In this document: positions 1-64,000 of the stretch, piece by piece
How positions within the stretch are numbered: position 1 is the stretch's first letter
Layout: every line of letters begins with the position of its first letter
Source: Oscillatoriophycideae cyanobacterium NC_groundwater_1537_Pr4_S-0.65um_50_18
Lineage (GTDB): Bacteria > Cyanobacteriota > Cyanobacteriia > Elainellales > Elainellaceae
Assembly (NCBI GenBank): GCA_016208305.1
Contig: JACQYI010000081.1
Coordinates: 62,001 to 126,000 of the forward strand
Length of the DNA: 64,000 nt
Direction: 5' to 3'
Translations under genes and position numbers: made by a program
Notes under the pieces: model-generated
Told to the model about the DNA's origin: nothing
Database searches by the model: none
Seen by the model: only the letters and a program-made list of their open reading frames with translations

Positions 1-121
1 TAATACCGCTCATATGAGCAATTGCGCTCATCACCCTTGTATCTGGTGCCACTGTTAAAGGATTACGGACGATCGCTGCCTGTAATTCTGATAGCGTGAG
101 AACTGTTGTATGCATCAGCAT
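1..121 (-). CDS. CBS-domain signalling protein, N-terminus only (partial)
   Basis: The reverse strand is open from a start at 121 (or an in-frame ATG at 115) to the window edge, giving about 40 residues. The stretch reading LQAAIVRNPLTVAPDT, followed by VMSAIAHMSGI, is the way an N-terminal CBS domain opens in many cyanobacterial CBS-PAS sensor kinases and diguanylate cyclases. CBS domains bind adenosyl ligands and regulate the attached output domain. The output domain lies outside the window, so the full function cannot be read. No strong ribosome-binding site is visible. The call rests on resemblance of a short segment, so the family is moderately sure and the product type is not. Confidence 0.55.
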   Translation of the reverse strand, partial: MLMHTTVLTLSELQAAIVRNPLTVAPDTRVMSAIAHMSGI

Positions 122-224
122 GGGCAATAGGGCATTTATCCTATATTATTCCCTTCAAAAATGTCTAAATTCGTAGAGCCGCATATTTCATTATCTTTAA
201 AGGTGAGCCTATGACTGCTCCTGA

Positions 225-425
225 TTGACTGACAAAACTCCTGAAATCCTTATTTTTGAGTCGGTTGAGTTAGCGTCAGCGTCACCCAACAAAATCCTGC
301 TCGTGTTGGGTTTCACGTTGTTCAATCCAACCTACAGAAAAGATCTGTCAGTTAACCAGATGATTGCTCTCATGGCTCAGGAATGGAGAAAATCGTGGGT
401 AGCGTTAGAAGAGCGCCAATCTTGA
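225..425 (+). CDS. doubtful small ORF, 66 aa
   Basis: This is a TTG-started open frame with no recognisable domain, signal peptide or membrane segment. An ATG at 211 lies in another frame and stops after five codons. There is no clear ribosome-binding site. It sits between the divergent CBS protein start and the 507-992 gene. The amino-acid composition is not implausible for a protein, but nothing positively supports expression. It could be a gene remnant or chance. Confidence 0.2.
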   Translation: MTDKTPEILIFESVELASASPNKILLVLGFTLFNPTYRKDLSVNQMIALMAQEWRKSWVALEERQS

Positions 426-453
426 AGCCAGAAGCAGATATGGATGAATTGAA

Positions 454-487
454 AAACTCTTAATAGAGATAAACTCTTAATAGAGAT
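454..487. repeat. 17-bp tandem duplication
   Basis: The unit aaactcttaatagagat occurs twice in immediate succession (454-470 and 471-487), just downstream of the 507-992 gene on its strand. It looks like a simple replication-slippage duplication. No further copies were seen. Confidence 0.7.
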
Positions 488-506
488 AAAGGCGCGCTGA
501 GATCAT

Positions 507-992
507 TTAGTTTTTCTCTTTCAAGAAGAGAATACCTTCGGGGTTGACTTGATAATCCTTCCCAACATAGCCTGTACGCTCAAACAGAAGCTGATGGATA
601 TAGCGATCGACTTCTAATTCATCCTGAAGCTGTGGACGATAAAAATCCTTGATCCGTTCTTCTATCCCCATGCTCCAAAGGCGATCATGTAGAGCACTGC
701 TATCCTTGCGGAAATAGGCTCTGCGCGCCGTTTTATCTCGTAAAAAAGTAAGGATAATAGAGAAAGGGACACCGCTGATGACGAGCTGACCCGAAACAAT
801 GGAGAAATTGAGATTCTTGACTAGAAAACGCGCGGAAAAGACTAGAATTAATCCCCCTTCAACCCCTAAAGCTTTAACCTGACGCAGTGTTTTGACAGCA
901 AGCTTGAGAGCCGTTTTAATGGAGGAGCGTCTCGGTAGGCAAGGATACATTCTCCAACGCGAGTTCCGAGACTGAAGACCTAATTGCCGCAT
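507..992 (-). CDS. hypothetical protein, 161 aa
   Basis: I do not recognise the family. The protein is basic at its N-terminus, has a moderately hydrophobic centre (roughly residues 43-85, containing GGLILVFSA and SGVPFSIILTFL) that could be membrane-associated, and ends in a charged region rich in Glu, Asp and Arg. The start used is the ATG at 992. An in-frame Met near residue 15 is an alternative. It lies alone between the CBS protein and the kinase pair. It is more likely real than the 225-425 ORF because of its length and its uniform composition. Confidence 0.5.
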   Translation of the reverse strand: MRQLGLQSRNSRWRMYPCLPRRSSIKTALKLAVKTLRQVKALGVEGGLILVFSARFLVKNLNFSIVSGQLVISGVPFSIILTFLRDKTARRAYFRKDSSALHDRLWSMGIEERIKDFYRPQLQDELEVDRYIHQLLFERTGYVGKDYQVNPEGILFLKEKN

Positions 993-1116
993 GTTGTTTC
1001 CGAACTCATTTCCGCTATCACTCTAGCTTAAACCCGGCTTAAAAGTCAGCGCTGAGATAAGCCCGGCGATCGAAAATTGTGATGCTGTAAATCACGCGCC
1101 TTACCGCATAAAAATT

Positions 1117-2478
1117 TTATGAAATTGCCGCAAGCGGATGACTGGCCACCGATTGATGAACGGGTAGCTCGATCACAAACTGGGTGCCCTGACCGGGTTT
1201 GGAGTGACAGCTCAGCATTCCATGATGCTTTTCAACTAAAAGCTGGTAGCTAATCGACAGTCCTAAGCCTGTACCCTTGCCCGGAGGTTTAGTCGTAAAG
1301 AATGCGTCAAACAGTTTGGCTTGCAGAGCTTCAGGAATGCCAGGGCCATTGTCTGAGATATGAATGGTGATTCGATCGGCTGCTTGCTGTAGCGTTTGAA
1401 TGTGAATCGTAGGTGGATGCTCTGCGCTGTAATGTGGGCTTTGAGATTGTTTTGTCTGCTGATCGAGTTGGAGCTGTTCTTCTAATGCATCAATTGCGTT
1501 AGCCAAAATATTCATAAACACTTGATTAATTTGGCTGGGATAGCATTCGATCGGCGGCAAGACCCCATAATCTTTGATGACCGTAATCGGAAGGCTGCCG
1601 CTATCGCGTCGCTTCAACCGATATTGCAAAATCAGCAGCGTGCTGTCGAGACCTTCGTGAATATCAACAGGCTTGAACTCTTTCTCATCTAAGCGGGAAA
1701 AATTGCGTAGGGATAATACAATCTGTCGAATGCGATCGGCTCCCAGTTTCATCGATCGAATCAGCTGAGGCAGATCCTTTCGCAGAAAGGGTAAGTCGAT
1801 CTCCTCCATGCGAGCCTGTATGGGCGCAGGTGCCTCAAGAATATGAGTCTGGTAGCAGTCTACAAATCCCAGTAAATCCTCAATGTATTCTTCGGCAGGG
1901 CGTAAGTTTCCGTAGATGAAATTGATTGGATTGTTGATTTCGTGGGCTATGCCTGCGACCAACTGCCCCAAGCTTGCCATTTTTTCGCCTTGCACTAGCT
2001 GAATTTGAGCTTCTTTGAGCTGCGTGACGGATGCCGTTAACTCGGCAGTTCGCTGTGCAACTTGGGTTTCTAGAGTTTGGTTGAGATGACGCAACTGCAA
2101 ATGCACATTGATCCGAGCCAGCACCTCTTCATGCTGAATAGGCTTGGTAATGTAATCGACTGCGCCCAGCTTTAGCCCTTTCACCTTATCTACCGTGTCG
2201 GACAACGCCGTCATGAAAATAACTGGAATATCGCGCAGATCTTCGCTGGCCTTGATTTGACGGCAGGTTTCAAAGCCATCAATACCGGGCATCATGACAT
2301 CGAGCAAAATCAGATCGGGTACGCTACTTTGCAGCCGTTTGAGGGCGACTTCTCCACTTTTGGCGATCGCCACACGATATCCACAGGCATCAAGTACGTC
2401 AAACAATACTTCAATATTGGTGGGGTTATCATCAACGACTAAGATCGTTTGTTGCTGTTCTTGTAATTGCGTATCCAT
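1117..2478 (-). CDS. soluble response regulator-histidine kinase (REC-HisKA-HATPase)
   Basis: The protein (about 453 aa from the ATG at 2478) starts with a receiver domain: acidic VVDD, phospho-acceptor Asp in LILLDVMMPG and the Lys in DYITKP. A coiled-coil linker leads to a dimerisation domain whose H-box is AGIAHEINNPINF, then an N-box (ILANAIDALEE) and G-boxes (DNGPGIP, GTGLGLS). It has no membrane segment, so it is cytoplasmic and probably takes phosphate or a signal through its own receiver. The open frame extends to 2517 (TTG) and overlaps the upstream kinase by 17 bp. I prefer 2478 because an AAGG motif lies about 10 nt before it. Co-transcription with the hybrid kinase at 2501-5161 is likely. 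Its kinase core closely resembles that of the permease-kinase fusion at 38.2-40.6 kb. Confidence 0.92.
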   Translation of the reverse strand: MDTQLQEQQQTILVVDDNPTNIEVLFDVLDACGYRVAIAKSGEVALKRLQSSVPDLILLDVMMPGIDGFETCRQIKASEDLRDIPVIFMTALSDTVDKVKGLKLGAVDYITKPIQHEEVLARINVHLQLRHLNQTLETQVAQRTAELTASVTQLKEAQIQLVQGEKMASLGQLVAGIAHEINNPINFIYGNLRPAEEYIEDLLGFVDCYQTHILEAPAPIQARMEEIDLPFLRKDLPQLIRSMKLGADRIRQIVLSLRNFSRLDEKEFKPVDIHEGLDSTLLILQYRLKRRDSGSLPITVIKDYGVLPPIECYPSQINQVFMNILANAIDALEEQLQLDQQTKQSQSPHYSAEHPPTIHIQTLQQAADRITIHISDNGPGIPEALQAKLFDAFFTTKPPGKGTGLGLSISYQLLVEKHHGMLSCHSKPGQGTQFVIELPVHQSVASHPLAAIS

Positions 2479-2500
2479 GTTCGTTTCTACCTTGTTCGAC

Positions 2501-5161
2501 CTAAACATACTGCTCAACTAAGCGAAGAATGGCCTCATCATCAAACCGTTGAGCCAGTTCTAAAATCTGATTGGCAAATGCGCCATACTCAGGAGCCAAC
2601 TCGCGAATGCGATGCACCTCTTGCTGAATGTCTTGCATAAAGCCGCCTTGTGCAGCTCTGTGGAGGATGCCTAGCTCCTGTGCGGGAGGTGCCACTAACC
2701 CTGCGAGTTCGTTTCGGGTCGCTCTTTGAGACACCGTAGATAAAGGCTGCTCAGCATCGTAGATCCAATCCAGGTCGAGGAAAGTGGCAATTTCTGCCAG
2801 CAGCGCATCTAACTGAATCGGTTTTGGGAAAAAGCTGTTGCAGCCTGCCTCTAGGCTGTCTTGTCGATCGACCTGAGATAGGCTGGCCGGAGAAGCAATG
2901 ATGGGCGTATGGGCAAAGAGACTCATCTGCCGCAGTTTGCGGGTCATATCTAACCCGTTGAGGTTGGGCATGACAACATCGGTAATCACCAGATCGGGAT
3001 GCCTGCTACAGGCCAGGTCATAGCCTTCTTGCCCATTGCTAGCTTCGATGACGGTAAACCCTAGAGGCTCCAGCATGTTGATCAGCACCAGCCGATTTTC
3101 GGGATGATCATCGACAGCCAGAATGGTGTAAGGCTTGCCGCGATAGCCCACAATCATGGGAGCGCGATCGCGAGCCGTTGCCACCCAGTCGCGAGCCAAG
3201 GGCAGATCTAGCTCAAACCAAAAGGTACTGCCTTTGCCGATCTGACTCTCTACGGCAATATCTCCCCCCATCATCTGCACAATTTTTCGGCTAATGGCTA
3301 ACCCTAACCCGGTGCCTTCTGAATTGCGATCGCGTCCCCCCGCCTGCTCAAACGCATTAAATACCGTGGCTAATCGTTCCGGTGGAATGCCGATTCCCGT
3401 ATCGTTAACCGTGAATCGAATACGCCGATGCGGCAGAGCCTGTGCTGCTTGGGGCAACTCTAGAAAAGGCGATTGTCCGGGGTTAATCACATCGACTTGA
3501 AAGATAACTTGGCCATAGTCCGTGAACTTAATGGCATTGCTGATCAAGTTGAGTAAGACTTGGCGCAGCCGTTTGTCGTCCACATAAACGGCGGTTGGCA
3601 GCCCTGATGGCTCAACATACTCAAATGCGACTCCCTTTTGCTCCGCCTTGACGCCACAGATTTCTGCCGTACCCAATAAGAAGTTAGGAAAGTGAAAATC
3701 TTGAGGATACAAGTCCATCTTGCGTGCCTCAATTTTTGCCAGATCCAAAATGTCGTTAATCAAGGTCAACAGATGAGAACTGCATTGATAAATGACTTCA
3801 ATGCCTTTAGCTTGCTTAGGCGTTAGGGTGGGATCACGATCCAAAATTTGGGCATAGCCCAAAATTCCGTTGAGTGGCGTGCGCAACTCATGGTTCATAT
3901 TGGCCAAAAATTCGCTCTTGGCGCGGTTGGCCATATCGGCTGCTTCTTTGGCGAGTTGCAGTTCTGTGGTGCGACGGGCAACGCGTTTCTCTAAGTCTTC
4001 GTTGGCCTCTGCTAGAGTGCGCACCGATGTCTGCACCTGTGTCGCCATTCGGTTAAATGTTTGAGCTAAAATTCCCAGCTCATTTTTGTCATCAATTTTG
4101 ACGCGGGTGTCTAGATTGCCGTCACTCAGCTGAATGGCCGCATCGGTAAGCCGCTGCAATGGCGAAGACAGCCGCCGGGAAAATGCCCATCCAATGGCGA
4201 TCGCCACGGCCAGCAAACCCAGGGTGCTGCTGCCCATCACCAGCATGATGCGATGGAGAGGGGCATAGACTTCACGGGTAGGCAACTCAACAACGGCTTT
4301 CCAATTAACGCCTGAGATGGGCGCTACGGCTCCTAAGACGGGTGTCCCCACCAATCCTGAATATTCGGAAACCTCACCATCTCGCGCCTGCGCCAATGAC
4401 TTGAGCAATGGCTTTTGACTAAAGCTTTCAAGCTTCGTCATGGGGGCTTTTGCTCCAGAGTGAGCAATCAAGTAGTTGCGTTCGTCTAGAACATACACAT
4501 AGCCTGTCTCACCCACCACCGTTTGCGAAATCACATAGCCCAAAAAGTTGAGATTAATCTGTGCCAGCAGCACGCCATCGACCTGATCGGCATCATCTCG
4601 AATAGGAACCGCCAGCGTTACCATCGGGACTTGCGTTTGAGCATCTAGAACGACGGAGCCAACATATTCTTCTTGCTGCTTATAGGCACGCCGAAACAAT
4701 GGAGAATCAGCCCAGTTTGCTGACTGCACGTTGCCATAGGGGGAAGCCATGCTCACCACATTTCCCTTGTTGTCAAGGATGGCTAGCATTTCGTAGGCAT
4801 CGTTATGGCGCGCCAACCCTTCGATTAAGTTTTGCTGCACTTCAGGATTAAGGCGGCTGAGGCCACGCACGCGAGCGAGATAGCTCAACTTTCGCTGCAA
4901 GTCATCTAAATAATTAGAGATGCGGTTGGCGACGACTGAACTGCGTTCTTGTTGAAGCGCCAGCAGTTGCGTAGCGTTGTTGCGGGCGCTCCAATATAGC
5001 AGGACAGTGCCCATAGGCAGCGCACTCAACACCACAGCCAACAGCAAACCCCAACGAACTTGGGTGACGATCGATCGCAGCTGTTGCCAGCGAGGTGAAG
5101 GGCGATCGCTGTGTCTCTTAAACGAAGAATTGCCCAGATCATGCGGCGTAGTCTCTGTCAT
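2501..5161 (-). CDS. Cache-HAMP hybrid histidine kinase with C-terminal receiver
   Basis: This 886-residue membrane sensor has a TM segment at about 36-58, a periplasmic double-Cache-like region at about 60-300, a second TM at about 305-328, HAMP at about 328-380, a coiled coil, HisKA with H424 ([12 protein letters not shown]), HATPase with N542 and GTGLGLAIS, then a receiver with D728 (LVITDVVMP). A helical tail of about 75 residues at the C-terminus is common in cyanobacterial hybrid kinases. Cache domains bind small metabolites outside the inner membrane. The gene lies 54 bp downstream of a BMP-type binding lipoprotein and overlaps or abuts the REC-kinase that follows. The set therefore looks like one signalling operon: binding protein, membrane sensor, soluble kinase. 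The ligand is unknown. Confidence 0.95.
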
Positions 5162-5215
5162 CTTTGCCTAACCTTATGAAATGCAGCTCAAACTCAACGG
5201 ATGTCTTGTCAGTTG

Positions 5216-6238
5216 TTAGGATGCAGCACTGCTTTCTGGCGACACATCAATTTCACCTGTGATCACCTTTTCTTTAATCGCCATGAACTGTGCCTCTTCG
5301 TCGGGCGTGAGCGATCCCCTAAACGAAGCAAAGTCATAGATGCCTTCCTTTAGCCCAAACTTATAGAGCTTGCCCTCCCACTTGCCTTGCTGCATCAGAT
5401 CGGCTGCATTTAAGATCAGCTTAGGCATATCTTGTAAAACGCTTGTTAAGACATGCTTGGGTGCAAGGTCATACTGATCTTTTGTCCAACCCACGATGTG
5501 GGTATTTTCATGTTCAGCGACGGCTTTGAGTGCGCCAATTCCAGCTTCATCGGCATTGATGGCAAAGCTGTCATATCCCTGATTGACTAAGTTCAGAGCG
5601 ACTGATCTGCCTTTTTCGCTATCTGTCCAGGTTTGGAGAAACTCAGTCGTTACTTCAATATTGGGCTGAGTGGCCGCGACTCCTCGACGAAATAGCGCTG
5701 CTTCTTCCTGATAGACCGGATAATCTGCCCCAACAATATAGGCAACTTTATTGGTTGTTGTTTTCATTGCTGCCAGCACGCCTGCTAGGTAGCCAGCTTC
5801 GCCAGAACGGAAGGCCACTGCTCCGAGGTTGCGGTTATTGCCAGCATAGGTTGTCACCAAAGCAAACTTGGTTCTGGGAAATTCCTTGGCTACTTTTTCA
5901 GCGCTTTCGATGTAGCCCCCGCTATGGGCAATGATGAAGTCATAGCCTGCTTTGGCGTACTCTCGTAAAGGCACTTCTGCTTGGTTATCGGAGACCGTTC
6001 CTTTAAATTCAACGGCTGCATTAAATTGTTGCTTAATTAACTGTAGTCCTTCGTATCCGCCTTGACTCCAACTGCCATCATCTTGAACGCCACTAGAAAC
6101 CATTGCAACTTTGAGGCTGCTCTGAGCATTCGCTGAGGCCGCATTGGGCGGGGTTGGCGCAGACTGCGTGCATCCCACAATTAAGGAAAATGAAGCGATC
6201 GCAAGTACAAAATTTAGGACAATTGGCGGAAGGCGCAT
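5216..6238 (-). CDS. BMP/PnrA-type substrate-binding lipoprotein
   Basis: The protein has a lipoprotein signal with lipobox Leu-Ile-Val-Gly-Cys (C23) and a mature part typical of the BMP (basic membrane protein, PnrA-like) periplasmic-binding family: KVAMVSSG, DDGSWSQGGYEG, FIIAHSGGY, GAVAFRSGEAGYLAGVLAAM and VGWTKDQYDLAP. Characterised relatives bind nucleosides or related ligands and feed ABC importers. Here no permease or ATPase gene is adjacent; instead the next genes on the strand are two histidine kinases, 54 bp away. A role as periplasmic ligand receptor for the Cache kinase is an attractive inference, as in other binding-protein/kinase pairs. Length (340 aa) is normal for the family. 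Confidence 0.92.
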   Translation of the reverse strand: MRLPPIVLNFVLAIASFSLIVGCTQSAPTPPNAASANAQSSLKVAMVSSGVQDDGSWSQGGYEGLQLIKQQFNAAVEFKGTVSDNQAEVPLREYAKAGYDFIIAHSGGYIESAEKVAKEFPRTKFALVTTYAGNNRNLGAVAFRSGEAGYLAGVLAAMKTTTNKVAYIVGADYPVYQEEAALFRRGVAATQPNIEVTTEFLQTWTDSEKGRSVALNLVNQGYDSFAINADEAGIGALKAVAEHENTHIVGWTKDQYDLAPKHVLTSVLQDMPKLILNAADLMQQGKWEGKLYKFGLKEGIYDFASFRGSLTPDEEAQFMAIKEKVITGEIDVSPESSAAS

Positions 6239-6438
6239 AGAGGTTTCTTAGAGTAAAACAATGCTTTCTATAAAGCAGGGTTCCCTCGGTAAGAAGACCG
6301 CTAACAATGCGCGACATCGGGGTTGTTTGGGTGGTGATTGAGAGGGCTGCTCACTTGCGGCAGGGTCATACTGGCTTGGCGCGATCCTGCCATTCCTATC
6401 GACTGTTTAAGCTTCAACAGGCTGCATTTTTCCCTTAA

Positions 6439-6456
6439 TCCCCCAAAATCGGGGGA
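6439..6456. repeat. CCCCCAAAATCGGGGG-type cyanobacterial dispersed repeat
   Basis: A short hairpin (tccccc, loop aaaatc, ggggga) followed by ACTT lies downstream of the desaturase gene on its strand. The same pattern, CCCCCAA...GGGGGACTT, recurs at 34131-34172. This motif type is widespread between cyanobacterial genes. It could help 3'-end formation but has no T tract. Confidence 0.45.
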
Positions 6457-6506
6457 CTTTGAGCAGGTTTGGAAGTCACCCAATTTTGAGAGCTGTGGGG
6501 TTTTGG

Positions 6507-7532
6507 TTAAGCCAAGAGCAGACTAGTGCCACCCATCACGCCGTAGAAGCGATCGACATTGAGGTTTCCCTGGGCATCAAAACTGATGTGACCCTCATTT
6601 TCATCAAACAACCGCTGAACTCTAAAACGGTGATAGTTGATTAGCACTTGCAAGAGACTAATGTGATAAATGTCCTGCTGCTGAGTGATGGCTGCATCTA
6701 GCTGAGGCAAGCTATACCAGGGGCATTTCATTGCCGCATGGTGGGCATTGTGATAGCTGAAATTGAGTAACAGCAGATTCAGCCAGGGATATCGCCGCGA
6801 GATGGGCGTACTGAACGTATGGGACTGCTCGTAAGCCAGAGACTTTTTGGGAATCACGGCATCATAGGAATGCAGCTCATAGGTATGCTGGAGGCAATCC
6901 ATGATGGCAATGATCTGGACTGCGCCCACATAAGCCAAGCTATAGAGCAGCAAGCCCTTCAGCGAAAACCAGCCAAGCGCTGCAAACATCGCAATTCGCA
7001 GCAGCAGCACCGCAATCACGCGAATCTTAGCGGCAGAGGTTCCATTTTGATAGATCAGACCGACCCCAGCCGCCTGACGAATGAAGAACAGAGCGGGAAA
7101 ATAGAGCCACTCTAGAGCCGCAATCAGCCTTTTTAAAGGGGCAGGCAGGCGGTTGATAAACGCAATGCGATCGAAAAGATAGAGATCAACGCCCTTCATA
7201 TGGTGATCGATATGCCCTTGGGCGAGATCTTGAAAGCGTGCATAGGACGTGCCATGTAGCCACTGCATAAGAGCACCCCACCGATGGTTCGTTTTGATGC
7301 TGCTAAACAATGTGCCATGCATGAACTCATGCGCCAAATAAGCGGACAGCACCAACGCATGGGTGACTAAAAAAATCCCTAGCGCATTCAGGCCGATCGC
7401 TTGAGTGCTGAGTAAGAAAATACCGCCATAGTAACCGCCGATCGTATAGAACAGTGCAGCGGCATTCCACAGGGGCTTCTGTTGATGAATGTAGGAATTC
7501 CAGTTTGACTGACTTAACGTTGAGGTCAACAT
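6507..7532 (-). CDS. fatty-acid desaturase family membrane di-iron enzyme
   Basis: Three histidine clusters of the desaturase/hydroxylase superfamily are present: HEFMH (box 1, near residue 68), HIDHH (box 2, near residue 107) and HNAHH (box 3, near residue 260), with an extra QHTYE. Hydrophobic segments surround them (an N-terminal pair before box 1 and another pair after the long box 2 loop). These residues bind a di-iron centre that inserts oxygen or removes hydrogens from lipid chains. The precise substrate (acyl lipid or another lipid) cannot be read from the sequence. The gene is 142 bp downstream of the AraC regulator on the same strand, too far to assume co-transcription. Length (341 aa) is usual. 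Confidence 0.88.
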   Translation of the reverse strand: MLTSTLSQSNWNSYIHQQKPLWNAAALFYTIGGYYGGIFLLSTQAIGLNALGIFLVTHALVLSAYLAHEFMHGTLFSSIKTNHRWGALMQWLHGTSYARFQDLAQGHIDHHMKGVDLYLFDRIAFINRLPAPLKRLIAALEWLYFPALFFIRQAAGVGLIYQNGTSAAKIRVIAVLLLRIAMFAALGWFSLKGLLLYSLAYVGAVQIIAIMDCLQHTYELHSYDAVIPKKSLAYEQSHTFSTPISRRYPWLNLLLLNFSYHNAHHAAMKCPWYSLPQLDAAITQQQDIYHISLLQVLINYHRFRVQRLFDENEGHISFDAQGNLNVDRFYGVMGGTSLLLA

Positions 7533-7674
7533 GAAAAGATACCGAATAAGAGCTGGCTGCTTTGACTATGCCTGCTTTGCCTACCGCCTGACTTGAACAT
7601 TCTTGCCTTTCTGCGTCGTTTGAGTCTGTTCTTGCTCAAGTGTGTCGAGAGAGCTGTATTCAGAGCCGTGTTGA

Positions 7675-8559
7675 CTAAGGATGCCACTGCTTAGGGCTTA
7701 GACCTGTCGCCTGCTTAAAGTGACGGCAGAGGTGGCTTTGATCGGCGAAGCCCACCCGATGGGCAACTTCCGCAACGGTGAGGTTATTTTGCAGCAGCAG
7801 TTGCTTGGCTCGCTCTATCCGGGCGCGAATCAAATATTGATGGGGAGACAGCCCGACCTGCTGTTTGAAAGACCGGGCAAAGTAATGCAGGCTCATCTGA
7901 GCCAGGTCGGCAAGCTCAGATAAACTGAGATTGCGATCGCAATAACACTGCATATACTCTGTCACCTCCTCTAATCTAGCGTGAGGCGAGACGGCAGTCA
8001 GCGTTGCTAAATTGCGGCGGGTTCGTTTGCCTGCATAATGTTGCAGCAGGTGAACCGCGATCGCCACGGCGAGCGTTTCAGCATAGAGCTGATTAAAGCT
8101 GCCTTTAGCCTCAATGGCGGATTTGAGCTGCAATCCAGAATGGTAGAGAAAGGGATCGGGTTGGGGAAAGTAGGGCAGGATCTCGATCCGATCGGGATCG
8201 ACGGCTTCTTGTGCCACTGTGGCCACCCAGTCAGCCTCCAGATAGAGCAAAATATAGTCGATCGCGCCCTCAAAGCGCTCCCGAAACTGAATTTTCTCAG
8301 GCAGCACAAAGATATCGCCCTGAATAATCGGTCGGCTCTGAAAGCGTCCATCCATCCATTTGTGGGCATCGCAGGGGCGCTGGGTCGTTTCGATACAGAT
8401 CAAATGTAGGCGATCGAGAGAAAGTCTGTTCTCTTCGCCCTTAGGCTTATGGTGACATTCGAGATGCACGCCGCGCCAGTCAAATCCGTGGCTGGAGAGG
8501 ATCAGGGACTCGGTGGAATCGGGCAGGTTTCGCTCAGGGGGGGTTAAAGGAGAGAGCAT
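7675..8559 (-). CDS. AraC-family transcriptional regulator
   Basis: The C-terminal 100 residues contain the two helix-turn-helix motifs of AraC/XylS proteins (LSELADLAQMSLHYFARSFK and TVAEVAHRVGFADQSHLCRHF) ending in the family signature LSPKQW. The N-terminal part is a cupin-like sensing region without a named ligand. The gene starts 21 bp after the stop of the amidohydrolase at 8581-9813 on the same strand, so it is probably the third gene of that operon and the local regulator of the divergent hyu genes. Its ATG at 8559 is followed directly by the family-like N-terminus; no strong Shine-Dalgarno motif is seen. Confidence 0.93.
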   Translation of the reverse strand: MLSPLTPPERNLPDSTESLILSSHGFDWRGVHLECHHKPKGEENRLSLDRLHLICIETTQRPCDAHKWMDGRFQSRPIIQGDIFVLPEKIQFRERFEGAIDYILLYLEADWVATVAQEAVDPDRIEILPYFPQPDPFLYHSGLQLKSAIEAKGSFNQLYAETLAVAIAVHLLQHYAGKRTRRNLATLTAVSPHARLEEVTEYMQCYCDRNLSLSELADLAQMSLHYFARSFKQQVGLSPHQYLIRARIERAKQLLLQNNLTVAEVAHRVGFADQSHLCRHFKQATGLSPKQWHP

Positions 8560-8580
8560 GTCTGGAGATTACGCTTCTTG

Positions 8581-9813
8581 CTACATCAGAGTGTCAAGCT
8601 GGAGCAACGTTTGGAGTAAAACCGTTGCCCCCTGTATACACTGATCGGGAGAGCTATATTCATCTTCTGCATGACTCACGCCTGCAATGCTAGGGATAAA
8701 AATCATCCCCATTTCGGTAAATCTGCCGATCTCTTGCGCATCATGAATGGCTCGACTCGGCATGGAGCAAGAGCTGAGCTGAAGCTGATCACACACTTGA
8801 GCGATCGCCGCCTGAATCGCAGGACTCGCCAGCGTAGGTTTAATGGTCATCCCACGTTCTAGCGTGATTTCAGTTTGCGTTGCGGTAGCGATCGCAGTAA
8901 TTTTCGCTTGGAGTTGTGCAATCAGAGCTTCAATGTGCGGTTCTGAAAGATCGCGAATATCGGCTTCCATTTCCACACGACCCGGAATGATATTGGCAGC
9001 ATTGGGAGAAATATTAAAGTAGCCGATCGTCGCCACCTGTCCACCGGGCGTATGCACCGCAATGTCGTTGAGGGCAGTTACGACCTGCGCGGCAGCCACC
9101 ATAGCATCTCGGCGGCGGTGCATCGGCGTGGTACCTGCATGGTTGGGTCTGCCGATCACGGTGATATGACAGCGATGCAGACTGACGATGCCTTCGACAA
9201 TGCCAATTTGTTTGTCCTCCGCTTCCAAAATGCCGCCCTGCTCGACATGCAGTTCCACATAGGCGGCAATCTCGGCTGAGGTGCGACGAGCCTGATGCAG
9301 CTGCGACCAATCGCCGCCTATCTGCCGCAGACAGTCCTGAATATCGCTGCCATCTGGACGACGATACTCTGCCGCCTGTGCTGGGGCTGTGCCCGCCATG
9401 GCTTTGCTGCCAATCATTCCGCCTTCTTCGTCCGTAAAGACGATCACTTCGAGAGGGTGGCGCAACTGAATTCGCTGATCATGGAGCGATCGCACCACCT
9501 CCAACCCTGCTAGCACCCCCAGCGCTCCGTCATAGCGTCCGCCTGTGGGCACAGTGTCAATGTGCGATCCAGTAGCCAAGGCGGGCAACTCTAGTCGTCC
9601 AGGATACCGCCCAATCATGTTGCCTGCGGCATCAATCCGGACTGTCATACCCGCATCCTGCATCCAGGTTTGCACCTGTTGCCGTGCCTGAAGATCTTCA
9701 GCGCTGTAGGCCAGACGGCAGACCCCTCCAGCAGATAACTGCCCGATCGCAGCGAGTTGTGAAAGCGTTTGATTAAGGCGATCGCCGTTAACTGAAATCA
9801 GGGTAGTTTGCAT
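8581..9813 (-). CDS. M20-type Zn amidohydrolase (N-carbamoyl-L-amino acid / allantoate amidohydrolase)
   Basis: This 410-residue protein matches the hydantoinase/carbamoylase branch of the M20 peptidase family. Visible metal ligands are His in GSHIDTVPTGG, Asp in GRYDGALG, Glu pair in FTDEEGG, His in VELHVEQGG and a C-terminal His in GVSHAEDEYS. The central dimerisation domain carries GRPNHAGTTPMHRRRDA. Family members hydrolyse N-carbamoyl amino acids, allantoate or ureidoglycine, releasing ammonia and CO2 or the free amino acid. Beside hyuA and hyuB, an N-carbamoyl-amino-acid role is the likeliest. It is 24 bp downstream of the CN-hydrolase and 21 bp upstream of the AraC gene, so an operon is likely. 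Substrate choice within the family is not resolved. Confidence 0.9.
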   Translation of the reverse strand: MQTTLISVNGDRLNQTLSQLAAIGQLSAGGVCRLAYSAEDLQARQQVQTWMQDAGMTVRIDAAGNMIGRYPGRLELPALATGSHIDTVPTGGRYDGALGVLAGLEVVRSLHDQRIQLRHPLEVIVFTDEEGGMIGSKAMAGTAPAQAAEYRRPDGSDIQDCLRQIGGDWSQLHQARRTSAEIAAYVELHVEQGGILEAEDKQIGIVEGIVSLHRCHITVIGRPNHAGTTPMHRRRDAMVAAAQVVTALNDIAVHTPGGQVATIGYFNISPNAANIIPGRVEMEADIRDLSEPHIEALIAQLQAKITAIATATQTEITLERGMTIKPTLASPAIQAAIAQVCDQLQLSSCSMPSRAIHDAQEIGRFTEMGMIFIPSIAGVSHAEDEYSSPDQCIQGATVLLQTLLQLDTLM

Positions 9814-9837
9814 AAGAGATGGCTGAAGATAAATAAA

Positions 9838-10677
9838 TCAGGGTTGGCAAAGCGGCGCATAGGCATCTGGACGACGATCGCGGTAAAACTGCCAGGTTTG
9901 GCGCGTTTGCTCGATCACCGCTAAGTCGAGATCGGCCACCAGCAGTTCGGGGTGGCGATCGCTGGCTTGAGCCACAATCTTGCCCTGAGGACTGACAAAA
10001 TAGCTCGATCCATAGAACTCGTTATGGCCCAATGGCTCAACGCCCACGCGGTTGATGGTGCCGACCCAGTAGCCATTAGCGATGGCATGGCTGGTTTGCT
10101 CAATGAACCAGAGGTGATCTGAGAGTCCTTTGGCTGTGGCAGAGGGGATGAACACCAGCTCTGCCCCGTTTAGCCCCAGACAGCGTGCCCCTTCGGGAAA
10201 ATGGCGATCATAACAAAGGTAGACGCCAATTTTTCCCACCTGGGTGTCAAAGACGGGATAGCCTAAATTGCCAGGACGAAAATAAAACTTTTCCCAAAAG
10301 CCAGGGAGCTGCGGAATATGGGTTTTGCGATATTTCCCCAAGTAGGTGCCGTCTGCATCAATCACAGCAGCCGTGTTGTAATAAACCCCTGGCATGTCCT
10401 GTTCGTACAGCGGTACCACTAGCACCAGATTCAGCGCTTGAGCCACTTGCTGCATTTGCTGAACAATCGCGCCATTCGGTACTGCTTCTGCGATCGCATA
10501 GTATGCTGCATCTTGCACCTGACAGAAATAGGGCGCATTAAACAGTTCTTGGAGGCAGGCAACCTGTGCGCCTTGGGCAGCGGCTTGATGCAGCATTTCA
10601 ATCTGATGGTTGACCATGCTGGGATATTCACCCGTCCAAGCGGTTTGAATGAGCGCAGCACGAATAACTCGACTCAT
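9838..10677 (-). CDS. carbon-nitrogen hydrolase (beta-ureidopropionase / N-carbamoylputrescine amidase type)
   Basis: The nitrilase-superfamily triad is visible: Glu in CLQELFNAPYF, Lys in GKYRKTHIPQ and the nucleophile Cys in GVYLCYDRHFPEG, with a second Glu in the HNEFYGSSYF region. These enzymes hydrolyse N-carbamoyl groups to amine, CO2 and ammonia. The pattern KTHIPQLPGFWEKFYF with GNLGYPVFD resembles the beta-ureidopropionase-like branch associated with pyrimidine/hydantoin degradation. It is the first gene of a leftward operon (CN-hydrolase, M20 amidohydrolase, AraC). It diverges from hyuA across a 222-bp promoter region. Length (279 aa) is typical. Confidence 0.9.
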   Translation of the reverse strand: MSRVIRAALIQTAWTGEYPSMVNHQIEMLHQAAAQGAQVACLQELFNAPYFCQVQDAAYYAIAEAVPNGAIVQQMQQVAQALNLVLVVPLYEQDMPGVYYNTAAVIDADGTYLGKYRKTHIPQLPGFWEKFYFRPGNLGYPVFDTQVGKIGVYLCYDRHFPEGARCLGLNGAELVFIPSATAKGLSDHLWFIEQTSHAIANGYWVGTINRVGVEPLGHNEFYGSSYFVSPQGKIVAQASDRHPELLVADLDLAVIEQTRQTWQFYRDRRPDAYAPLCQP

Positions 10678-10846
10678 AAGGTGACGTTCCTAATCTGTAA
10701 GGGCAGGTTTTGCAATAGCGATCGCGTCAGACCTTGTCGTTTCGGCTAAACCAGCCCTAACCGCAGAAAGCTTTTTAGCCCTCTCTATTTTCGTCATCAA
10801 CCGAAGCTAGACAACTGTGTCACCCAATACATTCTTCTCAGTTTTG

Positions 10847-10858
10847 ACTCTATAGAGT
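10847..10858. promoter_or_regulatory. 12-bp perfect palindrome in hyu divergent promoter region (candidate operator)
   Basis: ACTCTATAGAGT is self-complementary and lies 41 bp before the hyuA start codon, in the only gap between the two divergent arms of the hydantoin locus. A further half-like copy, CCTCTATACGG, follows at about 10869-10879. The position suits an operator for the AraC protein or another regulator. Binding itself is inference. Confidence 0.4.
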
Positions 10859-10899
10859 AGCGGCAGACCCTCTATACGGACGCACAGCGCGGCAAACAG

Positions 10900-13011
10900 A
10901 TGAGACTGATCGGCGTAGACATTGGCGGCACCTTCACAGATTTGATCCTGACAGACACCGAGCAGCAGCAAATCTGGATTCACAAAGTTCCGACCACGGT
11001 GGATGATCCGGCGATCGCCATGCTCTCTGGCATCCAAACCCTTTGCCAAATGGCAAACCTGTCACCCGACTCGATCGATCACCTTCTGCATGGCACCACC
11101 GTTGCCACCAATGCGCTGCTCACCCACGAAGGCGCTCAGGTGGGCATGATTACAACCCAGGGCTATCGAGATATTGTTCACATTGGCCGCCATCAGCGGC
11201 CGCAGCACTACTCGATCATGCAGGATATTCCTTGGCAAACGCAGCCGCTGGTGCAGCGCCGCCATCGCCTCACCGTGACTGAACGGCTGGGAGCCAAAGG
11301 CGAAGTCTTGACGGAGCTAAACGAAGCTGAAGTGCTAGAGGCGATCGCCACCCTAAAGCAGCAGGGCATTGAATCGATCGCCGTTTGCTTCCTCAACTCC
11401 TACATCAACGATGCCCATGAAGCGCGAGTCGCTGAGTTAATTCGGCAGCATTACCCAGAAGCATTTGTCACCACTAGCGCTAGCATCTTTCCGCAGTTCC
11501 GCGAATTTGAGCGATTCACGACGGCCTGTATTAATGCTTTTGTTGGCCCTAAAGTCAAAGCTTACATCGATCGCCTGTGGCAGCAGCTTCAGCCGTTGGG
11601 CATCCAGAGCGAGCTGCATATCATGCGATCGAATGGCGGAGTAGCGACAGCGGCGGTTGCTGCGCGAGAGCCAGTCACACTCCTGCTGTCAGGGCTGGCG
11701 GCTGGGGTGCTGGGCGGTGCGGCTACGGGGCAACAGTCCGATCGCCAAAATCTGATTACGTTTGACATGGGCGGCACCAGTACGGATATCGGAATTGTCA
11801 CCGCGAGTGGCTTTGTCGAAGCGACCGCCCGCGATACCTGGATTGCGGGATATCCGGTGATGGTACCGATGATCGATGTGCATACGATCGGAGCCGGAGG
11901 GGGCAGCATTGCCTATGTCGATGCTGGGGGTGCCTTTCGGGTGGGGCCTAAGAGTGCTGGAGCCAATCCTGGCCCTGCCTGCTATGGCAAAGGGGGCATT
12001 CAGGCGGCAGTCTCGGATGCCAATGTTGTGCTGAATCGGCTTGATCCCGATCACTTCTTGGGAGGCGAAATGGATATCTATCCCGATCGCGCCTTTACTG
12101 CCATGCAAGCCCTTGCCGATCGCCTCAACCTGAACTTGTACGAAGCGGCAGCGGGTGTGATTACGATCGTCAATAACAACATGGCAAACGCCATCCGATC
12201 GCGCACGGTACAAAAGGGACATGACCCGCGCCAGTTTGCCTTGGTGGCGCTGGGCGGTGCTGGCCCCCTGCATGCGGTTGAAGTGGCGCGTTCATTGAGC
12301 ATTCCCGAAGTCATCGTTCCCCGCTATCCCGGCATTACCTCCGCGATGGGGCTGCTAACCACGGACTTGAAACATGACCTGATCCAAAACGAATTTTTGC
12401 TCAGCACTCAGCCCGACCTGAGTAAGCTCAATCACGATCTGCGATCGCTAGAATCACAGGTGCAAACCCAGCTAACCGCCGATGGCTTCAATCCTGAGCA
12501 AGTCATCCTAGAGCGCTGGGCAGACTGCCGCTATTTAGGGCAGGGCTACGAGCTGCGGGTGCAGATTCCTGAAGGGGAACTAGACGAGGCTAAGCTCAGC
12601 CACCTCTGGCAGCAGTTTCACGATCGCCACACCGTTGAATATGGCCATGCCTTCCCTCAGAACCCCGTAGAGTTGGTGACGCTGCGAATCACAGGCAAAG
12701 GTGCCATGCCCAAACTCATGCAGCTGCCGCCTCCGCCCGTCGGCACGCTAGAACAAGCCTGGATCAAAACCACTGAAACCTACTTCCGCGTCAACGGACA
12801 GCTTGAACAATACGCGACCCAGTTCTTCGAGCGCGATCGCCTTCCCATCGGAGGCGCGATCGAAGCCCCTGCCGTTCTCTTCCAAAAAGATTCCACAACG
12901 CTGCTGCCGCCCCACACAAGGGCGATCGTTCAGCCCAACGGCAATATCCTCGTTCAGCTCATGCCCTTGCCGATAGAAGCCAAACGTCAGGCGATCGAAG
13001 CCATTTTCTAA
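10900..13011 (+). CDS. hyuA: hydantoinase/oxoprolinase subunit A
   Basis: The protein (703 aa) begins directly with the ASKHA-type nucleotide-binding motif GVDIGGTFTDLIL and continues through the Hydant_A_N region, the core Hydantoinase_A domain (FDMGGTSTDIGIV, IGAGGGSIAYVD, SAGANPGPACYG) and a second glycine-rich nucleotide motif (ALGGAGPLHAVEVARSL). HyuA subunits use ATP to drive hydrolysis of cyclic amides such as N-methylhydantoin, hydantoins or 5-oxoproline together with HyuB. The gene is followed by hyuB after a 70-bp C/T-rich spacer. Start choice is supported by immediate alignment of the domain; no Shine-Dalgarno motif is evident. The true cyclic substrate is not determined by sequence. 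Confidence 0.94.
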   Translation: MRLIGVDIGGTFTDLILTDTEQQQIWIHKVPTTVDDPAIAMLSGIQTLCQMANLSPDSIDHLLHGTTVATNALLTHEGAQVGMITTQGYRDIVHIGRHQRPQHYSIMQDIPWQTQPLVQRRHRLTVTERLGAKGEVLTELNEAEVLEAIATLKQQGIESIAVCFLNSYINDAHEARVAELIRQHYPEAFVTTSASIFPQFREFERFTTACINAFVGPKVKAYIDRLWQQLQPLGIQSELHIMRSNGGVATAAVAAREPVTLLLSGLAAGVLGGAATGQQSDRQNLITFDMGGTSTDIGIVTASGFVEATARDTWIAGYPVMVPMIDVHTIGAGGGSIAYVDAGGAFRVGPKSAGANPGPACYGKGGIQAAVSDANVVLNRLDPDHFLGGEMDIYPDRAFTAMQALADRLNLNLYEAAAGVITIVNNNMANAIRSRTVQKGHDPRQFALVALGGAGPLHAVEVARSLSIPEVIVPRYPGITSAMGLLTTDLKHDLIQNEFLLSTQPDLSKLNHDLRSLESQVQTQLTADGFNPEQVILERWADCRYLGQGYELRVQIPEGELDEAKLSHLWQQFHDRHTVEYGHAFPQNPVELVTLRITGKGAMPKLMQLPPPPVGTLEQAWIKTTETYFRVNGQLEQYATQFFERDRLPIGGAIEAPAVLFQKDSTTLLPPHTRAIVQPNGNILVQLMPLPIEAKRQAIEAIF

Positions 13012-13081
13012 CTTCTCCCACCCCCTCTCTCTCCCTCTCTCCCACCCCCTCTCTCCCACCTACTCTCCCACCCACCCCCCT
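13012..13081. other. 70-bp G-free C/T-rich spacer between hyuA and hyuB
   Basis: The whole hyuA-hyuB gap contains no G on the + strand and is built of ccccctctct and cccacc blocks. There is therefore no Shine-Dalgarno sequence for hyuB. The opposite strand has at least seven runs of three or more G separated by short A/T-containing spacers, a pattern able to form a G-quadruplex in the transcribed template. Confidence 0.8.
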
Positions 13082-14881
13082 ATGCCCACTTCCCTATCCC
13101 CAAAACGGACTCTTCCGGCGATCGATCCAGTCACAGCTCAAGTGCTGGCAGGCGCGCTCAACAGCATTGCGCTAGAAATGGGTCACAAATTAGCCCGCAT
13201 GTCTTACTCCAGCATCATCCGGGAGTCAGAAGATTTTGGCGCGGCTATCTTAGATGCCGACTGTCAGCAGTTGGCTGAATGTGCCTACAGTACGCCCCTG
13301 CAATTAGGGCCTATTCCTGGCTATATGCGCGGCGTACTCAAGGCTATGGCAGAGGATGGCGAAGAGTTTTATCCGGGTGATGTGATTCTCCATAATCATC
13401 CTTACTATGGGGCCTCTCACGGGCCAGATATTGGTATCGGCATTCCGATCTTTCAGCAGGATCAGCTGATTGGGTTCTCGTTCACGACGGCACACCATTT
13501 GGATATCGGCTCTTGTTCACCGGGGAGTTGTGGCATTGTGGATGCGGTCGATGCCTATGCTGAGGGCTTGCAGTTCAAGGCCGTTAAACTCTACGAAAAG
13601 GGCGAAAAAAATCGGCAAGTCTGGCGCATGCTGCGGCAAAATATTCGCAGTGCGGATGTGGTCGTGGGCGATATTGAAGCCCAAGTTGCCGCCTGCCGTG
13701 TGGGAGAGCGGCGATTTCTAGAGCTGGTCGAGCAGTATGGGCTAGATACGGTTCTCGCAGCCAGCGAAGAGTTAATGAACTATTCTGAGCGGATGATGCG
13801 GCAGGCGATCGCCCAGTTACCCGACGGCACCTATGCCGCAGAAGGCTTTCTGGACGGTTTCCTCGATGATCCTGATCCCACCAAAAAGGATTTGAAAATC
13901 GCCGTAACGGTGACGATTGACGGCAGCAATATGACGATCGATCTGACGGGTACCGCTCCCCAAATTGACGATCGCCCCATCAATATGCCGTTTGTGGGCA
14001 CGGTAGATATCGCTATTTTTGTGACGCTGCGATCGGTACTGCTCGATACGGCTCTGATGGAGTATGTGCCACAAAACTCTGGCTTAATTCGCCCGATTGC
14101 GATCGTGGCACCCAAAGGCTGTTTAGCAAACCCCATCTATCCGGCTCCGGTGATTGCTCGCTGCTGCCCTGGCAACGTGGTGGCCGATACCCTGATGAAG
14201 GCGCTAGCGCAAGTCGCACCGCACAACATTAGCGGCGGCATTGGCAACATCAAAGTTGTGTCTTATAGCGGCGTGGTTGATGAAGACTACTGGGTCTATA
14301 TGGACATCACCGAAGGCAGCTATGGGGGTCGCTACGGCAAAGACGGCATGGATGGCGTGGATACCCTCTATGCCAATACGCGTAACAATCCGATCGAAGA
14401 TATTGAGGCTCATCTGCCCCTCCGAGTGACTCGCTATGAGCTGTTAGAAGACAAAAGTGGAGCAGGACAGTGGCGAGGCGGCTTAGGTTCTGTACGAGAT
14501 ATTCAGTTCCTCAGCAGCGGTCAAATGTCGCTGGAAGGAGAAGGCAACAAGTATGCACCTTGGGGCATTTTTGGCGGCAAAGATGGCACGCCAGGAGGCG
14601 TTGTGGTGTTTTCTGAGTCACAAGCCGCGATCGATTTACCGTCCAAATTTCCCTGCCGCAAAACGCGATCGGGCGATACCCTTCGCACCGTTAGCCCCTG
14701 TGGGGGCGGCTATGGCGATCCGCTGTTGCGCGATCCGCAGCAGGTGCTAGAGGATGTGCTAGATGATTATCTCAGCCTAGAGAAAGCTCAGGAGGATTAT
14801 GCTGTGGTGATTGATCCAGCAACTTTGGCGATCGACTTTGCCGCCACGACTGCGCTCCGTCAGTCCCGATCGGGAACGTAG
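13082..14881 (+). CDS. hyuB: hydantoinase/oxoprolinase subunit B
   Basis: This 599-residue protein matches the Hydantoinase_B family throughout. Landmarks are SSIIRESEDFGAAI, GDVILHNHPYYGASHGPDIG, the metal-ligand-like HHLDIG, DLTGTAPQ and, near the end, GGLGSVRDI, GKDGTPGG and SPCGGGYGDPL. HyuB carries out the hydrolytic half of the ATP-dependent opening of hydantoins or 5-oxoproline with HyuA. It follows hyuA in the same direction, so one transcript is expected. Its start is the ATG immediately after the G-free spacer. The C-terminal 50 residues (acidic DVLDDYLS) are as in relatives. The gene stops 47 bp before the end of the convergent N-demethylase gene. Confidence 0.94.
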   Translation: MPTSLSPKRTLPAIDPVTAQVLAGALNSIALEMGHKLARMSYSSIIRESEDFGAAILDADCQQLAECAYSTPLQLGPIPGYMRGVLKAMAEDGEEFYPGDVILHNHPYYGASHGPDIGIGIPIFQQDQLIGFSFTTAHHLDIGSCSPGSCGIVDAVDAYAEGLQFKAVKLYEKGEKNRQVWRMLRQNIRSADVVVGDIEAQVAACRVGERRFLELVEQYGLDTVLAASEELMNYSERMMRQAIAQLPDGTYAAEGFLDGFLDDPDPTKKDLKIAVTVTIDGSNMTIDLTGTAPQIDDRPINMPFVGTVDIAIFVTLRSVLLDTALMEYVPQNSGLIRPIAIVAPKGCLANPIYPAPVIARCCPGNVVADTLMKALAQVAPHNISGGIGNIKVVSYSGVVDEDYWVYMDITEGSYGGRYGKDGMDGVDTLYANTRNNPIEDIEAHLPLRVTRYELLEDKSGAGQWRGGLGSVRDIQFLSSGQMSLEGEGNKYAPWGIFGGKDGTPGGVVVFSESQAAIDLPSKFPCRKTRSGDTLRTVSPCGGGYGDPLLRDPQQVLEDVLDDYLSLEKAQEDYAVVIDPATLAIDFAATTALRQSRSGT

Positions 14882-14928
14882 AGTCTGCCTTTGTGAAAAC
14901 TTTTATCCTGCTAGAGCGACTCAGAGTA

Positions 14929-15846
14929 TTAACGCGTCAGTTCTTCCAAATAGCGCTTTAGCGGGTCACGAATGGGCGTTAGACTTTTATAAAGCTGCAT
15001 ATCAGGGGGGATTTGATCGAGGGTTGTCTTAAGACCAACAGCAGCAGCCGGATATTGCTCAAGCAGAGATAAGGGATAGACATAAATGCGAATCGTAAAT
15101 AAGATGGCCTGGGTGAGGGGAAGTCGCCGTAGAGTCTGCCGTTCTACACGAATCCAAAGCTTCTCTCCAGCCGTTTCGATCGTCACTCCGGCTGGGTCAA
15201 TGCGCTCAGTATGATTGCTGCCTAAATACAGTTCTGGGGTATCTGTGATACTCCAATTTGTCCGATAGCCAGGGCTTTCAGGCCGCAAGCGATCGAAATA
15301 AACGTTGACTGGATTCTGGAGTTGGGGGGCATAACCGGGAACTGGCTCATGAATAGGAGCGATCGCCCGTCCCAATTTGTCATGCAGTCGCCAATAGGAT
15401 GGAAAACTCAAGGAGGCTGTACCTAAAATGTAGCCCTCTTCACTCGGCAGCATCAGACAGAGATCTTCCTGCACTAATCGTCCTGCCAAATCGAGCGGTG
15501 CTGCTGCAAAATCTGTAGGGTGCCAGGTTTCTTGAGTCAGCCGATTGACAATGGCTCCTGCTGTAAGGTGAAAATAGGCTGGGAAGCGCTGAGTTAAGTG
15601 GTCTAACAGTAAATCGAGTACCTCTTGCTGGGCTGCCTCGCTTCCCGGAGTACTGGCAAACACATCAGCATAGCGCTCTACCCGCAGCTCTGCCTTACGC
15701 TGCAAATAAGGAACAAATTCTTGGTCAATTTGAATCCAATCTTCGAGTTGCAGCGCTTTTAAGCCCAGACTCAAGCGCCATTGCCCTGTACTAAAGGGAA
15801 AATAGATGCGCTTATTTTCTTGACAACGGATGTCAGAATCAATCAC
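14929..15846 (-). CDS. heme-dependent oxidative N-demethylase family protein (DUF3445)
   Basis: The 305-residue protein opens with YFPFSTGQWRLSLGLKAL and contains the DUF3445 patterns LQRKAELR, EDLCLMLP, FPSYWRLHDKLGRAIAPIHEPVPGY and NWSITD. DUF3445 includes the heme-dependent N-demethylase subunit that oxidises secondary amines such as dimethylamine. The H in the PIHEPVPGY block is a candidate heme ligand (family knowledge, not proven here). The gene converges on hyuB, leaving 47 bp between them. It may therefore act on N-methylated products related to the hydantoin locus, which is inference. Partner subunits of the known enzyme are not present here. Confidence 0.82.
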   Translation of the reverse strand: MIDSDIRCQENKRIYFPFSTGQWRLSLGLKALQLEDWIQIDQEFVPYLQRKAELRVERYADVFASTPGSEAAQQEVLDLLLDHLTQRFPAYFHLTAGAIVNRLTQETWHPTDFAAAPLDLAGRLVQEDLCLMLPSEEGYILGTASLSFPSYWRLHDKLGRAIAPIHEPVPGYAPQLQNPVNVYFDRLRPESPGYRTNWSITDTPELYLGSNHTERIDPAGVTIETAGEKLWIRVERQTLRRLPLTQAILFTIRIYVYPLSLLEQYPAAAVGLKTTLDQIPPDMQLYKSLTPIRDPLKRYLEELTR

Positions 15847-15889
15847 TGCGATTTCCCCCTTCTGTAGCCGTAATCATCAGGCTTAAGAC

Positions 15890-15923
15890 ATTGTAGTGGA
15901 TGTACAGAGTCATCCACTACAAT
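15890..15923. promoter_or_regulatory. perfect 13-bp inverted repeat upstream of the N-demethylase gene
   Basis: The arms 15890-15902 (attgtagtggatg) and 15911-15923 are perfect complements around an 8-nt loop. The element lies 43 bp upstream of the 15846 start and about 100 bp after the MFS gene stop. No T tract follows on either strand, so an operator is as likely as a terminator. Confidence 0.5.
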
Positions 15924-16025
15924 CCCCCCGTCCTTACTGCTGAGAGTAGCCCCTATTATCGGATGCTTTCACCCTAGTGTAAACGGGAGCGATCGCCCCT
16001 CGGCTCAGTGAGCTTCATTCTTCCC

Positions 16026-17198
16026 TCACGCTCTGCTATTCAAATGAGTAGAACGATCGCGCATCATCAGGTAAATGATCAGTGCTATAACCCCTAACAT
16101 TCCGGCAATGACGCCATAGGTTTGTCTAAAGCCAAGCTGCTGCACTAGAGGCTGCGTCAGAATGGGGCAAAAGAACTGTCCTAAAAACATGCTGGTCGTC
16201 AATCCACCCAATGCTTTGCCGCGCAGCGAGGCTGGAGTCTCGCCACTGACCCAGACATTCATATTGGGCATGGCAAACCCTAGCCCAAAGCCGACCAAAA
16301 GCTGGCCTAATAAAACGGTGGAATAGTCATTGCCCAATGCCACAATGCCATAGCCAATGCCCATCATCACCAGCAGAATGACCAAGATATGGGTAAAGCT
16401 AAACTTGGATTTGAGGCTGCCGTAGCGCATCGAAGAAATTGCATTGGCCAACGTTGTGGCTGCGATCGCAATTCCCACCTCACTGCTGCTAACGCTTCCC
16501 AGGGTTTGAAGGTAAAACGGGAGCTGTACGGGTGTCATATAAAAGGCCAACATGATGACAAAATTCAGCCCATAAACGATCGCTAGAGTTTTAACAGGCA
16601 GCTTGTCTCTAGCGATCGCAAGGTCACCCAATTTGGCAGTCGATGCGCGTGGGGGTTCGGGTAAGAAGATCCAGACAAAGGGTAAGACAGCAAACGCCAG
16701 CAGATAGACAACGAAAGGCATACGCCAACTGAGTCCGGCTAAGAAGCCCGCCAGCATTAGAAAAACAACGCCACCAAACCCCATAAACGCAGCTTGAATG
16801 CCCATCACCTGATTACGCTGTGCGCCGTCATAGTAATCTGCAATTAACGCGAGTGAGGCAGTCATCACGGCTGCGACCGCCAGACCTAGCAAGGCGCGTG
16901 CTGCCAATAAGGCCGGAATTGAAGTGAGAGTTAGCCCCGCAACCCCTCCGGCAAGGCCATAAACAATCATAGCGGCAATCAACAAAGGCTTTCGTCCAAA
17001 CCGATCGATAATGCTGCCTGAGAGGGGTGCTCCGATCGCCGTAAACAAACCGGGGAGAGTGAGCATTAACTTCACCCAGAACTCAGAATTAGGTGTCGTA
17101 GAAAACGCTTGCTGAATTTGGGGTAACGCAGGGGCGATCGCAGCACCTGCCATTACGGTTAAGCTGCTCATCAACAACAGCGTGATCAGTTTCATCAT
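16026..17198 (-). CDS. MFS transporter (drug/metabolite efflux type)
   Basis: The protein has about 12 hydrophobic segments in 390 residues. The MFS signature between TM2 and TM3 is present (GSIIDRFGRKPLLI), as is the antiporter-like motif in TM5 (GGVVFLMLAGFLAGLSWR). A central cytoplasmic loop follows FLPEPP. It is an inner-membrane exchanger; the substrate is unknown. Two Met codons open the frame and the first (17198) is used. The gene is 34 bp before the azoreductase stop on the same strand, so the pirin-azoreductase-MFS genes may form one transcriptional unit. Confidence 0.9.
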   Translation of the reverse strand: MMKLITLLLMSSLTVMAGAAIAPALPQIQQAFSTTPNSEFWVKLMLTLPGLFTAIGAPLSGSIIDRFGRKPLLIAAMIVYGLAGGVAGLTLTSIPALLAARALLGLAVAAVMTASLALIADYYDGAQRNQVMGIQAAFMGFGGVVFLMLAGFLAGLSWRMPFVVYLLAFAVLPFVWIFLPEPPRASTAKLGDLAIARDKLPVKTLAIVYGLNFVIMLAFYMTPVQLPFYLQTLGSVSSSEVGIAIAATTLANAISSMRYGSLKSKFSFTHILVILLVMMGIGYGIVALGNDYSTVLLGQLLVGFGLGFAMPNMNVWVSGETPASLRGKALGGLTTSMFLGQFFCPILTQPLVQQLGFRQTYGVIAGMLGVIALIIYLMMRDRSTHLNSRA

Positions 17199-17232
17199 TG
17201 TGATTTACCGCGTTTTATACCGTTGGAGTACC

Positions 17233-17856
17233 CTACGAGACGCTGGCTACCGATCTCAAGGCAGCTTTGGCATTGGCGATCGCCGTAGCCTTTGCCTCAT
17301 CTCCACCCATGAGATTATCTGCATGGATGACTTCAATATCGGTGATGCCCATAAACCCAAAAATCAGCCGCAGATAGGGTTCTTGCATATCGTAGGCATG
17401 GTAAGGCGTATCCTTGGGGTAGGAACCGCCCCGCGCAGTAATAATCACCATCTTTTTCCCCTGCACCAAGCCTTTGTAGCTGCCATCTGGTTCAACGCTA
17501 AAGGTTCGTCCTGCCCGCACAATTTGATCGATGTATGCCTTGAAGTTGGCAGGAAAACTAAAGTTGTACATGGGCACACTAAAGACATAGCGATCGGCTG
17601 CCAAAAACTCATCGACGAGCTGATCAGAAATTCGCATGGCTTCAACGCTTTCAGGCGAGTGTTGATCTGGAGGCGTAAAGGCTCCGGCAATCCAGGCTTC
17701 ACTCACAAAGGGAACAGGATTATGACCAATATCGCGATAGGTCACGGTATCTTCAGGGTGAGCCGCCTGCCAATCTGAGACAAATTCTTTAGCCAATGTG
17801 CGCGAAACGGAGCGATCGCCCCGAGGACTAGCATCGAGATGGAGAATGTGAGTCAT
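17233..17856 (-). CDS. azoR: FMN-dependent NADH azoreductase (NAD(P)H oxidoreductase)
   Basis: The flavodoxin-like fold is read from HLDASPRGDRSVSRTLA (FMN phosphate loop), PMYNFSFPANFKAYIDQ and ARGGSYPK. The family reduces azo dyes and quinones by two-electron transfer from NAD(P)H and protects from thiol and quinone stress. The open frame extends upstream to 18045, but the true start is the ATG at 17856: it begins exactly at the domain, gives the usual length of about 207 residues and has AGGAG 10 nt before it. It lies downstream of a pirin gene and is divergent, with it, from a LysR regulator. Confidence 0.93.
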   Translation of the reverse strand: MTHILHLDASPRGDRSVSRTLAKEFVSDWQAAHPEDTVTYRDIGHNPVPFVSEAWIAGAFTPPDQHSPESVEAMRISDQLVDEFLAADRYVFSVPMYNFSFPANFKAYIDQIVRAGRTFSVEPDGSYKGLVQGKKMVIITARGGSYPKDTPYHAYDMQEPYLRLIFGFMGITDIEVIHADNLMGGDEAKATAIANAKAALRSVASVS

Positions 17857-17932
17857 GATGAGATAGCTCCTGGTAAAGATAAAAGCAGAGTTGAGATCAG
17901 CCGATCGAGTGGGCAATAGCCCACTCGATACC

Positions 17933-18637
17933 CTATGCTGCCATATCAAACAACAGCACTTCAGAATCGCCAGATACACCTTGCAGCGTGATTTGAGATT
18001 CTTCTGCGATCGCAGCGCCATCTCCGGCAGCAAGGGTCTGATCATTGAGCTTTACGGCTCCGCGCACCACTTGCAACCAAGCCACTCGGCCTGCCGCCAG
18101 CGGATGAGACACAGCATCATCGGCCTGCAAAATGCTGGCATAAAGGTTGATATCTTGATGAATCGTGATCGAGCCATCTCGTCCATCGCGAGAGCCAACC
18201 AGCCGCAGCAGACCCCGCTTGTCTTCTTCAGAAAACGTCTTTTGCTCGTAGCCCGGTTCGATGCCTTTCTGTTCTGGCAAAACCCAGATTTGTAGAAAAT
18301 GGACGGGTTCAGTTTTAGAGGCATTATATTCGCTGTGCATAATGCCCGTCCCGGCAGACATGCGCTGCACATCGCCAGGGCGAATCACCGATCCGGTACC
18401 AATGCTGTCTTTATGTTCTAATGCACCTTCTAGGACATAGGAAATAATTTCCATATCCCGATGCCCGTGGGTGCTAAAGCCTTGTCCGGGAGTCACTTTA
18501 TCTTCATTAATCACTCGTAAATCAGCAAACCCCATATGGCTAGGATCGTAGTAATTGCCAAAGGAGAAGGTGTGGCGACTGTCAAGCCAGCCAAAGTATG
18601 CAGAACCTCGTTCTTGAGCAGGGCGTAGGGTAATCAT
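17933..18637 (-). CDS. pirin-family bicupin, quercetinase-like
   Basis: The pirin N-terminal metal motif is visible as [12 protein letters not shown] with the matching later pair GIMHSEYN, together giving three His and one Glu that bind Fe or another metal. [13 protein letters not shown] near the start is typical of the YhhW type. Such proteins bind metal and some have quercetin 2,3-dioxygenase activity in vitro; physiological roles are mostly redox sensing. It is 76 bp upstream of azoR on the same strand and diverges from the LysR gene at 18814, an arrangement that suggests LysR control of both. Length 234 aa is normal. Confidence 0.93.
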
Positions 18638-18813
18638 GGGAACAACCTCGGTGAAGTGATCAGGAAAGGCAGAAGAGAAGAAACGATATCTTCACCCTTT
18701 TTTTTAACCTTTTCCCTTTCTGAGTACTCTATGATTATGGAATGAATCCAAACAAAAGACAATATGCTATTTTATAAACATACTGTATCTAAAATGGCTA
18801 CAATACTCAAGGA

Positions 18814-19722
18814 ATGGATAAGTTTGAAAGTATTCGCGCTTTTACTCAAGTCGTCAGTTCTGGCGGCTTTGCGGCAGCAGCTCGGGAGATGGGCTTGTCG
18901 CGATCGCAGGTCAACAAGCTGGTAATTGCCTTAGAAAATGAATTGGGGATGCAGTTGTTGCATCGCAGTACGCGAGTGGTGACTCCCACAGAAACAGGAT
19001 TAGCGTTTCATGAACGGTGTGTCGAGATCTTGGCAAGCCTGGAAGAAGCAGAGCGATCGATTACCCAGCTCCATGAGGAACCCAGAGGTCGGCTGCGAAT
19101 CAATGCGCCCATGACCTTTGGCACCCTGCATCTGGCTCCGGCTCTGGCCGATTTTTTGGTGCAGTATCCCGATCTGCGCGTACAGTTAACGCTGAGCGAT
19201 CGCTTTATAGACCCGATCGAAGAAGGCTTTGATGTGACGCTACGCATTGCCAAACCCCAGGAGGCTGCTAGTTTGATTGTGCATTCGTTGACGTCGGCTC
19301 AACGAGTGCTGTGTGCTGCGCCCAGCTACTTAGAAGCGCATGGAATTCCGTCCTGTCCTGAGGAATTGTGTCACCATTCTTGCTTGCACTACGGGCAGCT
19401 AGCTGTAGAAAATCAGTGGACATTAATTGGCACGGAAGGAGAACAAACTATTGCTGTCACGGGGGTGCTGTGTTCTAATAACGGCGAAGTGTTAAAAGAT
19501 GCGGCCGTTCGAGGGTTAGGCATTACGCTGTTGCCAACCTTTATCGTGGAATCCGAGTTGCAGCAAGGTCTGTTGAATATTGTGCTGCCAGACTATCACC
19601 CCCCTGAACTCACCATTTCTGTGATTTATCCCGTCAACCGCCATTTGTCTACCAAAGTGCGGCTGCTGGTTGATTTTCTTCAGGAACGGTTTGGGGATCA
19701 ACCTCGCTGGCATCGGGGGTAA
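18814..19722 (+). CDS. LysR-family transcriptional regulator (divergent from pirin-azoR)
   Basis: This 302-residue protein has the N-terminal winged helix ([32 protein letters not shown]) and a long linker helix. The C-terminal periplasmic-binding-like effector domain contains [12 protein letters not shown] and the [10 protein letters not shown] segment. It resembles the AaeR/DsdC-like subgroup that often controls neighbouring redox genes. AAGGA lies just before the ATG. The 176-bp gap to the pirin gene is A/T rich and must hold both promoters. Autoregulation and control of pirin-azoR-MFS are inferred from this layout. Confidence 0.93.
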
Positions 19723-20175
19723 ATTAGGGGTGAATTGGGGATGAATGGCACTCCGCACTTTAATTCCATCCGTTGATTAAGAGCCTTTCTCCCTGAGGCT
19801 TTTAAGGTAATGCTCCTCCGCATCCCTCGAATGGGGTTTGCAAATGCTCGATCGAGAAAAATAAATCTCTCAAGAGATAGATGGCAAATTCTGTCCGCAG
19901 GAGGAGAATGGGTTCAAATCTTAAATGAATATGTTCTAAGCGCCCCACAACGGAGACAGCCCATCTGACCTAGCTTTGGGTTCAAAGTGTTCCTGATTCG
20001 ACAGCTTAATGATGAAGTGTGCAGCTTGATGACAATTTTTTAGATGCAAGCTAGGTCAGCGAATTCAAGATAGGGAAAAGAGCCTCTTGCATCGTATTTT
20101 GCCACCACTTATGTTTTGCCAACATTGTGCTCTGCCAAAATGTGAGGGGGATAACGTGGAAATGGGGAAACTGAG
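19723..20175. other. 453-bp intergenic region with a 12-bp inverted repeat
   Basis: No gene was found between the LysR gene and the large kinase. CTGACCTAGCTT at 19965-19976 is repeated inverted and perfect at 20048-20059, 71 bp apart. Within the loop CAGCTT(A/G)ATGA appears twice in direct orientation. The spacer could be a leader RNA, a decayed insertion or the kinase promoter region. Confidence 0.5.
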
Positions 20176-23100
20176 ATGCGATCGCATTTTGCCAGTGCAA
20201 AGGATATGGCTGATGGGTTACAAACGCCACTTGGCACCGTTGAAACTTGGCCTTTTAGCTTAAAAAGTGCTTTTGCCATCCTATTGAACTCCAGTTCTCC
20301 CATGTTTTTGGTTTGGGATGCTGCGGTTCAGCGTGATGTAGATGAGCGAGTTCTTCTCTATAACGATGCATACCACTCACTGCTGGCTAAGACGCAGCCT
20401 CTAGTTTCCCTCAGTCAAAACGATCGCTGGACGGCAGAATGGCATCATATTCAGGCTGATGTTGAGCAGGTGTTGGCAACGGGGCAAGTTCTCAGGCGCG
20501 ATCGGCTTTTCTCTTTGGGCAAGAGCAATCTAGACAAGAGCAATCTAGACAAGCGCGATCGAGACTATACCTGGTCTTATAGCGCCATTTGGGATGAAAC
20601 GGGTCAGATTAGGGGCGTTTTTGCTACAGGGTATCCTGCTGTCTTAGAGATAGTAACTGTGGCTGAAGCAAGCTCTCTAGATCGGCAGGACTTACTGCCC
20701 TTTCTCCCGACACAAATTTCGGCAGCAGATGAGCAGTCTGAAAGAGAAGCGCCTTTGAAGGAAGAGGCGATCGATCAGACGGCATACCAATGCACAGAGG
20801 AAATGCTGCGACGACGCGAAGAAGATTGGCGCTTGATCACCAATGCGCTTCCGGCTCTCATTGCCTATGTAGACAAAGATCACTACTACCGCTTTAACAA
20901 TCAAACCTATGAAACCTGGTTTGAGCAGCCTGCCGCCAGCTTTACGGGCAAGCATATCCGAGAAGTATTAGGAGAGGCTGCCTACGAAATTGTTCGGCCT
21001 TACATGGAGCAAGCTTTTTCAGGCCAACGGGTGACTTTTGAAAGCCAGATTCCTTACCGCACAGGTGGAGTTCGCTATATCAGGGCAGACTATGTGCCTC
21101 ATATCAACAGACAAGGGAACGTTGAAGGGTACTTTAGTCTCATCACCGACATTAGCGAACGCAAGCGCATCGAAAATGAACACCAGCAGGCCGAAATTGA
21201 ACAAGAACGACTGCTCGAAGAACTGGCGGCTGAGCGTACCCGGTTTGAAGCGGTTTTGCGTCAAATGCCTGAGGGCGTCATCATTGCCGATGCTGCGTCA
21301 GGCGAAATGATTTTGGCCAATGAGCGCACAAATCAGATTTTTCAGTACGCGTATGAGCTGAATCTTGAGCTAACAGAATATGACCAAAAGGTGCCGTTTC
21401 ACGCCTATCACCCGAACGGCCAAATTTATGCTCCTGAAGATTATCCGCTGATCCGATCGCTGCGAACGGGTGAGGTAATTACTCACGAAGAGATGGAAAT
21501 CCGTTATCCAGATGGAAATGCGATTGTTATTGATGCCAGTTCTTCCCCCATTTTTGATCCGCAAGGGCAAATCACTTCAGCCATTGTGGTGATTCAGGAT
21601 ATTACCGATCGCAAACAGGCTGAGATTGCTTTACGTCAAAGTGAGGAGCGGGCACAGCTGGCGATTAAGGTAGGACGGCTGGGCACTTGGCGTTACAGCC
21701 TCCACACCGATCAGGTTGAGCTAGATGAGCGGATGCATGAAATTTGGGGCAAAACGGATAAAACCCGAACGATCTCTTTGGAGGAGGTGATAGCGCGAAT
21801 TCACCCAGACGATCGCAATCAAGTTGCCTCTGCGATCACCAATGCCCTCAATCCAGAGTCTTCGGGCACCTATGAGATTGACTATCGGCTGGTCTGGGCG
21901 GATGGGACTGAGCGGTGGGTGTCGGCCAACGGGCAGGTAGATTTTGAATTTGAGGGAGAGTCTCGACGCGCGATCGCCTTTTTTGGAACTGCGCTAGACA
22001 TTACCGATCGCAAACAGGCCGAAGCCGCACTGCGCCAGAGTGAAAATCAGCTCCGTCTTTTGACCCATTCGCTCCCTGTTCTCATCTCCTATGTCGATCA
22101 TCAGCAGCGATACCGCTTTGCCAATCAAACCTATACCGACTGGTTTGGTCTTTTGCCTGAAGACATTGTGGGAAAGCCTGTAGAAGAAGTTCTGGGTCAA
22201 GCGGCTTACCAGTCTTTGCAGGCTGATATTGACCATGTGCTGTCTGGGCAAAGACTGAGCTTTGAGAAACATTTGCTGCTTAAAACAGCCGGATGGCGCT
22301 ATATCCAAAGCCACTTTGTCCCAGATATTGATGAACAGGGGAGTATCAAAGGATATTACGCCCTCATGAGTGATGTCACAGAGCATCGGCAAGCCGAAGC
22401 CGCACTGCGTCAGAGTGAAGAACAGCTCAGGTTGGCTCAACGGGCAGCAGGAGCTGGACTGTGGGATTGGGATATTTTGACGAACCAAGTCACTTGGTCA
22501 GAAGAATACTATCGTCTCTATGGGCTGGATACAACGGTAACTCCCAGCTACAAAAACTGGCTGACATCCATTATGGAACTCGACCGGGAAGGGGTCGATC
22601 AAGCAGTGCGGGCAGCCTTAGAAGAACAAACCAACCTGAACGTAGAATTTCGTATCTTGCACCCGACGCAAGGCATTTGTTGGTTAACGGCGATCGGACA
22701 GACCTTTTATGATGCCGATGGACAGCCAACACGAATGACCGGGATTGCGCTCAACATCACCCCCCGCAAACAGGCTGAGGCCGAACGAGAACAGTTGCTC
22801 TTGCGGGAACAGGCAAACCGAGAAGCCGCCGAAATTGCCGAGCAGCGGGCAAGATTCTTGGTCAAGGCAAACACCACTTTGACCTCCTCATTGGATTATG
22901 AATACACGCTCAACAGCGTCGCGCAAGCCATAGTTCCGACCCTGGCAGATTGGTGTGCCGTCGATATTCTCAAAGACGATGGCACCCTAGAGCGGCTGGC
23001 AACGGCACATATTGATCCGGCTAAGGTGCAATGGGGAATAGAACTGCATCGTCGCTACCCACCCGACTTAAACGCACCCCAGGGGATTGCCCAGGTATTG

Positions 23101-25071
23101 CGCACCGGGCGATCGGAGTATTATCCAACCGTTTCTGATGAGCAGATCGTTAGAGCAGCACGGGATGACGACCATCTCAGGATTTTACGAGAAATCGGCT
23201 TTAGCTCTGCCATGCTAGTGCCGCTGAATGCGCGCGGCAGGACGCTAGGCACGATTTCATTTGTTGCGGCAGAGTCAGGGCGTTCCTACAGTCCAGAAGA
23301 TCTGTCTCTGGCAGAAGAGCTAGCCTGGAGAGCCGCGATCGCCCTAGACAATGCCCGTCTATATCAAGAAGCTCAACAGGCACGACAGGCCGCCGAACGC
23401 GCCGCTGACCGAACCACCCGTCTGCAAGCAGTCACCGCTGCTCTCTCAGAGTCTTTGACACCCGTACAGGTGGCAGAGGTGATTGTAGAGCAGAGTATTG
23501 CTGCCCTAGAAGCAGATGCTGCATTGATGGCGTTGCTGAGCGAAGATGGCACCATGCTAGAGGTGGTGCGCATGGTGGGCTATGAAGCCAGCCCAGAGGA
23601 TGCAGCCCAACAGAAATTTTCCATTCATTCCCCCTTTCCTCTCTCAGAGGCCGTACAGACGAAGCAACCCGTTTGGTCAGAACCCCTGGCTGAAAGGCTG
23701 TCCCGCTACCCTGGCTTGGCAGAGATCTATAAACGCTTTCCCTTTGAGGCATGGATTTCATTGCCATTAATCGTAGAGGGAAAAGCCGTAGGAGGTCTGT
23801 CTCTCTCGTTCACAAAATTCAAGCTGTTGAATCAGGACGATCGCGATTTTATTTTGGCGCTTACCCGTCAATGCGCTCAAGCCATCGTGCGTGCTCAGCT
23901 TTACGCAGCCGAGCAGCAGGCTAGAGCCGAAGCAGAACGTGCCAATCGCATTAAAGATGAGTTTTTGGCGGTGTTGTCCCACGAGCTGCGATCGCCCCTC
24001 AACCCCATTTTGGGCTGGGCAAAGCTGCTGCAAACGCGCCAGTTTGATGACGTGGTGACCAAGCGAGCCTTAGAAACGATTGAGCGCAATGCCAAACTGC
24101 AAACGGAACTGATCGATGACCTGCTAGATGTCTCCCGCATCTTGCGCGGCAAGATGATGTTGAATGTGGGTGAAGTCAATTTAGCAACGGTGGTGGATGC
24201 GGCTATAGAAACGGTGCGCCTGTCAGCCGAGGCCAAGAATATCACCCTTCACAAGATGGGGGCAACCGATCTGCAACCGCTTTCAGGCGATGCCGGGCGG
24301 CTGCAACAGGTCATGTGGAACTTGCTGTCCAATGCGATTAAGTTTACGCCTCCAGAGGGACAGATCGACATCCGGCTAGAACAGGTGGGCATCTATGCTC
24401 AAATTCAGGTGAGAGATACGGGCAAAGGGATCACGCCAGAGTTTCTTCCCTATGTCTTTGAATATTTCCGACAGGAGGACGGCACAACAACCCGAAAATT
24501 TGGTGGATTGGGATTAGGATTGGCGATCGTCCGGTATCTCACTGAACTGCATGGCGGAACGGTGAAAGCAGAAAGCGCTGGAGAAGGATTGGGTGCAACT
24601 TTTACCGTGTTATTGCCCTCATCTCGGAATGCCGTAAGGGAAACCCCGGATCAGGTAGGGGTTGCCAGGGCTGAGATAGATACGTTTCCCTTAAATCATG
24701 TACGAATCTTGATGGTGGATGATGAAGCGGATATGCGAGAGCTGACTTTTACGATCTTGCAGCAGACGGGAGCTGAGGTACAAGTTGCTGCCTCTGCCGT
24801 TGAAGCCTTGAATATAATGGATAGCTTTAAGCCGGATCTGCTGATTAGCGATATTGGCATGGCTGAAATCGATGGCTATGAACTTATGCGTCGGGTGCGA
24901 AACTTGCCCCCTGAGCGAGGTGGCCAAATTCCAGCGATCGCCCTCACCGCCTATGCGGGCGAGATTGATCAGCAGCAGGCTTTAGCAGCCGGATTTCAAC
25001 GCCATCTCGCCAAACCGATCGAACCCGAAATCTTGGTGCAAACGATCGTCGCTTTAATGAAAGCAGCTTAA
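20176..25071 (+). CDS. multi-PAS, double-GAF hybrid histidine kinase
   Basis: This 1631-residue soluble protein has six PAS-type blocks (about 35-160, 210-330, 353-475, 489-612, 622-738, 746-866). Two GAF domains follow (about 892-1060 and 1080-1240), then HisKA with H1269 (LSHELRSPLNPILGW), HATPase (NLLSNAIKFTPPEG, GLGLGLAIV) and a receiver with D1559 (LLISDIGM). Blocks are joined by repeated linkers reading RKQAEAALRQSE, and the second and fifth PAS blocks are close paralogues, showing internal duplication. There is no TM segment, so it senses cytoplasmic signals. No obvious Cys for bilin attachment stands out in the GAFs. It is a single gene with no cognate regulator next to it. Start at 20176 fits the N-terminal PAS. 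Confidence 0.95.
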   Translation: MRSHFASAKDMADGLQTPLGTVETWPFSLKSAFAILLNSSSPMFLVWDAAVQRDVDERVLLYNDAYHSLLAKTQPLVSLSQNDRWTAEWHHIQADVEQVLATGQVLRRDRLFSLGKSNLDKSNLDKRDRDYTWSYSAIWDETGQIRGVFATGYPAVLEIVTVAEASSLDRQDLLPFLPTQISAADEQSEREAPLKEEAIDQTAYQCTEEMLRRREEDWRLITNALPALIAYVDKDHYYRFNNQTYETWFEQPAASFTGKHIREVLGEAAYEIVRPYMEQAFSGQRVTFESQIPYRTGGVRYIRADYVPHINRQGNVEGYFSLITDISERKRIENEHQQAEIEQERLLEELAAERTRFEAVLRQMPEGVIIADAASGEMILANERTNQIFQYAYELNLELTEYDQKVPFHAYHPNGQIYAPEDYPLIRSLRTGEVITHEEMEIRYPDGNAIVIDASSSPIFDPQGQITSAIVVIQDITDRKQAEIALRQSEERAQLAIKVGRLGTWRYSLHTDQVELDERMHEIWGKTDKTRTISLEEVIARIHPDDRNQVASAITNALNPESSGTYEIDYRLVWADGTERWVSANGQVDFEFEGESRRAIAFFGTALDITDRKQAEAALRQSENQLRLLTHSLPVLISYVDHQQRYRFANQTYTDWFGLLPEDIVGKPVEEVLGQAAYQSLQADIDHVLSGQRLSFEKHLLLKTAGWRYIQSHFVPDIDEQGSIKGYYALMSDVTEHRQAEAALRQSEEQLRLAQRAAGAGLWDWDILTNQVTWSEEYYRLYGLDTTVTPSYKNWLTSIMELDREGVDQAVRAALEEQTNLNVEFRILHPTQGICWLTAIGQTFYDADGQPTRMTGIALNITPRKQAEAEREQLLLREQANREAAEIAEQRARFLVKANTTLTSSLDYEYTLNSVAQAIVPTLADWCAVDILKDDGTLERLATAHIDPAKVQWGIELHRRYPPDLNAPQGIAQVLRTGRSEYYPTVSDEQIVRAARDDDHLRILREIGFSSAMLVPLNARGRTLGTISFVAAESGRSYSPEDLSLAEELAWRAAIALDNARLYQEAQQARQAAERAADRTTRLQAVTAALSESLTPVQVAEVIVEQSIAALEADAALMALLSEDGTMLEVVRMVGYEASPEDAAQQKFSIHSPFPLSEAVQTKQPVWSEPLAERLSRYPGLAEIYKRFPFEAWISLPLIVEGKAVGGLSLSFTKFKLLNQDDRDFILALTRQCAQAIVRAQLYAAEQQARAEAERANRIKDEFLAVLSHELRSPLNPILGWAKLLQTRQFDDVVTKRALETIERNAKLQTELIDDLLDVSRILRGKMMLNVGEVNLATVVDAAIETVRLSAEAKNITLHKMGATDLQPLSGDAGRLQQVMWNLLSNAIKFTPPEGQIDIRLEQVGIYAQIQVRDTGKGITPEFLPYVFEYFRQEDGTTTRKFGGLGLGLAIVRYLTELHGGTVKAESAGEGLGATFTVLLPSSRNAVRETPDQVGVARAEIDTFPLNHVRILMVDDEADMRELTFTILQQTGAEVQVAASAVEALNIMDSFKPDLLISDIGMAEIDGYELMRRVRNLPPERGGQIPAIALTAYAGEIDQQQALAAGFQRHLAKPIEPEILVQTIVALMKAA

Positions 25072-25136
25072 ACGCACATCCTGCTCAATGGGTTGCGATC
25101 GACTGATCCTAAATTAAAGCGATTGAGTTGAAGCAG

Positions 25137-25646
25137 TTAGAGAACCAGACTTGATCTAATTTGCTGAACGATCGCCTCAGGTGATTGAAAAACATCTATC
25201 CGCAGCGCATCTTCAGGTTCCTCTAAAGCCTCCATCTGGCTCTGCAGAAGGTTTGCCTTCATGTAATGTCCTTGGCGCTGGCTCAGCCGCTGCCAAATTA
25301 GCTCAAATGAGCCTTGCAGATAAACCCATCTGACGCAGGACTGCTGCTGAGACATCTGCAATGGCTCAGAGGGCTGAAGCCATTGGCGATACTCAGACTT
25401 AAGAGCCGAACAGGCCAGCACAACATTCACCTCTTGGCTCAACCAAGCCTCGATCGCCACTCGAATAGCCTGTAGCCAAGGAAAGCGATCGGCATCGGTG
25501 AGCGGTATTCCTTGCTGCATCTTCTCGATATTTGTAGCCGAGTGAAAATCGTCAGCATCGCTAAATTGCCACTGTAGCGACTCCGCCAACAGCCTCCCAA
25601 TGGTGGTCTTGCCCGATCCTGACACTCCCATGACGACAATCACCAT
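25137..25646 (-). CDS. gntK: gluconokinase
   Basis: The protein (169 aa) has a P-loop GVSGSGKTTIG at the very start, DADDFHSATNIEKM (gluconate-binding region), the conserved LTDADRFPWL and a Lys/Ser pair in ACSALKSEYR. It phosphorylates D-gluconate to 6-phosphogluconate, linking it to the oxidative pentose phosphate pathway. Length is right for the bacterial GntK family. It lies 39 bp from the second pirin gene on the same strand and downstream of it. No other gluconate gene is visible. Confidence 0.93.
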   Translation of the reverse strand: MVIVVMGVSGSGKTTIGRLLAESLQWQFSDADDFHSATNIEKMQQGIPLTDADRFPWLQAIRVAIEAWLSQEVNVVLACSALKSEYRQWLQPSEPLQMSQQQSCVRWVYLQGSFELIWQRLSQRQGHYMKANLLQSQMEALEEPEDALRIDVFQSPEAIVQQIRSSLVL

Positions 25647-25685
25647 AGTTTCCTTGACTCTCTAGCGGTTCCTTTAGTCGTTGGC

Positions 25686-26594
25686 TTACATCGGCTGCTC
25701 TGCTGGACGAACGGGTTCTTCAGGCAATGGAATAAACTCAGTTTCTTCAGGCACTGGCGCAAAGCGACCCGATCGCCAATCTTGTTTAGCTTGCTCAATG
25801 CGATCGCGCCGACTAGAGACAAAATTCCACCATTTATGGCGTTCACCCACAGGTTCGCCCCCAATCACAATACAGCGAGCTGAGCGATCGGCTGAGACAG
25901 TCACTTCGGTACCCGCTAGAACGGCCAAGCGATGCTGGGCTAACGGCACTCCTGCGATTTGCAGCCCTTCTGTAACGCTATAAACAGCCTGTTCTGTATA
26001 GTGGCTCGGCAAGGTGAATTGCGCTCCAGGGGCGAGCTGCACATCCAGGTAGATCATGGGCGAAAACGTTTGCACAGGGGAAGTATAGCCGTAGGCCGCT
26101 CCTGCAATCAGCGTGAACAATACGCCCGCCGCCTCCCAGGTTGGCAGATCGGTTGCTGGATGATGCCGAAACCAGGGTTCTGTCTCTTCATGCTCATCCG
26201 GAAGCGCAACCCAGGTCTGGATGCCGTGTAAGGTGTCTGATTGGTTTCGTTCAGCTTCCGGTGTCCGCTCAGAGTGAACGATGCCGCGCCCTGCTGTCAT
26301 CCAGTTGACGGCTCCCGGTCGAATTTCCTGAACGCTGCCGACGCTATCCCGATGCAGCAAAACGCCTTCAAATAAGTAGGTGACGGTTGCCAGATTGATG
26401 TGCGGATGCGGTCTGACATCTACGCCTTTACCCGGTGGAAAAACCGCAGGGCCAAGATGATCAAAGAAGATGAATGGCCCCACTAACGTCAAAATCTCGG
26501 AGGGCAGCAGACGACGCGCTTGAAACCCTCCCAAGTCCTGAACGTGAGGTTCAATCAGATGCTGTATGGGAAGAGACTGGGGAGAATCTGTCAT
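25686..26594 (-). CDS. pirin-family protein
   Basis: This bicupin protein has the pirin metal signature PHPHINLATVTYLFEG with GIVHSERTP, plus LGPAVFPPGKGVDVRPHPH before it and a C-terminal cupin ending in GGEPVGERHKWWNFVSS. The frame opens at 26672, but the ATG at 26594 (MTDSPQSL) is preferred because the upstream 26 residues do not look like this family. About 302 aa is the normal size. It is a different subgroup from the 234-aa pirin at 17.9 kb. It is followed by gntK on the same strand, 39 bp away. Confidence 0.92.
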   Translation of the reverse strand: MTDSPQSLPIQHLIEPHVQDLGGFQARRLLPSEILTLVGPFIFFDHLGPAVFPPGKGVDVRPHPHINLATVTYLFEGVLLHRDSVGSVQEIRPGAVNWMTAGRGIVHSERTPEAERNQSDTLHGIQTWVALPDEHEETEPWFRHHPATDLPTWEAAGVLFTLIAGAAYGYTSPVQTFSPMIYLDVQLAPGAQFTLPSHYTEQAVYSVTEGLQIAGVPLAQHRLAVLAGTEVTVSADRSARCIVIGGEPVGERHKWWNFVSSRRDRIEQAKQDWRSGRFAPVPEETEFIPLPEEPVRPAEQPM

Positions 26595-26798
26595 AGTAAT
26601 GAGGTCATGTGGAACGAAATCGAATATTGCGCGATCGCCTCTCGCAGGTTGAATTTGCCTCTGGCCGATCACGCTATTGTTTTACTGTTTCTCTTGTCAG
26701 ATCAGCAAGCAACTTTGGCATCGTTCTTTCCTGATCTCAAGCCAGGTTCAAAAAATTATTCGGCTTTTATTAAATTTGGGATGCTTAAACTTGGGATT

Positions 26799-27035
26799 CT
26801 AAGGAGCTTCACAACCGATACCGTCCTTGTCTCGATCAAATTGATGGGGATCAGGTTGCCTGACCTCAAAATTCCGATACGAGACTTCTGGACAGTCTAA
26901 GTCAGGCGGTGCAGGTGCAATGCAGACTGTAGGATAGCTGGAATCACAAACTTGTTGGGCAACGGTGAAAGCAGGCTGAAAGAGAAAGACTAGGAGGACG
27001 ATCGCCACTTCTAACACAGCACAGAATAAGAACAT
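26799..27035 (-). CDS. small exported Excalibur-domain protein
   Basis: The 78-residue protein has an N-terminal signal or anchor (hydrophobic residues 5-25, cleavage near Ala-Gln). A Cys-containing mature part ends in DRDKDGIGCE, the Excalibur calcium-binding motif (DxDxDGxxCE), with a partner Cys at DLDCPEV. Excalibur domains are extracellular and are found in surface nucleases and small secreted proteins. No nuclease domain is attached here. The gene is single, between pirin and DUF1206 genes. Confidence 0.75.
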   Translation of the reverse strand: MFLFCAVLEVAIVLLVFLFQPAFTVAQQVCDSSYPTVCIAPAPPDLDCPEVSYRNFEVRQPDPHQFDRDKDGIGCEAP

Positions 27036-27149
27036 TCACTGAATCCTCACAGGAATCACTTTCTCATGGCTGGGATCAGCACTCCTGCTACACTGAACAT
27101 AGCTTGATTGTAGTCAATCCGCAAACGTATAACCGGGAGCATAACAGTC

Positions 27150-28007
27150 ATGAAGCCACAGAAATTACCATCCGGAAACGTTGGCGATCAAGCCGAAAGA
27201 GTTGCGAAAAAAGCTGCCGCCAACACCTGGGTTGAACGACTGGCTCGGTTGGGATTTGCAGCCAAAGGAATGGTCTATGCACTGGTGGGTCTACTGGCAG
27301 CTCAGGCTGCTCTGGGTGCAGGAGGCAAAAAGACGGATACCCAAGGCGCATTACAAACGATCGTGACTCAACCTTTTGGACAAGGTTTGCTCAGCTTAGT
27401 CGCGATCGGTCTTTTCGGGTATGCCCTGTGGCGATGGGTTGAGGCCGCTGCCGATCCAGATCAAAAGGGCAATGATACTAAAGGCATTCTTCTGCGCTGT
27501 AGCTATGCCGCTAATGGCTTGGTCTATGCCAGCTTAGCGCTAACCGCAGTGAAAATCGTTTTGGGTACGGGTGGCGGCAGCAGCAATGCCTCACGAGACT
27601 GGACAGCGCTTTTGTTGGCTCAGCCCTTTGGTCAATGGTTGGTTGGAACGATAGGTGCATTAGTGATCGGGCTGGGTTTTTATCAGTTTTATGAAGCCTA
27701 CAAAGCAAAGTTTCGGCAGAAATTGAAGCTTCAGGAAATGAGTGAAGCAGAACAGACTTGGACAGTTCGCTTAGGTAGATTAGGTCTGTCGGCACGAGGC
27801 GTTGTCTTTGGGGTCATTGGCTTTTTCTTGATTCAGGCGGCGCGGCAGTCTAATCCCAATCAAGTCAAAGGGTTGGGAGGCGCTTTAGAGTCGCTAGCAC
27901 AGCAGCCCTATGGATCATGGGTTTTGGGAACTGTGGCGATCGGTCTAATTGCTTACGGTATTTACTATATTGTGCAGGCACGCTATCGACAGATTGGGAC
28001 GGCCTGA
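27150..28007 (+). CDS. DUF1206 membrane protein with three repeats
   Basis: The protein has three copies of the DUF1206 unit, each opening with an arginine followed by a small-residue helix: RLGFAAKGMVYALVG (about 31), RCSYAANGLVYASLA (about 115) and RLGLSARGVVFGVIG (about 212). Each unit contains two TM helices, six in total, the fixed loops QPFGQ, QPFGQW and QPYGSW marking the middle of each unit. Function is not established for the family. A signal peptide is absent; the N-terminus is basic and cytoplasmic. The gene stands alone with its ATG at 27150. Confidence 0.85.
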   Translation: MKPQKLPSGNVGDQAERVAKKAAANTWVERLARLGFAAKGMVYALVGLLAAQAALGAGGKKTDTQGALQTIVTQPFGQGLLSLVAIGLFGYALWRWVEAAADPDQKGNDTKGILLRCSYAANGLVYASLALTAVKIVLGTGGGSSNASRDWTALLLAQPFGQWLVGTIGALVIGLGFYQFYEAYKAKFRQKLKLQEMSEAEQTWTVRLGRLGLSARGVVFGVIGFFLIQAARQSNPNQVKGLGGALESLAQQPYGSWVLGTVAIGLIAYGIYYIVQARYRQIGTA

Positions 28008-28119
28008 ACCTTCAATCTAAGCTTTAACTCAAGCTAGAAAAACAACTCAATAAAGTGGTTCATTTGACGAACCTATGAATACAATGGGGAAATCGTGATG
28101 GATTCCTGGTGATTAAACA

Positions 28120-28647
28120 ATGGCAACTGCAACACTCAAACGGACGAGAGCTGGCAATGTTTCTAAGACTGCATTAGATCAAGTGGGGTCTTTGCTACAA
28201 GACTTACCCGAAAAAACGAAAGATCAGCTTTCTCTCCGAGATGCAGTGGCTCAACTGCAAGATATCATCAAGGCAACGCTAGCCAAAGGCTATAGCTATG
28301 AAGATGTGGCAGCCCTCTTGGCAGAGCAAACCATTGTCATCAGCCCAACGACGCTGAAACGTTATGTGCTGACCAATAGCAGCCGGACGACGCAGAAACG
28401 GACACCCGCCAAAGGCAAGACAAAGCGATCGCCCCAAGCTTCTAGCGCTGAGGGTACAGAACAACCTGAGGCGATCGCTACTGAACCGGATACGGAGACT
28501 CCTCCTGCGGCTAAGGCAACCAGAGGACGGCGGAAATCATCCGTTGCAGAACAGCCTGAAGGCGTCGAGAAGCCTCGTCGAGGTCGCACTTCTCAGGCTT
28601 CTGCTCAGCGTTCTAGTGCAACGAGAGGTCGCAAAACCAAAGCTTGA
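28120..28647 (+). CDS. hypothetical HTH-like protein with basic low-complexity tail
   Basis: I do not recognise a named family. Residues 36-86 (LRDAVAQLQDII, GYSYEDVAALLAEQ, ISPTTLKRYV) look like a helical DNA-binding module of the type seen in cyanobacterial mobilisation/KfrA-like proteins. The remaining 90 residues are Thr-, Ser-, Pro- and Ala-rich with clusters RGRRKSS, PRRGRTS and RGRKTK resembling AT-hook-like basic motifs. A chromatin-like or DNA-binding role is inferred. It is a single gene, with sdaA 297 bp downstream. Confidence 0.6.
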   Translation: MATATLKRTRAGNVSKTALDQVGSLLQDLPEKTKDQLSLRDAVAQLQDIIKATLAKGYSYEDVAALLAEQTIVISPTTLKRYVLTNSSRTTQKRTPAKGKTKRSPQASSAEGTEQPEAIATEPDTETPPAAKATRGRRKSSVAEQPEGVEKPRRGRTSQASAQRSSATRGRKTKA

Positions 28648-28744
28648 GGCTTTGCATCCGCAGCTAAGTGGGAAACGCTGTAACCTGGAGATCTGCAACT
28701 AGAATCATCCTAGTGAACGCAAACCCAGAGTGGCTTAAGAGCTA

Positions 28745-28806
28745 AGGTTTTCATGAGAGGAGTACGCCATGTCCCTTGTATGAAAACCTATGTGGTCTGT
28801 CAATGA
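28745..28806 (+). other. 10-bp hairpin overlapping a possible 17-codon leader ORF upstream of sdaA
   Basis: The 297-bp gap before sdaA holds no ordinary gene. AGGTTTTCAT at 28745-28754 pairs perfectly with 28780-28789 around a 25-nt loop. An ATG at 28753 opens a 17-codon frame ending at 28806, preceded by no strong Shine-Dalgarno motif. A second small hairpin (gtggatg/catccac) follows at about 28833-28854. This could be a regulatory leader for sdaA, but no known riboswitch pattern was recognised. Confidence 0.3.
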
Positions 28807-28944
28807 TTAACTGACGTGCTGAGGTAGAGAAGTGGATGAAGGTTCCCATCCACCCGTCAACTATTACTTGATTGACCACTAGCTCCCCAATTAAACAAGG
28901 CCGCAAGAGTAGCCCACTGCTGGCAGCATTAGGCAGTAACTACA

Positions 28945-30321
28945 ATGACGATCAGTGTTTTTGATCTGTTTAAGGTGGGAATTGGCCCTTCCAGTTCTCA
29001 CACAGTTGGCCCTATGCGAGCAGCACTGCAATTTGTGACAGGTTTACTGAATGCCGGACAATTGCCACAAGTCCGATCGATTCAGGTAGAACTCTTTGGT
29101 TCATTGGGAGCGACTGGGAAAGGTCACGGTAGCGACATAGCAGTATTGCTCGGCTTGGAAGGAGAAGTTCCTGATCAAGTGACTCAAGCAGCAATTGAGG
29201 TAACCCTTCAACGTATCCGCAGTACAGGCAGCCTTTCTCTCCTGAAACAGCAAGCCATTGAATTTCGAGAGCCAGAGCATCTGGTGTTTCACGATCGATC
29301 GCTTCCCTATCATCCCAACGGCATGCGGTTCACGGGCTATGACTCAGGCGATCGCGTCCTTGCCCAGAAGACCTATTATTCAATTGGTGGGGGCTTTGTT
29401 CTCGATGAAGCAACCATCGGCAACCCCATGCGATTAGCCGATGATGTTGTCTTACCCTATCCATTTCAGACAGCGGCTGAGCTGCTAGGGTTGTGTCAGC
29501 AGAATCAGTTATCCATCAGCCAGTTGATGCTGGCTAACGAAACCACTTGGCAGTCTGAAACGGCAGTCAAACAGGCGCTACTCAAAATTTGGGACGTGAT
29601 GCAGGATTGTGTCAATCGGGGCTGTACTCACGAAGGCGTCTTACCCGGTGGCTTAAAAGTAAAGCGTCGGGCACCCGCGTTACACCGCATCCTAAACCAG
29701 CCCCAAACCGCAGCTCCACAAGATCCGTTAGGAATTCTAGACTGGGTAAACTTGTTCGCCCTCGCCGTCAACGAAGAAAATGCCGCAGGAGGCAGGGTGG
29801 TTACTGCACCGACCAATGGCGCGGCGGGCATTATTCCAGCGGTTTTGCATTACTATGTCCGTTTCTGTAAAGGGGCAGATGCTGAAGGTGTCATTCAGTT
29901 TCTGTTGACTGCAGGGGCGATCGCCTTGCTCTATAAGCAAAATGCCTCAATTTCGGGTGCAGACGTCGGCTGTCAGGGTGAAGTTGGGGTGGCTTGCTCA
30001 ATGGCGGCAGGTGCGCTGACAGAGGTTTTGGGGGGCACTCCCCGACAAGTTGAACATGCAGCCGAGATTGGGATGGAACATAATTTGGGGTTGACCTGTG
30101 ACCCGGTTGGCGGACTGGTGCAAATTCCCTGTATTGAACGGAATGCTATGGCGTCGGTGAAAGCGATTAATGCAGCTCGGATGGCACTACAGGGAAACGG
30201 CAGCCACTTTGTCACCCTAGATGAAGTCATCAAAACAATGAAGGAAACCGGAGCCGACATGCATGTGAAATACAAGGAAACTTCTCAGGGCGGACTGGCG
30301 GTAAATGTGATTGAATGCTGA
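28945..30321 (+). CDS. sdaA: L-serine ammonia-lyase (serine dehydratase), iron-sulfur type
   Basis: The protein (458 aa) joins the beta domain ([31 protein letters not shown]) and the alpha/catalytic domain of the Fe-S serine dehydratase in one chain. Candidate cluster cysteines are in [20 protein letters not shown] and IPCIERNAM. It deaminates L-serine to pyruvate and ammonia without PLP. The single-chain layout and length are as in E. coli SdaA/SdaB. The ATG at 28945 begins right at the conserved N-terminus. A strong hairpin lies 47 bp after the stop. Confidence 0.94.
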
Positions 30322-30367
30322 GCTATTCGCTGCACAAGTTACAGCAATTTTTAATTGTTTAAGCCAC

Positions 30368-30416
30368 AGATTTTTTGTTGTATGCCGCGCGGAGCGCGGC
30401 ATACAACAAAAAATCT
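30368..30416. terminator. perfect 23-bp stem hairpin after sdaA
   Basis: Arms 30368-30390 and 30394-30416 are exact complements around a 3-nt loop (GGA). The centre is GCCGCGC-GGA-GCGCGGC and the outer part is A/T-rich (T6 on the left, A6 on the right). The T and A runs sit inside the stem on both sides, so a bidirectional terminator is possible. The whole may also be one member of a repetitive palindrome family (see 40677-40735). Confidence 0.6.
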
Positions 30417-30453
30417 AAACATATCCAAGCGCGAAGCGCTGTATGAACGGGGT

Positions 30454-30472
30454 GCAGGGGTTTCCCCCCTGC
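30454..30472. repeat. GCAGGGG/CCCCTGC hairpin in repeat-like spacer
   Basis: A 7-bp perfect stem with a TTTCC loop follows the long palindrome by about 40 bp. Between them lies another small GCGC-GAA-GCGC stem. The surrounding text (ggggtgcaggggtttcc) is typical of repetitive cyanobacterial spacers. No gene was seen from 30322 to 30610. Confidence 0.45.
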
Positions 30473-30610
30473 GTCGGGGCAACGCCTCCATACCTCTTGC
30501 TCACAAGTAATTTGTGAACGCTGTAGCTTTGGTGCAGCACTTTGCGCCGTACCAAAACTATAAATTCATTCAGATAGTGATGGAGCGGGAGCTGATCTGA
30601 GGAGATTGAC

Positions 30611-31717
30611 TTATTCTGATGGCTGCTGATCTGCCGTAGGTTGCTGATCTGCTGTAGAAAGAGAGAGATAGATTCCCGTCAGAACTATTAAAAAGGCGCA
30701 GCCGTTAACCAGAGTGATTTTCTGCGAAAAGAAAACTCCTGCGAGAACTGCCGAAAGCACTGGAATAGTCAGCATAGAAACAGAGATAAGACTTGCTCCA
30801 AACTGCTTCAAACTGTAGGTTAACAATCCATGACCCATGACTTGAGAAACCAACGCCAGCGCAAAAACTGCCAGTCCGGATGTCCAGGTGGAAGGGAAAC
30901 TCCAATCACCGTTCAACTCACCGTTCAACAGTAAGACAGAGGCAATAGCCAAACTGCCCATCAAACTGATCGTCATCATGATGAACGATGTTGAAAACTG
31001 GCTGCGTAACTGCTCAATGCTCAAAATTGCGGCGGCCAACAGAACAGCGGCGGCTAATGCTGCGGCATCTCCGATGAGCTGGCTGCTGGAAACATGCAAA
31101 TCCTGAATGCCGATCGCCACGACACCCGCGATCGCAACTCCCAGCCCCAACACAAACCGTATACTGAACTGCTTACCCAAAAGCAGCCAAGCGCCTAAGG
31201 TTGTAAAGATAGGCATCATATTGTTCAACAGCGCCGAGTTTGCCACGCTGGTCTGAGTTAATGACCAAGCCGCACAGGTAAAGGAACCCGCAAAGCCAAG
31301 ACCTGCGATCGCAAACAGCACCCAATCTTGCCATCTAATTCCTGAATGCCCTGATTTCTGAGAGGATGCCATTTCTAACGGATCTGCCGATCGTTGAGCA
31401 AGGGCATGTTGTAGTCTTTCCCATCCGCCAAAAGCGACAGCAGCAATGAGTAAACGATTAAAAGCGATCGCCGCTGGATTGAGATCCTGTTCTGCGATCA
31501 CTACAAAAATAGACGCGCAGGCAATTCCCATTAAGGCAATACCGAGAATGATGCTCCCTGAGAAGGGACGGACGACAGACCCAGCGGCAATGAGTCTTTG
31601 TTTCAGCGTTGCAGTCGATAGGGGCTGAAGCAAACGATCGGGTCGCCCAGCTTTCTGAGAGGTTTTTGCCGAAGCGGGAGGCACTGAATTGGGGGAGAAG
31701 ACGGTTGAGGCAGTCAT
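30611..31717 (-). CDS. EamA/DMT-superfamily transporter
   Basis: The protein has two EamA halves with about ten TM helices: the first from about residue 57, the second from about 205. Landmarks are NPAAIAFNRLLIAAVAFG, NSALLNNMMPIFTTLGAWLLLGK and SLMGSLAIASVLLL. The last 15 residues contain two copies of TADQQP, a slippage-type duplication. Family members export amino acids, drugs or metabolites; the substrate is unknown. The gene diverges from an AraC regulator at 31970 across about 250 bp, which suggests that regulator controls it. Confidence 0.9.
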   Translation of the reverse strand: MTASTVFSPNSVPPASAKTSQKAGRPDRLLQPLSTATLKQRLIAAGSVVRPFSGSIILGIALMGIACASIFVVIAEQDLNPAAIAFNRLLIAAVAFGGWERLQHALAQRSADPLEMASSQKSGHSGIRWQDWVLFAIAGLGFAGSFTCAAWSLTQTSVANSALLNNMMPIFTTLGAWLLLGKQFSIRFVLGLGVAIAGVVAIGIQDLHVSSSQLIGDAAALAAAVLLAAAILSIEQLRSQFSTSFIMMTISLMGSLAIASVLLLNGELNGDWSFPSTWTSGLAVFALALVSQVMGHGLLTYSLKQFGASLISVSMLTIPVLSAVLAGVFFSQKITLVNGCAFLIVLTGIYLSLSTADQQPTADQQPSE

Positions 31718-31969
31718 AGAAGCTTAAATACTGGGGAGGATAGGCTACTGGGGGATCGGCGAAACCGTAGTTTCAGATAAAAATGAAGCGTACAAAATTT
31801 GTATACAATTAATGTACATAAAAATAGTATGTAAATCAAGCCATTCAAATATTGAATGAACTATCTGATTCTTGCGTCACTATCAAAATCTGGGGATCAA
31901 TTTTCATCAGGCGAGTGGGAATCTCATGAGCATGACTACAATCAGAACAAGATGAGTTGAGTTGAGATC

Positions 31970-32845
31970 GTGCAAACTCCAAGTCAGCATCAGGCCGAAA
32001 CCCAATATCTACCTATTTTGTCGAGCCAGGATCAAGGCTGGGAAAATATTCTGGTTAATCAATTTCAGCATCCACCGGGTGAGGCGACCTGCCACTTTAG
32101 TGATGAACATACGGTTTGTTTATCGCTGGCCGCTCGACCTGTGCGCTCTTTGCACATTAAAGGAGGCAAGACCCATACAGGACTGTACGGGAAAGGTGAC
32201 ATTTCTATCACACCTGCTCAAGTGCCGCTGTTTGCGCGCTGGGAAGATGAAGATCACTTTTTAGAGATTCGGATTGCCTCTCACTTTATCCAGACTGTTG
32301 CCAGAGAAACCTTAGATAAACAGGCTGCCCAAATTGAATTGGCTTCTGAGTTTCGGATGCGCGATCCGCAGCTGGAATCGATCGCCCTGCTGCTGCTAAC
32401 CGAACTCCAACAGAAAAATTCAGGCAGCAAGCTATATATTGAATCGCTCTCTAACGTCCTAGCGGTGCATTTGCTCCGACAATACGCAACGTCGAAGCCT
32501 CAAGTCTTTATCTATAGAGGCGGCTTACCTCAGCGTCAGCTAGCGCAAGTGCTGGACTATATCCATGACCATTTGGATCAAGAGATTACACTGGCAGATT
32601 TAGCGGCATTGCTGAGTATGAGTCAGTTCCATTTCAGCCATTTGTTCAAGCAGGCGATCGCCATAACGCCCTACCAGTACTTACTTCAGCAACGGATCGA
32701 ACGAGCCAAACAATTATTAAAGCAAACCGACCAGCCCATCATGGAGATTGCCTTTCAATGTGGGTTTAACAGCCATAGCCATTTGAGTAAACAGTTTCGC
32801 CAACTGACAGGCATCACTCCGACCGCCTACAGAGCCATTAAATAA
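31970..32845 (+). CDS. AraC-family regulator divergent from the EamA transporter
   Basis: The C-terminal two helix-turn-helix motifs are clear (LADLAALLSMSQFHFSHLFK and IMEIAFQCGFNSHSHLSKQF) with LTGITPTAYR. The N-terminal 170 residues form a cupin-like sensory part. The start is a GTG at 31970; no better ATG is in frame. It resembles the 7.7-kb AraC protein in organisation but is not closely similar. The divergent layout with the transporter suggests it regulates export of its own inducer. That link is inference. Confidence 0.9.
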   Translation: MQTPSQHQAETQYLPILSSQDQGWENILVNQFQHPPGEATCHFSDEHTVCLSLAARPVRSLHIKGGKTHTGLYGKGDISITPAQVPLFARWEDEDHFLEIRIASHFIQTVARETLDKQAAQIELASEFRMRDPQLESIALLLLTELQQKNSGSKLYIESLSNVLAVHLLRQYATSKPQVFIYRGGLPQRQLAQVLDYIHDHLDQEITLADLAALLSMSQFHFSHLFKQAIAITPYQYLLQQRIERAKQLLKQTDQPIMEIAFQCGFNSHSHLSKQFRQLTGITPTAYRAIK

Positions 32846-32988
32846 ATAACGGCGCAACAGAAGCGAGAGCGATCGCGTGAGGGCTTCTTTCAAAAAATTC
32901 AACAACATGTCTAGAACATTACTTCTGAAATAGTTAAATCTAATGAAGTTGCGTCACGATCAAAAGAGATGAATACAGAAAATCGATT

Positions 32989-34092
32989 TTGTCTAGCTCC
33001 CCTGAAATAGTTAACTCACCGATCGCCCATCCTGCCATCCCTAGAGAGAACCCTCGCTCAAAGCTATGGTTGCCCGATCGCGTGCTCTTCACACCTGCTG
33101 CCCTGCAAGAACCTTGGGGGCAGAAAATCTTAGCGCAAGTACAGTCGCTCAATCTGCCCGTAGAGGAGCTATCTCGCAACCGTCTTACCGGACTGCGAGG
33201 TGCAACGGAGCAAGAGACTTATCGCCTGTCTAAGCGCACCTTAGCGGTTGTGACTGCTCCCCCTAGCAGTTTCAAGCTTAGCCCTATTCCTCCTTCCGCC
33301 GATTGGCAGTTTCACTTGGCTGAAGGCTGCCCTGCCCACTGTCAATATTGCTATTTGGCGGGTAGCCTGCAAGGGCCTCCTGTGATTCGCGTTTTTGCCA
33401 ACTTACCGCAGATTCTAGACAACTTAGCAGCCTATGAGCATGCCGATCAGTCCACAAGCTTTGAGGTGAGTTGCTACACTGACCCCTTGGGCATTGAGCA
33501 CCTGACAGGCAGTTTAGCCGAGTGCATTCGTTACTTTGGCACCCGAAAAAAAGGGCATTTGCGTTGGGTTTCTAAATTCGATAACGTAGATGGCTTACTA
33601 AACTTGCCCCATAATGGCCGTACACGCTGTCGGTTTAGCGTTAACGCAGCTCCCATCTCTCAGCAATTTGAGGGCGGTACAGCGGCTGTAAGCGATCGCC
33701 TTCAGGCTTTGCGGCGACTGGCTCTGCCCCAGACCCAAAAAGGGGGTGGGTATCCGGTTGGATTGGTGATTGCGCCTATTGTGGCATTTGAAGACTGGCA
33801 AATGCATTACGATCGCCTATTCGATCAGATCAGCGCAGCTTTAGATTTTGACTGCGACTTAACGTTTGAGCTAATTTCTCATCGTTTCACGCCCACATCT
33901 AAAGAAGTTCTCACCCAGTGGTATCCCAATACCAAGCTAGATATGGATGAGTCGAGCCGTAGTCTGAAGCGTAATAAATTTGGTGGAAGCAAATATGTCT
34001 ATGATACCGACACCATGAAGGCTCTGCGCCGTTTCTTTGAGCAGCAAATCGCCCAACGGTTTCCTCATGCTAGGCTCCTGTACTGGACTTAA
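32989..34092 (+). CDS. spore photoproduct lyase-like radical SAM protein
   Basis: A radical-SAM CX3CX2C motif is present as C114, C118 and C121 (GCPAHCQYCYL), the SPL family spacing. The C162 in EVSCYTDPLGIEHLTG matches the region of the conserved hydrogen-donor cysteine of SplB. Upstream LTGLRG and downstream FSVNAAPI and DCDLTFELISHRFT are also SPL-like. SPL enzymes reverse the 5-thyminyl dihydrothymine lesion made by UV. The start is a TTG at 32989, the only possible in-frame start before the domain. Relatives occur outside spore formers, where the natural lesion is unclear. It is a single gene. Confidence 0.85.
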   Translation: MSSSPEIVNSPIAHPAIPRENPRSKLWLPDRVLFTPAALQEPWGQKILAQVQSLNLPVEELSRNRLTGLRGATEQETYRLSKRTLAVVTAPPSSFKLSPIPPSADWQFHLAEGCPAHCQYCYLAGSLQGPPVIRVFANLPQILDNLAAYEHADQSTSFEVSCYTDPLGIEHLTGSLAECIRYFGTRKKGHLRWVSKFDNVDGLLNLPHNGRTRCRFSVNAAPISQQFEGGTAAVSDRLQALRRLALPQTQKGGGYPVGLVIAPIVAFEDWQMHYDRLFDQISAALDFDCDLTFELISHRFTPTSKEVLTQWYPNTKLDMDESSRSLKRNKFGGSKYVYDTDTMKALRRFFEQQIAQRFPHARLLYWT

Positions 34093-34130
34093 AGCCCCGA
34101 CTAAACATTCTGCACTTCGCCCCCAACCCC

Positions 34131-34172
34131 CAATTCTGGGGGACTTCCGGAATTTAAATTCCCCCAGAATTG
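34131..34172. repeat. second copy of the CCCCCAA dispersed repeat, with 12-bp inverted arms
   Basis: CAATTCTGGGGG at 34131-34142 pairs perfectly with 34161-34172 across an 18-nt spacer. The left arm with its preceding C run is a small hairpin like that at 6439-6456, and both continue with GGGGGACTT. It lies after the SPL gene and runs into further G-rich text (AGGGGGC, AGGGGCTTG). Confidence 0.55.
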
Positions 34173-34324
34173 AGGAATTTAGGGGGCTAAAGGGGCTTGA
34201 AGACAAATCAGGATTGTGTGTACACCGTAGCGCAGGATAGGGGGCAGGGGGGATTAACAAGTGCCTAAAATCATAACTGACCCCTTTTCAGACGCCCTCT
34301 TAAGTCGTCAATCCTGGGGTCGAT

Positions 34325-34359
34325 AAAAAAAGGATCAAGCAATTATGCTTAATCCTTTT
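34325..34359 (-). terminator. rho-independent terminator of the RRM gene
   Basis: Read on the minus strand, arms 34347-34359 and 34328-34340 form a 13-bp stem with one G-U pair and a 6-nt loop, followed by a run of Ts (complement of the A run at 34325-34331). In the + direction the same position would be a C-A mismatch, supporting leftward use. It lies about 83 bp past the RRM gene stop. Confidence 0.85.
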
Positions 34360-34441
34360 AAGATTGAATTCAGTGATGAACTGAGATGAAACTAGATTGA
34401 AAACGACTCTAGCCCATTACAGAAAACCATTTGAAGAATGA

Positions 34442-34738
34442 TTAGTTGCGCGAGAAGCTATCTCTGCGAGTTCCACCAAAGGAACCTCTATCTTCACGAG
34501 GCTTAGCTTTGTTGACCTTGAGATCGCGCCCCATCCAGGCTGACCCATCTAGAGCATCAATAGCAGACTGCTCTTCAGTCTCTGTACCCATTTCTACGAA
34601 ACCGAATCCTCGCAGCCGACCTGTTTCCCGATCGATCGGCATCTGAACGCGCTTAACCGCACCATACTCTGTGAATATGGCCGTCACATCAGCTTCTGTA
34701 GCCTCGTAGGACAGATTACCAATATAAATTGACATCAA
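34442..34738 (-). CDS. single-RRM RNA-binding protein (cyanobacterial Rbp type)
   Basis: The 98-residue protein is one RRM domain: RNP2 is IYIGNLSYEA at the N-terminus and RNP1 is RGFGFVEM. A short C-terminal tail rich in Gly, Ser and Arg follows (FGGTRRDSFSRN). Cyanobacterial Rbp proteins bind poly(U)-rich RNA; several are cold-induced and influence mRNA location or stability. The 5' side has a 370-bp gene-free stretch to the next gene, typical of Rbp genes with long regulated leaders. A good terminator follows at 34325. It is a single gene. Confidence 0.93.
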   Translation of the reverse strand: MMSIYIGNLSYEATEADVTAIFTEYGAVKRVQMPIDRETGRLRGFGFVEMGTETEEQSAIDALDGSAWMGRDLKVNKAKPREDRGSFGGTRRDSFSRN

Positions 34739-34908
34739 CTAATCTCCAAAATTGAACAATGTGTAGAGAGAAATTTCGGAGAGAAGTCTACCCATACTAA
34801 ACGTAGCGAAACTTTCAATACTTGAAACAAATTCTGCAACCGATACTTATTCTCAACCCCCACTATAGCACTTCAAAAAATAATGGAGGCACGCCTCACA
34901 AATTGGTT

Positions 34909-34946
34909 AGCAATTCTTATTTTGAAACAAAGCCTGAAAAAAGTCC
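34909..34946 (+). mobile_element. solo end of a MITE-like element
   Basis: The 38 bases from 34909 match the right terminus (read inverted) of the MITE at 51597-51703, with about four substitutions and one inserted G. The shared block includes TGAAACAAAGCCT followed by an A6 run. Similarity is lost after about 34946 and no partner end is found nearby, so this is a fragment or diverged copy. It sits in the 370-bp gap before the DUF5996 gene. Confidence 0.6.
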
Positions 34947-34977
34947 GCAGGGCGCAAACTTCCCATACTGAGATCCG

Positions 34978-35045
34978 TAATGAAACCTGCTGCAAATGGG
35001 TGGCGATCGACTGAAAATGTCCAGATCTGTGAAAAGGTTTCATTA
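34978..35045. promoter_or_regulatory. 11-bp inverted repeat upstream of the DUF5996 gene
   Basis: TAATGAAACCT at 34978-34988 is repeated as its exact complement at 35035-35045, 46 bp apart, 62 bp before the start codon at 35108. It could be a pair of operator half-sites or a long-loop hairpin. No protein partner can be named. Confidence 0.35.
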
Positions 35046-35107
35046 GAACACAATGTCAGCCACCCAATCGTCATACGATCGAAGCAGTTTGCCTAAAGGT
35101 TTGCATC

Positions 35108-36076
35108 ATGGCTACTTCCCAGCTTGATCCATTACTGAATCCATCGACTGAGTCCTGGCCACCATTGCCCGTTGCTGCATGGCAGGATACCTATGAAACA
35201 TTGCATCTCTGGACTCAGATCATTGGCAAAATTCGCTTAGCCTTGGCTCCAAAAGTCAACCATTGGTGGCACTCGACTCTATACGTCACGCCGCGTGGCT
35301 TAACGACTTCGACCATTCCTGACGGCACCCGCAACTTTCAAATCACCTTCGATTTTTTAAAGGCTCAGCTTTTGATTGAAACTAGCGATGGCATTACCCG
35401 CAGTATTGCCCTCGCGCCTCGTTCGGTGGCTGATTTTTATCAGGAGGTGATGCGTACTCTGAAATCGATCGGCATTGAAGTACAGATTTGGACAAAGCCG
35501 CAGGAAGTGACGAATCCCATTCCCTTTGAGCAGGACGATCGCCCTGGGGCTTACGATCCAGAGTCTGCTCAGAAATTTTGGCAAATTCTCGTACAGGCCG
35601 ATCGCATCTTGACGCAATTCCGCTCTCGTTACGCGGGCAAGTGCAGTCCGGTGCATTTCTTCTGGGGTAGTTTTGACCTAGCTGTGACGCGCTTCTCCGG
35701 GCGATGCGCGCCTGAGCATCCGGGGGGTGTGCCCAATATGGCCGATTGGGTAACGCGAGAAGCCTACTCGCATGAAGTCAGCAGCTGCGGTTTTTGGTTT
35801 GGCGCTGGTTCTATCGAGGCGCTGTTCTATGCTTACGCCTATCCCGCACCAGAAGGCTTCAAGGACTATCCCATTCAGCCGCAAGCAGCTTTCTACAGCC
35901 CGGACATGCAGGAGTTTATTTTTCCTTACGACAGGGTGCGGCAAGCAGATGACCCAGATGCCAGAGTACTGGAATTTTTGCAAAGCACCTACGAGGCCGC
36001 CGCTAACTTAGGCAATTGGGATCGCGCCGCTCTGGAATATAGTCCCATTGTTAAGACTCCCGTTATTAAGGGCTAA
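35108..36076 (+). CDS. DUF5996 family protein
   Basis: The 322-residue protein shows the family's consistent features: WPPLPVAAWQDTYETLHLWTQIIGKIRLALAP at the start, HFFWGSFDLAVTRFSGR in the middle and SCGFWFG with YAYPAPEGF later. A conserved HWW and YSHEVSSCGF hint at a binding pocket. Function is not known; members are cytoplasmic. The ATG at 35108 begins at the family start (MATSQL). Confidence 0.85.
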   Translation: MATSQLDPLLNPSTESWPPLPVAAWQDTYETLHLWTQIIGKIRLALAPKVNHWWHSTLYVTPRGLTTSTIPDGTRNFQITFDFLKAQLLIETSDGITRSIALAPRSVADFYQEVMRTLKSIGIEVQIWTKPQEVTNPIPFEQDDRPGAYDPESAQKFWQILVQADRILTQFRSRYAGKCSPVHFFWGSFDLAVTRFSGRCAPEHPGGVPNMADWVTREAYSHEVSSCGFWFGAGSIEALFYAYAYPAPEGFKDYPIQPQAAFYSPDMQEFIFPYDRVRQADDPDARVLEFLQSTYEAAANLGNWDRAALEYSPIVKTPVIKG

Positions 36077-36121
36077 GGATCGCCAACAGGATAGATAAGG
36101 GCGCGATCGCCTATTAGCCTA

Positions 36122-37090
36122 TTAAATGTTGCCGAAGCGATCGCGATCGTGCCCTTCGTCGAGATCGATGATTGGCCCCTTCGGTACAATTCGATTGGGA
36201 TTAATTTCCGTCATACTCATGTAATAGCTGTGCTTTGTATCTTTTAGATTGCACGTAACTTTAAACTCAGGTCGCTGATAGAGATCCTTGAGATAATTCC
36301 AGAGGTTTGGATAGTCTAGAATTCGTCGTAAATTGCACTTAAAGTGACCGTAGTATACGGTGTCAAAGCGATACAGCGTTGCAAACATACAAATATCAGC
36401 TTCAGTGAGTCGATCGCCACACAGATAGCGCTGCTTGCTTAAAAGGGTTTCCCATCGATCTAAATGCTGGAAGAGTTCAGTTACAGCCTCTTCGTAAGCG
36501 GCTTGCGAAGTCGCGAAACCAGCACGATAGACGCCAACATTGATAGGTAAATAGATGGCATCGATCGCATCATCAACTTTCTGCTGGAGTTCATGTGGAT
36601 ATAAGTCTCTCTTCTGCGTTGCCAATTCCGCAAATTCTACATCAAGCATGCGGATAATTTCGCGAGATTCGTTGTTGACGATCGTTTGCTTTTGTTTATC
36701 CCACAATACTGGAACGGTGACTCGACCCGTAAACTGAGAATCGGTTTTTACATAGATTTCTTGCAAATATTGAGCATGATTTACCCCGTTAGAACTGTCT
36801 GATGTTTCGGAAAAACTCCAGCCCTTGTCGCCAAGAATTGGATCAGCGATCGACACTGAGATGGCATGATTCAACCCTTTAAGTTCTCGCATAATTAAGG
36901 TGCGATGTGCCCACGGACAGGCTAAAGAGACATAGAGGTGATAGCGTCCTGCCTCTGCTCTAAACCCGCTTGATCCATCGCTAGTGACGCGATCGCGAAA
37001 CGTTGTCGGTTTCACATGAAATTTACCATTCTGATCTTGGTCATTCCGGTTTTTTGTCCATTGACCTTTGATCAACATTCCTGAGGCCAT
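36122..37090 (-). CDS. glutathionyl-hydroquinone reductase (xi-class GST, YqjG/ECM4-like)
   Basis: The protein (322 aa) has the xi-class active site LACPWAHRTLI with its catalytic Cys near residue 58, then the DPILGDKGWSF loop and the typical QIVNNESREIIRML-like segment (read as TIVNNESREIIRML). The C-terminal helical domain contains DRLTEADICMFATLYRFDTVYYGHFKCN. The enzyme removes glutathione from glutathionyl-quinones, restoring hydroquinones. It is likely cytoplasmic. It stands alone; the upstream 454-bp spacer is A/T-rich. Confidence 0.92.
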   Translation of the reverse strand: MASGMLIKGQWTKNRNDQDQNGKFHVKPTTFRDRVTSDGSSGFRAEAGRYHLYVSLACPWAHRTLIMRELKGLNHAISVSIADPILGDKGWSFSETSDSSNGVNHAQYLQEIYVKTDSQFTGRVTVPVLWDKQKQTIVNNESREIIRMLDVEFAELATQKRDLYPHELQQKVDDAIDAIYLPINVGVYRAGFATSQAAYEEAVTELFQHLDRWETLLSKQRYLCGDRLTEADICMFATLYRFDTVYYGHFKCNLRRILDYPNLWNYLKDLYQRPEFKVTCNLKDTKHSYYMSMTEINPNRIVPKGPIIDLDEGHDRDRFGNI

Positions 37091-37544
37091 ACCTTCCTCC
37101 TAGCTGTAATAACGCCATCATAAGAAATGAAGTTGTCTTTGCCAGTCAGAAATAGTCAGATCAAAGGTCGGGAAAGATCGAATGTTTCTCTGAAAAGATT
37201 AAGTATTTTTTGGAAAACTTGAATAGCTATTTTGTCCTTAAGAAGCCGGATTTCAGCCCTTTCCTGGCATTGAAAAAGGGCTTGAGGGTAAGAGCAACAA
37301 AAGTGATAGATTCTTCAATATTTTCTAACTCAAATTCTGACTTTTTCTGACTTTTTCTGACTGACGATTTTGCCACCGCTATTTATTCTGAGGAGAGATG
37401 AAGACAACTCAGTCTTCTGTCCCAATCACCTGTTTGCTTCCTAGAGGGTGGCTCACACTCTCTTTGATGCGGTTGCAGATAGAAGATGTCAACATTAAAG
37501 CCTCTGCAAATGGATTTTTCGATCGCTCATTCTCAGGGATTTAT
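37091..37544. other. gene-free stretch with a 10-bp tandem repeat and an 8-bp hairpin
   Basis: AGCCCTTT at 37255-37262 pairs with 37275-37282. A 10-bp unit containing TCTGACTTTT is repeated nearly three times at 37337-37364. A weak alternative ORF start at 37398 has GAGGAG right before its ATG but the encoded 49 residues look unlike a membrane protein. Confidence 0.4.
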
Positions 37545-38000
37545 ATGGACTTTTCACACGGGTTTTTATTGCTTTGCACCCTGCTCGGTTTCTACAATCT
37601 TGGTACCATCTGGTTTGCCCAACTTGTTGTTTATCCTCTCTTCGCCAAAGTCGGTGCAGAAGACTATAGGGCTTACCACAAGTTCTATTCAAGCCACATC
37701 CCTATTCCAGTCATTCTTCCAGGGTTTGCCAACTTTCTGTTGCCGATTGTCCTGATCTTTTATCGTCCTGCGCCTGTGCCATTGGCGATCGCTTTGGCGA
37801 ATGCTGCCTGTGGGCTATTGGGACTCTTTGTGACCGTAGCGTTAGAAATACCCCGTCATAATCGCCTGGAAAAGGGGGGCAAACAGGAAGAAGTGATCCG
37901 AGAATTAATCCGCTACAACTGGCCTCGCACCTTTGGAATCGTGGGTTCTGCTTTTCTTACATTCCTGATGCTGATGCAGGCATTCTCACCTACTGTTTAA
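37545..38000 (+). CDS. small four-helix membrane protein
   Basis: The 151-residue protein from the ATG at 37545 has about four hydrophobic segments (FLLLCTLLGFYNLGTIWFAQLVVYPLF, IPVILPGFANFLLPIVLIFY, LAIALANAACGLLGLFVTVALEIP and FGIVGSAFLTFLMLMQAF; each quoted only in part of its length here). The loop EIPRHNRLEKGG is cytoplasmic. AGGGA lies 7 nt before this ATG. The frame also opens at 37398, behind GAGGAG, adding 49 residues that do not resemble a membrane protein; I cannot exclude that start. No family function is known to me; the pattern resembles DUF1772-type anchors. Confidence 0.65.
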   Translation: MDFSHGFLLLCTLLGFYNLGTIWFAQLVVYPLFAKVGAEDYRAYHKFYSSHIPIPVILPGFANFLLPIVLIFYRPAPVPLAIALANAACGLLGLFVTVALEIPRHNRLEKGGKQEEVIRELIRYNWPRTFGIVGSAFLTFLMLMQAFSPTV

Positions 38001-38169
38001 TTGAACTGTTTAATCAAAAAGTGATTTCTCAATCACCACTGGTGGCGAATAATCTACGAGCAGCATCGTTGGCTAAAGGAGTTTACTGCAAGCAAGTTCT
38101 CTCAGGAATGATTGCCAGTCTGTATCTCAGGGAATATTTGAGAGGGAAACTTGCTTTCTCTAGGCACGT

Positions 38170-40644
38170 ATGGATCAGTCATCGGCTCCGATCGTCTTAC
38201 TTCCCCGCAGTTTAACGTCGCTTGAAACTTGGGGATTTGGTTTTAGCGGGTTGCTTTTGTGGTTAGGTACTGCACCTGCGATGCATGCTGCTTTGGGTGC
38301 TCAAGCTATTTGGGTTTGGCTACCTGGAACGATCGTGGGGATTTTGCTGAATTTGCAAATCAAACGCTTGGGAGCCTATTTCCCAGATGTGGCTGGCGGC
38401 ACACCCAACTACATAACGCGTCTGCTAAAGCGCTTTCCAGTCATCGCTCGGTATGGAGCAATTGGCTACCTGTTGGGCTGGGTCTCGGTGCCGCCGATGA
38501 ATGCCATCATTCTAACGGACTTAATTAAGGCAAATTTAGAACCCTTGGGCATCGCCTGTCCCAGCCTACTGCTCCGCATTGGCTTTACAATGCTGCCTTT
38601 TATTGTGGCGTTTAGCGGAACGCGCACACTAGGCATCTTGCATACTTTCTTTGTATTTCCAGCGATCGGGTTTCTCGTAACCTTCTGCCTCCAAGGTTTA
38701 GGCTGGCTCAGCTTTGCTTCAATGAGTCCCGGTTTGCTGCCGGAGACTTGGACAGGGATTGCCGCCACTGATTGGATGAAGTGGTTTTTTATTGCTGTCT
38801 ATGCGGTTTATGGTTGTGAAACAGCCTCTTCATTTGTGGCTGGGAGCCGTCAACCCACTGTGACACTCCGGTGCTTAAGCGTTACGGCTGGCTTCATCCC
38901 GATCGTCTACTTTGTTGGCTCGTGGGTGATGATGCGGCTAGCGACTGAGCCGGGATTAGGGAATAGTGCATATCTCAACTTGGTAGCAGCGGCTCATCCG
39001 TTTTGGGGCACTTTAGCTCCAGCACTGGTAACTTTTTTGATGACGTCTGGTTGTTTGTTGAGTTCTGCAACTGCTGTCTCTAACTGTCCCCGTATCCTGT
39101 ACCAATTGGCAAAAGATGAGTACTTACCCCCTGTCTTCTCTGCTGTTTCGCGTCGGGGCGTGCTTGAACCCAGCTTAATCTTTACGCTCTTGCTGAGTTT
39201 GTTTTGCCTTGTGTGGGGAGATGTTGACCAGGTGGTGATGGTCACGGGCACAGGCTACTTAACCTCAATGATGGCCATTCATTGGGGATTATGGGTTTGT
39301 CGCCAGCAGCCAGAAACACGGTGGTCTTGGTTATCCCTCGGCTTTTTGGGTGTAGAAGCGACGGTCTTAGTCGTGGGTGGGTTGGCCTGGGGCTGGCTGA
39401 ATTTGTTGCTCGGCTTGCTGCTGCCGTTAGCAGTTGGACAGGTCAGCGTGGGGCTGCCGCGCCTACGTTTCGCGCCCTTTCAACTCGCGTGGTGGCAACA
39501 GCGCGATCGCCAGCCGCTCTGTAGGCCGAAAGCAGATTGGATTGCCCTGCAAGTGACGATTCTCATCCTTTTAGTCTGTGGTGCAGTTAGCATTGGCTGG
39601 TTAGTGAGAGCGGGGCTTGAACGTCATGGCATGGGTAGCCATATGGCGTTGTTTAGCATTTTGCTGATCACGGTTGCTTTTGTGGGGGTGGCGATCGCCT
39701 GCTGGACAAGCTTGCCCCAAATTGCTGCCATTACGGAGGCACGCGAAGAGGTGGAACGCACTCTGGCAGACCTACAGCGAACGCAAACGCAGCTCGTGCA
39801 GGCAGAGAAAATGTCGAGTTTAGGACAGTTGGTGGCAGGCGTTGCCCATGAAATTAACAATCCTGTCAACTTCATTTACGGCAACCTGACGCATGTGCGC
39901 GGGTATTCTCAAGATTTACTGCGCCTGGTTCAACTTTACGAGCAGCATTATCCCAACCCTGCACCCGAAATTCAAGCTGAAGCGGAAGAGATTGATCTGG
40001 ACTTTTTGCAAAAAGATCTAATCAAAACGCTTGACTCGATGAAGATGGGAAGCGATCGCATTCGCCAGATTGTGCTGAGCTTACGCAACTTCTCTCGTAT
40101 GGATGAAGCCGAGTTTAAAGCTGTCAATATTCACGAAGGCATCGACAGCACCTTGCTGATTTTGCAGCATCGTCTTAAAGCGCGATCAGACCGTCCAGAG
40201 ATTCGAGTCATAAAGGACTACGGTAATCTGCCGCTAATAGAGTGCTACCCTGGCCCGTTCAATCAAGTGCTGATGAATATTCTGGCAAATGCGATCGACG
40301 CTTTAGAAGAAAGTAACGCCAACCGCACGTATCAAGAGATTGACACCCAGCCTGATCAGATTACCGTTCGCACCTCAGTTATAGAGAATCAATGGGTAGA
40401 AATTGCGATCGCTGACAATGGATCAGGGATGTCGGAAGCGATTCAGCGACTCATTTTCAACCCCTTCTTTACCACCAAACCTGTCGGCAAGGGGACAGGC
40501 ATGGGCATGTCCATTAGCCATCAAATCATTACTGAAAAGCATGGTGGTCATCTAAGATGCTTCTCTAGCCTTGGGTCTGGCACCGAGTTTGTGATTCAAA
40601 TTCCGATTCGACAATCAGCCATTCTGTCTCCAGTAACGTCGTAA
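38170..40644 (+). CDS. amino-acid-permease/histidine-kinase fusion
   Basis: The first 545 residues form a 12-14-TM transporter-like region of the APC type (LGAYFPDVAGGTPNYITRLL, GYLLGWVSVPPMNAI, VYGCETASSFVAGSRQP, SNCPRILYQLAKDEYLPP). A coiled coil then leads to a complete kinase: H560 in GVAHEINNPVNF, N-box ILANAIDALEE, and G-boxes DNGSGMS and GTGMGMSIS. A permease module used as sensor is known for CbrA-like proteins (SLC5 type); here the fold is APC. The kinase part is nearly the same module as that of 1117-2478. The substrate or signal is unknown; no adjacent response regulator exists. There is no frame break between the parts. Confidence 0.9.
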   Translation: MDQSSAPIVLLPRSLTSLETWGFGFSGLLLWLGTAPAMHAALGAQAIWVWLPGTIVGILLNLQIKRLGAYFPDVAGGTPNYITRLLKRFPVIARYGAIGYLLGWVSVPPMNAIILTDLIKANLEPLGIACPSLLLRIGFTMLPFIVAFSGTRTLGILHTFFVFPAIGFLVTFCLQGLGWLSFASMSPGLLPETWTGIAATDWMKWFFIAVYAVYGCETASSFVAGSRQPTVTLRCLSVTAGFIPIVYFVGSWVMMRLATEPGLGNSAYLNLVAAAHPFWGTLAPALVTFLMTSGCLLSSATAVSNCPRILYQLAKDEYLPPVFSAVSRRGVLEPSLIFTLLLSLFCLVWGDVDQVVMVTGTGYLTSMMAIHWGLWVCRQQPETRWSWLSLGFLGVEATVLVVGGLAWGWLNLLLGLLLPLAVGQVSVGLPRLRFAPFQLAWWQQRDRQPLCRPKADWIALQVTILILLVCGAVSIGWLVRAGLERHGMGSHMALFSILLITVAFVGVAIACWTSLPQIAAITEAREEVERTLADLQRTQTQLVQAEKMSSLGQLVAGVAHEINNPVNFIYGNLTHVRGYSQDLLRLVQLYEQHYPNPAPEIQAEAEEIDLDFLQKDLIKTLDSMKMGSDRIRQIVLSLRNFSRMDEAEFKAVNIHEGIDSTLLILQHRLKARSDRPEIRVIKDYGNLPLIECYPGPFNQVLMNILANAIDALEESNANRTYQEIDTQPDQITVRTSVIENQWVEIAIADNGSGMSEAIQRLIFNPFFTTKPVGKGTGMGMSISHQIITEKHGGHLRCFSSLGSGTEFVIQIPIRQSAILSPVTS

Positions 40645-40676
40645 TTGGGTGTAGAGGTTTAGCATTGCTTAACCCG

Positions 40677-40735
40677 GCGATGAAATTTATTGTGGGAGAT
40701 GCGCTCCGTGCGTCTGCCATAACAAATTTCATCGC
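40677..40735. repeat. long imperfect hairpin related to the sdaA palindrome
   Basis: Perfect 12-bp outer arms (40677-40688 and 40724-40735) enclose a further mostly paired region with a TCCG centre. Read inverted, its core TTTGTTATGGC...CGGAGCGC...ACAAT resembles the 30368-30416 palindrome (TTTGTTGTATGCC...CGGAGCGC...ACAAC), suggesting a dispersed family. It lies after the permease-kinase gene. Confidence 0.55.
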
Positions 40736-40830
40736 TATAATCAGCAACACCCCCCAGGCATTTAAATGAAGCTAATGCCGCGTAACTGGGCAATCTAAGG
40801 GGTGAAAGCGGCTCAAAGGTTGCAGAAATT

Positions 40831-42783
40831 GTGGTTAAGCTGATCCATTTATTTCCTTGGCTAAAAAAAGAGGGGTACCTGCGATCGGCTGGCCTAGATG
40901 AGCTGCGATCGCATTTTCCCTTTAAAGCAGCCACTATTCTTTTGTTTAGCTTGGTCGTTACTGGGGGAGTAGGAGGCATCAAGCAGTTAGGAGGACTCGA
41001 ATTTCTCGAACTGAGAGTATATGACCAGATGATGCGATCGCGACCTGATCGGAAAACAGATGCGCGACTGGTGTTAGTCACCATCACCGAAGAGGATATC
41101 CGCATTCAAAAGCAATCGACGCTTCCTGATCAAACGATCGCCAAAGTGCTCTCCACGTTGGAGCAGTATCAGCCTGTTGCCATTGGTTTAGATCTCTATC
41201 GCGATGTTTCACAACCGCCCGGATATCGCGAATTACAGACCCAGTTTCGCTCACCGCGTCTGATTGCGATTACTAAATTAGGGGATGACGAGAACGCTCA
41301 AGTCCCTCCTCCTCCAGGGGTTTCTGGTGATCGCATCGGGTTTAATGACTTTCCGGTAGATCCAGATGGTGTGGTGCGGCGCAGCCTGCTGTTTGGCGGC
41401 AAGTATTCCTCTTTTTCACTCCAGCTCGCCCTGCGATATCTCAAGACCCTCGACATTGCGCCCGTTCCCAGCCCGACAAATCCTGAGAATATGCAGTTGG
41501 GGGCAGCCACGTTTGTGCCCTTAGAGGCAGACTCAGGCGGCTACCAAACCAATGATTCTCAGGGCTATCAGATGTTGCTGGACTACCGAACTCGCCATTG
41601 GGTAGGGCGGCAGATCACGCTCGATCAGGTGCTAAAGGGCCATATCCAACCCGAATGGATTAGAGGCAACATTGTTCTAATTGGGACAACAGCCCCCAGC
41701 AGTCGTGATCTGTTCTACACCCCCTATAGCGCTGGAGAAACCCAGGATCACCAAATGTCTGGGGTCGAAATTCATGCTCAGATTGTCAGTCAGCTTCTCA
41801 GCGTAGCGTTGGAGCAGCAGTCGCAGTTTTGGTTCTTTTCGAATGGGCAAGAGTGGCTGTGGCTGTGGCTATGGTCCGTTGTCGCAGGAACTATAGCGAC
41901 CTGTATTCGCCATCCCCTAGCGTTGGCGCTGAGTTGTGCCGTAGTGCTCTCGGCCTTAGCCGGAATGAGCTTCTTGCTGTTTTTGGCATCGGGTTGGGTA
42001 CCCGTTGTCACTCCGGCGATCGCGGCTCTCCTGACGATGGGTGTCGTTGTGGTTCAGCAGGCACAGCAGGCGCGTCAGCAACAGCAAATGGTGATGACCC
42101 TCCTGGGACAAAACACCTCTAAAGAAATTGCGGATGCGCTCTGGAGTCACCACGATCGCCTCCTCTCGTCAGGCAAGTTGCCCGGACAGCGATTGATGGC
42201 TACCATCCTATTCACGGATATTCAAAACTTCAGTACTATCTCAGAATCAATTCCTCCAGAGACGTTGCTAGATTGGCTTAATGAATATCTAGGAGCCATG
42301 ATTCAGGAGGTGCAGCGTCATCAAGGCATTATCAACAAATTCACAGGCGATGGTCTGTTAGCGGTATTTGGGGTGCCCATTCCTCGACTCAGTTCCGAAG
42401 AGATCGATCGAGATGCCTATAATGCGGTGGCCTGTGCGTTGGCGATGGGCGATCGCTTATCTCAGCTCAATCAAACCTGGCAGCAGCAGGGTTTACCCGT
42501 TGTGCAAATGCGAGTGGGTATCTCGACAGGCTCCATTGTTGTTGGCAGTTTGGGAAACAAAGAGCGGATGGAATATGGCGTGATTGGAGACAGTGTAAAC
42601 ACGGCCTCAAGGCTGGAAAGTTGTGCTAAGGAAATGCAGAAAGATCTCTGTCGCGTTCTCATGTCTGGTGAAACTTTTAAGCACATACAGGACAAATTTT
42701 TGGTAGAGGCTTGGGGATCGATGACCATGAAGGGAAAACAAAATCAGGTCGAGGTTTACCATGTTATCGGGAAAAACATGTAA
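40831..42783 (+). CDS. CHASE2-domain adenylate cyclase
   Basis: The 650-residue protein has a short N-terminal part and TM (about 33-53), a CHASE2 extracellular sensor (about 60-320; DARLVLVTITEEDI, AIGLDLYRDVSQPPG, VLIGTTAPSSRDLFYTPYS), three TM helices (about 345-420) and a class III cyclase. Metal-binding D463 (FTDIQNFS) and D507 (FTGDGLLAVFG) are present, and NKFTGD with YGVIGDSVNTASRLES gives the Lys/Asp pair associated with ATP rather than GTP. It should make cAMP in the cytoplasm in response to an external signal. The start is a GTG at 40831. A DUF928 gene follows by 107 bp, probably in the same transcript. Confidence 0.93.
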   Translation: MVKLIHLFPWLKKEGYLRSAGLDELRSHFPFKAATILLFSLVVTGGVGGIKQLGGLEFLELRVYDQMMRSRPDRKTDARLVLVTITEEDIRIQKQSTLPDQTIAKVLSTLEQYQPVAIGLDLYRDVSQPPGYRELQTQFRSPRLIAITKLGDDENAQVPPPPGVSGDRIGFNDFPVDPDGVVRRSLLFGGKYSSFSLQLALRYLKTLDIAPVPSPTNPENMQLGAATFVPLEADSGGYQTNDSQGYQMLLDYRTRHWVGRQITLDQVLKGHIQPEWIRGNIVLIGTTAPSSRDLFYTPYSAGETQDHQMSGVEIHAQIVSQLLSVALEQQSQFWFFSNGQEWLWLWLWSVVAGTIATCIRHPLALALSCAVVLSALAGMSFLLFLASGWVPVVTPAIAALLTMGVVVVQQAQQARQQQQMVMTLLGQNTSKEIADALWSHHDRLLSSGKLPGQRLMATILFTDIQNFSTISESIPPETLLDWLNEYLGAMIQEVQRHQGIINKFTGDGLLAVFGVPIPRLSSEEIDRDAYNAVACALAMGDRLSQLNQTWQQQGLPVVQMRVGISTGSIVVGSLGNKERMEYGVIGDSVNTASRLESCAKEMQKDLCRVLMSGETFKHIQDKFLVEAWGSMTMKGKQNQVEVYHVIGKNM

Positions 42784-42890
42784 CCAAAATTTGCTTTTAA
42801 TTTCTATAGCTTTGAAGATAGATTGAAATCAAATTTATGTAACGTTAGGTGTCTTTATCCCGGATTGATTAATGAAGATTTAGAAGTTAC

Positions 42891-43640
42891 GTGAAATATA
42901 CAATTAATCCTATGAACTCCCTTCAAAAAAAACGACGACTTAGATTCACTCAAAAACTGGTATTGACCTTGTTAGCCTCTAGTTTAGGCATCGCTGGAAT
43001 GCCGTCAATAGTCCTTGCCCAGACCTATATTCCCCCCGATCGCGGGTTGCCCGGTCGGCGCGAGGGTGGTGGCACTAGAGGAATTTGTATAACGAGTCAA
43101 CCCAACCTGACGGCCTTGATTCCCAAAACCAATTTTGGTTTGACTACTCAAGCCCATCCCACCTTGTTTTGGTATGTTCCTACAACAGCGGCAACCTTGA
43201 TCGAGTTTGAATTGCGTAACGAACAGAATGAGATTATTTTTACCGATCAAATGCCGACTCCAGAAACAGCGGGCATTATTCCAGTTCACCTGCCGCGATC
43301 GGAGCAAACGACGCTAGAACCCGGCAAACTCTATCACTGGTACTTCACACTAGTCTGTGATCCTCAAGATCGTTCAGGCGATGTGATCACTGAGGGTTGG
43401 ATTGAACGAAGCCTGCCAGATGCAGACATGACACGCCAACTCGAAGCCGCCACTGCGGAGGAGCGGGCGCTGCTGTATGCAAAGGCGGGCATTTGGTATG
43501 ACGCGTTGAGTACGCTGGCTGATTTGCAAGTCGCTCAACCGGATCAGCCTGCTCCTGCCAGTTGGAGCGATTTATTGTCTGAGGCCGATCTCCAAACGCT
43601 TACCGACAAGCCTCTGATTCCTTACTGCCCTAACCGATAA
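42891..43640 (+). CDS. DUF928 exported protein
   Basis: The protein has a basic N-terminus (KKRRLRF), a hydrophobic signal segment and cleavage near VLAQ. A mature DUF928 domain follows with TALIPKTNFGLTTQAHPTLFWYVP, HWYFTLVCDPQDRSGDV, EGWIER and the C-terminal AGIWYDALSTLADL. DUF928 proteins are cyanobacterial and exported; their function is not established. The frame opens with GTG at 42891; an ATG at 42912 is an alternative, giving a more usual signal peptide. It follows the CHASE2 cyclase. A second family member is at 60971-61762, next to CHASE2 and CHAT genes. Confidence 0.88.
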   Translation: MKYTINPMNSLQKKRRLRFTQKLVLTLLASSLGIAGMPSIVLAQTYIPPDRGLPGRREGGGTRGICITSQPNLTALIPKTNFGLTTQAHPTLFWYVPTTAATLIEFELRNEQNEIIFTDQMPTPETAGIIPVHLPRSEQTTLEPGKLYHWYFTLVCDPQDRSGDVITEGWIERSLPDADMTRQLEAATAEERALLYAKAGIWYDALSTLADLQVAQPDQPAPASWSDLLSEADLQTLTDKPLIPYCPNR

Positions 43641-43654
43641 CGGCTGACACAGGG

Positions 43655-43699
43655 TGAACTGGGGAAGTTTGCTTCCTGTGGGCGCAAACTCCCCGTTCA
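43655..43699. terminator. hairpin between convergent DUF928 and channel genes
   Basis: TGAAC-GGGGA-GTTTGC arms at 43655-43672 and 43684-43699 pair with two unpaired bases around an 11-nt loop. With the two genes ending 76 bp apart head to tail towards each other, a two-way terminator is plausible, although only short A/T runs flank it. Confidence 0.5.
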
Positions 43700-43715
43700 A
43701 AATGCATAATCTCCC

Positions 43716-45653
43716 TTAAGTCTCTGCGAGTAGAATAATTGCATCCTGAGGTTTAAACTCAATCATCTGATCTTTGGGCGGATTAATCACCACACCATAA
43801 GACCTGCCCATGTTGTTGGCATCAGCTTTGCGACGATATCCGATCGCCGATTCTCCTTTTTGTCGGGCTGCTTCAACCACCGTGTAGAAATTGACGGGAC
43901 GGTCAATGGCAACATAGCTATCGACGGCTTTGAGATAAATTTCTGAACCTTCTGGATTAAATAAGTTAGTCAGCACCGCATTAATATTTTTCTGTTCAGA
44001 AACTTGAGCTAGCATCAGACTAATGATTTGCTCACTAATGACAAAATCATCGGGACGCGCAACCTGGGCTAAAGCCTGATTTCGCACATCTAAAATTTCG
44101 GTGACGACCTGAAAGTTATGGTGATGGCGATCGGAAATATCCCGCAAGTGAAGCAAGGTTACCAGCGTTTGGGCATCTGCATGATCAGCCTCTAATTCTG
44201 GATTGCAGAGGACAACAGCATGATCATATTGGGTCAAATTGAGGCTTTCTAACACCTCGCGATCGGTCGGATCTCCTTGTTGATAGTTTACGGTCTGCCT
44301 TTGCAGCTTCAGGGTTGCCTCTGAGAAATCAACTTCTGCGGCTGGAAACTCAGCTAGCACCTTGACAGTAGAGCCAGGTGCAACATATTGATCAAGCTGC
44401 TGAATAATATTGAAAACGCGATCGTTCCAACCCAAGATCAAGGTGTGTTCTGCTTTGGCTGGAATTGGTTCGGCTGTGCGAATTGCCTGCCGATCGATCT
44501 GAGTATCGCTGTGATGCGTTAGATGAATCGTATCATCATCTTCACTAATTAAGATGAGCTGTTCACCTGCCTGTAACAGAGTCTCGCTAGGCGGATTGAG
44601 CTGAATGGTTCCGTCAGCCTGTTGAATGCCCATAACGGTAGAGTTGTTATAGGACAAAAGTGCCTGACCGTAAGTTTTTCCTCGCAGGGCAGGCTCTGCT
44701 TTAAAATAAATCTCATTGCCGCTGAAGTTGAGCAATTCCATGTAGACCACGGATAATCCCGATTGCCGACAGGTCTGCACAACGATACGTGAGACTAAAT
44801 CATGGGTCAGCAAGGTTTCTATGTTATTCTGCCCCACCAACTTAATGACATCCAGGGTTTTGGAGGTTTGGACTTGCGCGACGATATGGTAAGGCTGCGG
44901 CAGCGATCGCGGAATATTGGTAATGGCTAACAGGGTCTTGACCAGTTGTGTGTCTGCGCGATCGCTGGCGGTATTCAAGATGATGATCGAGCGTGCTGCC
45001 TGAATATTGACGATTCCCAAGTCAGCCATGCTGCTAGGGCTACCTGTGCGGCAGACCAGGCGAATTCGCGGCAGTTTTCCCAGCGTATCGGCAAGTGTAG
45101 TTTCCATCTGCGCTTTTTCTTCTTCACTGAGGATTACGATGCAGGTATCAGATCGGTTAGCGTTTGCTAGCGCCAACTCCGAAATGAGGGTGAAAACCTG
45201 AAGCGACCAGCCCAAGATCACAATGTGATCTGTTTCGATGACGCGTGAACGCCCCTTACGCAGGTCTTCTAGCTTGGCATCAATGCCGCTGCTAAGCAGA
45301 CCAATTAAGGTGCTGACGACAAAGATGCCGCCAAAAGTCACAAACAGCATGGTCAAGCGAAAGAACCAGCCTGTATCGCCGCCCACCGTGCCAGAATCTA
45401 ACGTCCGCATCAGCACTCCCCACAGGGCTTCGGGGAGGCTAAGGCGATCGCTGCCTTCTGGAGCAACACCCGATAGGCTGACCAAAACGCCCATCAGCAG
45501 GATAAAGGCTAAAGAGATTAAGGCCAAACCGCTGACTAGGGCAACGGCTCCTCTAGACATGAAGTTGTCAAACTTGTAGCGTAATCGATCGGTGAGGGTG
45601 GCGTAGTGCAGACGATGTGATTTTTTTTTCCGGCTAAAAATAGTTTTTTGCAT
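43716..45653 (-). CDS. CASTOR/POLLUX-type ion channel with RCK/TrkA-N domains
   Basis: This 645-residue protein has an N-terminal TM at about 36-58, a pore-like region (LSLPEALWGVLMRTLDSGTVGGDTGW), a second TM (about 105-125, IFVVSTLIGLL) and then two Rossmann-type NAD/RCK halves. The first is DHIVILGWSLQVF..., the second EHTLILGWNDRVFNIIQQL. This is the layout of plant CASTOR/POLLUX and its bacterial relatives, cation channels regulated by cytoplasmic ligands. The ion is not determined; plant relatives conduct K+ or Ca2+. The second half of the RCK array is complete, ending at the Leu-Ala-Glu-Thr tail. A single gene. Confidence 0.88.
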   Translation of the reverse strand: MQKTIFSRKKKSHRLHYATLTDRLRYKFDNFMSRGAVALVSGLALISLAFILLMGVLVSLSGVAPEGSDRLSLPEALWGVLMRTLDSGTVGGDTGWFFRLTMLFVTFGGIFVVSTLIGLLSSGIDAKLEDLRKGRSRVIETDHIVILGWSLQVFTLISELALANANRSDTCIVILSEEEKAQMETTLADTLGKLPRIRLVCRTGSPSSMADLGIVNIQAARSIIILNTASDRADTQLVKTLLAITNIPRSLPQPYHIVAQVQTSKTLDVIKLVGQNNIETLLTHDLVSRIVVQTCRQSGLSVVYMELLNFSGNEIYFKAEPALRGKTYGQALLSYNNSTVMGIQQADGTIQLNPPSETLLQAGEQLILISEDDDTIHLTHHSDTQIDRQAIRTAEPIPAKAEHTLILGWNDRVFNIIQQLDQYVAPGSTVKVLAEFPAAEVDFSEATLKLQRQTVNYQQGDPTDREVLESLNLTQYDHAVVLCNPELEADHADAQTLVTLLHLRDISDRHHHNFQVVTEILDVRNQALAQVARPDDFVISEQIISLMLAQVSEQKNINAVLTNLFNPEGSEIYLKAVDSYVAIDRPVNFYTVVEAARQKGESAIGYRRKADANNMGRSYGVVINPPKDQMIEFKPQDAIILLAET

Positions 45654-45813
45654 GGGGAACGAGAAACAATGGGCTGCTGAAACCTCTAGAACCCTTCTAG
45701 GGGACTAGGGTTACCCAGTAGTATTCCCGGTTCTGTCCTGACATCTATGGACGCTGCTAATTTTAGGGATGAGTTTTTGCTGAAGCTGGTGATAAGACTA
45801 TTGCTCCATGCTC

Positions 45814-46536
45814 CTAAGAAAGCGATGGAACTCTGGATTTAAGCTTATCCACTAAACTAACTTTTTGCTCTAGGGCAGTTCTTGCATTAAGTGCTGCCTC
45901 AATTCCGTCAAGGTGTTGCATAGCGACAGTTACGGCAGCTTCAGCCTCGCCCGCTGCAATATGATTCAAAATAAGGCTATGTTCATCTTTTGTACAAAGT
46001 GGCATTTTACGAACATCATAAAAATAGGCCAGCGATGTTTGTGGAATTAATTCCTTCAGAAATCGACCGAGAAATCGGTTACTGCATAGATCGGCTAACT
46101 GCAAATGAAACTGTGTCGATAGACGAGTCAGCAGTGGATAATCTTCCTGATCACAGGCTTTCCGTTCTGCTGCAATCAATGCCCGAAGAGATGCGATTTG
46201 CTCAGGTGTCGCTGAGGCTGTTACATCTCGAATAATTTCTGCCTCGATTAACCGCCATGCAGCATAGATCTGTTTTGCTTCATCTAAGCTTAGACGGGCA
46301 ACAAATGCGCCGCGATTGGGTTCTAGTTTGACCAGATAGTCGCCCGATAGCTTGAGCAGCACTTGCCGAATAATAGTACGGCTGACTCCATAGTGTTCTG
46401 CCAGCATTGCCTCTCCCAGCTTGGTATCAGGTAGAAGCTGACGCTCACAAATGGCATCATAAAGCTCTGTATAGATGACATCTTCAGTTGATTTTGCTTT
46501 AACTGTCGAGTCAGAATGCTGTTGGGCATCAGGCAC
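45814..46536 (-). CDS. GntR-family regulator with FCD effector domain
   Basis: The protein (240 aa) has the GntR winged helix (YTELYDAICERQLLPDTKLGE, LAEHYGVSRTIIRQVLLKLSG) and an all-helical FCD domain (LTRLSTQFHLQLADLCSNRFL, CTKDEHSLILNHIAAGEAEAA). The FCD His and Asp residues usually bind a metal and a carboxylate ligand. FadR-subfamily proteins often repress catabolic or transport genes. No target gene is adjacent; a LysR gene lies 218 bp away on the same strand. The start is the ATG at 46536. Confidence 0.92.
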   Translation of the reverse strand: MPDAQQHSDSTVKAKSTEDVIYTELYDAICERQLLPDTKLGEAMLAEHYGVSRTIIRQVLLKLSGDYLVKLEPNRGAFVARLSLDEAKQIYAAWRLIEAEIIRDVTASATPEQIASLRALIAAERKACDQEDYPLLTRLSTQFHLQLADLCSNRFLGRFLKELIPQTSLAYFYDVRKMPLCTKDEHSLILNHIAAGEAEAAVTVAMQHLDGIEAALNARTALEQKVSLVDKLKSRVPSLS

Positions 46537-46753
46537 AGTCAGGACTCCTCCTCACAATTGGTGAGTGCTGTCGATCTTTTCTTTTGAGTTGCACACAATA
46601 ATTGTATACTATAGCGAAGTCTGCTGAAAAATAGATCCCAATCTTGTCCGATCGCTGAATAGCTCCACCTCTCAAATATTGCGGTATTTGTAGCAATTCA
46701 AGATTTTGTCCCAGCTAAGGTCAGCGAGGATTATTTATCTTTCCCTTTTTGAT

Positions 46754-47647
46754 TTAAGACTTGCGCTTGAGAAGTTCTAAAAAGGCGTAAATTGCTGGGG
46801 ACAGCAGCGCATCGGCTAAAACGGCAACCCCGATGACGCGCGCGAGTGGAACAGGCAACGAATAGATCTGTACTGTGGGTGGAATTGGCTCTGCGGCTAA
46901 CCGAGGCAAAATTGTAGCGCCCAACCCTTGGGCTACTAACCCGACGATCGTGGCATCTGTTCCCACCTCGTAAGCCACTTTCAACGAGTGCCCAAAGCTG
47001 CGAGCATGATCATAAACCTGCTGCATCATCACATAATCTATAGGCGGCATGATTAACGGCTGAGCCACGAGTTCTTCCCAGGTCAGCCGATCGACTTGAA
47101 GTTTGAAATGGGGCGGCAACAAGGCCACATATTCATCTTGCAAGACTTCCCAGGCTTCTATCCCTGCTGTTGTAGGCATAAAGGTAAAGCCGATATCGGC
47201 ACGCCCCTCCCGTAGAGCTTGCTCCACTTGAGGATAGTCATCTTGTTCGGAGAGGCTGACAGCGATCGCCGGAAAGCGTTGGTGAAATTCTGTAATCACT
47301 GCGGGCAAGAGATAGGTTGCAATGCTGCGAAAAGAGGTGATTCTTAGCTGTCCACCCTGTAGACCTCGCGCCAGCTCTGCCGCTTTTGTAATTTCATCGG
47401 CTTGATGCACAATTTCTCTGGCATGTTGAACGATTTGCTGGCCTACGGGGGTAAGGCGAGCACCATGCCGCCCCCGCAAAAACAAAACGATGCCTAAATG
47501 GTCTTCTAGGGCTGCGATCGCGTGACTCACAGCAGATTGAGACATCTCTAACTGCAAAGCGGCTTCAGTAAAGTTTTCATAGTCTGCCACCCTCACCAAA
47601 ATGCGCAGTTGCGAGAGCTTCAATTGATTTTGAGGGTTGGCTTTCAC
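46754..47647 (-). CDS. LysR-family regulator
   Basis: A 297-residue LysR protein: HTH FTEAALQLEMSQSAVSHAIAALEDHLG and substrate-binding domain with GQLRITSFRSIATYLLP and PRLAAEPIPP. The start is a GTG at 47647 with basic KANPQNQLKLSQLR leading in. It resembles the CysB/CbbR-type effector organisation. There is no adjacent obvious target other than a small protein on the opposite strand at 47778, divergent by 130 bp, which could be controlled by it. The GntR gene follows 217 bp downstream. Confidence 0.93.
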   Translation of the reverse strand: MKANPQNQLKLSQLRILVRVADYENFTEAALQLEMSQSAVSHAIAALEDHLGIVLFLRGRHGARLTPVGQQIVQHAREIVHQADEITKAAELARGLQGGQLRITSFRSIATYLLPAVITEFHQRFPAIAVSLSEQDDYPQVEQALREGRADIGFTFMPTTAGIEAWEVLQDEYVALLPPHFKLQVDRLTWEELVAQPLIMPPIDYVMMQQVYDHARSFGHSLKVAYEVGTDATIVGLVAQGLGATILPRLAAEPIPPTVQIYSLPVPLARVIGVAVLADALLSPAIYAFLELLKRKS

Positions 47648-47777
47648 TTTTTTCAGAGACTCTCCACGCTTCTACCATCGAATCTTCTCATGGAAATGAT
47701 GCAAGCTAGTTTTTGTAGCTTAGGCTACGGTTTCTTACACTAAGAACATAAACAAAAACCTAGAGAGAGAAAGCAAT

Positions 47778-48059
47778 ATGAAATCTCAACTGAACTGGAA
47801 CGACGCTCAAAATTCTGAAACCGCTACCTCTCAAATCTTTCAGAAAACCCAGCATAGCTTAGTGACTAAGCTCAATAACGTCTGGCAAAAAGCGATCGCC
47901 TTCCTAAATCCCTCATTTGAACCTCGCGTTTGGCCTAGCCAAGAAGCAGGTCAAACCACCTGGAATGCTTATGATCCTTCCACAAGAATATCGATCGAGC
48001 AAGTCTCTGCGCAGGAATTACGCGCATGGTTAGAAGAGTTGCACTATCAGAACATCTAA
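47778..48059 (+). CDS. small hypothetical protein, 93 aa
   Basis: I do not recognise the family. The protein is soluble-looking, polar at its N-terminus (QNSETATSQ) and ends in a helical EVSAQELRAWLEEL-like segment (read as QVSAQELRAWLEEL). GAGAGAAAG precedes the ATG with AGAGAG acting as a Shine-Dalgarno-like run. A perfect terminator 25 bp downstream and the upstream divergent LysR gene show it is an independently transcribed gene. Confidence 0.75.
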   Translation: MKSQLNWNDAQNSETATSQIFQKTQHSLVTKLNNVWQKAIAFLNPSFEPRVWPSQEAGQTTWNAYDPSTRISIEQVSAQELRAWLEELHYQNI

Positions 48060-48083
48060 TTCCACTTATTTAGTCATCACCTT

Positions 48084-48121
48084 GCCCAGCTCTTGCCACC
48101 CGCACAGAGCTGGGCTTTTTG
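48084..48121 (+). terminator. rho-independent terminator
   Basis: Perfect 10-bp stem GCCCAGCTCT (48084-48093) / AGAGCTGGGC (48106-48115), a 12-nt loop and a T5 run immediately after. It serves the 47778-48059 gene. Confidence 0.9.
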
Positions 48122-48366
48122 TCTCTACTGATGCCCTAGCTGTTGAATTATTTTCGATCTAGTAGAGTGATTATTCAAGTCCTTCTGATGTACAATTTAC
48201 GATCGCAACTGCATTGCATCACGCTTTCTGTAAAAGATATAGATTTAGTCTCTTAGCGGTACGCCGATTGCCCTAGCTTTAGGATTAGGATTAGCGATCG
48301 CTTTCCATTGACTCGCCCAGATCACAGTCTCGCCCAGATCATAAACTCTGTATTTACTCCAACGGA
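48122..48366. other. 245-bp spacer with a 17-bp-spaced direct repeat
   Basis: CTCGCCCAGATCA occurs at 48312-48324 and again at 48329-48341, and GGATTA is repeated near 48280. Otherwise nothing coding was seen between the terminator and the 48367 gene end. Confidence 0.4.
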
Positions 48367-48771
48367 CTACAGCTCAAAATAGTAGATGAGATTACCCTCT
48401 GGAGTAACGTTAAAGTTAGCGTTAAACTCTTTGGCACGCTCGTCTAAATAGACTTTGGCTTCAGCCCCATCCAGCCCAGATTCCATAGAAAACTGAAGGG
48501 GGGTGATGTTTCCATCGCTGGCTTTCAGTACCTTAAAGAAAGTATTGCGGAGGCGATCGCTTCGCTCTTGATGGTATTTGCGGTGGCCATTCCAAAACAT
48601 CCAGCCGCCCAATGCCGCAGGCGGTAATCCAAAGAATGCGAAGGCTGCGATCGCGCCAGACCGATCTTCAGCAGTCGTATTATCTGCCGCTAAGTTTGTC
48701 ATCATGGCTAGAGTGACCGCTAGCCCAAATCCAAGCAAAGTGCCTGCTGTAATTTTAGAAATTAGCTTCAT
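48367..48771 (-). CDS. small two-helix membrane protein with cytoplasmic winged-helix-like end
   Basis: From the ATG at 48771 the protein is about 134 aa: TM helices at about 8-28 (TAGTLLGFGLAVTLAMM) and 42-60, then a basic soluble part (HRKYHQERSDRLRN) and a region (FKVLKASDGNITPLQFSMESGLDGAEAKVYL, in part) resembling a small winged helix ending YYFEL. The frame opens 13 codons earlier with CTG, which is an unlikely start. Function unknown; a membrane-tethered DNA- or protein-binding module is inferred. Confidence 0.6.
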   Translation of the reverse strand: MKLISKITAGTLLGFGLAVTLAMMTNLAADNTTAEDRSGAIAAFAFFGLPPAALGGWMFWNGHRKYHQERSDRLRNTFFKVLKASDGNITPLQFSMESGLDGAEAKVYLDERAKEFNANFNVTPEGNLIYYFEL

Positions 48772-48923
48772 AGGGTTATTGTTATGACTGACAACGCTGT
48801 CTACCAGCACGTAGCGCTAAGAATGTTGCCATCCTAGCTTTAGCCAGTAGATTGCGCCACCTGATCCTAGCTCTAGCTTGCCCAAAGCCTCTTGAAAAAA
48901 TCACTTTTATCCACTTACCCAAA

Positions 48924-49817
48924 CTACTCCCCTACAACTCTTCCTCTGCGTCGTCGCCGATACAGTAGAGTTGCTGCACCCCCAATGAGCAGTAAATAGG
49001 GGCTATAGACCATGAGCCAGATGCCAAGCTGCATCAAGTCAACCGTCAGCTTGCCGATCGATTGCGTTGCATCGTTCCAGCTGTTGGCTAATTGCGTTTG
49101 CACTGCGGGCTGAGCTAAAACGGGAGCGATCGCAGACTCAAACACTAAATCGATCGTCGAGTAGCTGACCTGATTTTGTAATCTGCTGAGCTGGGCGTTA
49201 ATCTGCTCAATGCTCTGGCGAATCGTGTTGAGTTCTTGCGTGACTTTGAGCACATCGCCAATATTGCCCGATCGATCCATAATTTGCAGCACAGTTTCTT
49301 CGGCTTTGCGCAGATTTCGCAGCCGTGCTTGATAATCTACAAGCTGATCAGACACATCTTCAGCTTGCAGGACTTGCTGCTGTACCGTACCCAGTTTGGA
49401 AAGGGCTGCGATCGTGACATCGAGCTGAGCTTGCGGCACCCGAATTTTGACCGAAGCGATGTGCTGTGAACCTGCGGCAGGTGTTTGGTTTTGTAGGTTC
49501 ATGACCTCGCCCTGCTGCTGCCGAGCGATCGTGGTGGCCTGTTCGATCGCCTGCTCTACGGAGTCAACCCTAAGGTTCAAATTTGCCGTCCGCACAAGCT
49601 GTGGCCGTGGAGCTGGTGCAGATATATTTGCGGCCATTTGCCCACCGTTTGTCGCTACAGATTCATCAGAGGCTTGTTCCATCACGGCTACCCCTGACTG
49701 CGGTGCAGCCTGTTTTGTCGATTGGGGTGCTGAGCCACAGCTTGCCAAAATTGAAACGCCTAAGAGTGCCATTGCCAACAGCGTTGCATGAGCTTTCGAT
49801 CGATGAGCGCGAACCAT
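48924..49817 (-). CDS. DUF4349 lipoprotein
   Basis: The protein has a lipobox Leu-Ala-Ser-Cys (C27) and a Gln/Ala-rich linker. DUF4349 follows: RTANLNLRVDSVEQAIEQA, VKIRVPQAQLDVTIAALSKLG, the coiled-coil ELNTIRQSIEQINAQLSRL and a final TM (MVYSPYLLLIGGAATLL) followed by the stop-transfer RRRRRG. It is therefore lipid-anchored outside and held by a C-terminal helix, with the coiled coil between. DUF4349 function is unknown; some relatives affect envelope and stress functions. Single gene. Confidence 0.85.
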   Translation of the reverse strand: MVRAHRSKAHATLLAMALLGVSILASCGSAPQSTKQAAPQSGVAVMEQASDESVATNGGQMAANISAPAPRPQLVRTANLNLRVDSVEQAIEQATTIARQQQGEVMNLQNQTPAAGSQHIASVKIRVPQAQLDVTIAALSKLGTVQQQVLQAEDVSDQLVDYQARLRNLRKAEETVLQIMDRSGNIGDVLKVTQELNTIRQSIEQINAQLSRLQNQVSYSTIDLVFESAIAPVLAQPAVQTQLANSWNDATQSIGKLTVDLMQLGIWLMVYSPYLLLIGGAATLLYRRRRRGRVVGE

Positions 49818-50122
49818 AGCTGCCCTTCCCTTTAAAACTGTATGTTGGCAGTATGCCCTGACAGTACGCTTTGATCAGATGGGTTGCAATTTTGGTAACT
49901 AAGCAGGCTAAGACTCATTCAATAGCAAGCCCATGTAGGTTGGCTTTACCTATCCTGCAATTCATTCCACCCACCTACTTAGCCATGTGGGTCAATGTTT
50001 AAAGGTTTAGAGGGAGCATTCGTAGCACTGTTGATCTCCGATGTCGCACTCATCCTAGCTCAGCTATTAAGCGAAGGTCATGCGTAGAGCCAAGAATCTC
50101 ACTCTCTTTAGAGGTGGAAGTG
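49818..50122. other. 305-bp intergenic stretch, no gene
   Basis: Between the DUF4349 and vMAP-AAA genes there is no open frame of note. Loosely inverted blocks (cccatgtaggttgg near 49934 and ccacccacctac...catgtggg near 49967-49989) could fold, but the pairing is broken. Confidence 0.4.
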
Positions 50123-51481
50123 TTAAGTGGGAGTGAACGTTTTCGTTCGAAAATACTGGCGGTATAGCTCGCAGCTTACAGTTACTTTGTTCTCCAGAGG
50201 GCTGATTAGCCCCATACTATTTAATTGATGAGTAAGGCTTGTTTCTAAATCTGTCAGTTCAAGGGTATTGAGAAGATGATGAAACGCCCGGAACAGATCC
50301 GGCTGTTGTTTGAAAATTGTCAAATGACGCTGTAGGTGATGGTGATAAATTCCTGTGGAGGTTGGAGCTGATGCTAAAAGTTGGCTCAGCGTGTGCTCCT
50401 CCCGACTAAGATGATAGAGAGTCGTATGGATCAGCGCAGGATGTCCCCCAACCATTGCCATCAATTGCTTGGCTGATTCTCCATCGCTCCAGTTGAGACC
50501 GTAGCATTGAGCAAGCTGTTGCACTTGAGCTAACGTAAATCCCGTAAGTTGCGTTGCTAACCCTACATTGAAGGGAGACTGATTCAACTGTAGCGGGACA
50601 TACACTTCTGTAGAGTGGGCGATAACCAACCGCAGGTTCTGCCAGATAGGAACTCGTTTTGCCTCTTCGTACCAGGAACGCAATAGGGGTAGAACATCCT
50701 TAGCAACATGAGGATATTCAAAGATCTGGTTGAGTTCATCTATTGCAAGAACGAGAGGAGTCTTAATCTCCTCTAATAAATGCTGTCGCAGATACAGAGT
50801 ACAGCTTACTTTGCTGCCCATATCATCATCCCAGTAGTCATCTAGTTTTGGTTCGAGTTGAAGCTGATGAGTAATGCTGGCACATAAGCTGCGGAGAAAT
50901 CGATTGAGGTCGGCACAAATGGCTTGATCCATCTGCTCTAAATTCAAGTAAACCGTGCGATATCCTTGTCTCTGAGCATGATCTAGCATACGTAGAAGCA
51001 GCGAAGTTTTGCCCATCTCTCTAGGTGCTTTGACCCGAACCAGTGCACCTGGTTTACAAATTTCGTTGCACACCTGTGATTCGATGGGTGGACGCATAAT
51101 GTAGAACGGGGAATCGATCGCGATCGGCCCACTGGGAAAGGCTGGGGCGAGTGCTTGATTGGCATCGGGGATTGGGAACGCGATAATAGGTTGTTCCTGT
51201 GGCTTCGAATGACAGCAGGATGCAGCATATTCTTCCAGCAGAACGCGACAGTTTTTCTTGGTCAAACGCTGCCCAAGTAGATCTGAAAGTCGATGGAGCA
51301 GTTCAGGTGCAACGACATTGGTTAAATAACCCGGACTATACCCAACTTCTTCTGCAATCTGCATATAGGTTTGATGTTGCCAAATCCCACGCAAAAGTAA
51401 TTTTTCTGCCGGATTGAGCGGACGGTTTTGCCTATCAGCTAACTCGCGGTTAAGACTCTCGAAGAAGGTGTCAACATTCAT
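50123..51481 (-). CDS. vMAP-type HTH plus AAA-like ATPase
   Basis: The N-terminal 85 residues (PLNPAEKLLLRGIWQHQTYMQIAEEVGYS, YLTNVVAPELLHRLSDLLG, in part) match the winged-helix domain that opens vWA-MoxR-associated proteins in cyanobacteria. A 60-residue linker leads to an AAA-like NTPase (P-loop VKAPREMGKTSLLLRML, Walker B LVLAIDELNQIF) with a C-terminal winged-helix tail. Such proteins are predicted NTP-dependent conflict or signalling switches. There is no vWA or MoxR gene in the window. The start is the ATG at 51481. It diverges from a related AAA-CHASE2 gene at 52101 across 619 bp that holds a MITE. Confidence 0.88.
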   Translation of the reverse strand: MNVDTFFESLNRELADRQNRPLNPAEKLLLRGIWQHQTYMQIAEEVGYSPGYLTNVVAPELLHRLSDLLGQRLTKKNCRVLLEEYAASCCHSKPQEQPIIAFPIPDANQALAPAFPSGPIAIDSPFYIMRPPIESQVCNEICKPGALVRVKAPREMGKTSLLLRMLDHAQRQGYRTVYLNLEQMDQAICADLNRFLRSLCASITHQLQLEPKLDDYWDDDMGSKVSCTLYLRQHLLEEIKTPLVLAIDELNQIFEYPHVAKDVLPLLRSWYEEAKRVPIWQNLRLVIAHSTEVYVPLQLNQSPFNVGLATQLTGFTLAQVQQLAQCYGLNWSDGESAKQLMAMVGGHPALIHTTLYHLSREEHTLSQLLASAPTSTGIYHHHLQRHLTIFKQQPDLFRAFHHLLNTLELTDLETSLTHQLNSMGLISPLENKVTVSCELYRQYFRTKTFTPT

Positions 51482-51587
51482 GAGAATGGGTACGCGGGGG
51501 TAGAGGACTTTAGAGAAATTTTAGAGCACAGTATGGGGTTTCCACGGGATATTTTATGCCAATTGTCTGGATAGTTCTAGTTCACCA

Positions 51588-51712
51588 GCAATAAAATAGC
51601 AATTCTCATTATGGATTCTATAGGGGGAATGCTCGCCCTGAAGCCCAAAAAAGCCTGCCGCAGGTGGGCTTTTTTAGGCTTTGTTTCACAATGAGAAGTG
51701 CTGGCAATAAAA
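51588..51712. mobile_element. MITE-like element with 9-bp target duplication
   Basis: A 107-bp element (51597-51703) has 17-bp terminal inverted repeats with three mismatches. GCAATAAAA flanks it directly on both sides (51588-51596 and 51704-51712), as a 9-bp target-site duplication would. An internal imperfect hairpin has 19-bp arms (51641-51659 and 51663-51681, three mismatches) around a 3-nt loop. No ORF is inside. A related solo end is at 34909. It has no transposase, so it would move in trans. Confidence 0.75.
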
Positions 51713-51907
51713 TGCTGATTTCAGCCTTTTCATCAAAGCAAATTTCTAATAACTCTTAATAAGATTACTCTGGCAATATTTGAGAATGCATAGAACCCAG
51801 AGATTGCATTGTCAAGGTAACAGAGGGCAAGTTTCGGCCTTTGCCTCAAAAACAATGGATGTATTGCTATGAGATTTAATTGTTATGAGATTTAGGAGTT
51901 GCCTGAT

Positions 51908-52042
51908 ATGGAAATACAATGCTATTCAACGAAAGAGTGGAATTATAACTGGCTTGAAGTGCTGCCTCAGCTCAATCATTCAAAGTTAAGACCGCTTGAC
52001 AATCGAGTTTTTGTGGCAGAAATTTTCGATCGTTATGGATGA
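51908..52042 (+). CDS. possible small protein, 44 aa
   Basis: An ATG at 51908 opens a 44-codon frame ending at 52042, 58 bp before the AAA-CHASE2 gene on the same strand. TAGGAG lies 9 nt before the ATG, a good ribosome-binding site. The composition (several Trp, Tyr and charged residues; KEWNYNWLEVLPQL) looks like a protein but I know no family. If real, it is the first gene of the AAA-CHASE2 operon. Confidence 0.35.
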   Translation: MEIQCYSTKEWNYNWLEVLPQLNHSKLRPLDNRVFVAEIFDRYG

Positions 52043-52100
52043 TCCAGATGCTTCTACCACTTGTTCTTTTAGCCGCACATCAGTATTCTAATTTTTCCGT

Positions 52101-54782
52101 ATGAATCAGTACCAAGTTGGTGGCAGTTTGAGTCAAGATCACCCTTACTATGTGGAACGGCGCGCAGATACTGAGCTTTACCAAGCTTTAAAGAGTGGTC
52201 AATTTTGCTACGTCTTTAATGCCCGCCAGATGGGTAAATCGAGTTTGATGGTGCAGGTGTTGCATCAGTTGCAGCAAGATGGCGTTTGCTGTGGTGCGAT
52301 CGATCTATCTCGGATTGGTAGCGAAACTCTGACACTGGAGCAATGGTACAAAGGATTTGCGGTAGAACTGTGGCAGGCATTTGACTTGTTGGGCAAGGTG
52401 AACCTGAAGCGATGGTGGCAGGAGCGGTTTGATCTGTCTCCGGTGCAGCGACTGGGTCAATTTATTGAAGAAATCCTGCTGGCAGACGTAAAAAACGAAG
52501 AACCATCTCGACGGCAGTTCGTGCTGTTTCTGGATGAAGTAGACAGTATTCGAGGCTTAGATTTCTCGCTGAATGATTTTTTTGGGTTGATTCGTGCCTG
52601 CTATAACCGTCGCAGTTTGCATCCTGAGTATCGGCGGCTCACGTTTGCGCTTTTGGGTGTGGCAACACCGTCTGATCTGATGACCGATCATCAGAGAACG
52701 CCATTTAATATTGGTCGAGCGATCGACTTATGCGGGTTGCAGCAGGCGGATGCTCAACCATTGGCGCAAGGGTTGGTGGGCTATGTTCATGAGCCGTCGC
52801 TTGCCTTGCAGGAAATCTTGATTTGGACAGGGGGCCAGCCCTTCTTGATGCAGAAGGTGTGTCAGTTACTGGTCGAGCACCCCGTTTCGACTCAATCTAT
52901 GACTGATCGCGAGCATATTCATCAGCTAATCCAAAAATACATGATTCAAACCTGGGAATTTCAGGATGAACCAGAGCACTTGCGAACGATTCGCGATCGT
53001 CTGCTAGGTGATCACCAATTCACAGGACAGCTATTAGGCCTTTATCAGCAAATTCTGGATGATGAGGCAGTCGAATTTGATGGGAGCCGCGAACAGGTTG
53101 AACTCTTGCTCTCAGGGCTGGTCACTAATCAGCAGGGGCAGTTAGTCGTAAAGAATCCGATTTACCAAGCCATATTTAACCGAAATTGGGTACGTCACCA
53201 TTTAGCGCAGCTCCGTCCGTATGCCGAATTTCTTGATAGCTGGATTAGCTCTGGTAAAAGCGATGAATCTTATTTGCTGCGCGGACAGACTTTGCAAGAT
53301 GCTCTGACATGGACATTAGGCAAGAGTTTGAGCCATGAAGATTATCAGTTTCTAGGGGCAAGTCAAGATTTGGCGAAACGAGAAGCGCAAACTGCTCTGA
53401 AAGCTGTGGAACAGGCAAGCCAGATGTTAGCGACTGCTCGACAGCGTGCCAGTCGAGAGGTGCAAAAACGCCGCATGGGTTGGCACTGGATGCCGGGCAT
53501 GACGTTGAGTGTTGCAATTCCGGTTCTGCTGTTGCGTGGCTTGGGGTTGCTGCAAGGGCTGGAACTGGATTTGTTTGATCAGTTTGTGCGCTGGCGACCC
53601 CTAGAACCGATCGATCGCCGCATTGTGATTGTTGAAATTGACGAGCAGGATATTACTCAGGTGGGGTATCCAATGCCCGATCGCGTGCTGGCACAAGCAA
53701 TTGAGACTATTCAAACGCAAAAGCCGCAAGTCATAGGGCTGGATATCTATCGCGATTTACCTGTCGAGCCAGGACATTCAGACTTAGTTCGAGTGTTTCA
53801 ATCTACACCGAACCTGATTGGTATAGAGAAAGCAGTGGGTACTCCTGTTGCACCACCGCCAATTCTGGCTGAAAAACAGCAAGTTGGATTTGCCGATCAG
53901 GTGGAGGATGCTGATGGAACGGTGCGTCGGGCATTGTTGTCGGTAGGTGATGAAGATACGGCTCGATATAGTTTAGCGGTACAGCTTGCCCTGTCTTATT
54001 TAGTAACTAAAGGTCTTGCTTTGAAGCAGCTTGATGCAGCGGGGCGACGGTTTGAGCTAGGGAAAGCCATTTTTGAAAAATTTGAGCCGCAAGACGGTGG
54101 CTATATCAACGCTCAAGCCGGACAGAGCTACCAGATCTTGCTAAATTTCCGAGGTTCTGAGGCAAATTTTCTCACGATTCCACTGCGGCAAGTTTTGAAT
54201 CGTCAAATTCCTGCTGACTTGTTCCACGATCGCATTGTTTTGATTGGCTACACTGCGGAGAGCGTTAACGATCGCTTCCGAACTCCTAATAACGGCGGCT
54301 GGTTTAATTCGGCGCAGCCGATCAATGGGGTGACGCTGCACGCCAATATCGTCAGTCAAATCATCAGTGCTGCTTTGGATGGGCGACCCCTCATTCGGGT
54401 CTGGATTGAGCCAGTTGAATGGCTCTGGGTGCTGCTGGGGGCTGGGGTTGGAGCTGCGATAAGTTGGTCATTGCGATCGCCTTTGAAGCTGATCATAGGC
54501 ATTCTGCTTGTGAGCAGTGGATTAGTGGGCGGCGGCTATTTCGCATTGCTAGCTGGCTGGTGGATTCCAGTCGTGCCTTCCCTATTAGGACTGTGGGGAA
54601 CTGCAATCGTGATCATTATCATTACCGACAAACAGCGCGATCGGCTTCAGTTTCAGCGCACGCTTGCTCTACTGTTAGACGCACAGCGAGACTATCCCAC
54701 GGCAGGACGGATTGCGATCGAATACTTGAAGCTATCGGAAACGAAGGAGCATCAGGCACAAATCGATCGACAATTCAATTAA
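52101..54782 (+). CDS. AAA-like NTPase fused to CHASE2 and membrane helices
   Basis: This 893-residue protein starts with a cyanobacterial AAA-like domain (Walker A NARQMGKSSLMVQVL at about 40-55, Walker B FVLFLDEVDSI at about 145). After a linker and a TM at about 470-490 comes a CHASE2 domain (about 495-745: VIVEIDEQDI, VIGLDIYRDLPVEPG, GFADQVEDADGTVRRALL, IVLIGYTAESVNDRFRTP). Three TM helices (about 770-845) and a short helical tail end it. It has no kinase or cyclase output, so the NTPase is probably the output. It faces the vMAP-AAA gene divergently. Its stop is 2 bp from the stop of the convergent exoprotein gene. Confidence 0.9.
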   Translation: MNQYQVGGSLSQDHPYYVERRADTELYQALKSGQFCYVFNARQMGKSSLMVQVLHQLQQDGVCCGAIDLSRIGSETLTLEQWYKGFAVELWQAFDLLGKVNLKRWWQERFDLSPVQRLGQFIEEILLADVKNEEPSRRQFVLFLDEVDSIRGLDFSLNDFFGLIRACYNRRSLHPEYRRLTFALLGVATPSDLMTDHQRTPFNIGRAIDLCGLQQADAQPLAQGLVGYVHEPSLALQEILIWTGGQPFLMQKVCQLLVEHPVSTQSMTDREHIHQLIQKYMIQTWEFQDEPEHLRTIRDRLLGDHQFTGQLLGLYQQILDDEAVEFDGSREQVELLLSGLVTNQQGQLVVKNPIYQAIFNRNWVRHHLAQLRPYAEFLDSWISSGKSDESYLLRGQTLQDALTWTLGKSLSHEDYQFLGASQDLAKREAQTALKAVEQASQMLATARQRASREVQKRRMGWHWMPGMTLSVAIPVLLLRGLGLLQGLELDLFDQFVRWRPLEPIDRRIVIVEIDEQDITQVGYPMPDRVLAQAIETIQTQKPQVIGLDIYRDLPVEPGHSDLVRVFQSTPNLIGIEKAVGTPVAPPPILAEKQQVGFADQVEDADGTVRRALLSVGDEDTARYSLAVQLALSYLVTKGLALKQLDAAGRRFELGKAIFEKFEPQDGGYINAQAGQSYQILLNFRGSEANFLTIPLRQVLNRQIPADLFHDRIVLIGYTAESVNDRFRTPNNGGWFNSAQPINGVTLHANIVSQIISAALDGRPLIRVWIEPVEWLWVLLGAGVGAAISWSLRSPLKLIIGILLVSSGLVGGGYFALLAGWWIPVVPSLLGLWGTAIVIIIITDKQRDRLQFQRTLALLLDAQRDYPTAGRIAIEYLKLSETKEHQAQIDRQFN

Positions 54783-54784
54783 AA

Positions 54785-57700
54785 CTAGGGTGAAGAAGCG
54801 CTAGACGTAGCACAAGAGAGATACCTCAAAGCTGCCGATCGTCCGGGCTGTGCTACGAGAACCACGGTGCCTGTGTGATCCACAATCCATCTTTGCGCTT
54901 CTACAATCGGTTCTTCCGTCCGGGGTTGCTCCACTGCTTCTCCTGTTCCCGTTCCCCGCTCATCCTGCCAAATGTCCTGTCCCATTAAGGGCTGTCTGGG
55001 GTCTTCGGGTAAACCCCCTCGCCCAGTAATCGCAAATGAGTTTCCCTCGTCTGCTGTACAGGTTGCGGCGATTAATGCGCTGGGGTCATTTAGGTCAGTG
55101 GGTAATGCATTGATTCCCTGCGTTGGGTCGAAATCGGGGTTTTGAATCGTGACCGTTCCGCGATCGATTCTGGGATTTGCTTGAGAGAAAGCAGCGACAT
55201 CATTAGTGGGCAAATTGCGAGGATTCAGTTCGTTTGGATTGGTGGTGTTGAGCAAGCCTTGCAAATCCTCACGAGTGCGGAGATCAAACCCCAAAATCCC
55301 TCCTTCGGCAGTCAGCGTAACTTGTCCTCCTGAACCTCGCTCAGCATTAGCGATGATGTCATTGTTCCCATTGGGGGACGAGAGGATGAAATCGGTATCA
55401 ACATCAATGTTGCCCCCTGTACCCGTTCCTTCGGCGTTTGTAGTAATGCTGCTGTTGCGACTTAGTGTGAGGAGAAACGATCGCAGCGTAATGTTACCTT
55501 GACCTCCTATCGTGTTAGAGGCGATCGATGCCTGATTGTCTAAACGGATAGCGGCGGCTGAGAATCTAATATTCCCTGCGCTTCCCGATCCATTACTGCT
55601 GGCTGTGACTTGAGCACCATCTCCAATGGTCATTTGTCTTGCTGTTGTTCTGATATCTCCGCCTTGCCCTGCGGAGTTTGGTTCTGTGTTGGCGTAAAAG
55701 CCGCTGGCGGGCCCGGTTTCACGAATGTCATTTGCAACAAAACCACTGATGGGATTGGGAAATTGGGACAGGCGAGCCGTATAGTTTGAGTCACGACCTG
55801 TAATTGTGATTTGCCCTGCTGTGTTGACTGTAATTGTGCCTGCCCGTCCCTGCCCAAAGGCAGTTGTGATAAGCTGTCCCCCGTCGATCGCCTCAAACGA
55901 GGTATTAGCATTCACCGTAATATCACCTCCTTGTCCGTCGCCTCTGCTGCGAGCACTCAATGCAGCTCCATCTGCAATCCTAAAAAACTGAGTTTTAATA
56001 GCAATATCACCTGCATTCCCGACAGTGTTGCTACTGGTAAAAATGCCGCTCGGCAAGCCACTACTTGGAACATTGCCTGAAATATCGGTTGTCGTTGTTC
56101 TGATAAAGACATCTCCTGCATCTCCCTGTCCCTGAGTGCTGACTTTGATCAGACCACCGTCCCTCATGACTAACGCTCCAGCCCTGATACTTAAGTTTCC
56201 TCCAGAACCGATTGCGTTTGGTGTCAGAGCAAGCGTAATTCTAGCAGATTCGCCAGTTGGAGCTGTTCCTCCTCCCAATATAGAAATTGTGCCCTCAATA
56301 TTTAAATTGACATCTCCTCCGCGTCCACGTCCGCTTACCTCATCTGTGGAGTCTACATCTGAGTTAATGGCTGCATTTGACCGTAAGATTAGCTCTGGTG
56401 CCTGAATTGTGATTTCTCCACCGTTACCTGCTGCATTAGAACCTACAGTATTGATGATTCCACTCGCAATCACTGGACTCGAACCACCATCAAATAAAAC
56501 AGTATCTCGCGCCGTAATCCTTACATCACCAGAATCTCCCTGTCCACCAGTATTTGCAAGCAACTGAGAGCCATTCAGAAGAGACAGCGATCCAGTCTTA
56601 ATCTGGATATTACCTCCATTCCCTGTACTGTTTTCTTCTACACTGCTGAATATGGCACTCCGATCAAAGCGCACGGCGTCGTAAGCATTAATAATCACAT
56701 TACCTGCGTTACCCGCTGCAAGAGTGCTGACAGAGAACTGAGCGCCTTCTGCCAAGCTTAACGATCTCGCCGTAATGCTGATATTTCCCCCGTTCCCTCT
56801 GCCTGTGCCTTCCACATTGCTTCTTGCTACACTGGGAACTCCATCGCTACCTACACCAGCAAACTGAACTGTATCAAAGGCATTGATGAAGATATTGCCC
56901 GCGTTACCGATTCCAGAGGTGTCGGTAGCTAATTCAGCACCGTTTGTCACACTAAGCGATCGGGTAGTAATAACGATATTGCCTCCATCACCTCTACCAT
57001 CTGACACTTGACTTGATATCGAGCTAGTGCTCCCATCGAGAATAACGGTATCAAGAGCATTAATAATTATATTTCCCCCATCTCCTGCTCCAAATGTGCT
57101 GGCAGACAGCAGAGCACTTCCTGTAATCCTGAGCGATCTCGCTGTGATGGTGATATCTCCCCCATCTCCTATACCTATAAATACCGTACCGTTTCGTGGG
57201 TCAACTCCTGCGTTAATGCTGCGTGCTGCACTGGAAATTCCATCGCTACCTATGCCATCGAAGCGGACAATATCACGGGCATTGATGATGATGTTACCCG
57301 CTTCTCCTACTCTGCCCGTGCTAGTTTCTACCTGAGCACCTCTAGTAACAAAGAGTGACCCTGTGGTAATGGTGATATTCCCCCCATTACCTCTGCTTGT
57401 GCTTGTTGGCACCACCTGACTATATGCTCCACTGGAGTTCCCATTGCTGCCCACCCCATCAAAGTGGATAGCATTACGGGCATTGATCCTGACATTCCCC
57501 CCGTTTCCTGCTCCGAAGGTGCTAGCTGCTAGCCCAGCACCCCCTGTAACCCGAACTGATGCTGCTGTAATAATTACATTGCCTGCATTACCATTGCCCA
57601 TTGGAGCTACAGCACTTGCTATTACACTACTTTCATTCCTACCCACGCCATCGAGAGAAACAGTGTCACGAGCATTAACAACCACATTGCCTGCACTGCC

Positions 57701-58774
57701 TGTTCCTAAAATGACGTTGCCTAACGCAGCACCTCCTGTAAGACTCAGTGTCCCTGTTGTGACAATGACATCTCCCCCGTTACCTATGCCACCTTCTGAC
57801 ACCTCATTCAATACACTGCTGAAATCAAGACTTGTTGCTTGTGTTGTATTAATTTCAATATCTCCTACCTGTGCGCCGCCAAACCTCATTCCTGGCTCTA
57901 TGCCTGCCCGTATTCTGCTTTCTCCTGAAATACTCAAGTTTCTAGCGTTGAGCACAATATGCCCGCTCCCATCGGAGTGGACATTGACTTCAGAGCCACC
58001 TGTAATTGCTATGTCAGCTCTTGGTGTGGCAGCCGGAAAACTGAGAAGCAGTGGTGAGCTGTTTGCAATCAGATCAACAGTTCCGCTGGTTGCTATGCTT
58101 GCTAGCTCAATGCGTCCTCCCGGAGCTCGTAACCGCCCACCATCAACAGTTACGTCACCACCAACCAAGGCTAAGGTCTGACCAGCAGGTACCTCAAGCG
58201 TTGCTCCCTGCACCTGAAGTGAACCCGGACTGCCTTCGTACTGCAACCCAATCGGCGCACTAATGGTTAACAAAGAAGCCGCAGACGGATCAGTCGTGCT
58301 AAATCCTGTGCCGTCAGCAAAGCCAATGCGACTCGCAGTACTGGCGACAAACGCTCCCCCGACATCAAGCCTCGCATTGGCCCCAAAGAGGATGCCGTTA
58401 GGATTAATCAAAAACAGATTGGCATTGCCCAATACCCCTAGCGTTCCCAGGATGTTCGAGGGGTTTGTGCCCGTGACCCGCGACAGTATGTTTCTCACGC
58501 CTTCAGGATTGGCAAAGTACACTCGCTGCAAATTGCCCACATTAAACTCTTGAAAGCTGTGGAATAAGTTGCCGCCGCGACGTGCTCCCCCCACAACCAT
58601 ATCAGCGGCCTGCCCTGCTCGATCGATTCCTGGAGAAATGGTCGATCGTTCTGCTCCCAGGCTATTATCCGGCACAATCTGGGCAGCAGCGGGCAAGGAT
58701 GGAAATATCCCTACTCCCGTCAAGGTGGCAAGCGTGACCAGATATTGAATGTTTTGTTTCCATTTCTGAGCCAT
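54785..58774 (-). CDS. filamentous-haemagglutinin-type two-partner secretion exoprotein
   Basis: The 1329-residue protein has a signal peptide (cleavage near PAAAQ) and the TPS N-terminal haemagglutinin domain (about 35-170; NLFHSFQEFNVG, RVYFANP, ILSRVTG, NLFLINPNGILFG). A long beta-helical body follows, with about eight imperfect repeats of about 65 residues (GNGGNI-type starts and FDGVGSDG-type ends, about 330-830). Near the C-terminus the motif CTADEGNSFAITGRGGLP is the cyanobacterial TpsA end. It is expected to be secreted through an outer-membrane TpsB pore and wrapped on the surface as an adhesin or effector. No TpsB gene lies in the window. It is a single leftward gene, start ATG at 58774. 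Confidence 0.93.
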   Translation of the reverse strand: MAQKWKQNIQYLVTLATLTGVGIFPSLPAAAQIVPDNSLGAERSTISPGIDRAGQAADMVVGGARRGGNLFHSFQEFNVGNLQRVYFANPEGVRNILSRVTGTNPSNILGTLGVLGNANLFLINPNGILFGANARLDVGGAFVASTASRIGFADGTGFSTTDPSAASLLTISAPIGLQYEGSPGSLQVQGATLEVPAGQTLALVGGDVTVDGGRLRAPGGRIELASIATSGTVDLIANSSPLLLSFPAATPRADIAITGGSEVNVHSDGSGHIVLNARNLSISGESRIRAGIEPGMRFGGAQVGDIEINTTQATSLDFSSVLNEVSEGGIGNGGDVIVTTGTLSLTGGAALGNVILGTGSAGNVVVNARDTVSLDGVGRNESSVIASAVAPMGNGNAGNVIITAASVRVTGGAGLAASTFGAGNGGNVRINARNAIHFDGVGSNGNSSGAYSQVVPTSTSRGNGGNITITTGSLFVTRGAQVETSTGRVGEAGNIIINARDIVRFDGIGSDGISSAARSINAGVDPRNGTVFIGIGDGGDITITARSLRITGSALLSASTFGAGDGGNIIINALDTVILDGSTSSISSQVSDGRGDGGNIVITTRSLSVTNGAELATDTSGIGNAGNIFINAFDTVQFAGVGSDGVPSVARSNVEGTGRGNGGNISITARSLSLAEGAQFSVSTLAAGNAGNVIINAYDAVRFDRSAIFSSVEENSTGNGGNIQIKTGSLSLLNGSQLLANTGGQGDSGDVRITARDTVLFDGGSSPVIASGIINTVGSNAAGNGGEITIQAPELILRSNAAINSDVDSTDEVSGRGRGGDVNLNIEGTISILGGGTAPTGESARITLALTPNAIGSGGNLSIRAGALVMRDGGLIKVSTQGQGDAGDVFIRTTTTDISGNVPSSGLPSGIFTSSNTVGNAGDIAIKTQFFRIADGAALSARSRGDGQGGDITVNANTSFEAIDGGQLITTAFGQGRAGTITVNTAGQITITGRDSNYTARLSQFPNPISGFVANDIRETGPASGFYANTEPNSAGQGGDIRTTARQMTIGDGAQVTASSNGSGSAGNIRFSAAAIRLDNQASIASNTIGGQGNITLRSFLLTLSRNSSITTNAEGTGTGGNIDVDTDFILSSPNGNNDIIANAERGSGGQVTLTAEGGILGFDLRTREDLQGLLNTTNPNELNPRNLPTNDVAAFSQANPRIDRGTVTIQNPDFDPTQGINALPTDLNDPSALIAATCTADEGNSFAITGRGGLPEDPRQPLMGQDIWQDERGTGTGEAVEQPRTEEPIVEAQRWIVDHTGTVVLVAQPGRSAALRYLSCATSSASSP

Positions 58775-58880
58775 AGTGCGCTTCCTGATACGAACGTGAA
58801 TTAAAGGCTGTAATCACAGCTTCTCCCCATGCAACCAGCAAATCCTTGATTTTTCAACCGGGCTGCAATCTCGGTGCGCT

Positions 58881-58916
58881 TATGAGGTTTTGCATGAGGT
58901 TTTGTATGAGTTTTAT
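58881..58916. repeat. 12-bp tandem repeat upstream of the exoprotein gene
   Basis: (T/C)ATGAGGTTTTG occurs twice in a row with a third, decayed unit (58881-58892, 58893-58904, 58905-58916), about 110 bp before the exoprotein start. It may be a slippage tract in its promoter region. Confidence 0.6.
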
Positions 58917-59026
58917 GGATATGAGGAACTGAATCAAACTGGCAAGATGAGAAGCATCAAAGCAAAAGACATTTCCCAACCGAAACCCAAACGCTTTGAG
59001 CTTATCCATTCTCAGGAGATTTTCAA

Positions 59027-59275
59027 ATGTTGAATCGTATTAGTGTAGTTGTAGCCTCAACCACCTTGATCGCGATCGGAGCACTTATACCTTCTAGTAT
59101 TGCTCTGACTAGCAGCGAACTCAATTTCAGCGCCGACAAGGTTCATTCTCTATCTCTTAGCAACGATCGCGCTAACCCAAATCTTCAACCGATTGATGAA
59201 TTGAACCAACCCGTTGCTTTTTACTGTTGGAGTAGGAGATGCCGATGGGTTGGACCCGTTGGAAGACCTGTCTGA
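59027..59275 (+). CDS. small secreted protein, first of four, Cys/Trp-rich tail
   Basis: An 82-residue protein with a signal peptide (MLNRISVVVASTTLIAIGA, cleavage around SSIAL-T) and a mature part of about 52 residues. The last 19 residues are unusual: FYCWSRRCRWVGPVGRPV has two Cys, two Trp and several Arg. The ATG has AGGAG 8 nt before it. I know no family. The leader is closely similar to those of 59435 and 60057, suggesting a common origin. A secreted peptide or peptide precursor is possible; that is inference. Confidence 0.6.
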   Translation: MLNRISVVVASTTLIAIGALIPSSIALTSSELNFSADKVHSLSLSNDRANPNLQPIDELNQPVAFYCWSRRCRWVGPVGRPV

Positions 59276-59434
59276 GTATGAGCGATCACCGATCTTGTTG
59301 TAACTCTTTTGAAGTTAGGACAAAAGCTGTCTAAACAGTGATCGCATAGCAATTGCTTCTCCAACAGAAACAATGTAATCCTTGACTCCTCGGTTCATTG
59401 TTCTAGTCGATTTGCTCGTAAGGAGCTTTTTACA

Positions 59435-59737
59435 ATGTTTGATTGTACTCGCACTGTTGCGATCTCAGCGACTTTAATCACTTTTGGCACGATCGCCCCC
59501 GCTCATGCTGCTTTCACTTCTAATCCGCTTAATCTGAGTTTATCGGACTTTCGACAATGGTCTGAAACACAAACTTCTACCTTTTCGACGAACGATCGCC
59601 TCAGCTCTGAGGTGGCTATCAGAGCCATCACTGCGCCAAGTCCAAACCCCCATCCGTTCTGTTCTCTGCACACTCGACAATCCATCCAGCAATGTCTTCG
59701 TCTGCCATCGACACTTCCTCGCCCGTATCAGCGTTGA
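59435..59737 (+). CDS. small secreted protein, second of four
   Basis: A 100-residue protein with a signal peptide (MFDCTRTVAISATLITFG, cleavage near AHAAF) and AAGGAG 9 nt before its ATG. The first 30 mature residues (TSNPLNLSLSDFRQWSETQ) align in pattern with 59027 (TSSELNFSADKVHSLSLSN). The second half (SPNPHPFCSLHTRQSIQQCLRLPSTLP, in part) has two Cys and may be frameshifted relative to an ancestral tail. No named family. Confidence 0.55.
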   Translation: MFDCTRTVAISATLITFGTIAPAHAAFTSNPLNLSLSDFRQWSETQTSTFSTNDRLSSEVAIRAITAPSPNPHPFCSLHTRQSIQQCLRLPSTLPRPYQR

Positions 59738-60056
59738 TGCCAGTAAATAATTTCTGCAAGTGACTCACAACGACAGAGGCACATTCCAGAACAGTGGTCT
59801 TAACCGTTGCTCAAGGGAGACAGCATGCCTGCTCTATAAGTGTTAGCCAATTTCATGCCTAGATTAGAGAAGATGAGTATTTGTGAGGTAGCGATTGCCT
59901 ATGGCTTTACTGACTAAAGTTATCTCAAGCGCTATCTCAGTCGATTGACTAGTGTAACGGCAGAAGCGTTTCTAATGTGTAGCAAATTTGTGCAATGTTT
60001 TTCTAGTTCAGCAGAGCTACTTTAATCTAATCCCAGAATTTGCAAGGAGATTTCAG
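59738..60056. other. 319-bp spacer, no gene seen
   Basis: The spacer lies between the second and third secreted-protein genes. It is A/T-rich with no open frame above 30 codons recognised and no strong palindrome; it should hold the promoter of the 60057 gene, whose AAGGAG is at 60044-60049. Confidence 0.4.
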
Positions 60057-60398
60057 ATGTTAAATCGCAAAGGTGTAGTATTCGGAGTTACTTTACTGAC
60101 TTTAGGAATCTTTTCATTACCTAATTCTGCATTGGCGGCCGGACCCTATGAACTTAGAGAGCGAGGGAATGATCAGGATTTTCCAACATGGCATGTTGGT
60201 AGAGGCACAAGACTCTGTGTTCAAAACTTAGATAGTCAGAACTCAGCATCAGTAAAGGTGCAGGCCAAGGCTGCTGCTCCGCCGGAAGAAATTGAAGTTC
60301 CTGCTTCGGAGACAAGGTGTATTGATAGAGGATGGGGAGGGGCAATCGTTAATGTTGCAAATGTGCGCGGAATACCAGTAAGAGTTTGGACTGAATAA
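60057..60398 (+). CDS. small secreted two-Cys protein A (third of four)
   Basis: The ATG at 60057 (AAGGAG 7 nt before) gives a 113-residue protein: signal peptide MLNRKGVVFGVTLLTLGIF... cleaved near ALA-AG, then a compact domain FPTWHVGRGTRLCVQNLDSQN...TRCIDRGWGG...VRVWTE with two Cys (one pair possible) and an Ig-like beta pattern. The frame could open at 59988 but the added 23 residues lack signal features. It is a paralogue of 60539-60874. The family is not known to me. Confidence 0.7.
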   Translation: MLNRKGVVFGVTLLTLGIFSLPNSALAAGPYELRERGNDQDFPTWHVGRGTRLCVQNLDSQNSASVKVQAKAAAPPEEIEVPASETRCIDRGWGGAIVNVANVRGIPVRVWTE

Positions 60399-60435
60399 GG
60401 TCTTCCACCAACGATGGAATCTTGGAGTTGATCGA

Positions 60436-60489
60436 AGTATACAACAGTCATTAGGTTTTCGAGCTTAGCCGTAACGGCTGTTGTGTACT
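60436..60489. promoter_or_regulatory. 12-bp imperfect inverted repeat between paralogues
   Basis: AGTATACAACAG (60436-60447) pairs with CTGTTGTGTACT (60478-60489), one mismatch, with a short alternative stem agccg/cggct inside. It is the 3' end of one secreted gene or the leader of the next. Confidence 0.35.
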
Positions 60490-60538
60490 CATCAATAATT
60501 TTGATCAAGACTGATATGACAAACAGGAGAATTCGAGC

Positions 60539-60874
60539 ATGATAAGAGCCTTACTAAATATTGCTTGCGGTACTAGCTGCATAATGCTCTCGCTCTTTGC
60601 ACAAATTCCTGCTCTGGCAGCCGGACCCTATGAGCTAAGTTCAAGTGAGGAGACAAGCTTTCCAACATGGCATGCTGGTAGAGGCACAAGACTTTGTGTT
60701 CAAAACTTAGATAGTCAGAACTCAGGAAAAGTGCGTGTTCAAGCAGCACTAGCTAGCCCTGAATATATTGAAGTTGGCTCAGGAGCTATGAACTGTATTG
60801 ATAGAGGATGGGCAGGTTTTGATGTTAATGTCAGGAACGAGGGTCAAACATCCGTGAAAGTTTGGACTGAATGA
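60539..60874 (+). CDS. small secreted two-Cys protein B (fourth of four)
   Basis: A 111-residue protein with signal peptide (ending in LAAGPYEL) and the same domain as protein A: FPTWHAGRGTRLCVQNLDSQN, NCIDRGWAG, VKVWTE. The first core of both genes is nearly identical at the DNA level (60182-60246 against 60661-60725, two differences). AGGAG lies 9 nt before the ATG. The tandem pair is a recent duplication or has undergone gene conversion. Followed by a DUF928 gene. Confidence 0.75.
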   Translation: MIRALLNIACGTSCIMLSLFAQIPALAAGPYELSSSEETSFPTWHAGRGTRLCVQNLDSQNSGKVRVQAALASPEYIEVGSGAMNCIDRGWAGFDVNVRNEGQTSVKVWTE

Positions 60875-60970
60875 AATCAGCGGAAGCGAAATTGCTTATT
60901 TTGCAGGTTACTCTGAGGAAACTTAACCTTTCCTTTTGCCCAGAACTTTTTGTTGAACATTGGGAAGTCA

Positions 60971-61762
60971 ATGGCTATGAAGCTTCAACCGTTGTTCTTA
61001 TTCATAGCTGTCAGTTACCTACTGCTAACTGCATCCCCCTCCCAGTCAGCCCAACCCGCTTATCGAGAGGCTGTCCCGGTTCCGACTCGCCTCTCCAACG
61101 AGACACAAAGCTCTATTCCACAGGTTTTTTTCAAACCATCGGGCACCGGGCAACCGCCCAGAACGCGAGGCGCAGGTTCCCGAAACGATCGCCACTGTCC
61201 TCAAGATGTACCCACCCGCTTAGGCAGTTCAACGCCTGCACCTCTCGCACTGACTGCTCTTGTCCCCAGCAGTCAGGAAGGTTTAACTGAATCAGAGCGT
61301 CCTACTGTTTGGGTCTATTTGCCCAAAACGTCGGCGCGTCAAATGGTGTTGAGCATCAGAAAAAACGGCTCCCAGCCTCACTCTCAACGCTTTCTCCCCC
61401 TTACAGGAGATCCAGGGATTGTAGGAATTCCGCTAGATGAAAATGCGCCTCCGTTAGAGATTGACAAATCCTATCAATGGGCAGTGGTGCTGCTCTGTGG
61501 CGATCGCCCTAATCCAAACGATCCCGTTGTAGCTGCCTGGGTACGGCGGGTTGCTCCTTCTGACAGCATAAATCGTCCACAGGAATCGCTAGAACGGGCT
61601 GCCTGGTATGGGGAACGAGGGATTTGGTATGATGCCCTAACGACCTTAGCAGAAGCACGACGATCGCAACCCATTGATCCGGCATTCACCGAAATTTGGG
61701 CAAACTTTTTGACACAGCCCACGGTTGGACTGAGTGCGATCGCGAATGAACCTTTGCCATGA
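60971..61762 (+). CDS. DUF928 exported protein, second copy
   Basis: The frame opens at 60950 (TTG), but the ATG at 60971 (or 60977) with GGGAAG just before it gives the better signal peptide (LQPLFLFIAVSYLLLTASPS). The mature DUF928 domain shows LTALVPSSQEG (shifted relative to the first copy), PTVWVYLPKTSARQ, QWAVVLLCGDRP with a conserved Cys, VAAWVRRV and the C-terminal GERGIWYDALTTLAEARRS. It is 97 bp after the fourth secreted gene and converges with the CHAT gene, 4 bp apart. It is about 27 percent like 42891-43640 by eye. Confidence 0.88.
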   Translation: MAMKLQPLFLFIAVSYLLLTASPSQSAQPAYREAVPVPTRLSNETQSSIPQVFFKPSGTGQPPRTRGAGSRNDRHCPQDVPTRLGSSTPAPLALTALVPSSQEGLTESERPTVWVYLPKTSARQMVLSIRKNGSQPHSQRFLPLTGDPGIVGIPLDENAPPLEIDKSYQWAVVLLCGDRPNPNDPVVAAWVRRVAPSDSINRPQESLERAAWYGERGIWYDALTTLAEARRSQPIDPAFTEIWANFLTQPTVGLSAIANEPLP

Positions 61763-61766
61763 TGCT

Positions 61767-64000
61767 TCAACGCCAGTTGCCCACCAAGACAAACGGTGCC
61801 CAGTAGTAAGGATGCTGATAGTCAGGCGATCGGAGTAGGGAGAGCTGTGCCTGCCGCAGTGCTTCTGCGCGGGTCATACCGGGTTGGGTCAAAGCAGCGT
61901 AAAAGCGAGTAATGAGTTCTGTGGTTGAATCGTCTTGCACCGACCAAAGTGTGGCAATTGTACTTCGTGCCCCAGAGCGTACCGCGACTCCTGCTAGTCC
62001 CAGGGCTGCCCGCTTATCTCCTGCGGCTGACTGACAAGCGCTCAAGATCAGAATTTCGATGGGGCGACGGTTCTGACGATCGCGAGTTTCTAGCAGTTGG
62101 TCAAAATCGTTGACCTGAATTTGCCCATCCCAGGTTAGCAGAAAGGTGTCTTCTGCCCGTGAAGAGAACTGCCCGTGGGTTGCCAGATGCACGATTGGAA
62201 AAGGAACAGCCTCTAATTCCTTGGCGAGTTGCGTTTGCGTAAAGTCTTGATTGAGCAGCGTAATTGTGGGCACCAGGGCAGAAATTTGCTGTATCTCTCG
62301 ATCGACACCGGGTAGGGCTGAAAACCCCTGACGAGCTTCTGACAATCCACCCGCCAGCGTTGCGAGCTGTTCTGGCGTTAGCAGTTCGGGTGGTAACAGC
62401 TGTAATCCAGGGGTTAGAGCCAGGCTATATTTCTCAAGCAAATACCGCTCACCGTCATGCAGGGCTGCCAGCGGCACTCCCCGCAAAACGCCATCTAGAA
62501 CAAACACTACCGTCTCGACCTGACTCTCAGCTAAATCTGCCTCTACTGGGCGAATTAGCCAATCATATAGCTGTTGATGGGGACGCAGCGGTGCTTCGCT
62601 TGTGATAAATGGATTGAGTGTGGCAAAGAGATCCTCAAAGACTTTATCTACTTCACTGTCGTCGCTTCTTCCGCCTGTTGTACGGCTGAAATTTGGAGAC
62701 AGCGCTGTAAAGTGATAGTGCAACGGCTGGTTGGGCAGCGAGAGAATGATAGCCAGACGATCGGGCAGAATGATCGAGTAAAGCACTGCCGCCTTGGGAT
62801 CAACTCGATCGACCTGCTGTAATTTCACATCTAGACAGGCTTCTCGAAAAAAGTTATTCAGTTCAGCTAACTGGAGGGCTTCAATGACCGATCGCGCCCG
62901 CTCCAAGTTAGCCTGCGTTGGATTGTTCTCTAGGAGTAGCTGCACAAGCTGGCGATAGATGGGTTCAACCTGTTCTCGAAAGGAAAACTGAGCTTCTGGA
63001 TTGATCGCCACTAAATCGCCTCTTAGCACAGAGAGGGATTCTACTGCCTGGTTGTAGAACATAATGGCCTCTGCCATCCGTCCCTGCTGCTTCAAAACCC
63101 GCCCTAGCTGCCACTGCCAGGAAACTGCGATGTCGTCTGCCCGAATGAATTGAGCAATTTGGAGTGCCTGCTGAGTGACCTGCTCCGCCTCTGACCACTG
63201 ATGCGATCGTTCGTACAGATGTCCGAGTTGCCCCAATGCGTAAGCTTCTGATCTCGGATCATTGAGGCTTCTAGCTTGTTGAATGGCATTGGCCAGGAGT
63301 TGTGCGATCTCAGAGGATGCAGGCGGCAGGGCAAGGCTTTTGTCTGCTGCCTCCGATTGTTTGCTCTGCAATTCCATCAAGCTTGCTGCTAGATTGACTT
63401 GAGCATAAACTGTTGCTCGAATTGGCATCAGATCCGCTAACAGGGATTGAATTTGGGGTAAAAGAATTAATGCCTGTGCAGTTTGGTTGCTTTCAATCAA
63501 GAAGCTAAACAGATTCAACTGTGCCTGAAGCCGAATCAAGTCATTGGGTGCGGCAGCAACAGCTTGTTGATAAAAGGTGATCGCGTTCAGGCTTGCTTCC
63601 ACGTTTGCAGAGTCTATATTTGTCGATGCGATCGCGTCTGAATCTTTTTGTTGTCCTCTAACCACATTGCCCAACGCCAACAGGGTCTTGCTTGTATCTC
63701 CATTTAAGCGTTGAAAGATGCGCAAGCTTGACTGTAAAACGCTGTAGCTTTCCTGCAAATCACCGACACGAAATAGAGAGATCCCCAAGCTTTGTAAGCT
63801 GCTGGCTTTCAACAAAGAATCGGGGAGGGGCTGCAATCGTGCGTTAATCTGTTCCAGGAGATTTCTGGCGCGGCGATATTGTCCAAGGGTTTGCAGTGCT
63901 TGCACTTGATTGAGTTGGCTACCCAAAATTCCTGTTTCGTCGCCTGCTGCGGCATAGGCAGCTTCAGCCTGTTTCCAGGTTTCTAGAGCAGCTTCAGTCT
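61767..64000 (-). CDS. TPR-CHAT caspase-like protein (N-terminus beyond window)
   Basis: The frame is open from the window end to 61767; the TTG-like codon at 63926 is an internal Leu, since the in-frame sequence continues upstream (AETW.. and GDETGILGSQLNQ). The visible 740-odd residues comprise tetratricopeptide repeats (ALGQLGHLYERSHQWSEAEQ type) over most of their length and a C-terminal CHAT domain. The His is in IVHLATHGQF (codon 62175-62177) and the Cys in ILILSACQSAAGD (codon 62034-62036), so the cysteine-protease pair is intact. CHAT proteins are caspase-like and often act in bacterial cell-death or conflict systems. It lies next to a DUF928 gene, a usual neighbour in cyanobacteria. 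Confidence 0.93.
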   Translation of the reverse strand, partial: TEAALETWKQAEAAYAAAGDETGILGSQLNQVQALQTLGQYRRARNLLEQINARLQPLPDSLLKASSLQSLGISLFRVGDLQESYSVLQSSLRIFQRLNGDTSKTLLALGNVVRGQQKDSDAIASTNIDSANVEASLNAITFYQQAVAAAPNDLIRLQAQLNLFSFLIESNQTAQALILLPQIQSLLADLMPIRATVYAQVNLAASLMELQSKQSEAADKSLALPPASSEIAQLLANAIQQARSLNDPRSEAYALGQLGHLYERSHQWSEAEQVTQQALQIAQFIRADDIAVSWQWQLGRVLKQQGRMAEAIMFYNQAVESLSVLRGDLVAINPEAQFSFREQVEPIYRQLVQLLLENNPTQANLERARSVIEALQLAELNNFFREACLDVKLQQVDRVDPKAAVLYSIILPDRLAIILSLPNQPLHYHFTALSPNFSRTTGGRSDDSEVDKVFEDLFATLNPFITSEAPLRPHQQLYDWLIRPVEADLAESQVETVVFVLDGVLRGVPLAALHDGERYLLEKYSLALTPGLQLLPPELLTPEQLATLAGGLSEARQGFSALPGVDREIQQISALVPTITLLNQDFTQTQLAKELEAVPFPIVHLATHGQFSSRAEDTFLLTWDGQIQVNDFDQLLETRDRQNRRPIEILILSACQSAAGDKRAALGLAGVAVRSGARSTIATLWSVQDDSTTELITRFYAALTQPGMTRAEALRQAQLSLLRSPDYQHPYYWAPFVLVGNWR

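Follow-up and report, generated by a model that had tools for sequence, protein, structure and literature searches.

A 107-bp MITE with a terminator-like hairpin between two divergent AAA_35 genes of a filamentous cyanobacterium, and the type of insertion sequence that may have moved it

The spacer between two divergently read AAA genes in the window (the whole 64,000-nucleotide stretch analysed here) contains a short sequence bounded by inverted and direct repeats, which raises the question of what it is, what brought it there and whether it matters for the two genes. A sequence-only reading had called it a MITE, on the grounds that 17-bp terminal inverted repeats and identical 9-bp flanks show a real insertion, and had proposed that it could alter the promoters of its neighbours or supply a hairpin.

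The interval 51588-51712 corresponds to the element plus both duplications, the element alone being 107 bp long (Table 1). Comparison of the flanks at the locus gave identity at 9/9 positions, a match expected by chance with a probability of about 4e-6. The terminal inverted repeats are imperfect: 14/17 positions pair between 51597-51613 and 51687-51703, and each repeat carries 2 mismatches with respect to the family consensus. The computed direct repeat is 10 bp long, since the left terminal repeat begins with a mutated base, a T, that equals the T following the right copy; the ends of the element were fixed from the family, in which flank matching stops sharply at 9 bp. Of the window ORFs of at least 60 aa, none overlaps the element. 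The insertion is therefore real, as had been claimed, with ends set by the family data. Its placement between two divergently read AAA genes is also correct, both of them carrying an AAA_35 domain.

Table 1. Coordinates of the MITE, its parts, the neighbouring genes and a second copy in the window
Feature	Position	Strand	Remarks
AAA_35-domain gene, 452 aa	50123..51481	-	start 115 bp from element
Target site duplication, left copy	51588..51596		9 bp, GCAATAAAA
MITE, 107 bp, non-coding	51597..51703	+	~131-bp element with an internal deletion
Left terminal inverted repeat	51597..51613	+	TAGCAATTCTCATTATG; consensus CAGCAATTCTCATTTTG
Hairpin 1, 5' arm remnant	51623..51639	+	3' arm deleted in window copy; from alignment A1 and folds
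Hairpin 2	51641..51681	+	near-perfect stem, loop GCA; from folds and covariation
Terminator-like core	51647..51675		AAAAAAGCCTGCC-GCA-GGTGGGCTTTTTT, 13 pairs, A/T tracts on opposite sides
Right terminal inverted repeat	51687..51703	-	
Target site duplication, right copy	51704..51712		9 bp, GCAATAAAA
AAA_35 + CHASE2 gene, 893 aa	52101..54782	+	start 397 bp from element
Second, decayed MITE copy	34908-34992		34899..35001 with duplications CAAATTGGT / CAAATGGGT, 8/9 match

The search for further copies that had been proposed as a check was positive both in the organism's own genome and in relatives. In the former (G000, 6.94 Mb in 85 contigs), searching with the element and with its end sequence recovered about 20 sites with related copies or fragments. 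Many copies are present in a genome of the same genus (G003), and at least 14, typically 132 bp long, in a genome of another genus (G006), where the mean identity over 13 compared copies was 89.5%. We then selected 39 candidate copies by their ends, ignoring the flanks. A perfect 9-bp duplication was found in 20 of the 39, and 34 had no more than 2 mismatches. Over the 39 copies, flank agreement was 79-95% per position from 1 to 9 and dropped to 31%, the background level, at the tenth. The target sequences of the copies show no obvious shared consensus. The decayed copy at 34899-35001 likewise sits in a divergent spacer, according to crude ORF calls. The end sequence had no match in the open full-text literature and no description of the family turned up in the open literature searched; it is a multicopy mobile element of an established type.

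Empty sites, the other comparison suggested for relatives, were searched using joined flanks as queries. Where one G003 copy (L112, duplication TAAATTTGG) sits, the target is uninterrupted and single in the sister species G002: across this junction 219 bp align to 219 bp with 87% identity, a precise empty site. At 4 more G003 sites, G002 likewise lacks the element and aligns across the junction, apart from small indels. As regards the window copy, an orthologous divergent gene pair in G028, which belongs to another genus, carries no element in its spacer, which measures 210 bp against 619 bp here. The exact empty site could not be found in G028, the spacer being too diverged to align the target, and no orthologous spacer of the same genus was available for comparison because conservation of the locus does not extend to G001-G003. 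Both AAA genes (50123-54782) share 78-79% nucleotide identity with their G028 counterparts; a match in another genus together with absence from the three same-genus genomes searched makes horizontal transfer or loss of the pair possible.

The sequence-only reading had left the parent transposase unnamed, several IS families making 9-bp duplications, and had advised a search for insertion sequences with matching ends. One match in the own genome, C48:5309 (L031:5309-5474), adjoins a truncated transposase C-terminus and is a relic of the parent IS that retains one end and the final 47 transposase codons. Using this peptide as a query, intact insertion sequences were identified in genomes of the same family. 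In G026, nine copies of a 1,420-bp IS start with CAGCAATTCTCATTTTG and end with its complement. Perfect 9-bp duplications (GTTTCCCAG, GCTTCGCGC, CCTACTGTC, AAACCTGCC and GCATCCGAA) flank 5 of the 6 copies inspected, and the transposase has 435 aa (446-aa open frame). A Calothrix plasmid carries an intact 1,865-bp IS with the same ends and the 9-bp duplication GAAATATAC, and Nostoc and Microcystis contigs contain elements of 1.87-1.89 kb whose ends and 9-bp duplication length are likewise shared. The duplication length of the MITE thus recurs in the intact elements of Calothrix, Nostoc, Microcystis and Leptolyngbyaceae.

The parent transposase shares 48% identity with a protein that carries the annotation 'ISNCY family transposase', and ISNCY-annotated insertion sequences (WP_013335080.1, on a Gloeothece verrucosa plasmid; Calothrix AP025021.1, annotated 'transposase') have the same terminal repeats as the MITE. 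It scores 21.6 bits against Pfam DDE_Tnp_1, under the cut-off of 23. The curated cut-offs of the IS4 and IS701 families are not reached either (NCBIfam IS701_3, 20.6 bits for a cut-off of 170; IS4_2, 20.5 bits for a cut-off of 152).

Over the 24 terminal bases of the right end, the window copy is 87.5% and the full-length C49 copy 91.7% identical to the Calothrix IS. The ISNCY-annotated elements are 1.4-1.9 kb long with a transposase, whereas the part common to them and the MITE is about 17-24 bp per end. No internal sequence is shared between the MITE and either the 1,420-bp G026 IS or the Calothrix IS; since the ends alone are common, the MITE was classed as end-sharing rather than as a simple deletion derivative. 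From these sequence comparisons, the parent type is an insertion sequence of the DDE kind that shares the ends and the 9-bp duplication length of the MITE, and we infer that this transposase group moved the window MITE. None of G000, G003 and G006 yielded an intact transposase of this group, draft assemblies being liable to lose repeated insertion sequences. The own genome has only relics, at C48:5309 and C26:87041, so the family now looks immobile there. The window element is thus short and gene-less, with terminal inverted repeats, a target duplication and the ends of an autonomous element, and belongs to a family with many copies and an empty site for a sister copy, as expected of a MITE.

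The end sequence CAGCAATTCTCATTTTGAAA is conserved across a range from Leptolyngbyaceae to Nostoc and Microcystis, and also in some non-cyanobacterial MAGs. The same ends with perfect 9-bp duplications were observed at L201, L266 and L272, in MAGs labelled Desulfatirhabdium, Akkermansia and Deltaproteobacteria, which reflects either a wide spread of this end type or mis-binning. A separate observation concerns L090:542-1858 (C26:87041-88357 of the own genome), a 1,317-bp element bounded by both parent-IS ends. It keeps 148 bp of parent-IS sequence on one side and about 60 bp on the other, with the duplication GAGCCTCAA/GTGCCTCAA, and a 283-aa SAM methyltransferase gene replaces most of the transposase. 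Among 35 same-family genomes there was no close homologue, and the element looks like a mobile insertion cassette with a passenger gene.

Full-length copies of the MITE fold into a terminal stem and two near-perfect hairpins, mostly at -72 to -104 kcal/mol. The 125-nt stretch of the window has a folding energy of -49.5 kcal/mol (z -4.8), and none of the shuffles is as good. Its hairpin 2 consists of a GC-rich stem followed by a T run and scores as an intrinsic terminator in a scan of the plus strand. The A tract and the T tract flank the stem on opposite sides, so that a terminator is predicted on both strands; hairpin 2 should therefore be a bidirectional intrinsic terminator, by symmetry in the case of the other strand. 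The hairpin that the element had been proposed to supply is thus real and terminator-like.

Covariation was assessed on 27 copies from three genomes (alignment A1), counting pairs on the hairpin structure; the RNAalifold structure of the mixed alignment is poor, since half of hairpin 1 is missing from several copies. Hairpin pairing is kept across genera: 90.7% of the cells pair, and 22 pairs have both sides changed, compared with 12.3 in shuffles and 3-11 when the structure is slid, no shuffle equalling the observed score. The loop occurs in both orientations within one genome, TTC/GAA in G006 and TGC/GCA in G000 and G003, which suggests that flipping or repair of the palindrome at the DNA level helps to keep complementarity. 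As such processes can maintain pairing, covariation alone does not prove an RNA function. The only Rfam match, a sub-threshold one to Yfr17, was rejected as chance (E 0.48, 19.4 bits for a gathering score of 50).

These elements can be assembled into a mechanism in which we have high confidence: a gene-less MITE was inserted here in trans by an IS transposase and survives as a terminator-like hairpin whose expected effect on its neighbours is small. The transposase would act in trans by recognising ends of ~17-24 bp (CAGCAATTCTCATTTTGAAA...), and a 9-bp staggered cut at insertion would have produced the GCAATAAAA duplication. An internal deletion would have spared the second hairpin of the window copy, with its A-tract/T-tract stem. 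Between divergent genes, such an element would block at most upstream-directed read-through from one gene towards the other.

Could the hairpin instead have been co-opted, and be held by selection as a bidirectional terminator or insulator between the two genes? The survival of a strong A/T-tract stem in an internally deleted copy and the complementarity maintained in different genera would fit such a role, but the complementarity can equally be preserved by palindrome repair acting on the DNA, both loop orientations being what palindrome flipping would leave, and the orthologous G028 pair manages without the element. Moreover, a selected terminator agrees poorly with the distribution of the family: a crude count of gene contexts gave 18 tandem, 9 divergent and 5 convergent sites, showing no enrichment at gene 3' ends and no preference for convergent spacers. 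We therefore regard co-option as unlikely. An altered promoter, the other effect that had been envisaged for the insertion, appears quite improbable. A sigma-70-like match (10/12) does cross the right junction on the plus strand at 51685-51713, pairing a -35 TTCACA from the element with a -10 TAAAAT from the duplication, but promoter-like matches in the region are at chance level (3, for 1.7 +/- 1.6 expected), and the segment conserved with G028 near the plus-strand gene lies far downstream, at about 51886-51930, outside the insertion.

Given this position of the conserved segment and the lack of any gene-end preference, our best guess is a neutral insertion with an insulating effect at most. 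Whatever effect there is on either neighbouring protein is expected to be small, and the insert probably matters little for the two AAA genes. That the sequence is a non-mobile palindromic repeat or an ordinary terminator, flanked by direct repeats by chance, can be practically discounted: the core hairpin by itself does resemble a common terminator, but the common ends, the 9-bp duplications in dozens of copies and the empty site rule this out. The insertion in trans of a gene-less MITE thus remains the preferred reading.

Cyanobacterial MITEs, and the pairing of a MITE with an IS through shared ends, are already established (PMC10969869, PMC11448079). In Microcystis, a 187-bp MITE whose mover is an ISL3-type transposase (PMC11448079) combines a stem-loop with matching IS ends as here; it differs by its ends (GGCTCTTCG), its 8-bp duplications and its IS family. 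Nezha, a cyanobacterial MITE for which ISNpu3-like elements are the proposed mover (as cited in PMC3049150), is non-autonomous and moved in trans like the window MITE and, as far as its description goes, could be identical to it or distinct. SPRITE of Streptococcus pneumoniae, a small interspersed repeat resembling a Rho-independent terminator (PMC3049150), is similar to the window family in this, but its ends are just AAAA/TTTT, with no demonstrated target duplication, and in contrast to the window family it lies near gene 3' ends (PMC3049150).

The window insert is an ordinary genomic parasite, notable chiefly for its strong hairpin. A more speculative and rather doubtful idea is that the family forms a mobile two-palindrome cassette, whose second palindrome would be a portable bidirectional terminator, its base pairing persisting in different genera as sequence and loop orientation change. 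Such a terminator may protect the element, or else its hosts, against read-through and so partly account for the persistence of a family that has no transposase of its own. By its common ends and its duplication length, the MITE family is tied to a transposase group, which makes it recognisable for annotators.
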